Both the position numbers and the translations under genes were made by a program. The notes beneath the pieces were generated by a model that did no database searches, was not told the origin of the DNA, and saw nothing but the letters and a program-made list of their open reading frames with translations. From an uncultured Oscillospiraceae bacterium (GTDB lineage: Bacteria; Bacillota; Clostridia; Oscillospirales; Oscillospiraceae), in NCBI GenBank assembly GCA_934636305.1, contig CAKUAM010000005.1, forward strand, positions 1-47,967: a stretch of 47,967 nt of DNA, read 5' to 3'. How positions within the stretch are numbered: the first letter of the stretch is position 1; each line of letters begins with the position of its first letter. Below, piece by piece: positions 1 to 47,967 of the stretch.

Positions 1-492
1 GGATAAGACCTCCCGGATGCGCTGCATATTGGGCTCAATTTCGCTCTTTTTGAGCTTGTCGAGCTTATTTGCGACGACGACAAACGGCTTTTCGGACTGC
101 AGGAAGTAATTTGCCATCACAACATCGTTGGCGGTGGGCGCATGGCGGGCATCGACGATCATAATGCCCAGATCCAGTGTATCCGGCGCGGCAAAGTATG
201 CCTCCATCAGCCGGCCCCAGCGCTCTTTTTCCTTCTGCGAGACCTTGGCGTAGCCATAGCCTGGCAGATCGACAAGATAAATCTTTTCATCAATGCGGAA
301 GAAATTGATGTGCACGGTTTTTCCGGGCGCTTCGCCCACACGGGCAAAATTCTTGCGCAGCAGAAGCTTATTGATGACGGATGATTTGCCGACATTGGAC
401 TTGCCGGCAAAGGCAATCTGCGGCAGAGCATCCTTCGGGCAGTCGGCGACAGATACGGCGGAGCGGACAAATTCCGCGTTGTGCAGGTTCAT
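1..492 (-). CDS. engB: Ribosome biogenesis GTP-binding protein EngB/YsxC (partial, 3' end outside window)
   Basis: The minus-strand reading starts at the ATG at 492, behind a GGAGGATCC ribosome site, and runs off the window edge after 164 codons. Visible motifs are the P-loop GKSNVGKSS (about residues 30-38), the switch II motif DLPGYGYAK and the G4 motif [10 protein letters not shown]. These define the EngB/YihA/YsxC family of small TRAFAC GTPases, needed for late 50S subunit assembly in Bacillus. Roughly 30-40 C-terminal residues are missing. It starts 10 bp after the Lon stop codon and is probably co-transcribed with lon, an order seen in many Firmicutes. Confidence 0.95.
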
Positions 493-502
493 GGGATCCT
501 CC

Positions 503-2926
503 TTACTGGCGGATGCCGGGCTTTCTGCGCGGCTTTGGCGTGGGAGGAAGGGAGAGAACATCCGCACCGGATGATGCGGTGCTCCCGGTCTCCTGCGCGG
601 CCTCTGCAGGCAGCAGCGCGGCCTCAAGCACGCGGTCGGCGCTTGATACGGTGATGAACTGCAGCGCCTGCCGGACAGTCTGGTCAATTTCCTCAAGATC
701 CTTTTCATTTTCCGCGGGAATGATAACGGTCCTGACGCCGTGCCGCAGCGCAGCCATTGTCTTTTCCTTCAGTCCACCGATGGCCAGCACGCGGCCGCGG
801 ATGGAAATCTCGCCTGTCATGGCAATGTCACGGCGGACCGGACGGCCTGTCAGGGCAGAGACAATCGCGGTGCAGATGGTGATGCCGGCTGAGGGGCCAT
901 CCTTGGGTACGGCGCCCTCCGGGAAATGGACGTGGATATCCTTTGTCTTATAGAAGTCCGGCGCGAGGCCGAGCTCCTTGCTGCGCGAGCGGATATAGCT
1001 CATGGCGGCAAAGGCCGATTCCTTCATCACATCGCCAAGATTGCCGGTCAGCTCCAGCTTGCCGGTTCCGTCCACGGCATTGACCTCAACCTCCAGCGTT
1101 GTTCCGCCGACGGCGGTCCATGCAAGGCCAGTGACCAGACCGACAGGATCTGTTGTAAAGCGTTCCTCCGGCAGATATTTGCGGACACCGGCATATGATG
1201 CAAGGTTACTGCAGGTGATCGTGATGCGCTTCGGTGCATCGGGGGAGACGAAGCGCATGGCGCACTTGCGGCAAAGCCCGGCAATCTGACGTTCCAGTCC
1301 GCGCACGCCGGATTCGCGCGTATAGCCGGCAATGAGCTCCCGGATTGCATCGTCGGAGACGCGCACCTGCGTTCTGCGCAGGCCGTGCTTCTGCAGCTGC
1401 TTGGGCAGCAGGTGCTGCTTGGCAATCTGCAGCTTTTCTTCGTCGGTGTAGGAGCCGAGCTCAATGACCTCCATGCGGTCCAGCAGCGCGCGGGGAATGG
1501 TGTCAGTCGTGTTGGCTGTGGTGATGAACATGCAGTGCGACAGGTCAAAGGGAACCTCGATATAATGGTCGCGGAAACTCGAGTTCTGCGCTGCGTCCAG
1601 CACCTCCAGAAGCGCGGAGGAGGGATCGCCCTTGTAGTCGCTGCCCAGCTTATCAATTTCATCAAGCAGCAGCAGCGCGTTTTTGCTCTTGGCCTGCGTC
1701 AGGGCCGTCATAATGCGGCCCGGCATAGCGCCGATATAGGTTTTGCGGTGGCCGCGGATCTCCGCCTCGTCGCGCACGCCGCCGAGCGACAGCCGTGCCA
1801 GCTTGCGGTTGAGCGCGCGGGCGATGGAGATGGCGATGGAGGTTTTGCCGACGCCGGGAGGGCCGACCAGGCAGAGAATCTGCCCCGGCAGCTCGGGCAC
1901 CAGCTGACGCACGGCCAATGTCTCGAGAATCCGCTTTTTGACCTGATCCAGACCAAAATGATCCTCGTCAAGGATTTTTGCGGCGGCCCTGACGTCCAGA
2001 CGCTCCTTGGTTTCGGTGTTCCATGGCAGCTCCAGAATGGTATCAAGATAATTGCGCAGCACGGCGGCCTCGGCAGAACCGGGCTGCTGGCGCGCGAAAC
2101 GTGAAACCTCACGCAGGAGCTTCTGTTCGGTTTCCTCCGGCAGCTTCAGCGCCTGAATCTTCTGGCGATAGGTGTCAGCGTCGGAGTCGTCCGCCTCGCC
2201 CAGCTCCTCCCGGATGACATGCAGCTGCTCCCGGAGATAATAATCGCGCTGGTTCTGGTTGACGTTCTGCTGCACCTGCTCACTGATATCGCTTTCCAGA
2301 TGCAGAATATTGAGCTCCTTGGCCATTGTCTTGACGCACAGCTCGAGCCGGTGGACCGGCGGCAGCGTCTCCAGAATTTTCTGCTTTTCCTCAAAGCCGA
2401 AGGTCGCGTTCTGCGCCATAAAATCGGCCAGCCGGCCCGCGTCGTCCGTTGCCGAGCCCTGCAGCAGGTTTTCCTGTCCGGATTTGACGGCGACGTCGAT
2501 AAACTGTTCAAACAGCGCATGCGCCTGCCGCACAAGCGCCTGTGTGCGCAGAAGCGCCGCATTGTACCCCGGCTCGTCAAGCTCCATGACGCGGCCAAAC
2601 AGATACGGATCGGCATGGATCAGGTCAGTCAGCTGCGCGCGGTACTTGCCCTCGACAAGGATGCGCATATTGTCGCCCGGCAGGCGCAGAACCTGACGGA
2701 CGTAGGCGACTGTCCCGATGCTGTAGAGGTCTGCCTTCTGGGGATCGTCGCACTGCATGTCACGCTGGGCAATCAGGAAAATCATCTGGTCGCCGCGCAT
2801 GGCCTCCTCGACGGCCTTCGCAGATTTCCGGCGGCCAACGTCAAAGTGCGTGACGCAGTCCGGAAATACGACAAGACCGCGCAGCGCCAGAATGGGCAGG
2901 CAGGTCAGAGGCTTGTATTCACTCAT
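503..2926 (-). CDS. lon: ATP-dependent Lon protease
   Basis: A cytosolic AAA+ serine protease of 807 residues, the usual LonA length. The order seen is an N-terminal LAN domain (about 9-200), an AAA+ module with Walker A GPPGVGKT near residues 354-361 and LLLLDEIDK as Walker B, then the S16 protease domain with PKDGPSAG (catalytic Ser679) and the dyad lysine Lys722 in GGLKEK. It degrades misfolded and regulatory proteins. The ATG is preceded by AAAGGAGA with normal spacing. Only 35 nt separate it from the clpX terminator hairpin, so it probably depends on read-through from clpX. No heat-shock operator was recognised in the short leader. Confidence 0.97.
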
Positions 2927-2950
2927 AAGGTATGTCTCCTTTCGTGGAGA

Positions 2951-2989
2951 ATAAAAATACGCAGGAAGGGAGCAGGCGCTCCCTTCCTG
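2951..2989 (-). terminator. Rho-independent terminator after clpX, before lon
   Basis: A perfect 12-bp inverted repeat (arms 2962-2973 and 2978-2989, sequence CAGGAAGGGAGC, loop of 4) is followed on the minus strand by a TATTTTTATT tract (2951-2958 on plus). It lies in the 78-bp gap between clpX and lon and probably lowers lon expression relative to clpX. Confidence 0.8.
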
Positions 2990-3004
2990 GTTGTGATAGT
3001 AGCG

Positions 3005-4273
3005 TTACAGTGTTACGCCTGCGTTCTTGATGGGAGCGCGGGGCTTGGAAGCGTCGCGGGTAATCTGCGGCGGTTCGCCTGTGCGCACGCAGCGCTCGGT
3101 AATGCAGACGGACTGGATGGTGGGATCGGAAGGAATCTCGAACATGATTTTGGTCATGATCTCCTCCATGATCGCGCGCAGGCCGCGCGCGCCGATCTGC
3201 CGGGCAATGGCCTTTTCCGCAATTGCCTCCAGCGCACCCTTTTCAAAGCTCAGCTCAACCTGGTCGAAGGCCAGAAGCTTGTGGTACTGCTTGCACAGTG
3301 CGTTCTTCGGCTCCGTCAGGATGCGGACCAGATCCTCCTTGCGGAGGCTCTGCAGAGAGGTGATGACCGGCAGACGGCCAACCAGCTCCGGGATGATGCC
3401 GAACTTCAGAAGGTCGTGCGGCTGGACAAGCTCAAACAGCTTGCCGACGTCACGCTGCTTTTTGCTCTGGACGGTGGAGTTGAAGCCCACGGAGGAGGTA
3501 TCGGTGCGCTGCTCGATGATTTTGTCGAGTCCGTCAAACGCGCCGCCGCAGATAAAGAGGATATTGGTCGTGTCGACCTGAATAAACTCCTGCTGCGGAT
3601 GCTTGCGCCCGCCCTGCGGCGGAACGTTGGCAACGGTACCCTCAAGAATTTTCAGAAGCGCCTGCTGCACGCCCTCGCCGGAGACATCGCGCGTGATGGA
3701 GGTGTTTTCCGATTTGCGGGCAATCTTGTCCATCTCATCGATGTAGATGATGCCGCGCTCAGCCAGCTCCACATCGAAATCCGCTGCCTGCAGAAGCCGC
3801 AGCAGAATGTTCTCCACATCCTCGCCCACATAGCCGGCCTCGGTCAGCGTTGTGGCGTCCGCAATGGCGAACGGCACGTTCAGGATCTTGGCCAGCGTCT
3901 GGGCAAACAGTGTTTTGCCGGAGCCGGTGGGGCCGATGAGCAGAATGTTGCTTTTCTGCAGCTCCACATCGGAATCATTCTGGAAATAGATGCGCTTGTA
4001 GTGGTTATAGACCGCGACGGACAGGGCTACCTTTGCATCCTCCTGACCGATGATGTAGCGGTCCATGTAGGTCTTGATTTCCTGCGGCGTTGGCAGCGTG
4101 TCGGGCATTTCCAGCTGCTGCGTATTGGCGCCGCCGTGCATTTCATCATGAAGAATGGACGAGCAGAGCTCGATGCATTCGTTGCAGATATACACGTTTG
4201 GGCCGGCAATGATGCGGCCCACCTGCTCCTGCCGCTTGCCGCAGAAGGAGCAGCGGATGGAGTCTCTTGCCAA
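3005..4273 (-). CDS. clpX: ClpX, unfoldase subunit of the ClpXP protease
   Basis: A 422-residue AAA+ unfoldase that feeds substrates to ClpP. The N-terminal zinc-binding domain has Cys8, Cys11, Cys30 and Cys33. Walker A is GPTGSGKT at 114-121 and Walker B is YIDEMDKI. The ClpP-docking loop reads VGF rather than the usual IGF ([10 protein letters not shown]). The start is a TTG codon at 4273, chosen because GGAGGAG sits 6 nt upstream and the zinc-finger domain begins right there. It lies 21 bp after clpP in the tig-clpP-clpX order common to Firmicutes. Confidence 0.97.
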
Positions 4274-4294
4274 GGCGGACTCCTCCTTTCGGGA

Positions 4295-4879
4295 TTATTG
4301 TCTCTTGTAGATGACCTGATCGACAAGGCCGTAGGCCTGTGCTTCCTCGGCGGTCATGAAGTTGTCGCGCTCGGTGTCAATCTTGATGGTCTCGAGCGGC
4401 TTGCCGGTGTTGGCAGCGAGAATCTCATTGAGACGCTGCTTGATCTTCAGCATGCGCTCCACCTGGATCTGCATATCCGTTGCCTGGCCCTGCGTGCCGC
4501 CGGACGGCTGGTGGATCATGATCTCTGCATTCGGCAGGGCAAGACGCTTGCCCTTGGTGCCGGACGAGAGCAAAAACGCACCCATCGAGGCGGCCATGCC
4601 CACGCAGATGGTGGACACGTCGCACTTGATATACTGCATGGTATCGTAGATGGCCATGCCGTCGGTCACGCTGCCGCCGGGGCTGTTGATGTAGAACTGG
4701 ATATCCTTGTCGGGATCCTGCGCTTCGAGGTAAAGCATCTGCGCGACGATGAGGCTGGCGGTGGTGCTGTTGACCTCCTCGGACAGGATAATGATACGGT
4801 CATTGAGCAGCCGCGAGAAAATGTCATACGACCGCTCGCCGCGGCTGGTCTGCTCAACAACATACGGAACTAAACTCAT
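4295..4879 (-). CDS. clpP: ClpP, ATP-dependent Clp protease proteolytic subunit
   Basis: A 194-residue serine peptidase of family S14 that forms the barrel of ClpXP. The catalytic triad is visible: Ser98 in GMAASMGAF, His123 in IMIHQPSGG and Asp172 in TERDNFM. The length matches the family. The ATG at 4879 follows GGAGAAG. It sits between tig and clpX and is presumably transcribed from the tig promoter. The 61-bp tig-clpP gap shows no clear second promoter or CtsR/HrcA site. Confidence 0.97.
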
Positions 4880-4940
4880 AGTTTGCTTCTCCTTTCAAAC
4901 GGTTGTCAGGTCATAGGATTCTACCCAACCCCTTGGAGAA

Positions 4941-6317
4941 TTATTCCTCCGTCTTGGACGCGTCCTCTGCCGGAGCCTCTGCTGCCTCAGCGGCCTCGTC
5001 GTCCTTCTTGGCTGCCTTCTTAGCGGCCTTCTTTTCCTTTACCTTTTCGATGGCCTTGGCGTTGTCAACGATCAGCTTGACTGCCTTGCGGCCCTTGAGA
5101 TCGGCCTTGACAGCTTCAAGGTCAATGGCCTCCTTGATCTTGTCGACGGTCATCTTGTACTGGTCAGCGAGCTTCTGGAGTTCTTCTTCAACTTCCTCAG
5201 CGGTCGCTTCAATCTGTTCCTTGTTGACGATCTCGCTCAGCAGGATGTTGGAGCGGACGGTCTGCTCTGCCATCGGGCGCATGGAGTCGCGCATGGCCTT
5301 GATGTCGCCGCCGATCATCTTGAGATAGTCCTGCAGCTTCATGCCCTGGGCCTGCAGCTGGTAAGCAAACTGCTCCAGGTGCTTGTCAACCTGCTCGTCG
5401 ATCATGCAGGCGGGGATGTCGCAGGTCATGTTCTTGCCGGCAGCCTCGACGGATGCGTTTTCGAATTCACGGTCAACGGTCTCCTGGCGCTTTTTGGCCA
5501 GATCAGCCTTGATGCTCTTTTTGAGCGCTGCAAGCGTGTCATATTCCGATACATCCTTGGCAAACTCGTCGTCGAGCTCGGGCTTGATGGTTTCCTTGAC
5601 CTCGTGGATCTTGCACTTGAAGGTGGCCTTCTTGCCGGCTAGCTCCTTGGTGTAATTCTCGGGGAAGGTGACCTCAACATCCTTCTCGTCGCCAGCCTTG
5701 AGGCCGACGAGCTGATCTTCAAAGCCAGGGATGAATGCGCCGGAGCCGAGCGTCAGCGTGTAGCCCTCAGCCTTGCCGCCGTCGAAGGGCTTGCCGTCGA
5801 CATAGCCGTCGAAGTCGAGAACAACGGTGTCGCCCATCTTGGACTCACGGTCGACCGTCTCAACGCGGGCGTTGCGGTCCTGCAGGCGGCTGAGCTCTGC
5901 GTCAACCTCAGCCTTGGAAATGGAGACAGTCTCCTTGGGAACCTCGATGCCCTTGTACTCACCGAGGGTGACCTCAGGATAGAGCTCAGTGGAGACAGTC
6001 AGCACAACGCTGCCGTCCTCGGGGGTCTGCATATCGGCAACAGAGGGCTGTCCGACAGCCTTGATCTGCTGGTCGGTGATGGCAGCCTTATAGATTTCAG
6101 GGAAGATCTCATTGACAGCGTCCTCATAGAACACCTGTGCGCCGTACATCTTTTCAACGAACTTGCGCGGAGCCTTGCCCTTGCGGAAGCCGGGGATCAT
6201 GATGTCCTTGCGGATCTTGGCGTATGCCTTATCCAGTGCGGTCTGGAACTCCTCCTTGGAGATCTCGACAACGACCTTTGCGCTGCCCTGTTCTTTCTCT
6301 ACGTTCTTGACGTTCAT
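4941..6317 (-). CDS. tig: Trigger factor, ribosome-associated chaperone and peptidyl-prolyl isomerase
   Basis: A 458-residue protein with the N-terminal ribosome-docking signature GFRKGKAP at 43-50, a central FKBP-type isomerase domain (about 150-240) and a long helical C-terminal substrate-binding region. The last 40 residues are a Lys/Ala and then Glu/Ala-rich tail, longer than in E. coli and probably disordered. It folds nascent chains at the ribosome exit. The ATG at 6317 has a strong AGGAGGAAATAACC leader. It is the first gene of the tig-clpP-clpX-lon-engB run. Confidence 0.96.
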   Translation of the reverse strand: MNVKNVEKEQGSAKVVVEISKEEFQTALDKAYAKIRKDIMIPGFRKGKAPRKFVEKMYGAQVFYEDAVNEIFPEIYKAAITDQQIKAVGQPSVADMQTPEDGSVVLTVSTELYPEVTLGEYKGIEVPKETVSISKAEVDAELSRLQDRNARVETVDRESKMGDTVVLDFDGYVDGKPFDGGKAEGYTLTLGSGAFIPGFEDQLVGLKAGDEKDVEVTFPENYTKELAGKKATFKCKIHEVKETIKPELDDEFAKDVSEYDTLAALKKSIKADLAKKRQETVDREFENASVEAAGKNMTCDIPACMIDEQVDKHLEQFAYQLQAQGMKLQDYLKMIGGDIKAMRDSMRPMAEQTVRSNILLSEIVNKEQIEATAEEVEEELQKLADQYKMTVDKIKEAIDLEAVKADLKGRKAVKLIVDNAKAIEKVKEKKAAKKAAKKDDEAAEAAEAPAEDASKTEE

Positions 6318-6386
6318 GGTGGTTATTTCCTCCTATGTGGTGAGGCCGGGTGGCCCTAATTCACCGTTCTTAAATGAATCCGATTT

Positions 6387-6415
6387 ATTCTAGCAAACTT
6401 TCTGCGAGAAATCCA
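6387..6415 (-). promoter_or_regulatory. Likely promoter of the tig-clpP-clpX operon
   Basis: Read on the minus strand there is TGGATT (6410-6415), 17 bp, then TAGAAT (6387-6392), with an extended -10 (TTTGC before TAGAAT). It lies 70 bp upstream of the tig start in an AT-rich 161-bp gap. Confidence 0.55.
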
Positions 6416-6478
6416 CTGTTTTTTTGGAATTTTATCCGAATTCAGAAAAAATTCAAAGTATTTCTGTGCCGGGTGGAT

Positions 6479-7168
6479 TCAGCCAATGCGTGCCGGGCAG
6501 AAATTCAGATGGTCTGCCGACAAAAGCCGGTACTGCACGCCCCGGCAGGAGTCCTCCAGCGCAAGCCGGATGGAATCTGCATGCAGATGGCCGAAGTAGC
6601 AGCGCGTCACGCCGTATGTTTCAAACAGGGCGAGAATTGGCTCGCACGTGTAGCCGCGGTAGCGCGGCGGGTAGTGCAGAAAGCAGTATTTTTCCGCATC
6701 CCCGGCCAGCTGCAGCGACCGCTCCAGCCGTCCAAGCTCCCGCAGGAAAATTTTCTCGTCATGGCCGCCGGCCTTGTTTTCACTGTAAAACCAGCCGCGC
6801 GTGCCGCAGATGGCGATGTCGCCGTAGAAAAAGCAGCTGTTGTTGAGCACGTGGAAATCGGAAAACCCACGTGCCTGGCAAAAGCGGTCGAAGGCCTTCT
6901 GTGTTGCCCACCAGTAGTCGTGGTTGCCCTTGAGGATAATCTTGCGGCCCGGAATCGCATTCATAAATGCAAAGTCCTCGCTGGCGTCCTCCAGCCCCAT
7001 GGCCCAGCTGAGATCACCCAGCAGTACGGTTGTATCCTCCGGCCCGATGACGCGCAGGTTTTCACGCAGCTTCTCCACGTAGCCGGTCCAGCCGCCGCCA
7101 AATACATCCATTGGCTTGTCTGCGGGGCCAAGCGAGAGATGCAGATCCCCAATTGCGTACAGCGCCAT
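6479..7168 (-). CDS. Calcineurin-like metallophosphoesterase
   Basis: A 229-residue cytosolic protein with the whole metal-binding motif set of the family: GDLHLS near the N-terminus, GDLSWAMG, KGNHDYWW and GHLHADS near the C-terminus. These residues bind two metal ions and catalyse phosphoester hydrolysis; the substrate cannot be read from sequence. Its ATG overlaps the thrC stop by one base (TAATG), so translation is probably coupled. It is the last gene of the lepB-to-phosphoesterase run. Confidence 0.85.
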   Translation of the reverse strand: MALYAIGDLHLSLGPADKPMDVFGGGWTGYVEKLRENLRVIGPEDTTVLLGDLSWAMGLEDASEDFAFMNAIPGRKIILKGNHDYWWATQKAFDRFCQARGFSDFHVLNNSCFFYGDIAICGTRGWFYSENKAGGHDEKIFLRELGRLERSLQLAGDAEKYCFLHYPPRYRGYTCEPILALFETYGVTRCYFGHLHADSIRLALEDSCRGVQYRLLSADHLNFCPARIG

Positions 7169-8652
7169 TACTGCAGAAACTCCGTGACAACAGCTTCCAT
7201 GGCAGCCTTGTCGGCCACCTCGTCGAAGCGGACGCGCTTGCCGGCGAGCCCTGCCAGCGGGGCAGGGGCGGGACGGCCCGTTACGCTTGTCAGCTGGGCG
7301 AGAATCTGTGTGCCGGACCGGTGCTCTGCAACGCCGAGCGCATGGAGGACGCTGGCGCAGAATTTGAACGGGCTTGCCGTCGAGGCGACGACGGTCGGCG
7401 TCCTGTCACCGGTTCGCGCGCGGTACGCCTGCAGGACTGTGTACGCGACGGCGGTGTGTGTGTCCATGAGATAGCTGTTCTCACGGAACATGCGGCCGAT
7501 GGTTGCGGCGCCCCCGGCGTCGGTGCAGAAGCCGCAGGCGAACTCCGCGCGGATGGCATCAGCAACTGCCTGCGAGACGGTATAGCGGCCCGCTGCCGCC
7601 AGCGCCTGCATATACCCGCGGACCTCCTCGTCCGAGCCGGACAGCAGATACAGAAGCCGTTCCAGGTTCGAGGAAATGAGGATATCCATCGACGGCGAGG
7701 CCGTCTGATAGAACGGACGGTTGCGGTCGTAGGTGCCGGTCTGGATAAAATCAGTCAGGACGTTATTTTCATTCGAGGCGCAGATGAGTGTTGCAATGGG
7801 CACGCCCATCCTTTTTGCGTAGAAGCCGGCGAGAATATTGCCAAAGTTTCCGGTCGGCACGCAGATGTTGATCTTGCCGCCGGGGGCGATGGCGCCCTGC
7901 TTCAGAAGGTCACAGTATGCCGAGATATAATAAACAATCTGCGGCAGCACGCGGCCCCAGTTGATAGAGTTGGCCGACGAGAGAAAATAGCCGCGTGCGG
8001 CAAGCGTCTGCCGCAGCGCTTCGTCAGAGAAAATACGCTTGACGCCGGTCTGCGCGTCATCAAAGTTGCCGCGTACGGCGCACACGCCGACATTCTGCCC
8101 CTCCTGTGTGACCATCTGCAGCTTCTGGATATCCGATACGCCGCCGTCGGGATAAAAGACCAGGATCTTTGTCCGGTCCACATCGCGGAAGCCCTCCAGC
8201 GCAGCCTTGCCGGTGTCGCCGGATGTGGCGACCAGGATACAGACGGTCTTTTCTTCTCCTGTTTTCTGCAAGGAGGCCGTCAGCAGATACGGCAGCATCT
8301 GCAGCGCCATGTCCTTGAACGCGCAGGTCGGCCCGTGCCAGAGCTCCTGTACGTAGGTGCTGTCCTCCGTTTTGACGACGGGCGCGGCGGCCGGCGTATC
8401 AAACTTCGCAGGGCCGTAGGCCTTTTCCGCGTAGCTGAGCAGCTCCTGCTCGGTGAACTCGTCGAGGTACAGCTTCATGATTTTTGCTGCGCGCTGCGGA
8501 TAAGGCAGCGCAGCAAGCGCCTGAATGTCCGCCAGCGTGATCTGCGGGATGGACTCCGGCAGATACAGGCCGCCGTCCCGGCTGAGTCCCTCAACAATTG
8601 CTTCGCTCGCCGTCAGGCGGCGGGCGGAATCTCTGGTGCTTACATAGTGCAT
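7168..8652 (-). CDS. thrC: Threonine synthase
   Basis: This PLP enzyme converts O-phosphohomoserine to threonine. At 494 residues it has the long form typical of Firmicutes and proteobacteria. The PLP lysine is Lys113 in HGPTCAFKDMAL; VATSGDTGKAALEGF is the phosphate-binding loop and VPTGNFGN is also conserved. Its first codons overlap the upstream dipeptidase gene by 13 nt. Its place among lepB/rnhB housekeeping genes rather than beside hom or thrB is unusual. Confidence 0.95.
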   Translation of the reverse strand: MHYVSTRDSARRLTASEAIVEGLSRDGGLYLPESIPQITLADIQALAALPYPQRAAKIMKLYLDEFTEQELLSYAEKAYGPAKFDTPAAAPVVKTEDSTYVQELWHGPTCAFKDMALQMLPYLLTASLQKTGEEKTVCILVATSGDTGKAALEGFRDVDRTKILVFYPDGGVSDIQKLQMVTQEGQNVGVCAVRGNFDDAQTGVKRIFSDEALRQTLAARGYFLSSANSINWGRVLPQIVYYISAYCDLLKQGAIAPGGKINICVPTGNFGNILAGFYAKRMGVPIATLICASNENNVLTDFIQTGTYDRNRPFYQTASPSMDILISSNLERLLYLLSGSDEEVRGYMQALAAAGRYTVSQAVADAIRAEFACGFCTDAGGAATIGRMFRENSYLMDTHTAVAYTVLQAYRARTGDRTPTVVASTASPFKFCASVLHALGVAEHRSGTQILAQLTSVTGRPAPAPLAGLAGKRVRFDEVADKAAMEAVVTEFLQ

Positions 8653-9575
8653 AGCTTCACAACCCTCATCAAAGAATCGCAGAACAGGTTCTGCATGGTT
8701 TTCTCGGAATATCCGAAACGGGCAAGATAGCTGCCCAGTTTTTCATAATCATCCACGCCGGAAAAGCCCTCCGGCAGCTCGTCGCAGCCGTCAAGATCTG
8801 CGCCGAGCGCGATATGCCCCTCGCCGCCAAGCTCCAGAAAGTGATCGAGATGGCGGCGCACATCACAAAAGCCGGCGCGGCCCTGCGGCCTCAGAAAAGG
8901 CCCGTAGAGGTTGATGCCCGCCGTGCCGCCAAGATCACAGATGGCCCGGAACTGCGCATCGGTCAGATTGCGCGGATGGGGGCAGATGGCGGTGGAGTTG
9001 GAATGGCTGGCGACGATCGGCTTTTCAGCCAGCTCCGCCATGTCCCAGAAGCCCTTTTCCGACAGATGGCTCACATCCACAAGCATGCCGAGCCGTTGTG
9101 CACGCCGGAAGAAGCTCTTTCCCTTTTCACTCAGGCCCTCGCCACTCTGGCAGGAGCCGGCCAGGCTGTTCGGGAGGTTCCACACAAGAGAAATCATCCG
9201 CACGCCCTTTTCATAGGCAGGCTCCAGCAGGCCCTCATCCTCCCGCACGGCCTCTGCACCCTCTATAGAAAGAAATGCGGCGCATGTGCCGCGCTGCATG
9301 GCGGCCTCTGCTTCGCATGCGGTGCGGCAGAGCGTAATCTGCTCTGCATTTTTCTGCAGCTGCGTCAGGAAATAGTCCAGCGCGCGGGCAAAATGCTCCG
9401 GATGCGGCATGCGCGTCTGGAGCCATGCGGTGCAGAAGGCAAAAAACTGTGCATAGCCGCCGAGGTGCGCAGCCTTGTCCAGCGAGACGGCCAGATCGCT
9501 GTTTTTTAACTGCTTTTCCTGCCGCCAGAGTTCAACCGGGGTGTCGCAGTGACTGTCAAAAACGCGGTAGCTCAT
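8640..9575 (-). CDS. Membrane-type dipeptidase, peptidase family M19
   Basis: A 311-residue member of the renal dipeptidase-like family. Zinc-ligand regions are visible: DSHCDTP near the N-terminus (HxD), FLSIEGAEA (metal-bridging Glu), VSHLSEKGFWD and ASHSNSTAI (two His), and LGADLDGCDE (Asp). These enzymes hydrolyse dipeptides, some with a D-residue. No signal peptide is present, so it is probably cytosolic. Its start overlaps the yraN stop by 4 nt. Confidence 0.9.
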   Translation of the reverse strand: MSYRVFDSHCDTPVELWRQEKQLKNSDLAVSLDKAAHLGGYAQFFAFCTAWLQTRMPHPEHFARALDYFLTQLQKNAEQITLCRTACEAEAAMQRGTCAAFLSIEGAEAVREDEGLLEPAYEKGVRMISLVWNLPNSLAGSCQSGEGLSEKGKSFFRRAQRLGMLVDVSHLSEKGFWDMAELAEKPIVASHSNSTAICPHPRNLTDAQFRAICDLGGTAGINLYGPFLRPQGRAGFCDVRRHLDHFLELGGEGHIALGADLDGCDELPEGFSGVDDYEKLGSYLARFGYSEKTMQNLFCDSLMRVVKLCTM

Positions 9576-9937
9576 GAAAATGCGTCCTCCATATGCGTGA
9601 TCTGCGGACGGCGGGTCTGCGTGCCGTCTGGGGCATAGATTTCAATCACGTCAAACCGCGGCTGCAGCGCTGTTTCGTGTGTGGACAGATATAAAAGCGC
9701 GGTCTGCCGCAGGCGCTGCTGCTTGTGTGCGTCAACAAATTCCCGCGCGGCAGCAAAGTCGGCCGATTTGCGCAGCTTGACCTCGCAAAAGACGATATAC
9801 TGCCGGTTTGAGGCGACGATATCGAGCTCCCCAAGCCTGGTGCGGTAGTTCATGGCGAGAATCTGATAGCGCTTTCTGCGCAGATATTCTGCCGCCAGCG
9901 CCTCACCCCATGGGCCGAGCAGATCACTTGTCCGCAT
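9572..9937 (-). CDS. yraN: YraN family endonuclease-like protein (UPF0102)
   Basis: A 121-residue protein with the restriction-endonuclease-like core of UPF0102: GELDIVASN followed by [10 protein letters not shown], matching the D/E-x-K nuclease motif, and R(K)SADFAAA next. The biological substrate is not established. The gene next to rnhB is a very common arrangement. It overlaps rnhB by 14 nt. Confidence 0.9.
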
Positions 9938-10547
9938 AGAATTTTTTTAAGAACGTCGTGCGGTGAACAGGGCTGGGGCCGTATTCGCGCAGCGCGTCAT
10001 AGTGCCGCCTTGTGCCGTAGCCCTTGTGGACAGCAAAGCCATACTGCGGATACTGCGCGTCCAGCTCCTCCATATAGCGGTCCCGCGTGACCTTGGCCAG
10101 AATCGACGCGGCGGCAATGGAGGCCGACAGGCCGTCACCCCTCACAATGGTCCGGACGGGCAGGCCAAAATCCCTGGTCCGGTTGCCGTCAATGAGTGCA
10201 AGTGCAGGCGTGGGCGCAAGCTGCGCCATGGCGCGTTCCATGGCGAGGAACGTCGCCTGCAGAATATTGAGTTCGTCGATCTCCTGCTCGCTTGCAAATG
10301 CGATGCCATAGGAGATGGCCCCGGATACAATCACGTCATACAGCTCCCGGCGCTTTTTGTCTGTGAGCTTTTTGGAGTCGTTCAGGCCGGGGATAATAAG
10401 CTCCGGCGGCAGAATTACCGCTGCGGCGCACACCGGGCCGGCCAGCGGGCCGCGCCCAGCCTCATCCACGCCGCATACCGGCTGCAGGCCCTGCGCGAAT
10501 GCCTCGCGTTCATAAAGCCACAGATCCAGCGGCTGCGTTTGTTTCAT
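9924..10547 (-). CDS. rnhB: Ribonuclease HII
   Basis: A 207-residue enzyme that cuts RNA in RNA-DNA hybrids and at single ribonucleotides in DNA. The [12 protein letters not shown] signature (Asp28, Glu29) and the SKKLT and ALIDGN motifs are present, with a conserved late [11 protein letters not shown] segment. It overlaps rbgA by 4 nt and yraN by 14 nt, so it is tightly coupled within the operon. Confidence 0.96.
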
Positions 10548-11437
10548 AGTTCCAGCTCCTCCGGGCTCTGCAGCGTAAGCCGGCCAAGCTTGCCGCTGCG
10601 GTAATCATCCATAAGCGCCTTGGCCATGCGCTCGGTATTGACCTCGCCGCCGGAGACGAGATAGCCGCGCTTTTTTCCGGCCAGCTGCAAAAGCTCGTAT
10701 CCGTCCGCGCCGTCTGGCACCTCCAGCTTATAGCGCTCCAGAAGTGTTCCGGGATAGTGCCGGGCCAGCCGCTCCATGAAGTGGCAGGCCAGCGTCTCGG
10801 TGTCCATGACGTCCTCCTTGACAGCGCCGGTGTAGGCCAGCAGCATGCCGGTCTCCGGATCCTCAAACTTTGGCCACAGGATCCCCGGCGTGTCAAGAAG
10901 CAGCAGCCCCTGATCGACGGTGATCCACTGCTTGCCGCGCGTGACGCCGGGGCGGTTTTCCGCCTTTGCGCCCTTGCGTCCGGCAATCTGATTGATAAAG
11001 GTAGATTTGCCGACGTTCGGGATCCCGACGATCATGAGCTTGAGGGGCCGTCCGACCTGGCCCTTTTCGGCGTAGCGGGCAAGCTTGTCAGACAGCAGCT
11101 GCCGCACAGCCGGGACAAAGCCGGCGATGCCCTTTTTTGTTTTGCAGTCCGTCTGCAGGACGCTGAAGCCCTTCGCGCGGAAATCGTCTGCCCATGCCTT
11201 TGTCATGGCCGGATCGGCCATGTCGATACGGTTGAGGACAATCATGCGCGGCTTGCTGCCGCAGATGGCGTCGATATCCGGGTTGCGGCTGGCAACCGGG
11301 ATGCGTGCATCAAGAATTTCGCACACCGCGTCGACCAGACGGATATCCGCCTCGATCATCCGGCGCGTTTTTGTCATATGTCCGGGATACCATTGGATGT
11401 TCATGGAATCCGCTGGACGGGTCTGTTCATTTTTCAT
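10544..11437 (-). CDS. rbgA: Ribosome biogenesis GTPase YlqF/RbgA
   Basis: A 297-residue GTPase with circularly permuted motifs: G4 (LNRIDMAD) comes before G1 ([12 protein letters not shown]) and G3 (LLLDTPGIL). The N-terminal [11 protein letters not shown] is diagnostic of YlqF. In Bacillus it drives late assembly of the 50S subunit. The neighbours lepB and rnhB match the order in Bacillus. It overlaps lepB by 4 nt and rnhB by 4 nt. Confidence 0.96.
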
Positions 11438-12102
11438 GAGACTGTTCCAATTCTTCCTAATTTGCGGCTGCCGGTGACGGTGCCGTATTCATCTGTCTGG
11501 CTGCCAGGGAAAATGACAAGCAGCACCTTGCCGAGAATGCAGCGCTCCTCAACGCAGCCGACGTCGCTGTAGCGGCTGTCCATGGAGTGGTTGCGGTTGT
11601 CGCCCATAGCGAAAATGCTGCCCTCCGGCACGGTGACGGGGTAGGTGAGCCCCTTGCCAAATTCACTGTAGCTTTCATAGGTCGGCTCGAAGGTGTAGCT
11701 CTCGTCGAGCGCAGCGCCGTCAACATAGACGATGCCGGTGTCGAAATCAATATCGACGGTCTGGCCGCCGGTTGCAATGACGCGCTTGACAATCAGCTCG
11801 TCATTGAGAGAAAACGGCGGCGTGTAAAGCACAACAATATCGCCCTGCTTGACATTTTTATATAGGAAATTACTCTCGAGGACAAGATAATCCTTGTTGA
11901 CGAGCGTGGGGTACATGGAGCTGCCGCTGACACCGACCAGACGGAAGAAAAATACAAATACCAGCGTGATGACGGCCAGAAGCCGCACCAGATCATACAA
12001 GCTCAGATAGGCCTCGTAGCCTTTTGGCTGCTGCGGCTGGCTGCCCTCGGCGTCCGCTGCGGGTGTCTGCGCGGGTTCCATTTTCTTATCATCCTGTTCC
12101 AA
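11434..12102 (-). CDS. lepB: Signal peptidase I
   Basis: A 222-residue membrane serine protease that removes signal peptides. A charged N-terminus of about 35 residues is followed by one membrane segment (LAVITLVFVFFFRLVGV), the catalytic serine in GSSMYPTLVN, the catalytic lysine in ELIVKRVIATGG and the GDNRNHSMDSR box. The start is a TTG at 12102; GGAGG lies 8 nt upstream, while the next in-frame ATG is 21 nt further in. It is the first gene of the seven-gene overlapping run. Confidence 0.93.
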   Translation of the reverse strand: MEQDDKKMEPAQTPAADAEGSQPQQPKGYEAYLSLYDLVRLLAVITLVFVFFFRLVGVSGSSMYPTLVNKDYLVLESNFLYKNVKQGDIVVLYTPPFSLNDELIVKRVIATGGQTVDIDFDTGIVYVDGAALDESYTFEPTYESYSEFGKGLTYPVTVPEGSIFAMGDNRNHSMDSRYSDVGCVEERCILGKVLLVIFPGSQTDEYGTVTGSRKLGRIGTVS

Positions 12103-12142
12103 ATGAAAGGCCTCCTGTCCCGGAAAGCGTAAAGTTAAAAAT

Positions 12143-12148
12143 ATTATA
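12143..12148 (-). promoter_or_regulatory. Probable -10 element of the lepB operon
   Basis: A perfect TATAAT read on the minus strand, 41 bp upstream of the lepB TTG start. The -35 region (TTTCTT at 17 bp) is weak, so the promoter is tentative. Confidence 0.4.
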
Positions 12149-12197
12149 CACGATTGCGGCGGATAAAGAAAGAGGAAATGTAAGTTTTCCGGGGTGA

Positions 12198-12225
12198 AAA
12201 ACGGAGGGCTGCGGCCCTCCGTTTT
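12198..12225 (-). terminator. Terminator of the rluA-MATE-kinase operon
   Basis: Inverted repeat AAAACGGAGGGC / GCCCTCCGTTTT with a 4-nt loop, followed on the minus strand by TTTTTC. It is about 175 bp beyond the kinase stop codon. The stretch 12226-12399 is then a long 3' untranslated region in which no gene, RNA or repeat was recognised. Confidence 0.65.
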
Positions 12226-12399
12226 CGAAGCCTATTTAGTAACCGCTGAATCAATCGTCTGCGGTTGTCGGCGGATCTTTTGTCCCAACTGTGCAGTTTG
12301 AAAAACTTGAAATACATACAGGATTCCTGCGTCTTTCAAACTTTCATTTGTGGAAAAATCTCTTGCTGACAACTCTTACCGATTGAATCATCGGTTCCT

Positions 12400-13326
12400 T
12401 CAGTACTGGAAGCAGCTGCCGCCGACAAATTCACGGACAATCGAGTCGCGCGGCACATACGGCATTTCCAGCGGCGGCAGACTCTTGACAACGTCCATCA
12501 GAACGCTCAGCCCGTTTTCCTCAATAAAAGCGTCGTCAAGATCCTCGGCGAACTGCGGAATCTGCCGCAGATACTTTGCAAGGATGCACAGCTCATAATC
12601 ATGGAAGGAGTCAATGTGCACAGAGGCGTTCGGCTTGTTGGGCGCGATATACTTCTGCTCACCGCGGTTGACCGAGCGTGCACGCAGCACGGTGTCGCGC
12701 AGCGAATGTCCGCGGCCCTGATAGTCGCGGATCATGCGGCGTGCGACGCGAACCTGTTCCGGGTGGACGATGCGGTCATCCGGGGTGATGATACGCGTAC
12801 GCGGCGCAACGTAGACGCCGGTGGCCCTGTCCCGGATGGGATCAAACAGCAGGGGATTGAGCATGTGGATGCCCTCAGCGATGATAATCGCGTCGCGGCT
12901 GCCCTCCATGGGCGTATAGCCGCCGGTCCTTCCGTTCGGGAAATCGTACCATGGCACCTGTGCCGTCTCGCCGCGGGAGAGCTTGTCGATCGTGTCCAGC
13001 AGAAGCTGACGGTTGACGCAAAGCGGCGATTCCCAGTCGGTCAGCTCCGGCGGGCGTTCGTCGAGTGAGAGGAAGAAATTATCCATGCTGAGCAGGCATA
13101 CCTTGATGCCGAGGTTTTCAAGATAAGCCTTCAGGCGCATGGCGGTTGTCGTTTTGCCGGAGCCGGAGGGGCCGGTCAGGCAGACAAAGGGCCTGCGCGG
13201 CTGCGCGCTGAGAATTGCGGCAGCGGCTGCGCTGATCTTGTCGTGGAAAACCTCCTCACAGCGAAGGACGAACTGCGTCTGGTTGCGCATGGAATGAATG
13301 ACATCATCAATATCAATAACTCGCAT
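12400..13326 (-). CDS. Uridine kinase-like P-loop kinase
   Basis: A 308-residue protein of the uridine kinase/phosphoribulokinase family. The P-loop is TGPSGSGKTT at 51-60; CLLSMDNFFLSLDERP gives the DxDxFY-like Asp region, and IIIAEGIHMLNPLL is the usual conserved strand. The family phosphorylates uridine or related compounds, but this clostridial subgroup has about 30 extra N-terminal residues and unproven substrates. It lies 27 bp after the MATE gene and is last in a three-gene operon. Confidence 0.8.
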   Translation of the reverse strand: MRVIDIDDVIHSMRNQTQFVLRCEEVFHDKISAAAAAILSAQPRRPFVCLTGPSGSGKTTTAMRLKAYLENLGIKVCLLSMDNFFLSLDERPPELTDWESPLCVNRQLLLDTIDKLSRGETAQVPWYDFPNGRTGGYTPMEGSRDAIIIAEGIHMLNPLLFDPIRDRATGVYVAPRTRIITPDDRIVHPEQVRVARRMIRDYQGRGHSLRDTVLRARSVNRGEQKYIAPNKPNASVHIDSFHDYELCILAKYLRQIPQFAEDLDDAFIEENGLSVLMDVVKSLPPLEMPYVPRDSIVREFVGGSCFQY

Positions 13327-13353
13327 AAAATTTAAGAACCTCCTGAATTGCGG

Positions 13354-14748
13354 TTACAGCGTCCGGATGCGCTGGGAAGCCAGATGCTGCCGCATCATTT
13401 TGCGGTAGATCAGCACAAAGCAGATGACATGCGCCGCACTGGTGATGACCCAGCTGACGGGATAGGACAGATACAGCGTGCCGAGCGTGCGGTCGGCGGC
13501 AAAGACGGTTTCAATCCAGATGATACGCAGCACGCACGCGCCGAAAATGCTGACGAGCATCGGCAGCCAGCTTTTGCCGAGCCCGCGCACCATGCCGCAG
13601 CAGGTCTCCATGATGCCGCAGATGAAGTAGGTCGCGCCCATGTATAAGACGCGGATCATCCCGAGCTTTACAACCGACGCATAGGCCGGATCGCTTGTAG
13701 AGATATAGATGGTCAGAAGCTGCGGCCCGAACAGGTATAAAAGCGCGGATAGGGGAATGCCGATAAGCAGCACCGTCAGAATGCAGTCGCGGTAGACGGG
13801 CTTAATCCGTTCCGGCTTGCCGGCGCCGAGATTCTGGCTTGTGAACGTCATGGACGCGTGGTACACTGCATTGCACGCAGTATAGACGAACGCGTCAAGG
13901 TTGCCGGCAGCAGTGTTGGCTGCAATGGCGTCTGAGCCAAAGGAGTTGATAGAGGACTGGATCATGACGTTTGAGATATTGAAAATCACCGACTGCAGCC
14001 CGGCAGGCAGGCCGATCTGGATCATGCGCAGCGCCTCATCGGGGTAGAAGCGGAGCTTTTTCAGCTCGAGCCTGGCGCAGCCCTCCATCCGCATCAGGCA
14101 GATGATGGCGAGCGCGAGCGAGACATATTCGGAGATAATGGTCGCAATGGCGACGCCAGCAACGCCAAGATGGCAGACAATGACCAGCAGCAGATTGAGT
14201 GCGACATTTATGACGCCGGAGATGGCGAGGAAATAGAACGGGCGTTTCGTATCGCCGAACGCGCGCAGGATTGCTGCGCAGAAGTTGTACAGCAGCAGCG
14301 CCGGGACGCCGATGAAATAGATCTGCAGATACCGGTCAGACAGAGGCAGCACATCCTCCGGCGTTGCCATCAGCTCCAGCAGCGGCCGCGCCAGGAAAAA
14401 TCCCAGCAGGAACACAATGACGCCCAGCCCAAGACCAAGCAGGATGCTTGTGTGTACGGTGCGGGAGACGTGCTCCTCGTCCCGGCAGCCAAGATAGCGT
14501 GCGGCAAGGATGTTGACGCCGACGGAGATGCCGATGAACGCGCCGATGAGAAGATTGATGAGGGATGTTGTTGCGCCGACAGCAGCCAGCGCCGTGCTGG
14601 AATCAAATTTTCCGACGACAATGACGTCGGCCGCGTTGAAAAGCAGCTGCAGAATGCCGGTCAGCGCGAGCGGGACGGAAAAACGGATGACCTGCGGCAG
14701 GGGCCTTCCCTCCGTCATAACAATGGTATTTGCTTTTGTTGCAGACAT
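13354..14748 (-). CDS. MATE family efflux transporter
   Basis: A 464-residue integral membrane protein with about 12 hydrophobic segments in two halves. It begins with the typical MATE N-terminus (PLPQVIRFSVPLALTGILQ, with FNAADVIVVGKF just after). Such proteins export cationic drugs or metabolites using Na+ or H+ gradients; the substrate cannot be predicted. AGGAG precedes the ATG at 14748. It lies 47 bp after the rluA-like gene. A second MATE gene of the same family is at 30181-31539. Confidence 0.92.
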   Translation of the reverse strand: MSATKANTIVMTEGRPLPQVIRFSVPLALTGILQLLFNAADVIVVGKFDSSTALAAVGATTSLINLLIGAFIGISVGVNILAARYLGCRDEEHVSRTVHTSILLGLGLGVIVFLLGFFLARPLLELMATPEDVLPLSDRYLQIYFIGVPALLLYNFCAAILRAFGDTKRPFYFLAISGVINVALNLLLVIVCHLGVAGVAIATIISEYVSLALAIICLMRMEGCARLELKKLRFYPDEALRMIQIGLPAGLQSVIFNISNVMIQSSINSFGSDAIAANTAAGNLDAFVYTACNAVYHASMTFTSQNLGAGKPERIKPVYRDCILTVLLIGIPLSALLYLFGPQLLTIYISTSDPAYASVVKLGMIRVLYMGATYFICGIMETCCGMVRGLGKSWLPMLVSIFGACVLRIIWIETVFAADRTLGTLYLSYPVSWVITSAAHVICFVLIYRKMMRQHLASQRIRTL

Positions 14749-14795
14749 GATCCTCTCCTGTTTCTCTCTGTAATTTAAAAATCCAATCTGTTTAC

Positions 14796-15464
14796 TTACG
14801 ATGCCGATATACTATCATATGAACTGCCTGGAAACAGCGTCCACGGGCAGACTGCCGGCGTCGTGTGGGAAAATGTCATTGGTCTGCCGGTCTGCGGGTG
14901 CAGAAAGGAGATGCGGTATGACCACAGGGCAAGGGGGCCTTCGTCCGGCGCGCCGTATTTCCGGTCGCCGTACAGCGGCAGTCCGCGCGAGGAAAACTGC
15001 GCGCGGATCTGGTGCGTCCGGCCGGTCTCCAGCCGGATCAGGACAAGGCTTTTTCCTTCTGCCTGCGCCAGCACGCGATAGGAAAGGCGGGCCGGACGCG
15101 TATCCGGGCCCGGCGTGCGGACAACGACGGTTTTCTGCGCCTGCCGGTCACGCAGCAGAAGATCCTCCAGAACGCCGTCGGGCTGCTGCGGTACGCCGGT
15201 CAGAACGGCCAGGTATTCCTTTTGAAAGGTATGTGTCTGTACCTGCCTGGAAAGAAGGCTGTCAGCCATGTGGGAGCGGGCGTAGACCATCACGCCGGCG
15301 ACCGGCTGGTCGAGCCGGTGAATAACGCGGATGCAGCCCTCCGGCGGCAGTCCGAGTGTCTGCCGCAGAAGCTGCGGCAGGCCGCCGGGCTCGTCTGTAG
15401 ACAGGATACCCGCCGGCTTCAGACAGACGACAATCCGATTGTCTGTATATAAAAGATCGATCAT
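14796..15464 (-). CDS. RluA family pseudouridine synthase
   Basis: A 222-residue enzyme that isomerises uridine in rRNA or tRNA. The catalytic motif is IHRLDQPVAGV with Asp52; the usual form is HRLDxxTSG, and the QPVAG variant occurs in short Firmicute members. GRTHQIRAQFSSRGLPL near residue 165 is the second RluA motif. There is no S4 domain. The target uridine is unknown. It is first in the operon with the MATE and kinase genes. Confidence 0.88.
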   Translation of the reverse strand: MIDLLYTDNRIVVCLKPAGILSTDEPGGLPQLLRQTLGLPPEGCIRVIHRLDQPVAGVMVYARSHMADSLLSRQVQTHTFQKEYLAVLTGVPQQPDGVLEDLLLRDRQAQKTVVVRTPGPDTRPARLSYRVLAQAEGKSLVLIRLETGRTHQIRAQFSSRGLPLYGDRKYGAPDEGPLALWSYRISFLHPQTGRPMTFSHTTPAVCPWTLFPGSSYDSISAS

Positions 15465-15506
15465 GTATGTGCCTCCGGATGCCCGTGATGCAATCGTATT
15501 TTTTTT

Positions 15507-15535
15507 ATTATATCACGCTGTGCGGCGTTCGTCAT
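15507..15535 (-). promoter_or_regulatory. Promoter of the rluA-MATE-kinase operon
   Basis: On the minus strand, ATGACG (15530-15535), 17 bp, TATAAT (15507-15512). It is 43 bp upstream of the start codon and divergent from the response regulator promoter. Confidence 0.6.
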
Positions 15536-15564
15536 GCCATTTTCGGACGGAAAACGGAAAATGT

Positions 15565-15608
15565 CTTAAAAATTCTTAAAAGCGCACGAAAGCTGGATCA
15601 AGTATGAT
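15565..15608 (+). promoter_or_regulatory. Direct-repeat operator and -10 upstream of the response regulator
   Basis: Two CTTAAAA copies spaced 10 bp apart (15565-15581) are followed by TATGAT (15603-15608), 34 bp upstream of the start codon. No good -35 is present, as in promoters activated by OmpR/PhoB-type regulators. Similar TTAAAA repeats precede the solute-binding protein gene at 17652, which suggests that the encoded regulator controls itself and that operon. The role is inferred. Confidence 0.45.
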
Positions 15609-15641
15609 ACAATGCTGGCAGATGAAAGGAGGCGGCAGCGC

Positions 15642-16334
15642 ATGGAAGAAAAAATCGGCATTCTCGTTGTGGACGACGAGCCGGATATCCGCAGGATCTG
15701 CCGGATCTTACTCGAGACCGGGGGCTACAGCGTTTGTGAGGCGGCTACAGGACTGGAGGCGGTGCAGGCCATCCGGCATAACCCGGACATTGACCTGATT
15801 TTAATGGATATTATGATGCCGGATCTGAATGGATACGATGCGTGCAGCCGGATCCGCGCGTATTCCACTGCACCGGTACTGTTCCTCACGGCCAAGACGC
15901 AGGAGCATGACAAGCTGCTGGCGTACCAGGCAGGCGGGGATGATTATCTGGCCAAGCCATTTTCCCAGGCGGAGCTTATGATGAAGGTGGAATCGCTGCT
16001 GCGGCGGTACCGTGTCTATAAAAATAAAACGAGCGGCCGCACGCTGCGGCCCGGCATTGTGCTCGACGAGGAGAACCGCCGCGTGCTGGTAAACGGGGAG
16101 CAGATGGATCTGACGGAGACGGAGTTCTCCATTCTGCAGTGCCTGGCGGCCAATCGCGGCCATGTTGTGCCGGTGCGCACCATCTATGAGACGGTCTGGC
16201 ACGAGACGTACATGCCGGCATCCAACAACACGGTCATGGTCCACATCGTGAATCTGCGCAAAAAGCTGGAGGAGGATCCGGCCAATCCGCGCCTGATCCG
16301 TACCGTTTGGGGAAAGGGATATCAGATTGACTGA
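15642..16334 (+). CDS. OmpR-family response regulator (VanR-like)
   Basis: A 230-residue protein with an N-terminal receiver domain (acidic pocket Asp11/Asp12, phospho-acceptor Asp56 in LILMDIMMPD, Thr in FLTAKT, Lys in LAKPF) and a C-terminal winged-helix DNA-binding domain (about 135-230; LTETEFSILQCLAANRG and VWGKGYQID). The ATG at 15642 is chosen because AAAGGAGG lies 9 nt upstream; an in-frame ATG at 15612 has no such site. It overlaps the sensor kinase gene by 8 nt, so the two are a cognate pair. Confidence 0.94.
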   Translation: MEEKIGILVVDDEPDIRRICRILLETGGYSVCEAATGLEAVQAIRHNPDIDLILMDIMMPDLNGYDACSRIRAYSTAPVLFLTAKTQEHDKLLAYQAGGDDYLAKPFSQAELMMKVESLLRRYRVYKNKTSGRTLRPGIVLDEENRRVLVNGEQMDLTETEFSILQCLAANRGHVVPVRTIYETVWHETYMPASNNTVMVHIVNLRKKLEEDPANPRLIRTVWGKGYQID

Positions 16335-17655
16335 AAAACGCTTTGTTTCACTCAATATCAAGCCCCTTCTGGCCTTTTTCTTTGGCGTGGTACTGGGTGT
16401 GCTCGTGTATCTGTTTGTGAACTACACGGGTACGCTTGTGATTGAGAAAACGTACATGACAGATTCCGCCGTGGCGAGCCGCGCGTGGAAAACCGCGCAG
16501 CGGCTGCAGGCCTATGTACGTGAGAATAATCTCACCGCCAGCGACACTGAGGCGCTTTCCCGCTGGGGGGCGGAGCAGGGCAGCTGCTATATTGCGCTGT
16601 ACCGTAACCAGCAATTTGTCGGGGAGATTGGCTGGTGGGGCAGCGACAGCAGCGTGGATTCCTATTCCTTCGATGCCTCCAGCAGCGGCTATACCTACCC
16701 GGTTGTGTTCCGCGGCGTGACCTATCAGGCGGTGGTGTACGATTTTTCTGAGGCGGATCTGTACAATATCCTCTGGGTTGCGGCGCTGGTCCTCGGCTTT
16801 GGAACGGTGGCGCTGGTTCTGTTCGGCTACAGCCAGCGCGTGACAAAGGCGATTGTCGCTGCGTCGGCAGAGGTGCGGGCCATCGGCGAGGGGAATCTCT
16901 ATCTGCAGCTGGAGCCGAAGGGCAACGATGAGCTGACCCAGCTGACGGCGAGCGTCGAGCAGATGCGGCTGTCGCTTCTGCGTAAGACCAGCGAGGAGCA
17001 GCGGGCGCTGCAGCAGAACAGCGACCTCATTACTGCCATGTCGCATGATATCCGCAACCCGCTGACCGCGCTGCTCGGCTATCTGGATCTGGCGAAAAAC
17101 GGACAGTACCGTTCGGCGGAGGAGCTGCAGAGCTATCTTGACGCGGCGCACGGAAAGGCAGAGCAGCTGAAAAGCCTGACGGATGAGCTGTTTCGGTATT
17201 CGCTGCTGTTCGGCTGCAAGGAGCTGCCGCTGCAGCTGGAAAGCTATGACGCGGGGCTGCTTCTCGAGCAGCTTCTCGGTGAGAACCGGGCAATTTTGCA
17301 GCAGCAGGGCTTTTCCGTGCAGCTGCTTCTGCCGCAGACTGCGTGCCGGATCCGGGTGGACGTGACATATTTTAAGCGTGTGCTTGACAATCTGTTTGAC
17401 AACATCCGCAAGTATGCAGACCCGGCCAAGCCCGTTGCCGTGGCGGCGATTGTGGAGGATGGCGCGCTGCATATCTGTCTGTCCAACAGCGTCAGCCAGG
17501 GCTCCGGCAGGATTGAATCCAACAAGATTGGCCTGCGTACCTGCGCGAAGATCATGATGCAGATGGGCGGCGGCTTTTCCCGCTACACAGAGAGCGGGAA
17601 ATTCACCGCGGAGGTCATTTTGCCGATAGAGCCGGACATGGAGCCGGGACATTAA
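16327..17655 (+). CDS. Membrane sensor histidine kinase
   Basis: A 442-residue kinase, probably starting at the TTG at 16327 inside the regulator's last codons, with AAAGGGA upstream. Order: membrane segment 1 (about 11-32), an extracellular domain of about 115 residues, membrane segment 2 (about 150-172), HAMP linker, dimerisation domain with phospho-acceptor His240 in SHDIRNPL, N-box DNLFDNIRKYAD, and a C-terminal ATPase lobe ending IGLRTCAKIMMQMGGGF. The usual DxGxG G1 box is replaced by a CLSNSVSQGSG stretch, as in some Firmicute kinases. The ligand is unknown; its position suggests it senses the cargo or state of the transporter encoded next. Confidence 0.9.
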   Translation: MTEKRFVSLNIKPLLAFFFGVVLGVLVYLFVNYTGTLVIEKTYMTDSAVASRAWKTAQRLQAYVRENNLTASDTEALSRWGAEQGSCYIALYRNQQFVGEIGWWGSDSSVDSYSFDASSSGYTYPVVFRGVTYQAVVYDFSEADLYNILWVAALVLGFGTVALVLFGYSQRVTKAIVAASAEVRAIGEGNLYLQLEPKGNDELTQLTASVEQMRLSLLRKTSEEQRALQQNSDLITAMSHDIRNPLTALLGYLDLAKNGQYRSAEELQSYLDAAHGKAEQLKSLTDELFRYSLLFGCKELPLQLESYDAGLLLEQLLGENRAILQQQGFSVQLLLPQTACRIRVDVTYFKRVLDNLFDNIRKYADPAKPVAVAAIVEDGALHICLSNSVSQGSGRIESNKIGLRTCAKIMMQMGGGFSRYTESGKFTAEVILPIEPDMEPGH

Positions 17656-17711
17656 AAAAATCTTAAAAATAAGGCGGAGGACTTTTCTTCCCCAGGGGAT
17701 TCTGCTATGAT
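17652..17711 (+). promoter_or_regulatory. Direct repeats and -10 upstream of the solute-binding protein operon
   Basis: TTAAAA at 17652-17657 and 17663-17668 (11-bp period), then TATGATAC (TATGAT 17706-17711), the same -10 sequence as in front of the regulator gene. The gap between repeats and -10 is 37 bp here against 21 bp there, so activation from this site is less certain. The 5' leader (17720-17812) is about 100 nt and contains a self-complementary CTGCAG pair. Confidence 0.35.
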
Positions 17712-17812
17712 ACAGGCAACTAGATATGCCGCAGACAGCGGCCTGCAGAGGGAAGATACGGACCTGAAGGGACGCAGCTGCAGGTACGGCTGCAGGAAAA
17801 AAGGAGAATAAT

Positions 17813-20383
17813 ATGAAATTAAAAAGAACAGTGTGTCTGCTGCTGGCAGTGCTGCTCGTGATAGGGCTGTTTGCCGGCTGCAGCAAAAAGAACGACGGTC
17901 AGACACCGGGGGATTCCAGCAGCAATGGTTCGCTTGCCGATCAGACCAAACCGTCCAGCGGCGCGAAGTACGCCTATGAGGCGAGCTATATCGATCTGCA
18001 GATGGATGACAGCATCTCATCTGTCAATACGCTCTGTGCGGCCGGGGACCGGCTCTATCTCAGTGCGTATGTAGACGGCGAGGAGGTTACATATACGGAT
18101 CCGACCTCCGGAGAGAGCTGGTCATACAACGAGACCGAGGAAGCCCTTTTTACAATTGACGCGCAGACGGGCGCGTGCACGAAGCTGCCGAACTTTACCG
18201 TGCCCGGCGTGCCGGAGGCGGGCGATGAGAGCGTGGATGGCAGTGCCAATCTTTCCAGTATGCTTGGCGCAGATGATGGGACGCTGTGGCTGCAGGTCGA
18301 TATTTATGCAACAAAATATGACCTGCCGGAGGATTTTGACCCGGAGACGATGAATAAATGGGACTATCCCTCCACAGATATGAGCTCTTCGCTGCTGCTG
18401 CATCTGGATACCGACGGCAGCACGCTGATGTCTTTGGATGCTTCCACACTGGACGCAGAGACTGACGATGCGTCGCAGGACAGCAGCTATGGCCCGACTC
18501 TCAACTCGTTCACGATCGATGGCGCAGGCAATCTGTATCTGTCCGACGGGAATCATGTCCATGTGCTGGATAAGGACGGAAACGCACTGTTCCAGCTGGA
18601 TGCCAGTGAGTATGGCGGCAGCATGACGCGCCTGAGCGGCACGCAGGTCGGCGTCATCTGGTACAATTATAATTACAGCGATACGGATGCGGGCAGCAGC
18701 GATGAAAACGGCGAGTTCTTCATTCCGGTCGATCTGGAAACCAAGGCCTGGGGCGAGAAAATCAAGCTTCCCATGCAGGCCTGGCAATTCTATCCCGGTG
18801 ACGACGCTTACGACTGCTATTATAATTACAATGGCAATATCTATGGCTATTCGTTCGAAACCGGCGCCCAGGATAAGCTGGTCGACTGGATTGCCTGCGA
18901 TGTCAACTCGAATGACCTGTACAGCTATTGCTTCCTTCCGGGCGGCCGTGTTGCGGCGCTGACTGTCGACTGGAGCGCGGATCCGATTTCCGCGCAGCTG
19001 GTGGTACTGACGCGTGTGGATGCATCCACGGTGCAGGAAAAGACGGTTCTGACGCTGGCGTGCATGTATCTGGACTATGATCTGCGCAGCGCGATCGTGG
19101 AATATAACAAGAGCAGCGATAAGTACCGCATCAATGTTGTCGACTACAGTGAGTACAATACCGACACGGATTACTCTGCGGGCATCACCAAGCTGACGAC
19201 GGAAATTCTGGGCGGCAGTGTGCCGGATCTGTTTTTGTGCAGCAGCCTGCCCATCGGCAAATACGCGGCCAAGGGGCTCATTGCGGATCTCTACACCTTC
19301 ATGGACAAGGACGACACCCTGACCCGCAGCTATTTTGTCCCGCAGGTGCTCTCGGCACTGGAAAAGGACGGAAAGCTCTATGAGCTGCCGGTGTCGTTCG
19401 GTGTGCAGACGGCGTATGTCCTCTCGTCCATTGCTGACCAGTATGACACCTGGAACGTGGCGGCTGTGCAGGATGCCATCAAGCAGCTGCAGGATGGCGC
19501 AACGATCTTCTCGAACGGCTGGACCAAGAGCGACGTGCTCAACAACTGCCTGACGCGCAATCTGACGGCCTTTGTCGACTGGACAACGGGCAAGTGCTCG
19601 TTTGACTCCGACGCGTTCAAGGCGCTGCTGGCCTTCGCTGACTCGTTCCCGGATTCGGTGGATAATGACGGCGCAATTGCATACAGCAGCACGGCTTCAG
19701 CGTCGGATCTCGCAGTGGCAGATGCGATGGAGGATGATCTGTGGGAGGATGACGCCACGCGCGTCGAGCGCGGCAAGCAGCTGATGGCGACCATCAGCCT
19801 GTACAGCTTTGACGATTATATTTACAATGTCTATCCTCTGCGTGACAAGATCTCCTTCGTCGGCTATCCGACCGAGGACGGAAAGGCAGGCAACACCTTC
19901 TTCACGAACGGGGAGATGGCAATCTCTGCGGTTTCGAAACATCAGGATGCCGCATGGGACTTTATCCGCTATGTTGTGGAAAAGAGAAACTCTGACCAGT
20001 ATCTGTATAATTTCCCGATCAGCCAGGCTGCGTTCGATGAAAAGATGACCGAGGCCACGACCGAGGAATACCAGCTTGACGGCGATGGCAATCAGGTTGA
20101 CTGGGACGGCGACGGCGAACCGGATAAGGCGTCCAAGGGTGGCTATCAGACCGTGGAGAACGGCGAGACTGTCTGGAAGGATGTGTACGCGCTCACGCAG
20201 GAGGATGTTGACCAGATTCTTGGAATCATCAGCGCTACCACCAGCGTCTATGAGTACGACACCGAGATTCTGAACATCATTACGGACGAAGTTGCGGCAT
20301 ACTTTGCCGGCGACAAGGATGTCGACGCGACGGCCAGCATGATCCAGAGCCGCGTGAACCTGTACGTGCAGGAGCAGCGGTAA
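17813..20383 (+). CDS. Large two-part solute-binding lipoprotein of a sugar-type ABC importer
   Basis: An 856-residue secreted lipoprotein. The signal peptide ends in a lipobox LFAGC (Cys23), then comes a Ser/Asn/Gly/Asp linker. Residues about 45-420 are a beta-rich region with repeated blade-like elements (GAGNLYLSDGNHVHVLDKDG resembles NHL/propeller repeats). Residues about 420-856 resemble family 1 extracellular solute-binding proteins (GGSVPDLFLCSS, KDGKLYELPVSFG, FTNGEMAISAVSK). A DGDGNQVDWDGDGEPDK stretch near residue 755 looks like an EF-hand or dockerin-type calcium loop. Ordinary family members are 400-550 residues, so the N-terminal half is extra. The strong site AAAAGGAGAATAAT precedes the ATG. 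The ligand is unknown. Confidence 0.85.
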   Translation: MKLKRTVCLLLAVLLVIGLFAGCSKKNDGQTPGDSSSNGSLADQTKPSSGAKYAYEASYIDLQMDDSISSVNTLCAAGDRLYLSAYVDGEEVTYTDPTSGESWSYNETEEALFTIDAQTGACTKLPNFTVPGVPEAGDESVDGSANLSSMLGADDGTLWLQVDIYATKYDLPEDFDPETMNKWDYPSTDMSSSLLLHLDTDGSTLMSLDASTLDAETDDASQDSSYGPTLNSFTIDGAGNLYLSDGNHVHVLDKDGNALFQLDASEYGGSMTRLSGTQVGVIWYNYNYSDTDAGSSDENGEFFIPVDLETKAWGEKIKLPMQAWQFYPGDDAYDCYYNYNGNIYGYSFETGAQDKLVDWIACDVNSNDLYSYCFLPGGRVAALTVDWSADPISAQLVVLTRVDASTVQEKTVLTLACMYLDYDLRSAIVEYNKSSDKYRINVVDYSEYNTDTDYSAGITKLTTEILGGSVPDLFLCSSLPIGKYAAKGLIADLYTFMDKDDTLTRSYFVPQVLSALEKDGKLYELPVSFGVQTAYVLSSIADQYDTWNVAAVQDAIKQLQDGATIFSNGWTKSDVLNNCLTRNLTAFVDWTTGKCSFDSDAFKALLAFADSFPDSVDNDGAIAYSSTASASDLAVADAMEDDLWEDDATRVERGKQLMATISLYSFDDYIYNVYPLRDKISFVGYPTEDGKAGNTFFTNGEMAISAVSKHQDAAWDFIRYVVEKRNSDQYLYNFPISQAAFDEKMTEATTEEYQLDGDGNQVDWDGDGEPDKASKGGYQTVENGETVWKDVYALTQEDVDQILGIISATTSVYEYDTEILNIITDEVAAYFAGDKDVDATASMIQSRVNLYVQEQR

Positions 20384-20396
20384 AACGTAATTCCCG

Positions 20397-20425
20397 GCAG
20401 GGGCGGACAATTTGTCCGCCCCTGC
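20397..20425 (+). other. Strong intercistronic hairpin between binding protein and permease genes
   Basis: A perfect 13-bp stem GCAGGGGCGGACA / TGTCCGCCCCTGC with a 3-nt loop, 13 bp after the stop codon and lacking a T-tract. This resembles the mRNA-protecting stem-loops that keep binding-protein transcripts more abundant than permease transcripts; partial termination is the alternative. Confidence 0.6.
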
Positions 20426-20520
20426 AATAAGCCCCCTGGGGCAGAAAGTGCCGATAAAGCCGGATTGTATGCATCAATCAGGTTTTATGAGCATTTTCCA
20501 AGCGCAAAGGAGACACCAAC

Positions 20521-21456
20521 GTGATACAAACGCCTCAGAAGGAGCACCGCCCGGATGCCAAGCGCAGCGCGCGGACGCTCTGGAACAGCATGAATATGCG
20601 CATGCGGGATTTTTTGTCCTCGCTATGCTTCTCCGGTCCCAGCTTTGTCGGCATGCTGCTGTTCTATATTATCCCGTTTCTGATCGTGATCTACTATTCG
20701 TTCACCGTAGGTCTGACCGATCACAGCTTCGCGGGCCTCAAAAATTATATCAACGTGCTGCAGAACGGTGCGTTCAAAATTGCCGTGCGCAACACGGCGA
20801 TGTTCTCGGCCATCGCCGTGCCGCTGGCGGTCATTCTGGCGCTGGCACTGGCACTGCTGCTGGAGGCGCGGATTCCGCTCAAGAGCCAGTTCCGCACGTT
20901 TTTCCTCAGCCCCATGATGGTGCCCATTGCGTCCATCATCCTCATCTGGCAGGTGCTGTTCCACTATAATGGCGTCGTCAATGAGTTTTTGTCGGTGTTC
21001 GGGGCCGATAAAATCGACTGGCTGAAATCGGATTACTGCATGGTGGTCATCATCGTGCTGTTTTTGTGGAAAAACCTCGGCTACAATATGATCCTGTTTA
21101 TGGCTGCGCTCAGCAATATCCCGCGGGAGCTGCTGGAGGTGGCCGAGGTGGAGGGGGCCTCCGCCGCTTACCAGTTTTTCCACATCAAGCTCCGCTATCT
21201 ATCCCCGACGGTGCTGTTTGTGACAATTCTGTCCATTATCAACTCGTTCAAGGTGTTCCGGGAGATTTATCTGCTCACCGGCAATTATCCCTATGACGGG
21301 CTGTACATGATGCAGCACTTCATGAACAACATGTTCAATTCCACGGACTATCAGCGGCTGTCGGCTGCGGCGGTGCTGCTGGCGATTGTCATTGTCATTC
21401 TCATTGCCCTTTTGTTCTTTGTGGAGAACATCTTCGGAAAGGACGTGGAAGGATGA
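20521..21456 (+). CDS. Sugar-type ABC transporter permease (MalF/UgpA-like)
   Basis: A 311-residue membrane protein with about six segments and the EAA coupling loop EVAEVEGASAAYQFFHIKL, which contacts an ATPase. The start is the GTG at 20521, behind AAAGGAGACACCAAC; the next in-frame ATG lies at about residue 22. The N-terminal 20 residues are hydrophilic. It pairs with the next permease, whose ATG overlaps its stop. No ATPase gene follows, so a shared MsmX/UgpC-like ATPase elsewhere is expected. Confidence 0.9.
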   Translation: MIQTPQKEHRPDAKRSARTLWNSMNMRMRDFLSSLCFSGPSFVGMLLFYIIPFLIVIYYSFTVGLTDHSFAGLKNYINVLQNGAFKIAVRNTAMFSAIAVPLAVILALALALLLEARIPLKSQFRTFFLSPMMVPIASIILIWQVLFHYNGVVNEFLSVFGADKIDWLKSDYCMVVIIVLFLWKNLGYNMILFMAALSNIPRELLEVAEVEGASAAYQFFHIKLRYLSPTVLFVTILSIINSFKVFREIYLLTGNYPYDGLYMMQHFMNNMFNSTDYQRLSAAAVLLAIVIVILIALLFFVENIFGKDVEG

Positions 21457-22337
21457 GAAGAAAAAAACGTTATTTTTCCCGAACCGTATGCTTTCTCCTT
21501 TGCGCACTGTTTGCGGTGATGTTCCTGCTGCCGACGGTTCTGACGATTACAAATTCGTTCATGACCCAGAGCGAGATCATGGCCAACTACGGCCAGGTCT
21601 TTGAAAATGCCAACACCGGAAAGAGCTACATCTCCAAGACGATCAACCTGAAATTCATTCCGGACAAGGTGAGCTTCATGCAGTATTTTACTGTCCTGCT
21701 CAAAAGCCCGGATTACCTGATCAAGTTCTGGAACTCCGTCATCCTGACGGGGCCGATTGTGGCCGCGCAGCTGCTCATCGCTTCTCTTGCGGCCTACGGC
21801 TTTACCCGCTGGCGCGGAAAGATCCGGGACGGACTGTTTTTCTTCTACGTGATTCTGATGCTCATGCCCTATCAGGTCACGCTGGTGCCGAACTACCTGG
21901 TAAGCGACTGGCTGAAGCTGCTCAATACCCGCTGGGCCATTTTCCTGCCCGGCGCGTTCGCGCCGTTTTCCGTGTTCCTGCTGACGAAGTTCATGCGCCG
22001 TATCCCGATGGCGGTCATCGAATCGGCCAAGATCGACGGTGCAAACGAATGGCATATTTTCTGGAATATCTGCCTGCCGCAGTGCCGCAGCGCGCTGTAT
22101 TCCATTGCCATTCTTGTCTTTATCGACAACTGGAACATGGTTGAGCAGCCTCTGATTCTGCTCAATGACGTGGAAAAGCAGCCGCTTTCCATGTTCCTGT
22201 CCACCATTAACTCCGGCGAGATCGGCATTGCCTTTGCTGCCGCCGTCATCTATATGATCCCGGGGCTGCTGCTGTTTCTGCATGGCGAGGCCTATCTGGT
22301 GGAAGGGATCGCACATTCTGGCTCTGTGAAAGGATAA
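21453..22337 (+). CDS. Sugar-type ABC transporter permease (MalG/UgpE-like)
   Basis: A 294-residue membrane protein that forms the second half of the importer channel. The EAA motif ESAKIDGANEWHIFWNICLP is clear. An extracellular stretch of about 45 residues follows the first membrane segment (SFMTQSEIMANYGQVFEN). It overlaps the preceding permease by 4 nt (ATGA), a sign of coupled translation. Confidence 0.9.
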   Translation: MRRKKRYFSRTVCFLLCALFAVMFLLPTVLTITNSFMTQSEIMANYGQVFENANTGKSYISKTINLKFIPDKVSFMQYFTVLLKSPDYLIKFWNSVILTGPIVAAQLLIASLAAYGFTRWRGKIRDGLFFFYVILMLMPYQVTLVPNYLVSDWLKLLNTRWAIFLPGAFAPFSVFLLTKFMRRIPMAVIESAKIDGANEWHIFWNICLPQCRSALYSIAILVFIDNWNMVEQPLILLNDVEKQPLSMFLSTINSGEIGIAFAAAVIYMIPGLLLFLHGEAYLVEGIAHSGSVKG

Positions 22338-22349
22338 GGGAACCGAGAA

Positions 22350-24230
22350 ATGGAAAATAGTGTAAAAAAACGTGAATGGGTCAAGACCGCAGCCATTATC
22401 TTTCTGGCGGTGCTGCTGGTTCTGACCTTCTTCTCCAAGACGATCATGAATGCCTCCCTGCCAGAGGTTGCCTCGCAGCAGATAACCTCCGGCGCGATCA
22501 ATGCCAGAATCCGCGGCACCGGTACGGTGGAGGCCAGCGAGGTCTATAACGTTACGATCAAGCAGACGCGCAAGGTTGCAAGCGTCCTGGTCAAGACCGG
22601 CCAGGAGGTCAGCACCGGCGATGTGCTGTTTGTGCTTGAGGCCGAGGACTCCGACGAGCTTTCGCAGGCGGAGGACGCGCTTGACCAGCTGCAGCAGAGC
22701 TATGACAAGAGCCTCATTGAGGCGGGCAATACTGCTGCGCAGGAGAACTATGACGTCAAGAACGCCAAGGATGCGTATAATGAGGCGCTGGCCATTTACC
22801 AGCAGTATACGAACGTAAGCGCAGAGCAGATTACGCTTGCGTTAAATACGGCAAAGAATCAGCTCACTGCATTAAATGAACAGAGTACGGCGATTTCAGA
22901 GCAGTTGAAGCAGGCACAGGCAGATAAGGATGCAGCAGATGCGGTGGTTACACAGCTGCAGGCTGAGGTTACAGAACTGCAGGCTGTGGAGGATAAGTTT
23001 AAAGGGCTGCAAGAGGCAACCAGGGCGTATGATGCAGATATGGTTGTGTATGGAAACTATTACACAGACCTTTTGGATATAACCGGGGAAGCAAAATCAG
23101 AACCGACGGCCAGAATAGATGGAACTATAACAGCTGTAAGTATTTTTTCGCAGCCGACAGCAGCAGGGTATTCGCAGAAGGATACAATGCTGTATACCTA
23201 CCTGTCAGAGCATGCACCTGAAAAGGCTGAGAATGCCGGAATGATTGCGACAGCTTACAAGACAATTACTGCTGATTTGGAGAAGCTTGCTACGCTTTGT
23301 ACGGAATATGAAAGACTTTGTGCAAAGCATGATACGACTGATCTCGATGTGAAGCAGCGGGAATTAAGCAGAGCACAGAGTACAGCTGCCAATTGTGAGC
23401 AGACGGTAAAGCTATATACACAAAGAGCAAACGATGCAGCTGCCGCAGTGACAAGCAAACAGAGTGAGATTGACAAGCTCACCAGTGCATCTTCTGCGGC
23501 AGAGAGCGTCAAATCTGCAAAGAAAACGCTGGAGGATCTGATTTTCAAGCAGAACCTTGGTGACTCGTCCTCCATTGACATGGAAGCGGCAAAGAAAGCC
23601 ATCGAGAAAAAGCAGGCGGAGGTGGACAAGCTGCGGGAGAATGCCGACGAGGTGGAGGTCAAATCCAGCGTCTCCGGCACTATTGAGACCATCAATGCCG
23701 CAGCCGGCAAATCCATCGGCGGCGACGATTCGCCGCTGGCGACCATCAACGTGACGGACCGCGGCTTCACTGTCAAAATTGACGTCACGACCGATCAGGC
23801 CAAGAAGGTCAAGGTCGGCGATACGGCGGAGCTTGTGAACTTCTGGGGCGGCGACGCGACGGCAACGCTTGAGAAAATTGCCAACAGCTCCGCCTCCGGC
23901 AATAAATCGCTGGTCTTTACGCTCACGGGCGACATTCAGGCGGGCCAGAATGTCACGCTGTCTATTGGACAAAAGAGCGCCAACTACGATGCCCTGATTC
24001 CGCTTTCCGCGCTGCGGGAGGATTCAAGCGGTAAGTTTGTCTATGTGCTGGAATCCAAAAAGTCGCCGCTTGGCAGCCGCTATATTGCAACGCGCGTCAC
24101 GGTGCAGGAGCTTGCACGCGACGATAAGTCCGCGGCTGTCTCCGGAATCAGCTCCGGTGATTTCGTCATTACCACCAGCAACAAGCCCATTGAAGCCGGC
24201 AAGCAGGTCCGGCTGGCCGATAACGGATGA
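22350..24230 (+). CDS. HlyD-like membrane fusion (adaptor) protein with long coiled coil
   Basis: A 626-residue protein. One N-terminal membrane anchor (TAAIIFLAVLLVLTFFSKT), a biotinyl/lipoyl-like half domain (GTVEASEVYNVTIKQTRKVASV...GDVLFVLE), a coiled-coil hairpin from about 100 to 430, the second lipoyl half (VSGTIETINAAAGKSIGG) and beta-barrel/membrane-proximal domains to the end. It resembles YknX/MacA-type adaptors of ABC exporters. The block at about 22805-23520 (residues about 152-390) is clearly more AT-rich and uses different codons from both flanks, as if exchanged. It starts 12 bp after the permease gene, and the following gene overlaps its stop. Confidence 0.85.
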   Translation: MENSVKKREWVKTAAIIFLAVLLVLTFFSKTIMNASLPEVASQQITSGAINARIRGTGTVEASEVYNVTIKQTRKVASVLVKTGQEVSTGDVLFVLEAEDSDELSQAEDALDQLQQSYDKSLIEAGNTAAQENYDVKNAKDAYNEALAIYQQYTNVSAEQITLALNTAKNQLTALNEQSTAISEQLKQAQADKDAADAVVTQLQAEVTELQAVEDKFKGLQEATRAYDADMVVYGNYYTDLLDITGEAKSEPTARIDGTITAVSIFSQPTAAGYSQKDTMLYTYLSEHAPEKAENAGMIATAYKTITADLEKLATLCTEYERLCAKHDTTDLDVKQRELSRAQSTAANCEQTVKLYTQRANDAAAAVTSKQSEIDKLTSASSAAESVKSAKKTLEDLIFKQNLGDSSSIDMEAAKKAIEKKQAEVDKLRENADEVEVKSSVSGTIETINAAAGKSIGGDDSPLATINVTDRGFTVKIDVTTDQAKKVKVGDTAELVNFWGGDATATLEKIANSSASGNKSLVFTLTGDIQAGQNVTLSIGQKSANYDALIPLSALREDSSGKFVYVLESKKSPLGSRYIATRVTVQELARDDKSAAVSGISSGDFVITTSNKPIEAGKQVRLADNG

Positions 24231-25348
24231 AGCGGCGCGGGCGGTTTGAGCGGCAGCACAGGCTGCCGAGGCTCCACGGCTACCGGCTGGTGCTGCTGAT
24301 TGTCTGCGCCGTGCTTGCGGTGCTGTCCGGCGCGTGCTGGGCGGCGCTTGCCGGGCTGCGGGGGACGCTTGTGACGCAGTCGGCGGCGGATGTCTGGCGC
24401 GGTGAGAGTGAGGAGCGATTTGCACAGGTGTCTGTGTTTTTGCCGGTCAACGGCACCAAGACATTTGACGAAATCCGTTCCTTCCGCGCCACGCTGGAGG
24501 AAAAGTTTGTGCAGGAGTCCATGGAGGCCCCGGAGGGCGGCAGTCTGTACACCGACGCATTCAGCGGCGAGACGGAGCTGACGGCCTATGGCACAGCGTC
24601 CGGCAATCTGACCGTGACGGCAATCGGCGTGGGAGGGGACTATTTTCTGTTCCATCCGCTGCCGCTGCTGTCCGGCAGCTATCTGACGGCGGACGATTAT
24701 ATGGGCGACCGTGTGGTGCTTGACGAGCAGACAGCGTTCGCACTCTTTGGCAGCAGCGATGTGGCCGGCATGGAGCTGACCATCAACGGCAAGACCTACC
24801 CGGTTGCGGGCGTGGTCGACCGGGAGTCGGACTTTGCCAGTCAGGCGGCGCTGGCCTCAGAGGATCCCAATAAGCCATCCGGGGATTCCAAGGCGATTAT
24901 TTTCATGGGCTATGAGGCGCTCAATGCCATCTCCGAGCTGCCCATCGACTGCTACGAGATCGTTCTGCCGGATCCCGTTTCCGGCTACGGCAAAAAGATG
25001 GTGACGGAGACGTTCCCGGTGGGAACCGGTGTTGTGGTGCAGAATACGGACCGGCTGTCGGTATCCGGACTTGTTTCGGTGCTCGGCAGCTTCGGCAAGC
25101 GCGTCATGACGACGCGCGGCGTTGTCTATCCCTATTGGGAGAATGCGGCCCGCATGATAGAGAGCTATGCGGCGGTGCTGCTTCTGCTTGCGGTGCTGCT
25201 GGGGCTGATGCCGGCGGTATGCCTGGTGATTGTGCTGGTGAAGCTGATCCGGCGCGGACTTGTGGGCGCATATACCGACGCGGCGCGCCGGATTGAGAGC
25301 CGTGTGGAGGCAAACAAGCAGAAGCATTACGTTTCCGGCGGAATTTAA
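24227..25348 (+). CDS. MacB-like periplasmic-core protein with only two membrane segments
   Basis: A 373-residue protein. One membrane segment near residues 19-41, a large extracellular domain with MacB_PCD-like features (TAIGVGGDYFLFHPLPLLSG, GDRVVLDEQTAFALFG, INGKTYPVAGVV), and one C-terminal segment (about 313-340). True MacB/FtsX permeases have four membrane segments, so about half the membrane part is absent, and no MacB ATPase is nearby. The start overlaps the adaptor gene by 4 nt. It may act with the HlyD-like protein as an adaptor or sensor unit; this is inferred. Confidence 0.75.
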   Translation: MKRRGRFERQHRLPRLHGYRLVLLIVCAVLAVLSGACWAALAGLRGTLVTQSAADVWRGESEERFAQVSVFLPVNGTKTFDEIRSFRATLEEKFVQESMEAPEGGSLYTDAFSGETELTAYGTASGNLTVTAIGVGGDYFLFHPLPLLSGSYLTADDYMGDRVVLDEQTAFALFGSSDVAGMELTINGKTYPVAGVVDRESDFASQAALASEDPNKPSGDSKAIIFMGYEALNAISELPIDCYEIVLPDPVSGYGKKMVTETFPVGTGVVVQNTDRLSVSGLVSVLGSFGKRVMTTRGVVYPYWENAARMIESYAAVLLLLAVLLGLMPAVCLVIVLVKLIRRGLVGAYTDAARRIESRVEANKQKHYVSGGI

Positions 25349-25400
25349 ATCAACGCGGGTCCCGGCCATCGACCGGGACCCGCGTTGATTTATTTTCTTT
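25346..25400 (+). terminator. Terminator of the 17.8-25.3 kb transporter operon
   Basis: A perfect 20-bp inverted repeat (arms 25346-25365 and 25373-25392, 7-nt loop) that includes the stop codon of the MacB-like gene, followed by TTTTCTTT. This is an exceptionally strong Rho-independent terminator. Confidence 0.85.
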
Positions 25401-25451
25401 CGTGGATCTGTATCGCGGAAATCGTTTCGGCTTTCTAGATCATTCCTGTGC

Positions 25452-25725
25452 TGCCTGACAGACCAATGCGAATCCGTACTGCGTAACAGATTTTATTTGC
25501 AGAACGGATTTGCTGCAGCAATTCAAATGCAACCGTCATCGAATTTGATTCCGGAATGACGGGCGGCGCGTAGTGAGACTCCGGTGAGGTGTGTTGGGGC
25601 GATATGGCTTCTTTCAGATTTGGGCGCTGCCTAAACTCAGATGCAGCATGCACCAAACGTTCCCCAAGCGCCCCTTTTCTCCCCCATCTTTTCCGGCAAG
25701 GCGGAAAAGATGGGGCCGCCGGAGG
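25452..25725 (+). repeat. Dispersed structured repeat, copy A
   Basis: Full-length copy of about 274 bp sharing long identical blocks with copy C at 34917-35189 (for example AATCCGTACTGCGTAACAGA, GACTCCGGTGAGGTGTGTTG and the CCCCATCTTTTCCG stem). The 3' end is a perfect 14-bp hairpin (arms 25682-25695 and 25702-25715). It sits in the convergent gap between the transporter operon and the DtxR-type gene. The remaining 50-110 bp on each side hold no recognised gene. Short reading frames across it are not conserved in frame between copies. Confidence 0.85.
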
Positions 25726-25833
25726 CTGAACAGAGCCTGAATTTTGGAAATGTTTCGTCCAACTCAGAATATTTCTGATGCGCTGCCAGAAGCGTCAGTT
25801 GACAAGGTGCCAATGCCAGAGGCTTGAAGCAGG

Positions 25834-25864
25834 CAGGCCCCGGCAGCATAGCTGCCGGGGCCTG
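25834..25864 (-). terminator. Hairpin terminator of the DtxR-type regulator gene
   Basis: A perfect 14-bp stem CAGGCCCCGGCAGC / GCTGCCGGGGCCTG with a 3-nt loop, 12 bp beyond the regulator's stop codon. The T-rich tail is on the plus-strand side (TTCTTT), so on the minus strand it is a strong hairpin with a poor T-tract; it may also block transcription coming from the left. Confidence 0.55.
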
Positions 25865-25875
25865 TTCTTTCAGAC

Positions 25876-26262
25876 TCAGGAATGATCCTGCTGTGTTCGC
25901 TGCGCCGATACGTGGTCGCAGATCGCGGCGAACGTTTTTTCACTGAGGTCATGCTCCACCTTGCAGGCATCCTCACGTGCGGTCTTTTCATCGACACCGA
26001 TCCGCATAAAAAACTCTGTCAGCGTTTTGTGCCGCGTATAAATGCGGTCGGCAATCTCCATGCCGCCGTCTGTCAGAGTAATCAGACCATCGCGATCCAT
26101 GGTGATAAGCCCGTTCTGCTTGAGCTGCTTGGTGGCATAGGTGACACTGGGTTTCGTTACGCCGAGATGCTCCGCCACATCAATGGAGCGGATATAGCCG
26201 TGTGTTTCGCGCATCATCAGCATGGCCTCGAGATAATCCTCTGCAGCTCTGTGCACACTCAT
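25876..26262 (-). CDS. DtxR/MntR-family metal-dependent repressor
   Basis: A 128-residue protein: N-terminal winged helix (IDVAEHLGVTKPSVTYATKQ) and a helical dimerisation/metal domain. Likely ligands are Glu8/Asp9, Glu12, His78, Cys100, Glu103 and His104. The DACKVEH cluster has a cysteine like the iron regulators DtxR/IdeR (EACRWEH), where manganese-specific MntR has Glu. The C-terminal SH3-like domain of DtxR is absent. It is divergent from feoA-feoA-feoB and most probably represses that operon when ferrous iron is plentiful. Confidence 0.88.
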   Translation of the reverse strand: MSVHRAAEDYLEAMLMMRETHGYIRSIDVAEHLGVTKPSVTYATKQLKQNGLITMDRDGLITLTDGGMEIADRIYTRHKTLTEFFMRIGVDEKTAREDACKVEHDLSEKTFAAICDHVSAQRTQQDHS

Positions 26263-26353
26263 GGCAAATTCACCAACCTTTCCAGCATATTTTTTTATAC
26301 GTTATCACAGATGGACGAAAAAAGCAAGTAAACAATTTTTTTGAAAAAAGCTA

Positions 26354-26407
26354 TTGACAACAGAGATTAGACATGTTAAACTGTGGGCTGGTTAGAGGGG
26401 TCTAACC
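26354..26407 (+). promoter_or_regulatory. feo operon promoter with a DtxR/IdeR-like palindrome
   Basis: TTGACA (26354-26359), 17 bp, TAAACT (26377-26382), then the perfect palindrome GGTTAGA-GGGG-TCTAACC (26390-26407) covering the likely transcription start. The half site TTAG...CTAA matches the core of IdeR/DtxR boxes, and binding here would block transcription. It lies 72 bp upstream of feoA. Confidence 0.65.
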
Positions 26408-26478
26408 TTTCGTTTTCCACGATGGTTAAGACGCCTTAATTGCAATTAGAGATACTGAATAAGGGGGCGTAGGATTTG

Positions 26479-26688
26479 ATGCCGCTTACACTCGCAAACG
26501 TCGGCGAATCAGCCATTATCCGCAAGGTTGGCGGAGGCCCGGAAACCAAAAAGCATTTGGAGGATCTGGGATTTGTCGCCGGCGGCGACGTCACGGTCGT
26601 CTCGATGATCGGCGGAAACGTCATCGTCAAGGTCAAGGAAGCACGCGTGGCCATCAGTGAGGAGATGGCACGTAAAATTATGATTTAA
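26479..26688 (+). CDS. feoA: FeoA domain protein (first copy)
   Basis: A 69-residue SH3-like protein starting MPLTLANVGESAIIRK, with the family core LGFVAGGDVTVVSMIGGNVIVKV. FeoA assists the ferrous iron transporter FeoB. The ATG at 26479 is preferred over the adjacent TTG at 26476, with the leader AAGGGGGCGTAGGATTTG. It differs clearly from the second copy (residues VGGGPETKKHLED in place of LHGEGPVKRRIMD), so the two are not a recent duplication. Confidence 0.9.
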   Translation: MPLTLANVGESAIIRKVGGGPETKKHLEDLGFVAGGDVTVVSMIGGNVIVKVKEARVAISEEMARKIMI

Positions 26689-26700
26689 GGAGAGAAGAAC

Positions 26701-26922
26701 ATGAAAACGCTGAGAGAAGCCAAAATCGGCGATACCGTCAAGGTTGTGAAGCTTCACGGTGAGGGCCCTGTCAAGCGCCGGATCATGGACATGGGCATTA
26801 CCAAGGGCACCGAGGTCTTTGTGCGCAAGGTTGCGCCTCTGGGTGACCCCATGGAGGTTACCGTCCGCGGCTACGAGCTGAGCCTGCGGAAAGCAGATAC
26901 CGAAATGATTGAGATCGCATAA
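26701..26922 (+). CDS. feoA: FeoA domain protein (second copy)
   Basis: A 73-residue SH3-like protein (KTLREAKIGDTVKVVKLHG, then MDMGITKGTEVFVRKVAPLG and MEVTVRGYELSLRKADTE). This is the more canonical FeoA, with the conserved KRRIMDMG stretch. It lies 12 bp after the first copy and 27 bp before feoB, with AAGGAGAG before its ATG. Tandem feoA genes are frequent in Clostridia. Confidence 0.93.
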   Translation: MKTLREAKIGDTVKVVKLHGEGPVKRRIMDMGITKGTEVFVRKVAPLGDPMEVTVRGYELSLRKADTEMIEIA

Positions 26923-26949
26923 TGTACTTCAACAAAAAGGAGAAGTAAG

Positions 26950-29448
26950 ATGGAAAAACAAATCAAAATTGCCCTTGCGGGCAACCCGAACTGCGGTAAA
27001 ACAACGCTGTTCAACGCGCTGACCGGTTCGAACCAGTTTGTCGGTAACTGGCCTGGTGTCACGGTCGAAAAGAAGGAAGGCAAACTCAAAAAGCATGACA
27101 ATGTTGTCATCATGGACCTTCCTGGTATCTACTCCCTTTCCCCGTACACGCTGGAGGAAGTCGTCTCCCGTAACTATCTGATCACGGAGCGCCCGGACGC
27201 CATCCTGAACATCATCGACGGCACCAATCTGGAGCGTAACCTCTACCTCACCACGCAGCTGACAGAGCTGGGCATCCCGGTTGTCATTGCAATTAACATG
27301 ATGGATGTCGTCCGCAAGTCCGGCGACCAGATCAACGTCAAGGAGCTTTCGCGTCAGCTGGGCTGCCCGGTCGTTGAGATCTCGGCTCTGAAGGGCGACG
27401 GCATTATGGAGGCTGCTGAGGCAGCTGTCACTGCAGCCGGCGGCAAGCACACGGAGCCGCAGCATGCGTTCTCCGGCCCGGTGGAGCACGCCATTGCCCA
27501 TATCGAGGAGGCTGTCCTGCACGACAAGCCCGCTGAGCAGCAGCGCTGGTACGCGATCAAGATCTTTGAGCGCGACGACAAGGTTCTCGAGCAGATGCAG
27601 ATTCCTGCAGACGTGATGCAGCACATCGAAACCGACATCAAGGCGGCTGAGGCAGAGCTGGATGACGATGCAGAGTCCATCATCACCAACGAGCGCTATG
27701 TGTACATCGCAGAGGTCATCAAGAGCTGCTACAAGAAAAAGAACAAGGAAAAGCTCTCCAACTCTGATAAGATCGACCGCATCGTGACCAACCGCTGGTT
27801 GGGCCTGCCGATTTTCGCGGTTGTCATGTTCTTGGTTTATTACATCGCCATGGTCGCTGTCGGTGCGCCGGCAACAGACTGGGCAAACGATGGCCTGTTC
27901 GGCGACGGCTGGCATCTGCTGGGTATCGGCTCGTCCGCATATTCCGATGCATCCGATGAATACACCGCTGCCAGCGAAGCTGCCGAAGCTTTCTATGGCC
28001 TTGACACCGAAGCAGAAGATTTCGACGCTGACACCGCGCTGTCTGAGATGCAGGCGCTGCAGCCGGAATCCACCACTGCAACTGTTGACGTGGAAGATGA
28101 AGAAACGCTTGCCGTCAACGAAATGACCGCTTACTACGATGCAATTCCCGATGACGCTGATGAGGATTCCACTGTTGGCATGAGCTACGTGGACGCTGTC
28201 AGCTACTTCGGAGAGAACGGCTTTGACGAGCCTGATCCCGCTGACTACGGCGTATGGGTCCCCGGCGTTCCTGTTCTCATTGAGAACGGTCTGGACGCAG
28301 CAGGCGTTCCGGAGGATGGCTGGCTGCACGGCCTGATCCTCGACGGTATTGTCGCTGGTGTCGGCGCAGTGCTTGGCTTCGTCCCGCAGATGCTCGTCCT
28401 GTTCCTGATGCTCGCGTTCCTGGAGGCTTGCGGCTACATGTCCCGTATCGCATTTGTCCTCGACCGTATCTTCCGCAAGTTCGGCCTGTCCGGTAAGTCC
28501 TTCATCCCGATGCTCATTGGCGTCGGCTGCGGCGTTCCGGGCGTCATGGCCTCCCGTACCATCGAAAACGAGCGTGACCGCCGTATGACGATCATGACCA
28601 CCACCTTCATCCCCTGCGGTGCAAAGGTCCCGTTTATCGCCATGATCGCCGGCGCCCTCTTTGGCGGCAGCGCATGGGTTTCCACCTCTGCATACTTCAT
28701 CGGCATGGCTGCCATCATCATTTCAGGCATCATGCTGAAAAAGACCAAGATGTTCTCCGGCGAGCCGGCTCCGTTCGTCATGGAGCTGCCGGCTTACCAC
28801 TGGCCGACACTCGGCAACGTCCTGCGCAGCATGTGGGAGCGCGGCTGGTCCTTCATCAAGAAGGCTGGCACCATCATCCTGCTGTCCACCATCGTTGTCT
28901 GGTTCACCACCTACTTCGGCTGGGTTGAGGGCACGTTCCAGATGCTCTCTGACGAGCAGATCGACAGCTCGATCCTCGCTCACATCGGCAACGCCATCGC
29001 CTGGATCTTTGCGCCGCTCGGCTGGGGCAACTGGCAGGCAGCTGTTGCATCCATCACGGGCCTTGTTGCAAAGGAGAACATTGTCGGCACGCTCGGCATT
29101 CTCTATGGCGGCGGCGACGGCACTGTGTATCAGAACATTGCGAGCGCCTTCACCGGCATCACTGGCTATTCCTTCCTCGTGTTCAACCTGCTGTGCGCAC
29201 CCTGCTTCGCTGCAATCGGTGCAATCAAGCGTGAGATGAACAGCGCAAAGTGGACATGGTTCGCAATTGGCTATCAGTGCGGCTTCGCCTATGTGATTGC
29301 ACTCATGGTCAACCAGTTCGGCGCTCTGTTCACCGGCAACGGCAATGTCCTCGGCGTGATCGTCGGTGTTGCACTGCTGGCCCTGATCGTCTGGATGCTT
29401 GTCAAGCCGTATAAGGAAGCTACCAAGCTCACCACGAAGGTCAAGTAA
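26950..29448 (+). CDS. feoB: Ferrous iron transporter FeoB with a large acidic insertion
   Basis: An 832-residue membrane protein importing Fe2+. The N-terminal GTPase has GNPNCGKTT (from residue 11), DLPGIYS and NMMD motifs. Membrane segments start near residue 282 (LPIFAVVMFLVYYIAMVAVG), followed by Gate-like repeats (GVGCGVPGVMASR, MTTTFIPCGAKVPF). Between the first membrane segment (GDGWHLLG) and the second (GWLHGLILDGIVAGVG) lie about 110 residues (about 326-435) with 31 Asp/Glu and no Lys, Arg or His, absent from ordinary FeoB of about 700-770 residues. That loop should face outside. Its codons favour GAA while the flanks favour GAG. Confidence 0.96.
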   Translation: MEKQIKIALAGNPNCGKTTLFNALTGSNQFVGNWPGVTVEKKEGKLKKHDNVVIMDLPGIYSLSPYTLEEVVSRNYLITERPDAILNIIDGTNLERNLYLTTQLTELGIPVVIAINMMDVVRKSGDQINVKELSRQLGCPVVEISALKGDGIMEAAEAAVTAAGGKHTEPQHAFSGPVEHAIAHIEEAVLHDKPAEQQRWYAIKIFERDDKVLEQMQIPADVMQHIETDIKAAEAELDDDAESIITNERYVYIAEVIKSCYKKKNKEKLSNSDKIDRIVTNRWLGLPIFAVVMFLVYYIAMVAVGAPATDWANDGLFGDGWHLLGIGSSAYSDASDEYTAASEAAEAFYGLDTEAEDFDADTALSEMQALQPESTTATVDVEDEETLAVNEMTAYYDAIPDDADEDSTVGMSYVDAVSYFGENGFDEPDPADYGVWVPGVPVLIENGLDAAGVPEDGWLHGLILDGIVAGVGAVLGFVPQMLVLFLMLAFLEACGYMSRIAFVLDRIFRKFGLSGKSFIPMLIGVGCGVPGVMASRTIENERDRRMTIMTTTFIPCGAKVPFIAMIAGALFGGSAWVSTSAYFIGMAAIIISGIMLKKTKMFSGEPAPFVMELPAYHWPTLGNVLRSMWERGWSFIKKAGTIILLSTIVVWFTTYFGWVEGTFQMLSDEQIDSSILAHIGNAIAWIFAPLGWGNWQAAVASITGLVAKENIVGTLGILYGGGDGTVYQNIASAFTGITGYSFLVFNLLCAPCFAAIGAIKREMNSAKWTWFAIGYQCGFAYVIALMVNQFGALFTGNGNVLGVIVGVALLALIVWMLVKPYKEATKLTTKVK

Positions 29449-29480
29449 GTTCCTGCGTTTCTCAAAGGAGTGTGATATCC

Positions 29481-29630
29481 ATGCTAGGTACGATTTTGAT
29501 TTCAGCCGGTCTGGCCGCAATTGTAGTTGCCATTTGTGTATATCTGGTCCGCCAGAAAAAACAGGGCAAATCTTCCTGCGGTGCCAATTGCGCGCACTGC
29601 GCCAATGCAGGCCATTGCCATCATGGATAA
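29481..29630 (+). CDS. FeoB-associated Cys-rich membrane peptide
   Basis: A 49-residue peptide starting at the ATG at 29481 behind AAAGGAGTG. One membrane segment (ILISAGLAAIVVAICVYLV) is followed by a short basic stretch and a Cys/His-rich tail (SSCGANCAHCANAGHCHHG) with four cysteines and three histidines. This matches the FeoB-associated Cys-rich family always found beside feoB in Firmicutes. It probably binds iron near the channel mouth; the function is not proven. Confidence 0.9.
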   Translation: MLGTILISAGLAAIVVAICVYLVRQKKQGKSSCGANCAHCANAGHCHHG

Positions 29631-29644
29631 GGGGGCTATGAAAC

Positions 29645-29899
29645 ATGTATCAGTATACGCTGAAAATTGACGGCATGATGTGCGGCATGTGCGAATCGCA
29701 TATCAATGATGTGGTCCGTAAGACCGCGGCAGTCAAGAAAGTCTCCTCCTCGCACGCAAAGGGCGAAACCGTCATCATCAGTGAGCAGACGCTCGATGTG
29801 CAGGCACTGAAAAATGCCATCCATGATACGGGCTATGAGGTCACGGATGTGACTGAGGCACCCTGCGAGAAGAAGCACTTCTCCCTGTTCAAGAAATAA
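29645..29899 (+). CDS. Heavy-metal-associated (HMA) domain protein
   Basis: An 84-residue CopZ-like fold: beta-alpha-beta start YQYTLKIDGMMCGMCESHI with the CxxC pair in GMMCGMC, which binds a soft metal, usually Cu(I). A short lysine-rich tail (EKKHFSLFKK) with one more cysteine follows. It is 14 bp after the Cys-rich peptide and thus last in the feo operon, which suggests a link between iron uptake and a metal chaperone. No copper ATPase is nearby. Confidence 0.88.
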   Translation: MYQYTLKIDGMMCGMCESHINDVVRKTAAVKKVSSSHAKGETVIISEQTLDVQALKNAIHDTGYEVTDVTEAPCEKKHFSLFKK

Positions 29900-29920
29900 G
29901 CAAGTTTCCTCCAATTCGGG

Positions 29921-29965
29921 AAATCCGTTCTGCTCCCATGCCGGCAGGACGGATTTTTTCTTTTC
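29921..29965 (+). terminator. Terminator of the feo operon
   Basis: Stem AAATCCGTTCTGC / GCAGGACGGATTT (arms 29921-29933 and 29944-29956, one G-T pair) continued by TTTTTTCTTTT, 22 bp after the HMA stop codon. Confidence 0.75.
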
Positions 29966-29995
29966 CAAAGGGGAAGCGCAGATCATACGCCACAA

Positions 29996-30095
29996 GACCC
30001 ATGCAAACCCATACTGCGTACCAAATTTTATCCGCAGTGCAGATTTATTGCAGTGGTTCAACTGCAACGGCTATCAGATTTGATTCCGAAATGAA
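29996..30095 (+). repeat. Dispersed structured repeat, copy B (5' module only)
   Basis: About 100 bp matching the first part of copies A and C (ATACTGCGTA, ATCCGCAGT, TTTATTGCAGTG, CTGCAACGGCTATCAGAT). Similarity stops right after GATTCCGAAATGA, where the other two copies continue into a second module. It lies between the terminators of the convergent feo and MATE transcription units. Confidence 0.8.
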
Positions 30096-30131
30096 CTGTT
30101 TGCATCAGCATGCTTCTGACACGCTAGAGGC

Positions 30132-30178
30132 ATACAAAAAACGCGGATGGAGCAGCGCTCCCTCCGCGTTTTTTGTAT
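30132..30178 (-). terminator. Bidirectional terminator of the MATE/lipase operon
   Basis: Outer stem ATACAAAAAACGCGGA / TCCGCGTTTTTTGTAT (30132-30147 and 30163-30178) with an inner GGAGC/GCTCC stem. T-tracts occur on both strands. It ends 3 bp from the MATE stop codon. Confidence 0.8.
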
Positions 30179-30180
30179 AT

Positions 30181-31539
30181 TCAGGTTTTGACAGGCTTTT
30201 TCTCGAAGCCATGTACCCAATCGGAGAAGTGATAATAGATGAGGTATACAATCGAGCTGAGCGACCACGTCAGCGGGTATGCCCAGTAGATATACTGAAT
30301 CTCATGGACGATATGCATGACGATGGTGATGTACAAAATACGGATGACACACCAGAACAGGAGCATAATAATCATCGGGACAAATGCCTTGCCGGCGCCG
30401 CGGCAGACTGCCGCAACTGCGTGGGAAAAGGCGAGCAGACAGAAGAACAGGGAAATGGTCCGCATTTCCCGCGCGCCAAGCGCAATCACCTCCGGCGTCT
30501 CGGTAAAGAGGGAGATGAGCGCCGGCGCAAACAGATACATGAGTACGCCGATGATCTCAGCAATGACGACAGAGGAAATAATGCCGAAGCGGGAGCCCTT
30601 TTTGGCCCGGTCATACTGTGCCGCGCCGAGATTCTGGCTGACGAAGGTGGTAAGGGCCATCGTAAAGCTTGTGACCGGCAGGAACGCAAAGCCCTCCAGC
30701 TTGGCATACGCGCCGTAGGCCGCCATGGCGATTTTGCCGAAGGAGTTGATATTGGACTGTACAATAACGTTTGCAAAGCCGATGACGGAGTTCTGGACGC
30801 CGGCGGGCAGGCCGTAGCGCACAATCTGCTGCAGCATTTCAGGGTCAAGACGCAGCTTTTTGGGCTGCAGCTGATAAATGGTGCCCCTTTTCATCAGATG
30901 AATGAGGCAAAGCACCATGCTGACAGCCTGAGAGATTGTTGTGGCAACGGCGGCAGACCAGACGCCCCAATGGAATACGCCGATGAACAAAAGGTCCAGG
31001 ACGATGTTCGTGATCGATGACAAAATCAGATAATACAGCGGCCGGCGGCTGTCGCCGAGCGCATTCATGATGCTCTTGCAGGTGTTGTACATGGTGACAG
31101 CCAGCACACCCATGAAGTAATACCGGAAATAGGCAATGGCGTCCGGCAGAACCTCCGGATCCGTGCCCATCCAGCGCAGCAGCGTCGGCGTGAGCAGAAC
31201 GCCGACCACGGTCAAAAACAGCCCGGCCAGCAGACTGAACAGAACGTTTGTATGAATGGCGCGGGAAACCTTGTCGTGGTCACCGGCGCCAAAATAGCGG
31301 GAGATTGTGACGCCCGCACCCATGGTCATGCCCTCAAAAAAGCTGATCAGCAAGAAAATCAGCGGCCCGGAGGAGCTGACGGCGGCCAGCGCCTCATCCC
31401 CAAGAAAGCGGCCGACGATCAGCGCGTCTGCCGTGTTATAAAGCTGCTGAAAAACCTGACTGAGAAAAACCGGAATGGCAAAGCCAATGATGAGCCGCCA
31501 GGGGCTGCCGTGCGTCATATCCCGGGTTGATCCGTTCAT
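30181..31539 (-). CDS. MATE family efflux transporter
   Basis: A 452-residue multi-spanning protein with the MATE signature (FAIPVFLSQVFQQLYNTADA, then LIVGRFLGDEALAAV). The start is set at the ATG at 31539 (MNGSTRDMTHG) with AAAGGATGG upstream; 26 further codons are open in frame but lack family similarity and a ribosome site. The substrate is unknown. It resembles the protein at 13354-14748 in organisation (SINSFG and FTSQNLGA/FVSQNLGA blocks shared) but is clearly diverged. Confidence 0.92.
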   Translation of the reverse strand: MNGSTRDMTHGSPWRLIIGFAIPVFLSQVFQQLYNTADALIVGRFLGDEALAAVSSSGPLIFLLISFFEGMTMGAGVTISRYFGAGDHDKVSRAIHTNVLFSLLAGLFLTVVGVLLTPTLLRWMGTDPEVLPDAIAYFRYYFMGVLAVTMYNTCKSIMNALGDSRRPLYYLILSSITNIVLDLLFIGVFHWGVWSAAVATTISQAVSMVLCLIHLMKRGTIYQLQPKKLRLDPEMLQQIVRYGLPAGVQNSVIGFANVIVQSNINSFGKIAMAAYGAYAKLEGFAFLPVTSFTMALTTFVSQNLGAAQYDRAKKGSRFGIISSVVIAEIIGVLMYLFAPALISLFTETPEVIALGAREMRTISLFFCLLAFSHAVAAVCRGAGKAFVPMIIMLLFWCVIRILYITIVMHIVHEIQYIYWAYPLTWSLSSIVYLIYYHFSDWVHGFEKKPVKT

Positions 31540-31658
31540 GCTGCATCCATCCTTTCCATGCTGGATCTGCGCTGCGCGCGTAACTCTTAGCATAACAAAA
31601 GGGGGGACAAAAAGCAACCCTGACTGTCGGAAAAAGAACGAAACTGGAGGGAAAAAGC

Positions 31659-32819
31659 CTATTTTGGATCCAGATCGTCCGCCATCTTCTGCATGGGCAG
31701 CAGCCTAAGCAGCTTCTGCAGCGGCAGAAGCTCGGCCGCTGCCGTTTTTGCCCCGGACACGACGAGCAGACGCAGGGCGCTGCCAAGCGCGTGGCGCGTG
31801 GGCTTGTCAAGCGTGCGGTATTTTTTAAGCATGGCAGCAGCTGTTTTGAGCCCGCCTTCCTTGAGATCGGTCAGTGTGCCGGCGCTCGTACAGGTGAGAA
31901 TATCAAAAAGTGCGTCGGTAAATGCCAGTCGCTGCCCATCATCAAGAGAGAGGATAAAGGTACGCAGCGCCTCATCGACAAGCTTGCCGCCCTCGGTGAG
32001 ATCCGGCAGATGCTCAAATTGTTCGCCGCGCACCTGCCAGGAAAAGCCGTCGTGCTGCATGAGGCCAACCTGTGTGCTGCGTACAACCTGATAGCTCTCC
32101 TCATGCTCCAGAAGCATGCCGACAACGGACGACTCCGGCAGGATGGTAAAAATGCGGCTGGCAATCCGCTTATGCTGCGCAAGCGGCAGCAGGGACGTGC
32201 GGAACCCGGGGCCGTCGTTGTTATAGATGGCAAGCAGCTGGTTCTGCACGGCTTCCCCGCAGAAAACAGCGGCGAACACGGCAAGATTGCCGCCCTTGGA
32301 GTGGCCGCCTACGCGCAGCGGCAGCGCGGCCAGCGCCTTTGCAGCGGCCTGCAGATACTCCACGGCCATGCGCTGGGCAGGAATGATGGTGAGAAACGCC
32401 ATGTTGAAATCTTCCTTCCAGCCGACGATGGTATCGTCGGTGCCGCGGTAGGCAACATAGGCGGTCCCATCCGGTAAGAGCGCGGTCAGCGCAGAAAACT
32501 GTGTCTGTGACGCGTCATCCGTGTGGGAGCAGTAGCCGCAGAGCGTGATGCCGCGGAAACGGGCGCTGGCCGCCATTTTGCGGCCAAGCGCCGGAATCTC
32601 ATCCGGAACCAGCACGCCCATGGATTCATCGTGGCGCACCGCGTCATAGCGCGCCATTGCCTCCGGCAGGGGCACCGGACAGTCAAAGCGGGTGGGCAGC
32701 AATCCGTCAAAATCCAGATAGCACAGCTCCGCCAGCAGCAGATTGTCCACCTCATTGAAGTCCCGCTCAGAAAGTGTCAGATCGCCGCGCCAGTCAAGAT
32801 AATCCAGAATATTTGCCAT
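31659..32819 (-). CDS. Mbeg1-like (DUF2974) alpha/beta hydrolase
   Basis: A 386-residue protein with a lipase-like core: VAYRGTDDTIVGWKEDF (oxyanion region) and the nucleophile elbow GGHSKGGN with Ser174. The family is widespread in Clostridia and lactobacilli and has no known substrate. The start at 32819 (MANILDYLDWRGD) has GGAGG 7 nt upstream; 22 additional upstream codons are rejected. There is no signal peptide. It is 119 bp before the MATE gene on the same strand and may share its transcript. Confidence 0.85.
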   Translation of the reverse strand: MANILDYLDWRGDLTLSERDFNEVDNLLLAELCYLDFDGLLPTRFDCPVPLPEAMARYDAVRHDESMGVLVPDEIPALGRKMAASARFRGITLCGYCSHTDDASQTQFSALTALLPDGTAYVAYRGTDDTIVGWKEDFNMAFLTIIPAQRMAVEYLQAAAKALAALPLRVGGHSKGGNLAVFAAVFCGEAVQNQLLAIYNNDGPGFRTSLLPLAQHKRIASRIFTILPESSVVGMLLEHEESYQVVRSTQVGLMQHDGFSWQVRGEQFEHLPDLTEGGKLVDEALRTFILSLDDGQRLAFTDALFDILTCTSAGTLTDLKEGGLKTAAAMLKKYRTLDKPTRHALGSALRLLVVSGAKTAAAELLPLQKLLRLLPMQKMADDLDPK

Positions 32820-32919
32820 TGCCGTTCCTCCAGCGGTGTTTTGTAGTATCATATACAGAATATGCCGGAAATACAACAAAATCAAGCGCAGAAGATCTTA
32901 AATTTTCATGAAAACGACC

Positions 32920-32962
32920 AACCTATAAACCTATTGACTTTGTGGGGAATGTATGCTATTCT
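32920..32962 (+). promoter_or_regulatory. Promoter of the iscS-iscU operon with a tandem AACCTAT repeat
   Basis: TTGACT (32934-32939), 17 bp, TATTCT (32957-32962), 29 bp before the start codon. Two AACCTAT copies (32920-32926 and 32928-32934) sit immediately upstream of and touch the -35. This could be a regulator site; no IscR gene lies in the window. Confidence 0.55.
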
Positions 32963-32991
32963 CATGACAGAAATAAAGGAGTTGATACCAT

Positions 32992-34179
32992 ATGAACGTT
33001 TATGCAGACAATGCTGCAACCACGAAAATGCATCCGTCGGCGATCGATACGATGGTCTATCATTTAAATAATACCTATGGCAACCCCTCCAGCCTCTATG
33101 AGATTGGCCAGAAGGCCAAGGAGGTGCTGGAGCAGGCGAGAAGCGATATGGCGGCATGCTTCGGCGCGCAGCCGCGGGAGATCTATTTTACCTCCGGCGG
33201 CAGCGAGGCGGACAATCAGGCCATCACCTCCGCAGCCTACATCGGCGCACGGAAAGGAAAGAAGCATATCATCTCCACCGCGTTTGAGCATCATGCGGTT
33301 CTGCACACGCTCAAACGGCTGGAAAAGCAGGGCTTCGAGGTGACGCTTCTTGATGTGCACGCGGATGGCCTTGTCACGGCGCAGCAGGTCAGAGATGCGA
33401 TCCGCGACGACACGTGCCTTGTGACCATCATGTTTGCCAATAATGAAATCGGCACCATCCAGCCCATTCGCGAAATTGGCGCCGTCTGCAAGGAAAAGGG
33501 CGTTTTGTTCCACACGGACGCGGTACAGGCTGCCGGCCATGTGGCGATCGACGTGAACGAAATGAACATCGACATGCTGAGCCTTTCCGCGCACAAGTTC
33601 CATGGCCCCAAGGGCGTCGGCATGCTCTATGCCCGCCGCGGGATCATTCTTACAAACCTGATTGAGGGCGGCGCGCAGGAGCGCGGCAAGCGCGGCGGCA
33701 CGGAGAATGTCCCTGGTATTGCGGCCATGGCGGCAGCGCTCAAGGAGGCCTGTGCCAACATGGACGAAAATACGAAGAAGGTTACAGCGCTGCGGAACAA
33801 GCTCATTGACGGCATTTCCAAGATTCCGCACTGCGCGCTCAACGGCGCACGCAGCCCGCGCCTGCCCGGCAATGTAAACTTCTGCTTTGAGGGCATCGAG
33901 GGCGAGAGCCTTCTGCTGCTGCTCGATGCAAAGGGCATCAGCGCTTCGTCCGGCTCTGCCTGCACGTCCGGCTCGCTCGATCCCAGCCATGTGCTGCTGG
34001 CTATCGGCCGGCCGCATGAGGTTGCGCACGGCTCGCTGCGGCTGACAATCTGTGAGGATAACACAGAGGAAGAAATTGATTACATGCTTGCCCAGATTCC
34101 GCCCATTGTCTCCTACCTGCGCGATATGAGCCCGGTATGGAAGGATCTTGAGAGCGGCAAACGGCAGTTCGTTCTGTAA
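32992..34179 (+). CDS. Cysteine desulfurase (NifS/IscS type)
   Basis: A 395-residue PLP enzyme that takes sulfur from cysteine for iron-sulfur cluster assembly. It starts MNVYADNAATTKMHPSAI, with the PLP lysine Lys202 in SLSAHKFHGPKG and the catalytic Cys324 in SGSACTSGSLDPSH, the class I active loop. The ATG follows AAAGGAG at 10 nt. It is followed 19 bp later by its scaffold IscU, forming a minimal Isc pair typical of Clostridia. Confidence 0.96.
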   Translation: MNVYADNAATTKMHPSAIDTMVYHLNNTYGNPSSLYEIGQKAKEVLEQARSDMAACFGAQPREIYFTSGGSEADNQAITSAAYIGARKGKKHIISTAFEHHAVLHTLKRLEKQGFEVTLLDVHADGLVTAQQVRDAIRDDTCLVTIMFANNEIGTIQPIREIGAVCKEKGVLFHTDAVQAAGHVAIDVNEMNIDMLSLSAHKFHGPKGVGMLYARRGIILTNLIEGGAQERGKRGGTENVPGIAAMAAALKEACANMDENTKKVTALRNKLIDGISKIPHCALNGARSPRLPGNVNFCFEGIEGESLLLLLDAKGISASSGSACTSGSLDPSHVLLAIGRPHEVAHGSLRLTICEDNTEEEIDYMLAQIPPIVSYLRDMSPVWKDLESGKRQFVL

Positions 34180-34198
34180 GAATAGGAGGAAAGCAACC

Positions 34199-34636
34199 AT
34201 GGCACTCTATACAGAAACTGTAATGGATCATTTTATGCATCCGCGCAATGTTGGGGAAATTGCAGACGCCGATGGCATCGGGGAGGTCGGCAATGCCAAG
34301 TGCGGCGATATCATGAAGATGTATCTGAAGATCAAGGACGACAAGATCGAGGATGTCAAGTTTGAAACGTTTGGCTGCGGCAGCGCAATTGCGTCGAGCT
34401 CCATTGCAACGGAGATGATCAAGGGGCGGACGCTTGAACAGGCGCTGGCACTGACCAACCAGGAGGTTGTGGAAGCGCTGGGCGGCCTGCCCGCGCACAA
34501 GCTGCACTGCTCTGTGCTGGCAGAGGAGGCCGTCAAATCGGCCATCCAGGATTATTATGAAAAGAACCATATCGACTACGACCACAGCAAGTTCCCCAAG
34601 AAAGAGGACTGCGAGTCCTGCTGCCGAATGGTATAA
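34199..34636 (+). CDS. Iron-sulfur cluster scaffold protein IscU/NifU-N type
   Basis: A 145-residue scaffold with the three conserved cysteines Cys35 (NAKCGDIM), Cys60 (FGCGSAIASSS) and Cys104 (LHCSVLAEEA), and Asp37. The start is the ATG at 34199 after AGGAGGAAAGCAACC; an upstream in-frame ATG at 34148 lies inside the desulfurase gene. The last ten residues add a CESCC cluster not present in E. coli IscU but seen in some clostridial forms. Confidence 0.95.
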   Translation: MALYTETVMDHFMHPRNVGEIADADGIGEVGNAKCGDIMKMYLKIKDDKIEDVKFETFGCGSAIASSSIATEMIKGRTLEQALALTNQEVVEALGGLPAHKLHCSVLAEEAVKSAIQDYYEKNHIDYDHSKFPKKEDCESCCRMV

Positions 34637-34642
34637 CAAACA

Positions 34643-34677
34643 AACCGGGTGCGGTCATGGACTGCACCCGGTTATTT
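34643..34677 (+). terminator. Terminator of the iscS-iscU operon
   Basis: Stem AACCGGGTGC / GCACCCGGTT (34643-34652, 34664-34673) with inner GTC/GAC pairs, then ATTTTAG. It is 6 bp after the stop codon. Confidence 0.7.
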
Positions 34678-34783
34678 TAGCTTTGCTTTGAGATAGGCGT
34701 TGGCCTTAGATTCGTAATACAAAAAAGAAACCTTGAAGAATTTTCAACATTTTCTTTTTACATCTTTCAAAAGGAGAACGGCT

Positions 34784-34902
34784 CATACTTTCTTTCTCGC
34801 CACTCCGAGAAAGAAAGTATGGCAAAGAAAGAGGAGCCCGGGGGATTCCGATTTCCCCCGGACCCCTTAAAGCGGCCAAGAAAACCGCTTTGGTTTTCTT
34901 GG
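34784..34902 (+). repeat. Array of three perfect hairpins preceding repeat copy C
   Basis: In a row: a 16-bp stem (34784-34799 with 34806-34821, CATACTTTCTTTCTCG), an 8-bp stem (34838-34845 with 34854-34861, CCGGGGGA) and an 11-bp stem (34876-34886 with 34892-34902, CCAAGAAAACC). None is followed by a gene. The stretch 34678-34783 before it is AT-rich and shows no gene. Confidence 0.7.
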
Positions 34903-34916
34903 ATCTTTCCCGCGTT

Positions 34917-35189
34917 GCCTGGAAGTCCAATGCGAATCCGTACTGCGTAACAGATCTTATCCGCAGTATGGATTTATTGCAGTGATTAAACTGCAACGGC
35001 TATCAGATCTGATTCCGAAATGACGGGCGGCGCGTAGTAAGACTCCGGTGAGGTGTGTTGGTGCGATATGAGTGCTGACAAAGTTGTTTTTCACCTAAAT
35101 TCAGTGGCGAGAGGCACCAAACGTTTCCCAAGCGCCCCTTTTCTTCCCCATCTTTTCCGGCAAGGCGGAAAAGATGGGGCCGCCGGAGG
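34917..35189 (+). repeat. Dispersed structured repeat, copy C
   Basis: Full-length copy of about 273 bp in the same orientation as copy A. Internal stems: TACTGCG/CGCAGTA (34941-34947, 34962-34968), TTGCAG/CTGCAA (34977-34982, 34991-34996), palindrome ATCAGATCTGAT (35002-35013), and the closing 14-bp stem CCCCATCTTTTCCG (35146-35159 with 35166-35179). It sits in the convergent gap between iscU and the MocR-like gene. Confidence 0.85.
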
Positions 35190-35235
35190 CCTCCCATCTG
35201 TCGACACAGCAAATACAGTAAGGAAAGTGAAAAGT

Positions 35236-35272
35236 GCAGTCACAGTATTTTACGCTTTTGTGACTGCTTTTT
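35236..35272. terminator. Hairpin between repeat C and the MocR-like gene
   Basis: Stem GCAGTCAC / GTGACTGC (35236-35243, 35260-35267), loop of 16, followed on the plus strand by TTTTTAC. On the minus strand the tail is ACTTTTCAC. It probably ends transcription of the 39.3-35.3 kb operon and may work both ways. Confidence 0.5.
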
Positions 35273-35292
35273 ACATTCTTGATGAAGGAATT

Positions 35293-36381
35293 TTATTTGT
35301 TTCTGTTTTGCCTTCGCAGGCGATTGAGGTGCCGCTCGAAATATCCCCGATCGATGAAACGTGCCAGCACATACTGATCGAACAGCGGGACCGAGCACGA
35401 ATAAAACCCGAGCTTTTCCCGATAGTATGCGGCCAGCGCCTCTGGCAGCACCATGTAGCCCATACGCATGGACGGCGCAAGAGAGTGCGAAAATGTATTG
35501 ACATAGATGACGCAGCCGCTGCGGTCCATGGAGTAGAGCGTCTGCAGCGGCTTTTTGTTTTCCGAAAACTCCGAGTCAAAGTCATCCTCCACCAGAATGG
35601 CCTTGCGTGACGCGGCCCAGGCGAGATATTCGCTGCGCTTGGCGGCGGAGGTCGTTACGCCGGAGGGGAAGCTGTGAAACGGCGTGATATGCAGCACAGA
35701 GGCCTGTGTCGCGGCCAGTGCATCTGCCCGAATGCCGTCGTTGCCCAGTGGCAGCAGGTCGCACTGCGCGCCGTTGGCGCGGTAAACCTGACGGATTTTT
35801 TCATAGCCGGGATCCTCCAGCCCATACAGGCGGTCGCGGCCGAGCAGCTGCACGATCAGTCCATACAGATATTCTGCGCCGGAGCCGATGATGATCTGCT
35901 CCGGCTGCGCCAGCATCCCGCGGTAGCGCAGCAGATAGCCGGCAATTGCATTGCGCAGCTCCGCGCAGCCGTAATGCGGCGGCTTTTCCAGAAGCCTTGT
36001 GCCGCAGTCCGCAATAACCTCCCGCATGAGCTTTGTGAGCGCAGAATACCGGAACCCATAGCCCTCCTGTGCGGCAGCGGGCTGCGGCGCATCGGAGAGC
36101 AGGCAAAGCCGCGGCGCGGCTGCGCCGGCAGACGGCAGCTGTGAGAGCCGGCAGACGTAATAGCCGCTGCGCGGCTTTGCCGCCAGATACCCTTCCTCCA
36201 CAAGCTGCTCATACGCGCCGGAGACGGTCACGACGCTGACATGCAGGTGCTCCGCCAGGGCGCGCTTGGATGGCAGCTTCTGGCCGGGCAGGAGCTCTGC
36301 GTGCAGAATATCCTCCCGGATGCAGGTGTACAGCTGATAATATTTTGGCTGCCCGGCAGCCTGCAGATCGTATGTCAGCAT
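35293..36381 (-). CDS. MocR-like regulator (GntR winged helix plus aminotransferase-like domain), C-terminally truncated
   Basis: A 362-residue protein. The N-terminal GntR winged helix (KYYQLYTCIREDILHAELLP, then SKRALAEHLHVSVVTVSGAY) is joined to a class I aminotransferase fold (IIIGSGAEYLYGL; LVEDDFDSEF with the usual PLP-binding Asp). Typical MocR proteins are 450-500 residues and carry the PLP lysine in an FSK motif; here the corresponding block is NTFSHSLAPSMRMGY, with His in place of Lys, and the chain stops at RHLNRLRRQNRNK, about 90 residues early. PLP cannot form the normal Schiff base. It lies 6 bp after the DUF2804 gene, in the same operon, and may still bind DNA. Confidence 0.8.
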   Translation of the reverse strand: MLTYDLQAAGQPKYYQLYTCIREDILHAELLPGQKLPSKRALAEHLHVSVVTVSGAYEQLVEEGYLAAKPRSGYYVCRLSQLPSAGAAAPRLCLLSDAPQPAAAQEGYGFRYSALTKLMREVIADCGTRLLEKPPHYGCAELRNAIAGYLLRYRGMLAQPEQIIIGSGAEYLYGLIVQLLGRDRLYGLEDPGYEKIRQVYRANGAQCDLLPLGNDGIRADALAATQASVLHITPFHSFPSGVTTSAAKRSEYLAWAASRKAILVEDDFDSEFSENKKPLQTLYSMDRSGCVIYVNTFSHSLAPSMRMGYMVLPEALAAYYREKLGFYSCSVPLFDQYVLARFIDRGYFERHLNRLRRQNRNK

Positions 36382-36387
36382 CTGCGC

Positions 36388-37425
36388 TTACCACTTGTTT
36401 TCAACTTTTTCCGCAAAGCCGAAAAAGTCCCGTACGGGCAGCACTGTGCCGTCATCGAGCGTAATGCGCCCCGTGAAATGACCGAAAACCTGATGCTGGT
36501 CGGATAAAATCACGCCCGCGCTTAATAATGCGCTGCGGTCAAGAACAGGCGTGAAGTTCATATAGAATCGGTTATCGTCACTCGTGAACACCCAGGGCTT
36601 CATATAGTCCTCAAAGCCGTCGGCGTCGAGCGGGATTTCGAAGGTTACTTCGCCGAGCTTGTGAATCCGTCCGTCATAAAACAGCACATTTTCTGTCGCT
36701 GCGCCGGTATTGCCGAATCCATAGCCAATGTTCCAGCCGAACGGCACGCCATCAAGCTCGCCGGAGGCGCTGCCCCAGTACCAGGTGTTGTGATACGTCC
36801 ACACGCCGCGCCCCCAGTCGAGCACAGCGAAGAATTTGTCCCTCGTAAGATCATAATGCTTGCCGCCAAGCTCAATCCAGCCTTCGGCGCGCATGCAGTT
36901 GATCTTCTGGTTGTAATAAAAATGGCCCGGCTTGTCAAACGGCGTGGCAATGACCATGCTTTCCTCCGGCGCGTCTGTCAATGAGACAATGCCCTCAATG
37001 GCATCCTTGCCCAGAAATTTATCCATGTGGAACGAGAGCTTGCGCGCGCCGTCCTCGTGGTAAAACGCCATGGCGTAGCCGCCCTTTGCAATTTCCGATG
37101 CGCCGTCTGCTGAGGATTCCGGCAGATGCGTCCTGCCGAGCGGCAGCGCGCGCATGCGGCTGGTGGTTTTTTCCCACTTCTCATCGAAATTCAGAAAGGA
37201 GATAGAGTCGAGGCCCATATACCCGTTGTCGGCGATGGTGAGGGCCAGACCGATGTGCCCGTCGGTGATGAGATAATAGTCCCATTCCTTGATCCGCATG
37301 GCACTGGCCCGGATATCTGCGCGGTGGTAGACCGGCAGAAGCGAGCGTGCCCAGCCGGGCTCAAGCAGATTGCCGTCGGAGCCAAGAAGGGGGCCGGGGG
37401 TTGTGATCTCATGCTGCTGTCTCAT
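36388..37425 (-). CDS. DUF2804 family protein
   Basis: A 345-residue protein with the family N-terminus (QHEITTPGPLLGSDGNLLEP, followed by GWARSLLPVY) and conserved ILDWGRGVWTYHNTWYWGSA and GYGFGNTGAATENVLFYDG blocks. The fold is thought to be beta-rich and lipocalin-like; no activity is known. There is no signal peptide. It overlaps the preceding hydrolase gene by 4 nt and precedes the MocR-like gene by 6 bp, so the four genes of this unit probably serve one process. Confidence 0.85.
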   Translation of the reverse strand: MRQQHEITTPGPLLGSDGNLLEPGWARSLLPVYHRADIRASAMRIKEWDYYLITDGHIGLALTIADNGYMGLDSISFLNFDEKWEKTTSRMRALPLGRTHLPESSADGASEIAKGGYAMAFYHEDGARKLSFHMDKFLGKDAIEGIVSLTDAPEESMVIATPFDKPGHFYYNQKINCMRAEGWIELGGKHYDLTRDKFFAVLDWGRGVWTYHNTWYWGSASGELDGVPFGWNIGYGFGNTGAATENVLFYDGRIHKLGEVTFEIPLDADGFEDYMKPWVFTSDDNRFYMNFTPVLDRSALLSAGVILSDQHQVFGHFTGRITLDDGTVLPVRDFFGFAEKVENKW

Positions 37426-38372
37426 GTGTGTTCCTCCTTTGTTGTATGCTGCTGCAGAAAGGCAGCCAGAGCTGCCTGTACACGTGTGCGGTCAACCAGA
37501 TAGCTGCAGCCGTGATCGGCACCGTCCACCAGCACAAGCTCCTTTTGGGATGCGCAGGCGTCATAGGCCTGTTGGGACATGCAGGCGGGGACAAAGCTGT
37601 CAGATGTGCCGTGGATCAACAGAACCGGGAGCGTCGCTGCGGCGAGCGCCTGTGTGGTGGAGGCCTCCTTCAGCGAAAAACCGGCAAACAGTGTGGTGAA
37701 GATGTTTACAAATGCCAGAAGCGGCGCGGCGGGCAGCCATTTGCAGTGCGCATGCAGGACACTTTTCATGATCTCGGCCGGGGAGGTGAAGCCGCAGTCG
37801 GCGATGATTCCCCGCACGGACGCGGGCAGCTTCAGTCCGGCGGCCATCAGGACAGACGTTGCGCCCATGGACAGTCCGCCGAGAAACAGCGGGTGCTCCG
37901 GGCCAAAGTGCATGGCGGCATACTCCGCCCATGTGACTGCGTCGTGCCGTTCCCGCACGCCGAAGGCGATATAGGTGCCCTCGGACTGGCCGTGCGCGCG
38001 CTGATCGACGACGAGCAGATTATAGCCGAGGCTATAGTAGTACGGCAGGGAAATGGAAAAGTCGACGGGCCAGCCGGAGCGATAGCCGTGGAACAGCAGG
38101 AGCGTACCTTTGGCGTTCGGCTGCTGCAGCAGCTGCCCGTGCAGGCGCAGATCATCATAGCTGCGCAGGTAGATATCCTCCGCGCCGCCCTGTCGGATCA
38201 GGCTGATTCCTGCAAGCACCTCGTCCTGATAGGCAGCAAGGCGCGAATGCGCAATCCAGTCAGGATCTGTCATATCCGGCTGCCGGTGACGCACGCAGAT
38301 ATAATACAGCAGGCCAAGGCCCGCGAGAATCAGCACCAGCAGCACGGCGAGAACAATCCAGAGTACGATCAT
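37422..38372 (-). CDS. Membrane-anchored alpha/beta hydrolase
   Basis: A 316-residue protein with an N-terminal membrane anchor (MIVLWIVLAVLLVLILAGLG) and an alpha/beta hydrolase domain: LLLFHGYRSG, DQRAHGQSEG, nucleophile elbow FLGGLSMGATS, LLIHGTSDSFVP (Asp) and VDGADHGCSY (His). It resembles the YqkD/YqiK-like serine hydrolases of Firmicutes. The start is the ATG at 38372, which overlaps the PAP2 stop as ATGA; a longer frame extends into that gene and is rejected. The hydrolase domain probably faces outside. Confidence 0.87.
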   Translation of the reverse strand: MIVLWIVLAVLLVLILAGLGLLYYICVRHRQPDMTDPDWIAHSRLAAYQDEVLAGISLIRQGGAEDIYLRSYDDLRLHGQLLQQPNAKGTLLLFHGYRSGWPVDFSISLPYYYSLGYNLLVVDQRAHGQSEGTYIAFGVRERHDAVTWAEYAAMHFGPEHPLFLGGLSMGATSVLMAAGLKLPASVRGIIADCGFTSPAEIMKSVLHAHCKWLPAAPLLAFVNIFTTLFAGFSLKEASTTQALAAATLPVLLIHGTSDSFVPACMSQQAYDACASQKELVLVDGADHGCSYLVDRTRVQAALAAFLQQHTTKEEHT

Positions 38373-39310
38373 GCTTTTTGCCCTTTCTTTCCGATTTTCT
38401 GAAACCATGGGAAGCTCAGCGGCCATACAATGCCCGCGAACAGAACGATGAGGAAATAGCGCACGGCGCTTTCAATCTGGGAGCCGGCAAAAACCGCACG
38501 CAGCACGGGCTTGAGCCCGGCGCGGAGTGCGAGGATCAGAGCCAGCCCCAGAACAAGCTTCAGAACCTGTCCCCAGAAGGGCGCGGACACATCAAAATGC
38601 AGTTTCTTTTCATCCACAAAGTAAGCCACCAGAAAGCCCAGCAGCGCACCGAGCATGGTATAGGCGTTTTTCAGACCATTTGTGAGGTTTGCAAGATCCT
38701 CACTGCCGGCAGGCCAGTCGCAGCGTGCGAGGCTGCCGGCGTAAAGCGTAAAGGCAAGACCGAGCGCGGCTGCCCCAAGCAGCAGCCAGGGCGCCGCCTT
38801 GCGTGTGGTCTGCTCTGTCCGGAACGCGGGATAAAGCGCTGCGGCCAGCACCAACGCCAGCAGGAATGCAGTGCCGACATCCAGCGGCGTATGTACGCCC
38901 AGATACATGCGGGAAAACGGCACCAGCAGCATCAGCACGACGCAGACGATACGCACGGTGCGCTCCTTGCGGCAGGCAAAGATGGCGGCTGTCGTGCCGA
39001 CAATATTCTGCGTGTGGCCCGAGGGGAAGGAATAGCCGGTGGCGCCGGCGCGCGCGGATTCGACAATCTGGAACTGCGGGTCAAGCACCCACGGGCGGGG
39101 GATGCGGAACGCAAGCTTCAGAAACTGATTACAGATGGTGCCGAAGGCCCCGACGAGAAAGACATAATAGCCCTGCCGCTTGTTTACACACCAGAAGATC
39201 AGCAGCGCCGCGGCCATGAATGCAACCTCAGAGCCGAGATACGTGATGCCGGACATCAGCGCATCAAGAAAACCGCATCGGATGGATGCAAGCGAACGAA
39301 GAATCTCCAT
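38369..39310 (-). CDS. PAP2 superfamily membrane phosphatase
   Basis: A 313-residue membrane protein with about eight hydrophobic segments. All three PAP2 motifs are present: KLAFRIPRPW (KxxxxxxRP), YSFPSGHTQN (PSGH) and SRMYLGVHTPLD (SRxxxxxHxxxD). The family removes phosphate from lipid phosphates such as undecaprenyl pyrophosphate or phosphatidate. The active site should face the outer side of the membrane. It is first in a four-gene operon with a hydrolase, DUF2804 and a MocR-like regulator. Confidence 0.92.
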   Translation of the reverse strand: MEILRSLASIRCGFLDALMSGITYLGSEVAFMAAALLIFWCVNKRQGYYVFLVGAFGTICNQFLKLAFRIPRPWVLDPQFQIVESARAGATGYSFPSGHTQNIVGTTAAIFACRKERTVRIVCVVLMLLVPFSRMYLGVHTPLDVGTAFLLALVLAAALYPAFRTEQTTRKAAPWLLLGAAALGLAFTLYAGSLARCDWPAGSEDLANLTNGLKNAYTMLGALLGFLVAYFVDEKKLHFDVSAPFWGQVLKLVLGLALILALRAGLKPVLRAVFAGSQIESAVRYFLIVLFAGIVWPLSFPWFQKIGKKGQKA

Positions 39311-39355
39311 AAATGCCTCCCGGACAGCGTCAGGCGACGCGAATACTCTAGGAGC

Positions 39356-39384
39356 AGTATATCATCAATTGCGCCGCTTGCCAA
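39356..39384 (-). promoter_or_regulatory. Promoter of the PAP2-hydrolase-DUF2804-MocR operon
   Basis: On the minus strand TTGGCA (39379-39384), 17 bp, TATACT (39356-39361), 45 bp upstream of the PAP2 start. The leader holds a small GCGTC/GACGC hairpin. Confidence 0.6.
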
Positions 39385-39398
39385 GAGGGACACAGTGC

Positions 39399-39427
39399 TT
39401 GCATTTTATGTGAAATCTATATATAGT
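39399..39427 (+). promoter_or_regulatory. Promoter of the TIGR04255 gene
   Basis: TTGCAT (39399-39404), 17 bp, TATAGT (39422-39427), 48 bp upstream of the start codon; divergent from the PAP2 promoter. Confidence 0.6.
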
Positions 39428-39475
39428 ATAAAAAACAGCGCGTTTTTTAATCGGACAGGAAAGGTGTGCGAAGAT

Positions 39476-40261
39476 ATGTTTTCAGATGCAGAGCGTGTGA
39501 TCTATGCCAAACGGCAGCTGCTGGAGGTGATCTGCCAGCTGCGGTTCCCGGATATTTTGAAAATCGAATCAGCGGAGCCGGCCGGCTTTCAGGATCTGAT
39601 CCGGCAGAGCTACCCGCAGTACGAAAAGAAAATTGAGCAGCTGCCGCCGCAGGTGGTAAACGGAAAGCCTGTACCGCAGGGGACAGTCAATAACTATCAG
39701 TTCATATCCGCCGACGGACAGTGGAAGGTGAGCCTGACCAAGAGCTTCGTTGCCCTTTCCACGCACGGCTATGTGCGCTGGGAGGAATTTGCCCAGCGGC
39801 TGGACAAAATTCTGGCGTCGTTTATTGAGCTCTATCAGCCGTCGTGGTTTACCCGCGTCGGTCTGCGCTACGTCAACGCGTTCCGGCGCGAGGCGCTGGG
39901 GCTGGAGGGCTGCCTCTGGAAGGAACTGATTACGCCGGGCTTTCTGGGGCTGATGGCCGATGAGGATGCGCAGGAGAGTGCGTTCTTAAAGGATGAGCAG
40001 ACCGCGACGCTGCAGATGCCGGGCGGGGCCAAGGCCAATGTGAAGTCCGGGCCGGGGCTTCTGCGCAAGGTAAACAACCGTACGCGCGAAACAAGCGAGG
40101 AGCGGGTGTTCATGCTGGATCTGGATCTGTATATGGACAGCAGGATTGAGCTTGGCCAGGCGGTGCCGGCCCTCAATATCGTGCATGAAAATGCAGGCAG
40201 CCTGTTCCGTGCGGCAATCACGCAGACGCTCAGTGACGCCATGGAGCCGGAAAGAGCCTGA
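39476..40261 (+). CDS. TIGR04255 family protein
   Basis: A 261-residue soluble protein starting MFSDAERVIYAKRQLLEVIC, followed by QLRFPDILKI and the family's VGLRYVNAF and DLDLYM...ALNIVHENAGSLFRAAIT blocks. The family is scattered across bacteria with no known function. The ATG at 39476 is chosen by family start and AGGAAAGG upstream (12 nt, rather far; a GTG four codons earlier is possible). It is a single-gene unit with its own promoter and terminator. Confidence 0.85.
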   Translation: MFSDAERVIYAKRQLLEVICQLRFPDILKIESAEPAGFQDLIRQSYPQYEKKIEQLPPQVVNGKPVPQGTVNNYQFISADGQWKVSLTKSFVALSTHGYVRWEEFAQRLDKILASFIELYQPSWFTRVGLRYVNAFRREALGLEGCLWKELITPGFLGLMADEDAQESAFLKDEQTATLQMPGGAKANVKSGPGLLRKVNNRTRETSEERVFMLDLDLYMDSRIELGQAVPALNIVHENAGSLFRAAITQTLSDAMEPERA

Positions 40262-40272
40262 AATACTGACAG

Positions 40273-40309
40273 AAAAACTCCGTACAGCCCTGTGCTGTAC
40301 GGAGTTTTT
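40273..40309 (+). terminator. Terminator of the TIGR04255 gene
   Basis: Perfect 15-bp stem AAAAACTCCGTACAG / CTGTACGGAGTTTTT with a 7-nt loop, ending in five T residues, 11 bp after the stop codon. Confidence 0.9.
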
Positions 40310-40340
40310 GCATAAAAAAGCAGCAGGGCCAAGGTTTTTC

Positions 40341-40369
40341 TTGACAAATGCGCACGCAGTCTGTAAGTT
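40341..40369 (+). promoter_or_regulatory. Promoter of the AbrB-like/PLP enzyme/EamA operon
   Basis: TTGACA (40341-40346), 17 bp, TAAGTT (40364-40369), 39 bp upstream of the AbrB-like start. The imperfect dyad around GTAAGTTATACAAG overlaps the -10 and could be bound by the encoded AbrB-like protein. Confidence 0.55.
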
Positions 40370-40408
40370 ATACAAGTATGATTTTTATCCCGAAAAGGAG
40401 GCCACCGT

Positions 40409-40663
40409 ATGGCAGGCGGCAAGCATATTCTCGGCAAGGCGAAGCGGCATATTTTCGGCACGGCCAAGGTCGGCGAGAAGGGGCAGATTGTGATTCCAAA
40501 GGAGGCGCGGACGATCTTTCAGGTCAAGCCCGGCGATACACTTCTGATCCTCGGGGACGAGGAAACCGGCATCATTGTGACAAAGCCGGATGTGCTGCGC
40601 GATGCGGCGATCGAAATCTTTGGGAAAATGGAGAATGGCAATGGAACTGATGAACTTGTATGA
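40409..40663 (+). CDS. AbrB/SpoVT-type DNA-binding protein
   Basis: An 84-residue protein with one swapped-hairpin AbrB domain (TAKVGEKGQIVIPKEARTIF, then QVKPGDTLLILGDEETGIIV) after a basic 18-residue N-terminus (GKHILGKAKRHIFG). AbrB-type proteins bind DNA as dimers or tetramers. The site AAAAGGAGG precedes its ATG. It overlaps the next gene by 23 nt, so it probably autoregulates this operon. It is not paired with a toxin gene. Confidence 0.85.
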   Translation: MAGGKHILGKAKRHIFGTAKVGEKGQIVIPKEARTIFQVKPGDTLLILGDEETGIIVTKPDVLRDAAIEIFGKMENGNGTDELV

Positions 40664-41927
40664 GACGCTCGGCGTCAGCCGCGCGGTATACGCATATGGC
40701 GAGCGGATTCTGAGAGAGCTGCGGCCCCGCTTTGACGAGATCGACCAGACCGCAGAATATAACCAGGCAAAGGTCCTTGCGGCGATGCAGAAAAACAAGC
40801 TGTCTGCGGGCTGCTTCGCCGCAACGACGGGCTATGGCTATGACGACATGGGCAGAGAGGTGCTGGAAAAGGTCTATGCCGATTGTTTCGGCACCGAGGC
40901 GGCACTGGTCCGGCCGCAGATCACCTGCGGTACGCATGCGCTGGCCTGTGCGCTGTCGGCCAATCTGCTGCCGGGCGATGAGCTGCTGAGCCCGAACGGC
41001 GCGCCGTATGACACGCTGGAGGAGGTCATCGGGATCCGGCCCTCCAAGTGCTCACTGATGGAGTACGGCGTCAGGTACAAGCAGGTTGACCTGCGGCCGG
41101 ACGGCACCTTTGACTATGAGGCCATCCGCGCGGCGATCGGGGAAAAGACGAAGCTTGTTACCATCCAGCGCTCCAAGGGCTATGCGACGCGCCCGTCGTT
41201 TTCCGTGCAGAAGATCGGAGAGCTGATTGCGTTCTGCAAGTCCTGCAAGCCGGATATCCTCTGCATGGTGGATAACTGCTACGGTGAGTTTGTGGAGACG
41301 GTGGAGCCGTCCAATTTTGGCGCGGATATGATTGTCGGCAGCCTCATCAAAAATCCGGGCGGCGGCCTGGCCCCCATCGGCGGCTATATCTGCGGCACGG
41401 CAGACTGCGTCGAGCGCTGCGCCTACCGGCTTTCTGCACCGGGCCTGGGGCAGGAGGTCGGCGCTAACCTGGGGCTGCTGCCAAGTCTGTACGAGGGCTT
41501 CTTCCTGGCGCCGAACGTGGTTTCCGGCGCGCTCAAGGGCGCGATTTTCGCTGCAAACGTCTATGAGCGGCTGGGCTTCCGCGTGGTGCCGAACAGCACG
41601 GAATCACGCCATGACATCATTCAGGCGGTAGAGCTAGGCTCGGCAGAGGCCATGCTGGCGTTCTGCCGCGGCATTCAGGCGGCAGCCCCGGTCGACAGCT
41701 ATGTGACCCCCGTGCCGTGGGCCATGCCGGGCTATGACGCGGAGGTCGTGATGGCTGCCGGCGCCTTCATTCAGGGCTCGTCGATTGAGCTCTCGGCAGA
41801 CGGCCCGATCCGCCCGCCGTATGCGGTGTATTTCCAGGGCGGCCTGACATGGTACCATGCCAAGCTCGGCATTCTCATGAGCCTGCAGAAGCTTGTGGAT
41901 GCCGGCCTTGCCAGGCTGCCGGAGTAA
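40641..41927 (+). CDS. Methionine gamma-lyase-like PLP enzyme ('aluminum resistance' family)
   Basis: A 428-residue PLP enzyme of the Met_gamma_lyase/YnbB family. Conserved blocks are FAATTGYGYDDMGRE, RPQITCGTHALA, VDNCYGEF (Asp211) and GSLIKNPGGGLAPIGGYI, where Lys237 is the probable PLP lysine. It is related to Cys/Met metabolism enzymes, but the reaction is not established. The ATG at 40641 is preferred because GGAG lies 7 nt upstream; the ATG at 40635 is too close. It starts inside the AbrB-like gene. Confidence 0.88.
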   Translation: MELMNLYETLGVSRAVYAYGERILRELRPRFDEIDQTAEYNQAKVLAAMQKNKLSAGCFAATTGYGYDDMGREVLEKVYADCFGTEAALVRPQITCGTHALACALSANLLPGDELLSPNGAPYDTLEEVIGIRPSKCSLMEYGVRYKQVDLRPDGTFDYEAIRAAIGEKTKLVTIQRSKGYATRPSFSVQKIGELIAFCKSCKPDILCMVDNCYGEFVETVEPSNFGADMIVGSLIKNPGGGLAPIGGYICGTADCVERCAYRLSAPGLGQEVGANLGLLPSLYEGFFLAPNVVSGALKGAIFAANVYERLGFRVVPNSTESRHDIIQAVELGSAEAMLAFCRGIQAAAPVDSYVTPVPWAMPGYDAEVVMAAGAFIQGSSIELSADGPIRPPYAVYFQGGLTWYHAKLGILMSLQKLVDAGLARLPE

Positions 41928-41993
41928 ACACGGCCGCAGAAATCAGAGATTACAGAAAGGAAACCGGCATGCAGATGCCGGAAAAAGAGAACA

Positions 41994-42917
41994 ATGTGGT
42001 TTTGGCTTTCGATTATTGCACTTTTGTGCTGGTCCGGTTCGGATCTTTTCTCCAAAATTGGCTGCCGGGACGGCCATGATAAGTATAATCCTCTCAAGAT
42101 GGTGATCGCGGTCGGCGTTGTGATGGGCCTGCACGCGGCCTATGAGATTTTTGTAGGCGGCACCGTCGTCACGTGGAGCGTCATCTGGACGTATCTGCCG
42201 GTCTCGCTTCTGTACATCAGCTCCATGACGCTGGGCTATGTGGGGCTTCGGTATATTGAGCTGTCCATTTCCTCGCCGATCTGCAATTCCTCCGGCGCGC
42301 TGGTCGCGGTTTTGTGCCTCATTACCGGCACGCTGGACGACACCATCACGGGCTCCATGCGCTGGGCGGTCATCGGCGCGGTGGCGCTGGTGTGCGCAGG
42401 CGTCATTGGCCTTGGCGTTGTGGAGTCGCGCGAGGATGACGAGCTGCGCAGAAAGCGGCAGGAGGCCTCCAACTATACCTACACAAAATCCTGGCTGGCG
42501 CTGTGCCTGCCGATTGCCTATTGCCTGCTGGACGCAGCGGGGACATTTGCGGATTCGCTGGTGCTGCGCACGCTCGACGAGGACGCGGCCAACTGCGCCT
42601 ATGAGCTGACATTTTTGGTCGCAGCTGCCGTGTGCTTCGTGTATGTGGTGCTCATAAAAAAGGACAAGCTTGTGTTCAAGGCGGAGGCTCCGAAGTACGC
42701 GGGTGCGCTGTTTGAGACGGCTGGTCAGTTTGCCTATATCTACGCGCTGGCGGATGAGGCGCATGTGGCGCTTTCCGCGCCGATCATCTCCGCCTATTGC
42801 GCGGCATCTGTGCTCTGGAGCCGGATTTTCCTGAAGGAAAAGCTCTCGTGGAAGCATTATCTGATGATTGCGCTTGTGGTCGTCGGCATTGTGATTATCG
42901 GATTCTTTGATATTTAA
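41994..42917 (+). CDS. EamA/DMT-family membrane transporter
   Basis: A 307-residue protein with about ten membrane segments in two EamA repeats, starting MWFWLSIIALLCWSGSDLFS. A long charged cytoplasmic loop (ESREDDELRRKRQEASN) separates the halves. The family exports amino acids or metabolites. The ribosome site for this ATG is weak (AAAGAGA); a better AAAGGAAA serves an ATG at 41969 in another frame that opens a 36-codon reading frame ending inside this gene, so translation may be coupled to that leader. It is last in the operon with the PLP enzyme. Confidence 0.87.
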   Translation: MWFWLSIIALLCWSGSDLFSKIGCRDGHDKYNPLKMVIAVGVVMGLHAAYEIFVGGTVVTWSVIWTYLPVSLLYISSMTLGYVGLRYIELSISSPICNSSGALVAVLCLITGTLDDTITGSMRWAVIGAVALVCAGVIGLGVVESREDDELRRKRQEASNYTYTKSWLALCLPIAYCLLDAAGTFADSLVLRTLDEDAANCAYELTFLVAAAVCFVYVVLIKKDKLVFKAEAPKYAGALFETAGQFAYIYALADEAHVALSAPIISAYCAASVLWSRIFLKEKLSWKHYLMIALVVVGIVIIGFFDI

Positions 42918-42921
42918 GCTG

Positions 42922-42974
42922 TGCCCGTCCGCCGCTTGTGGAAAACGTACAATTTCCGTGCGGCAGGACGGGCA
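42922..42974 (+). terminator. Hairpin after the EamA gene
   Basis: Long stem TGCCCGTCCGCCG / CGGCAGGACGGGCA (42922-42934, 42961-42974, one bulged A), 4 bp after the stop codon. No T-tract follows, so termination efficiency is uncertain. Confidence 0.55.
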
Positions 42975-42995
42975 TAGTTCTGACAAAATTGCTTC

Positions 42996-43024
42996 TTTAC
43001 AGTATTGCATCAGTATGGTAAATT
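42996..43024 (+). promoter_or_regulatory. Promoter of the amino acid ABC importer
   Basis: TTTACA (42996-43001), 17 bp, TAAATT (43019-43024), 53 bp before the binding-protein start. Confidence 0.55.
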
Positions 43025-43077
43025 ATTAGCACGATAAATGAACACAAACCCATCGTATCAATCTGGAGGAAAAGAAC

Positions 43078-43953
43078 ATGAAAAAACTGATCGCTTTGCT
43101 GCTTGCCGCGCTGATGGTTCTGTCCATGGCAGCGTGCGCGTCCAAAACCCCAACAACCACGACGGAGACTGCTTCTGATGCGGCGCAGACACCTGCAGAC
43201 GAGCAGACGTCCGCAGATGAGCAGACACCGGCAGCCGACGAGGCGGAATCGGATCTGGCCTACATCCAGAGCAAGGGAACGCTCGTCATTGGCATCACCG
43301 ATTTTGAGCCGATGGACTACAAGAATGAGTCGGGCGAATGGATTGGCTTTGACGCAGATATGGCAAAGGCCTTTGCAGAATCCCTCGGTGTGACTGCAGA
43401 ATTTGTGGAGATCGACTGGGACAATAAGATTCTGGAGCTCGGCAGCAAGACCATCGACTGCGTCTGGAACGGCATGACGCTCACAGCGGAGGTCACTAGC
43501 TCCATGGAATGCTCCAACGCGTACTGCAATAACGCGCAGGTCGTCATCGTTCCGGCTGACAAAGCCGCTGACTATCAGGATGTGGAGTCCTGCAAGGATC
43601 TGACGTTCGCGGCAGAGGCCGGCTCGGCCGGTGAGGAGGAGCTCAACGCACTCGGCTATACCGTTACGCCCGTCAAGGCACAGTCTGATGCGCTGATGGA
43701 GGTTGCCGCCGGCACGTCCGATGCTGCTGTCATTGACTCTCTGATGGCGGCCGCCATGGTCGGCGAAGGCACCGGCTATGCAAACCTGACCTACACCTGC
43801 GGCCTCAACGCCGAGGAATATGGCGTTGGCTTCCGCAAGGGCTCTGATCTTGCACAGAAACTCAACGACTTCTTCAAGACCAGCTACGACGACGGCTCCA
43901 TGCTGCAGATCGCCGAGACCTACGGCGTACAGGCAGCGCTTATTGCACAGTAA
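43078..43953 (+). CDS. Polar amino acid ABC transporter, substrate-binding lipoprotein
   Basis: A 291-residue lipoprotein: signal peptide with lipobox SMAAC (Cys19), an acidic Ser/Thr linker with the repeat ADEQTSADEQTPAADEAE, then a family 3 binding domain (GTLVIGITDFEPMDYKNESG, GFDADMAKAFAESLG, DCVWNGMTLT). The cargo is probably a polar amino acid or cystine; the exact ligand cannot be read. GGAGGAAAAGAAC precedes the ATG. Permease and ATPase follow. Confidence 0.93.
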   Translation: MKKLIALLLAALMVLSMAACASKTPTTTTETASDAAQTPADEQTSADEQTPAADEAESDLAYIQSKGTLVIGITDFEPMDYKNESGEWIGFDADMAKAFAESLGVTAEFVEIDWDNKILELGSKTIDCVWNGMTLTAEVTSSMECSNAYCNNAQVVIVPADKAADYQDVESCKDLTFAAEAGSAGEEELNALGYTVTPVKAQSDALMEVAAGTSDAAVIDSLMAAAMVGEGTGYANLTYTCGLNAEEYGVGFRKGSDLAQKLNDFFKTSYDDGSMLQIAETYGVQAALIAQ

Positions 43954-43980
43954 GCACCAGCTGACGAGGATCACCAGGCA

Positions 43981-44009
43981 TTGACAAACGATCCGATATC
44001 CGATAAGAT
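43981..44009 (+). promoter_or_regulatory. Possible internal promoter for the permease and ATPase genes
   Basis: TTGACA (43981-43986), exactly 17 bp, TAAGAT (44004-44009), 28 bp after the binding-protein stop. A transcript from it would begin just before the hairpin at 44019. Confidence 0.55.
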
Positions 44010-44018
44010 AATCCACGG

Positions 44019-44048
44019 ATTTCCCCGGCGCGTATCCGCCGGGGAAAT
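44019..44048 (+). other. Strong hairpin between binding-protein and permease genes
   Basis: A perfect 12-bp stem ATTTCCCCGGCG / CGCCGGGGAAAT with a 6-nt loop, no T-tract. It could protect the 3' end of the binding-protein mRNA, or form the 5' cap structure of the shorter transcript. It parallels the hairpin at 20397. Confidence 0.6.
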
Positions 44049-44084
44049 TGGCGTGCTCAGACTAAAGACAGGCGGTAGCATGAC

Positions 44085-44774
44085 ATGACAACGTTTTCCG
44101 AGCAGTTTCCGATTGTATTCCAGGCACTCAACATTGGCTTCCTGCAGACGCTCAAGCTGTTTTTTGTGACGCTCATCGGTGCGATCCCGCTGGGCCTGAT
44201 TATTTCGTTTGGCTCCATGACGCGATTCAAGCCTCTGCGGTATCTGGTGCGGTTCATCATCTGGGTCGTGCGCGGCACGCCGCTGATGCTGCAGCTGCTG
44301 GTGTTTTATTACTTCCCGGGCCTTGTGCTGCACAAGAATATCTGGGGCAGCGGCGAAGCGGGGCGCTTTCTGGCCTCGTCCATCGCGTTTATCTTTAACT
44401 ATGCCTGCTATTTCTCGGAAATTTTCCGCGGCGGTATTCAGGGCGTGCCCAAGGGCCAGCAGGAGGCCGGCCAGGTACTGGGCATGACGAACACGCAGAT
44501 TTTCTTCCGGGTCACGCTTCTGCAGATGATCAAGCGCATTGTGCCGCCCATGTCCAATGAGATTATCACGCTGGTCAAGGATACCTCGCTCTCCCGCATC
44601 ATCGCCCTGCAGGAGATTATCTGGGCCGGTCAGGCGTTCCTGAAGGGCTCGCAGGGCATTTCGGGCGCCATCTGGCCGCTGTTCTTCACGGGTATTTATT
44701 ATCTGCTTTTCAGCGGCGTTCTGACGCTTGCGCTTGGCAAGCTGGAAAAGAAGCTGGACTTTTTCCGGGCGTAA
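44085..44774 (+). CDS. Polar amino acid ABC transporter permease
   Basis: A 229-residue membrane protein of the HisM/GlnP family with about five segments; conserved IWVVRGTPLMLQLLVFYYF and the EAA loop EAGQVLGMTNTQIFFRVTLLQ. The ATG at 44085 has only a weak GGCGG site; an earlier ATG at 44080 meets a stop after two codons. It is 131 bp after the binding-protein gene and 12 bp before the ATPase gene. Confidence 0.92.
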   Translation: MTTFSEQFPIVFQALNIGFLQTLKLFFVTLIGAIPLGLIISFGSMTRFKPLRYLVRFIIWVVRGTPLMLQLLVFYYFPGLVLHKNIWGSGEAGRFLASSIAFIFNYACYFSEIFRGGIQGVPKGQQEAGQVLGMTNTQIFFRVTLLQMIKRIVPPMSNEIITLVKDTSLSRIIALQEIIWAGQAFLKGSQGISGAIWPLFFTGIYYLLFSGVLTLALGKLEKKLDFFRA

Positions 44775-44786
44775 GGAGGGGACACC

Positions 44787-45578
44787 ATGCCGATTCTGGA
44801 AGTTAAAAATCTGCAGAAATCCTTTGATAAGAATACCGTGGTGCTCCGCGGCGTCGATTTTTCGCTGGAGCAGGGGGAGACGATTGCCATCATTGGCTCG
44901 TCCGGCAGCGGCAAAACAACGCTGCTGCGCTGCCTCAATTTCCTGACAGTGCCGAACAAGGGGAAGATTCTTGTAAGCGGCCAGACGCTTTTTGACGCGG
45001 AGAATCCTGCCACCCAGAAAGAGAGCGAGATCCGCAAAAAACGGCTGCATTTTGGCCTGGTATTTCAGAACTTCAATCTGTTCCCGCAGTATACGGCCAG
45101 ACAGAATGTGATGCTGGCCAGCGAGCTTCTGGCGAAGGAACGCCCGGACTATAAGGCCAATAAAAAGCAGATTCACGAGCAGATTGCCGCGCAGGCGGAG
45201 CAGCTTCTGTCGCAGGTGGGGCTGAGGGAGAAGATGGATCTCTATCCGCACCAGCTTTCCGGCGGGCAGCAGCAGCGCGTGGCCATTGCGCGCGCCCTGG
45301 CGCTTGAGCCGGATATTCTGTGCTTTGATGAACCGACGTCTGCGCTTGATCCGGAGCTGACGGGCGAGGTCCTGAAGGTGATCCGCTCACTGGCTGAGCG
45401 CCATATGACGATGATTATCGTCACGCACGAGATGGCCTTTGCCCGTGATGTGGCGGATCGTGTGATCTTTATGGATGGCGGCGTTATCGTTGAGCAGGGG
45501 CCGGCCCACGAGGTCATTGAGAACCCGAAAGCGGAGCGGACGCGGCAGTTTCTGGCGCGTTACCGGGAAAATCAGTAG
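44787..45578 (+). CDS. Polar amino acid ABC transporter ATP-binding protein
   Basis: A 263-residue ATPase of the GlnQ/HisP family. Walker [10 protein letters not shown] (37-45), Q-loop [13 protein letters not shown], signature LSGGQQQR, Walker [13 protein letters not shown] and the switch His in [13 protein letters not shown] are all present. A charged stretch between Q-loop and signature ([19 protein letters not shown]) is longer than in GlnQ. It completes the importer. AAGGAGGGGACACC precedes the ATG. Confidence 0.95.
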
Positions 45579-45611
45579 CGCAGCGAACTATCTGAGGTTT
45601 CATATAGCATG

Positions 45612-45651
45612 ATACCGTGAAACACAATATATTGTGTTTCACGGTATTTTT
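45612..45651 (+). terminator. Perfect 36-bp palindrome: terminator of the amino acid importer operon
   Basis: A perfect palindrome (45612-45647, arms ATACCGTGAAACACAAT and its complement) ending in TTTTT, 33 bp after the ATPase stop codon. Its centre is also a perfect NrdR-type box (see 45622). Confidence 0.85.
45622..45637 (+). promoter_or_regulatory. NrdR box 1 (perfect), inside the terminator
   Basis: ACACAATATATTGTGT fits the published NrdR box acaCwAtATaTwGtgt at all 16 positions. NrdR represses ribonucleotide reductase genes when dATP is high. It is 50 bp upstream of the nrdD -35. Confidence 0.75.
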
Positions 45652-45663
45652 GTTACAATTGAC

Positions 45664-45679
45664 ACACAAAATATAGATT
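45664..45679 (+). promoter_or_regulatory. NrdR box 2 (imperfect)
   Basis: ACACAAAATATAGATT matches the NrdR box at 13 of 16 positions. It starts 42 bp after box 1 (four helical turns) and ends 7 bp before the -35. Paired boxes in helical phase are the rule for NrdR. Confidence 0.65.
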
Positions 45680-45686
45680 GAATTGC

Positions 45687-45715
45687 TTGACATGATCTAC
45701 AATATCCAGTATAGT
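45687..45715 (+). promoter_or_regulatory. nrdD promoter
   Basis: Consensus TTGACA (45687-45692), 17 bp, TATAGT (45710-45715), 98 bp upstream of the start codon. Confidence 0.85.
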
Positions 45716-45727
45716 AATACTCGCTTC

Positions 45728-45785
45728 GCACAAGCGCTTGTGCAACGCACACGACCCACCACCATCCGCGCGCAGCCTGCGCGCG
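45728..45785 (+). other. Structured 5' leader of nrdD
   Basis: Two strong self-complementary elements in the roughly 90-nt leader: the 16-bp palindrome GCACAAGCGCTTGTGC (45728-45743) and the GC-only stem CGCGCGCAG / CTGCGCGCG (45767-45785). The ribosome site AGAGAGG follows. No known riboswitch was recognised. Confidence 0.5.
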
Positions 45786-45812
45786 CCCAGATAGAAAGAG
45801 AGGAATCCGACT

Positions 45813-47967
45813 ATGAAGATCATCAAGCGCAACGGCTCTGAGGCGACGTTTGATATCGTGAAGATCATTGCTGCCGTGACGAAGGCCAATAACGTTGTCG
45901 CGGAGGATGAGCGGCTGATGCCCATGCAGATCCGACGCATTGCAGAGAGCGTGGAGAACAGCTGTCTGTCCATGAACCGCGCGCTCTCCGTGGAGGAGAT
46001 TCAGGATCTGGTGGAGAACCAGATCATGGCGCACGGCGCATATGAGGTCGCCAAGAACTATATCACCTACCGCTACACCCGCACGCTTGTGCGCAAATCC
46101 AATACCACCGACGAAAAAATTCTCTCGCTGATCGAATCGAACAACGAGGAGGTCAAGCAGGAGAACTCCAACAAAAACCCCACGGTCAACGCTGTCCAGC
46201 GTGACTATATGGCGGGCGAGGTGTCCAAGGATCTGACAGCGCGTGTACTTCTGCCGCAGGATATTGTTGACGCACATAACGAGGGCATTATCCATTTCCA
46301 TGACGCGGATTATTTTGCCCAGCACATGCATAACTGCGACCTTGTAAACCTGGAGGATATGCTGCAGAACGGCACGGTCATCTCCGGTACGCTTATTGAG
46401 AAGCCGCATAGCTTCTCCACGGCATGCAATATCGCCACGCAGATCATTGCGCAGATTGCCTCCAACCAGTATGGCGGCCAGTCAATCTCGCTGACGCATC
46501 TGGCTCCGTTTGTGGATGTTTCCCGCCAGAAGATCCGCAAGGCTGTTCTGGAGGAAATCAAATCCTTCGGCGTCCAGCCGACCGACGAAGCCATCTCCAA
46601 GGTCGTGGAGGACCGCCTGCGTGATGAAATCCGCCGCGGCGTGCAGACCATTCAGTATCAGGTTGTCACGCTCATGACGACGAACGGACAGGCACCGTTC
46701 ATCACGGTTTTCATGTATCTGGGTGAGGCCCGGACCGAGCAGGAGCGCAAGGATCTGTCCATTATCATTGAGGAAACGCTCCGGCAGCGCATCGAGGGCG
46801 TCAAGAATGAAAAGGGCATCTGGATTACGCCGGCCTTCCCGAAGCTGATCTACGTGCTTGAGAAGGATAATATCACGGAGGACAGCCCCTACTGGTACCT
46901 GACAAAGCTTGCCGCCCAGTGTACGGCCAAGCGCATGGTGCCGGACTATATCTCCGAGAAGAAAATGCGCGAGCTGAAGCTCTCCAAGGGTGAGACGCCG
47001 GGCCACGGCGACGTGTATACCTGCATGGGCTGCCGCAGCTTCCTGACGCCGGACCGCTCCGGCAACGGCTATAACAACGCGGCCAACGCGGGCAATTATG
47101 AGCCGGGCAAGCCCAAATATTACGGCCGGTTCAATCAGGGCGTTGTGACGATCAATCTGGTCGATGCTGCGCTGTCGTCCGGCGGCGGGCTGGACAAGTT
47201 CTGGCAGATCCTTGATGATCGTCTGGAGCTGTGCTACCGCGCGCTCATGTGCCGCCACAACCGGCTCAAGGGTACGCTTTCGGATGCCGCGCCGATTCTC
47301 TGGCAGTATGGCGCGCTGGCGCGCCTGAAAAAGGGCGAGCCGATTGACAAGCTGCTCTATGGCGGCTATTCGACCATTTCGCTCGGTTATGCCGGCCTGT
47401 ATGAGTGCGTCAAGTACATGACGGGAAAATCCCATACAGACCCTGCAGCCACGCCGTTCGCGCTCGATATTATGCACCATCTGAACGATGCATGCGCCAA
47501 GTGGAAGGCAGAGACGGATATTGATTTTTCCCTCTATGGCACGCCGCTGGAGTCCACGACGTATAAATTCGCCAAGTGCCTGCAGAAGCGCTTCGGCATC
47601 GTGCCCGGCATCACGGACAAGAACTACATTACAAATTCCTATCACATCCATGTGACCGAGAAGATCAATGCCTTTGACAAGCTGGCCTTTGAGTCGCAGT
47701 TCCAGGCGCTTTCGCCCGGCGGCGCCATCAGCTATGTTGAGGTGCCGAACATGCAGCACAACATTGACGCTGTATTGGAGGTCATGAAGTTTATCTACGA
47801 TCACATCATGTATGCCGAGCTCAATACGAAATCTGATTACTGCCAGGTCTGCGGCTTTGACGGCGAGATTGAGATCAAGGAGGACGAGGATGGCAAGCTC
47901 ATCTGGGTCTGCCCGCAGTGCGGCAACACCGACCAGTCCAAGATGAACGTCGCCCGCCGTACCTGCG
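45813..47967 (+). CDS. nrdD: Anaerobic (class III) ribonucleoside-triphosphate reductase (partial, 3' end outside window)
   Basis: An oxygen-sensitive glycyl-radical enzyme making dNTPs. 718 residues are in the window. The N-terminal ATP-cone (MKIIKRNGSEATFDIVKIIA) senses ATP/dATP; the catalytic barrel follows (YQVVTLMTTNGQAPFITVF, YTCMGCRSFLTP). Near the end are two zinc pairs, CQVCGFDG and CPQCGN. The last residues, NVARRTCG, are the start of the glycyl-radical loop (RxxGYxG), so the radical glycine and about 10-15 residues lie beyond the edge. The ATG at 45813 has AGAGAGGAATCCGACT upstream. The activase nrdG is expected downstream. Confidence 0.96.
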   Translation, partial: MKIIKRNGSEATFDIVKIIAAVTKANNVVAEDERLMPMQIRRIAESVENSCLSMNRALSVEEIQDLVENQIMAHGAYEVAKNYITYRYTRTLVRKSNTTDEKILSLIESNNEEVKQENSNKNPTVNAVQRDYMAGEVSKDLTARVLLPQDIVDAHNEGIIHFHDADYFAQHMHNCDLVNLEDMLQNGTVISGTLIEKPHSFSTACNIATQIIAQIASNQYGGQSISLTHLAPFVDVSRQKIRKAVLEEIKSFGVQPTDEAISKVVEDRLRDEIRRGVQTIQYQVVTLMTTNGQAPFITVFMYLGEARTEQERKDLSIIIEETLRQRIEGVKNEKGIWITPAFPKLIYVLEKDNITEDSPYWYLTKLAAQCTAKRMVPDYISEKKMRELKLSKGETPGHGDVYTCMGCRSFLTPDRSGNGYNNAANAGNYEPGKPKYYGRFNQGVVTINLVDAALSSGGGLDKFWQILDDRLELCYRALMCRHNRLKGTLSDAAPILWQYGALARLKKGEPIDKLLYGGYSTISLGYAGLYECVKYMTGKSHTDPAATPFALDIMHHLNDACAKWKAETDIDFSLYGTPLESTTYKFAKCLQKRFGIVPGITDKNYITNSYHIHVTEKINAFDKLAFESQFQALSPGGAISYVEVPNMQHNIDAVLEVMKFIYDHIMYAELNTKSDYCQVCGFDGEIEIKEDEDGKLIWVCPQCGNTDQSKMNVARRTC

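Follow-up and report, generated by a model that had tools for sequence, protein, structure and literature searches.

Why should a repeat lie in every gap between facing genes, and in no other kind of gap? This question is raised by the window analysed here, a stretch of 47,967 nucleotides from an uncultured Oscillospiraceae bacterium (contig CAKUAM010000005.1). The preliminary description had placed the repeat, always in the same orientation, in all three convergent gaps and nowhere else, and had proposed either a role at transcription ends or an element tolerated only at such sites.

Repeat copies and gene ends in the window

A profile of the repeat, run over the whole window, matched three places, one per convergent gap:

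25464-25726, + strand, repeat copy A, full length (~262 bp), in convergent gap 25349-25875 (profile match)
about 29999-30095, + strand, repeat copy B, a 5' fragment, in convergent gap 29900-30180 (profile match 30002-30084; aligned to A and C over 29994-30094)
34928-35190, + strand, repeat copy C, full length, in convergent gap 34637-35292 (profile match)

Copies A and C align in two ungapped parts with 80% (198 nt) and 91% (97 nt) identity, and B, from which the 3' part is absent, matches the first 100 bases of A at 76% identity and those of C at 86%. Our own gene caller, compared with ten window proteins that Pfam names and with genes scoring below 12 removed, placed the +/− junctions at 25348/25876, 29899/30181 and 34636/35293. 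Every convergent gap by these calls holds a copy. All three copies share the + strand, which has a chance of 1 in 4. Keeping one removed call (29502-29624, − strand, score 8.9) would create an extra convergent junction without the repeat. Rfam covariance models gave no match at gathering score over the repeat, the stretch of copy C likewise staying below gathering. No phage or plasmid source was matched by blastn, and exact-pattern scans with the 5' part of the repeat returned nothing from the genome contig and viral contig collections.

Each gap also contains a pair of hairpins beside its genes:

25349-25389, + strand, terminator-like hairpin with T-rich tail, directly 3' of the left gene, gap A
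25834-25864, no strand assigned, hairpin adjoining the right gene of gap A, without a T run on that gene's strand
29921-29956, + strand, terminator-like hairpin and T run after the left gene, gap B
30132-30178, no strand assigned, terminator-like hairpin with T runs on both strands, adjoining the right gene, gap B
34638-34678, + strand, terminator-like hairpin with T-rich tail after the left gene, gap C
35228-35275, − strand, hairpin with T-rich tail adjoining the right gene of gap C, terminator-like by eye

At all six gene ends a hairpin stands between stop codon and repeat. Because these hairpins, five of the six terminator-like, separate each stop codon from the repeat, a role in termination or insulation is unlikely.

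Gap types in a relative and likely mobility

The closest genome found (G126), and the only relative in which gap types could be tabulated, carries, within 956,464 bases, 17 full or near-full copies together with 5 fragments; GTAG-type pairs adjoin some of these copies. Both neighbouring genes were called for 14 of the full or near-full copies, whose gaps are convergent in 6 cases, co-directional in 5 and divergent in 3, against a background of 99 convergent gaps in 780, or 14,289 convergent bp in 91,631 intergenic bp. The binomial probability of 6 of 14 is 0.005 when gaps are counted, 0.014 when intergenic bp are, and 0.024 when only gaps of 50 bp or longer are counted; adding three fragments (6 of 17) raises these values to 0.015, 0.038 and 0.061. 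Three convergent copies out of three, as in the window, would have a probability of 0.004 if placed at random on intergenic bases (the G126 convergent share cubed) and of about 0.08 at the G126 rate of 6/14. Convergent gaps in G126 are enriched for the repeat and are not its exclusive site. Judged by the refuting condition of the preliminary description, copies spread over gap types in proportion to their number, the idea stands as an enrichment. In other lineages the bias is absent for the 3' module of the repeat, described below: 31 places with both neighbours called comprise 2 convergent, 18 co-directional and 11 divergent gaps (20 more places lay at contig ends, and some places were counted twice). 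These two sets of counts rule out an exclusive convergent location beyond the window. 'Nowhere else' accordingly holds within it and fails outside, where G126 copies occupy every gap type. The proposed tolerance fits better than a function there, as a preference and not as a restriction.

The proposal that the element works at transcription ends (insulation, supercoil relief or 3' processing), and is held in convergent gaps by selection, draws on the 3/3 convergent copies of the window and the 6/14 of G126. It has to contend with the 8 of 14 G126 copies that lie elsewhere, 3 of them in divergent gaps, and with 29 of 31 module places elsewhere in other lineages. Five gene ends orthologous to those of the window are without the element in G126, five of the six gene ends in the window have terminator-like hairpins of their own, and no T tail is present 3' of the hairpin that closes the module. 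We regard such a role as very improbable.

Several features bear on mobility. Truncated and internally deleted copies occur in the family, and the copy alignment has a sharp 3' edge, falling from 1.3–2.0 bits to 0.0–0.5 beyond CCGCCGGAGGC, with one position at 1.0. In G126, copies or a fragment lie beside orthologues of other window genes (the 40261 side, and upstream of MATE), where the window has none. The ~262-bp repeats have likely spread as a non-autonomous mobile element. No empty site of the repeat was found. Nor was there a target-site duplication, the mark of a classical MITE or DDE transposon remnant: the 17 copies gave 4.94 with their own flanks versus 5.25 with swapped ones, 2870 of 3000 shuffles being at least as high. 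For the Y1 transposase that an IS200/IS605-like or RAYT-mobilised element calls for in the carrier genome, PF01797 gave 0 matches in G126 (2 candidates scored, in a many-contig assembly that may lack parts), and 2, 5, 1, 0 and 0 matches in genomes G034, G260, G298, G001 and G088. Synteny with G126 was broken at all three element gaps and at 6 of 23 other junctions (P = 0.032; 16 junctions left out of the tally). Since 5 of 8 other gaps of at least 100 bp were broken too, these breaks are not distinctive, and a rearrangement hotspot was rejected.

A mirrored pyrimidine tract at the 3' end

With these results the question shifts from the location of the repeat to the nature of its end. Full copies finish with a tract of pyrimidines and, after a spacing of 6 nt, a hairpin carrying the mirror image of that tract in its 5' arm; the tag CCGCCGGAGGC follows:

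25673-25680, + strand, pyrimidine tract of copy A (predicted third strand), mirroring arm 25687-25694, spacer 25681-25686
25682-25715, + strand, 3' hairpin of copy A, arms 25682-25695 and 25702-25715, 14 bp, loop 6
25716-25726, + strand, end tag CCGCCGGAGGC of copy A
35137-35144, + strand, pyrimidine tract of copy C (predicted third strand), mirroring arm 35151-35158, spacer 35145-35150
35146-35179, + strand, 3' hairpin of copy C, arms 35146-35159 and 35166-35179, 14 bp, loop 6
35180-35190, + strand, end tag CCGCCGGAGGC of copy C
34784-34833, − strand, related mirror-tract module in gap C, hairpin 34784-34821, tract 34824-34833, without CCGCCGGAGGC

The tag occurs twice in the window, in A and C (0.06 expected), and the − strand module mirrors over 10 nt at spacing 7. 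Taken by itself, copy C folds stably (z of −4.35 on the + and −3.94 on the − strand). For the full 262 bp a conserved RNA fold was rejected, only the 3' hairpin exceeding a column-shuffle null: it has 21 two-sided changes, versus 6 in the next best helix and 9 in the best of 30 shuffled alignments, and the remaining predicted helices are supported by invariant or G-U pairs.

The 3' module also terminates other repeat bodies in related genomes. Among 300 genomes of the family, with 15 candidates scored in each, R1 matches to this end were obtained in 42. Across modules the mirror match between tract and arm was 6.80 nt for own pairs versus 5.39 (sd 0.17) for swapped ones, with 0 of 5000 swaps as high; the direct-match control gave 5.70 versus 5.38 (159 of 5000). 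A direct or inverted relation is weaker than the mirror. Mirror scans placed 17 of 22 matches in 29 other-lineage loci, and 16 of 18 in G126, at spacing 6; the scan found 0 matches in 1.23 Mb of loci L001-L080 and 0 in 10 Mb of shuffled sequence. Among 77 distinct modules, the best mirror (at least 5 nt) stood at spacing 6 in 62 and at another spacing in 5, with none in 10. G126 alone separates mirror from direct poorly, the direct scan giving 17 matches at spacing 8, and 400 kb of G128 gave 0 matches with 6-nt arms and 3 of 6 five-nt matches at spacing 6, versus 6 direct matches.

A tract-blind sample was gathered by a pattern search for hairpins that made no use of the tract, in genomes matched in earlier searches; a tract-free covariance model had been set aside because the aligner misplaced arms. 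In 28 of 28 hairpins, drawn from 10 genomes, a tract at spacing 6 mirrored the arm over 6 nt or more. These hairpins represent only 4 distinct innermost pairs, the modules being related by descent, and 148 of 702 between-genome swaps still match. The 14-base pattern GGGCCGCCGGAGGC alone matched 91 of 300 genomes. Of 29 loci newly fetched with it, 4 only had the tagged hairpin module (5 modules), two already known (G126 and G028) and three with a short tract or none.

The hairpin itself covaries (25 two-sided changes versus 5.7 in shuffles), and between lineages tract and both arms change jointly (T.A:T, C.G:C). Template switching in palindromes is another possible source of stem covariation. 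An account without a triple helix would combine it, as what keeps the stem perfect, with a likeness of tract and arm due to shared pyrimidine richness and joint inheritance. The relatedness of the modules, the few distinct pairs in the tract-blind set, mirror and direct matches that tie in 6 of 30 arms, and L126 (the same copy as L101), in which the tract changed and the arm did not, would all suit that account. It sits poorly with the other arms, where the mirror is longer in 22 and the direct match in 2, and with the near-constant spacing across lineages. Exact mirror register is seen in every one of the 4 distinct pairs, with 0 of 12 cross-swaps reaching 6, and in two G126 copies (L109, L110) the same change stands in the tract and in both arms. 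We consider this account distinctly improbable.

The module might instead act as RNA, with the tract in the hairpin's major groove protecting or regulating the transcript, and with some lineages locked as an H-type pseudoknot by pairing of the loop with bases before the tract. Loop–upstream complementarity exceeds that of swaps (2.91 versus 2.54, sd 0.09; 0 of 5000), in related modules and uncorrected for kinship. Several lineages could form 4–5 bp of this pairing, and the two inner spacer pairs (94 cells) contain 9 G-U versus 3 other mismatches. Copies in co-directional gaps are in sense with the genes in 17 of 25 cases (P = 0.054; 6/8 in G126 and 11/17 in others, repeats merged by eye). On the other hand, loops are too short for pairing in several lineages (L262, L263, L327), 2–3 bases are paired in most G126 copies, and the window copies sit past terminator-like hairpins, with no promoter-like site seen in the three gaps. 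An RNA function is unlikely on this evidence.

The reading that we favour, and hold to be probable on balance, is that these are ~262-bp, likely mobile repeats whose ends are predicted single-strand pyrimidine (Y.R:Y) triple helices of the class IV motif. A single strand of tract and hairpin would fold into the triple helix, most likely when the strand is single, as DNA in replication or transfer or as RNA, and some factor would read this structure as the element's end. Copies would persist mostly where harm is small, including the space between facing terminators, so the convergent position in the window would come from tolerance and not from function at transcription ends. We suggest more tentatively, and consider it doubtful, that an undescribed class of small mobile elements in Ruminococcaceae has the predicted helix as its recognised end, evolution having held the three strands in register at a fixed 6-nt offset as the sequence changed. 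If so, that register would be the trace to be expected where a real triple helix is under selection in living bacteria.

A single strand of the E. coli intrastrand triplex motif folded in vitro, but in vivo footprinting gave no support for this fold, and the words covariation and compensatory are absent from the available text of that survey (PMC4666352). Evidence of another kind comes from three strands that change jointly at a near-constant spacing, and it offers an exact test, in which the mirror is broken and the hairpin kept.

Comparison with known systems

Judged from titles, no earlier description of the repeat or module was found in the literature searched; among the matches listed for the tag's first ten bases, none was by title on bacterial repeats. 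Pseudoknots with a pyrimidine-motif triple helix are exemplified by yeast telomerase RNA. There, as in the module, a pyrimidine tract before the stem would run parallel to the purine strand. In contrast, loop pairing is absent in several module lineages, and the module is known here from DNA sequence.

Like the repeat, the REP/BIME elements (GTAG and CGTC families) are palindromic and intergenic; they lie mainly in convergent and co-directional gaps, and mobilisation in trans has been proposed for them, according to the part of the source available (PMC3733652). They measure 20–40 bp and are tagged on one side by GTAG or CGTC (PMC3733652), whereas the module's hairpin has a mirror tract before it and CCGCCGGAGGC after it. 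By reading, the GTAG or CGTC tag of such a REP is absent from the hairpin flanks.

TM-ECO (BoxC, PIT) of E. coli is likewise a multi-copy intergenic intrastrand triplex motif, linked to variable, rearranged loci (PMC4666352). Unlike the module, it is described in the accessible text as class II, a G/C-rich purine motif with a 37-nt consensus (PMC4666352), and its pattern CCCTCNCCC-N3-6-GGGNGAGGG had 0 matches in the window.

The closest likeness is to class IV, 4% of motifs in the ITxF survey, in which one strand carries, from 5' to 3', a Hoogsteen-Y tract, Y arm and R arm (PMC4666352). The module has this strand order, and the class IV motif is also dispersed and intergenic (PMC4666352). ITxF admits stems of 6–15 nt, loops of 1–6 nt and one mismatch from 7 nt (Holder et al. 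2015, PMC4666352). By eye, copies A and C agree with these sizes while lying near the limits: a perfect 8-nt stem leaves loops of 6 then 8, and allowing one mismatch in a 9-nt stem brings the second loop to 6. The module differs from the motif, as far as the available text describes it (PMC4666352), in forming the 3' end of a larger repeat in Ruminococcaceae, with a fixed tag and a 6-nt spacer, and in showing joint change of its three strands.

Repeat copies in the window and the proposed transcription-end role

The window is chromosome-like (57% GC), and ten of its proteins carry Pfam names (among them feoB, MATE, NifS-like, NifU-like, DtxR-like, GntR-like). Genes were called with a program written for this analysis and trained on the window and one relative. 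These calls give three convergent gaps with one repeat copy apiece, and a profile search found no fourth repeat place in the window, bearing out the preliminary description, which placed the repeat in every convergent gap of the window and nowhere else. A weak gene call at 29502-29624 (score 8.9) was dropped; retaining it would create one more convergent junction, and that one would hold no repeat.

Repeat copies and gap hairpins in the window
25464-25726: copy A, confirmed by sequence comparison
about 29999-30095: copy B, confirmed by sequence comparison
34928-35190: copy C, confirmed by sequence comparison
25349-25389: hairpin with T-rich tail, gap of copy A
25834-25864: hairpin with no T run on its gene's strand, gap of copy A
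29921-29956: hairpin with T run, gap of copy B
30132-30178: hairpin with T runs on both strands, gap of copy B
34638-34678: hairpin with T-rich tail, gap of copy C
35228-35275: hairpin with T-rich tail (by eye), gap of copy C

Searching genome_contigs and viral_contigs with an exact pattern drawn from the element's 5' part returned nothing, and neither phage nor plasmid records matched. A neighbouring Mbeg1-like gene (15 homologues aligned among 120 listed) led to locus L001, from a Ruminococcaceae MAG (RUG14835). When two candidates were scored per genome, 7 of 400 genomes of its family matched copy C, and only G126, of the same genus as the L001 genome, matched a large part of it. Full scoring of G126 gave 26 copy C matches; the two other genomes of the genus gave none. 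Our G126 sample comprised 120 stretches, including the contigs with copy C matches, and the window proteins detected in it (hits with at least 45% identity across half of the query) showed 63-96% identity. Across its 956,464 bases the profile picked up 17 copies that are full or near-full, plus 5 fragments; one 30-base match from the full scoring (contig C62) is left out of these numbers.

The proposed role at transcription ends is not supported. A hairpin lies between every stop codon and the repeat in all three convergent gaps of the window, and five orthologous gene ends in G126 are free of copies; both observations argue against a transcription-end element. No element was found at the G126 orthologues of the DtxR, feoB operon, MATE, NifU and GntR gene ends, and the sampled part yielded no orthologue for the sixth flanking gene. 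Occupied sites have also changed in the other direction: G126 carries a copy next to its orthologue of the gene that ends at 40261, as well as a fragment upstream of its MATE orthologue, and the window lacks the element at both sites. Our consensus scanner recovered part of the six gap hairpins, with two scans scarcely or not above shuffles, and reported no promoter-like sites in the scanned window gaps. Synteny with G126 is broken at all three convergent gaps (25349-25875, 29900-30180 and 34637-35292), and likewise at five of the eight other window gaps of at least 100 bp.

Element anatomy and the mirror tract

The unit is about 262 bp long, with a sharp 3' edge at CCGCCGGAGGC and a less sharp 5' edge, where other repeats adjoin, including inverted GTAG-type hairpin pairs. 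In three of four loci (L119, L122, L129) the element's 5' end is directly preceded by such pairs (GTAGGGGTCGATG... and ...CATCGGCCCCTAC), which appear REP/BIME-like; L121 and others have a single GTAG-type hairpin just before the element. Copies have lost internal sequence (L132, L133), the 5' part (L127, L131, L134) or the 3' part (window copy B, L214). The flank of one G126 copy (L097:2652-2750) matches a purine riboswitch at 46 bits (gathering 37).

R1, a covariance model built on the final 80 positions of the element, matched 42 of 300 family genomes, frequently with several matches in one genome; 15 candidates were scored for each. There the sequence 5' of the module is seemingly unrelated, by eye, and the layout is repeated: a pyrimidine tract, about 6 nt, a hairpin whose 5' arm is pyrimidine and whose 3' arm is purine, then CCGCCGGAGGC or a near form. 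The tract is the mirror of the hairpin 5' arm. The mirror match averaged 6.80 nt over 30 distinct arms, versus 5.39 when swapped (sd 0.17; 0 of 5000 shuffles as high), and the direct-repeat control gave 5.70 versus 5.38 (159 of 5000); arm by arm, the mirror was longer in 22, the direct repeat in 2, with 6 ties.

A mirror scan run without the end tag placed copies A and C at spacing 6, as were 16 of 18 matches in G126 and 17 of 22 in 29 other-lineage loci, with 0 matches in loci L001-L080 (1.23 Mb). The direct-repeat scan gave 17 matches at spacing 8 in G126, because CTTTTC is its own mirror, and matches in the other-lineage loci were scattered (at most 5 at any one spacing); the mirror case therefore rests on the other lineages. 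The scan also placed a minus-strand window module at spacing 7 (also 9). This second mirror-tract hairpin (10-nt mirror) lacks the CCGCCGGAGGC tag. A further hairpin (34832-34867) precedes its tract, an arrangement also seen in other genomes' modules, and the whole spans 34784-34867.

Since R1 contains the tract, we used a tract-blind pattern (purine arm and tag only), which gave 84 matches in 10 of 20 genomes. Thirty fell in 29 newly collected loci, 28 with a hairpin and 2 without (L344, plus strand; L345, minus strand). All 28, from 10 genomes chosen as earlier searches had matched them, had a mirror tract at spacing 6 that was 6 nt or longer, one scoring longer at spacing 4. They collapse to 4 distinct innermost pairs, for which 0 of 12 cross-swaps reached 6; among all tract-blind modules of different genomes, 148 of 702 swaps did. 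Dinucleotide shuffles (10 Mb) gave no mirror-module match. Over 77 distinct modules from all collected loci, the best mirror (at least 5 nt) lay at spacing 6 in 62 and elsewhere in 5, with none in 10. Genome G128 holds a weak form: no six-nt mirror in 400 kb, and five-nt mirrors at spacing 6 in 3 of 6 matches, versus 6 direct matches.

By eye against L328, the tagged, hairpin-less L345 module looks as if the stretch separating its tract from the purine arm had been deleted, the kind of event that slippage at such a motif might produce. Two IMG/VR contigs filed as viral, L351 (12,480 bp) and L352 (9,781 bp), carry four and three tagged modules.

Three-strand register

Forty-seven modules were chosen for having a mirror of 6 nt or more at spacing 6, a choice that itself makes tract and arm agree. 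Among them, positions 2, 4, 5, 6, 7 and 8 each occur as both T.A:T (11-35 modules) and C.G:C (9-19); position 3 is C.G:C once and position 1 never. By our own sum, 338 of 353 cells are T.A:T or C.G:C. Five of the six spacer bases are usually paired; at the two inner spacer pairs A-T, G-C, C-G and T-A all occur, and of 94 cells 9 are G-U and 3 hold mismatches of another kind. The 14-bp hairpin is paired in 291 of 294 cells over 21 copies (2 window, 19 G126), with 25 two-sided changes versus 5.7 in shuffles. An arm change from C-G to T-A is accompanied by the same tract change in L109 and L110; in L101 (= L126) the tract changed and the arm did not. A short link is able to span a deep groove 5-7 pairs long in A-form geometry, and this would account for the module spacing. 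That the module acts as RNA stays a rival reading. In several lineages (for example L254, L256, L305 and L339), and absent from others, 4-5 loop bases can pair with those just 5' of the tract, a possible pseudoknot.

Gene context and comparison with known systems

Gene orientation was tabulated for the 17 G126 copies that have a gene call on either side; 5 copies at contig ends were excluded. The 14 full or near-full copies lie in 6 convergent, 5 co-directional and 3 divergent gaps, and the 3 fragments are all co-directional, against a background of 780 gaps (99, 575 and 106). For full or near-full copies the convergent excess gave P 0.005 by gap count, 0.014 by bp without elements and 0.024 against gaps of at least 50 bp; with fragments, 0.015, 0.038 and 0.061. 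In G126 the convergent bias holds as an enrichment (P 0.005-0.024, by null) and not as an exclusive location: 8 of the 14 copies occupy other gap types. The element may be tolerated in convergent gaps. The bias does not extend to the modules of other lineages. There, 58 loci held 51 module places, 20 at contig ends; the remaining 31 were 2 convergent, 18 co-directional (12 reading with the genes, 6 against) and 11 divergent, or 2, 17 and 7 in 26 gaps with doubles merged by eye.

The best reading, and a likely one, is a non-autonomous mobile repeat whose end, as a single strand, would fold into a pyrimidine triple helix that a putative factor would recognise. The analysis shows that the repeat is dispersed, that its sites have changed, that other genomes share its end and that three strands stay in register; that it folds, moves, is recognised and is tolerated where it lies is inferred. 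No target-site duplication was found at element copies, and no Y1 transposase in G126.

The gaps in which REPs lie are reportedly for the most part convergent or co-directional (PMC3733652). Intrastrand triplex motifs fall into four classes in earlier work, class IV making up 4% of the motifs surveyed (PMC4666352), and the window module has the same order as class IV. The E. coli motif described there is class II and G/C-rich.
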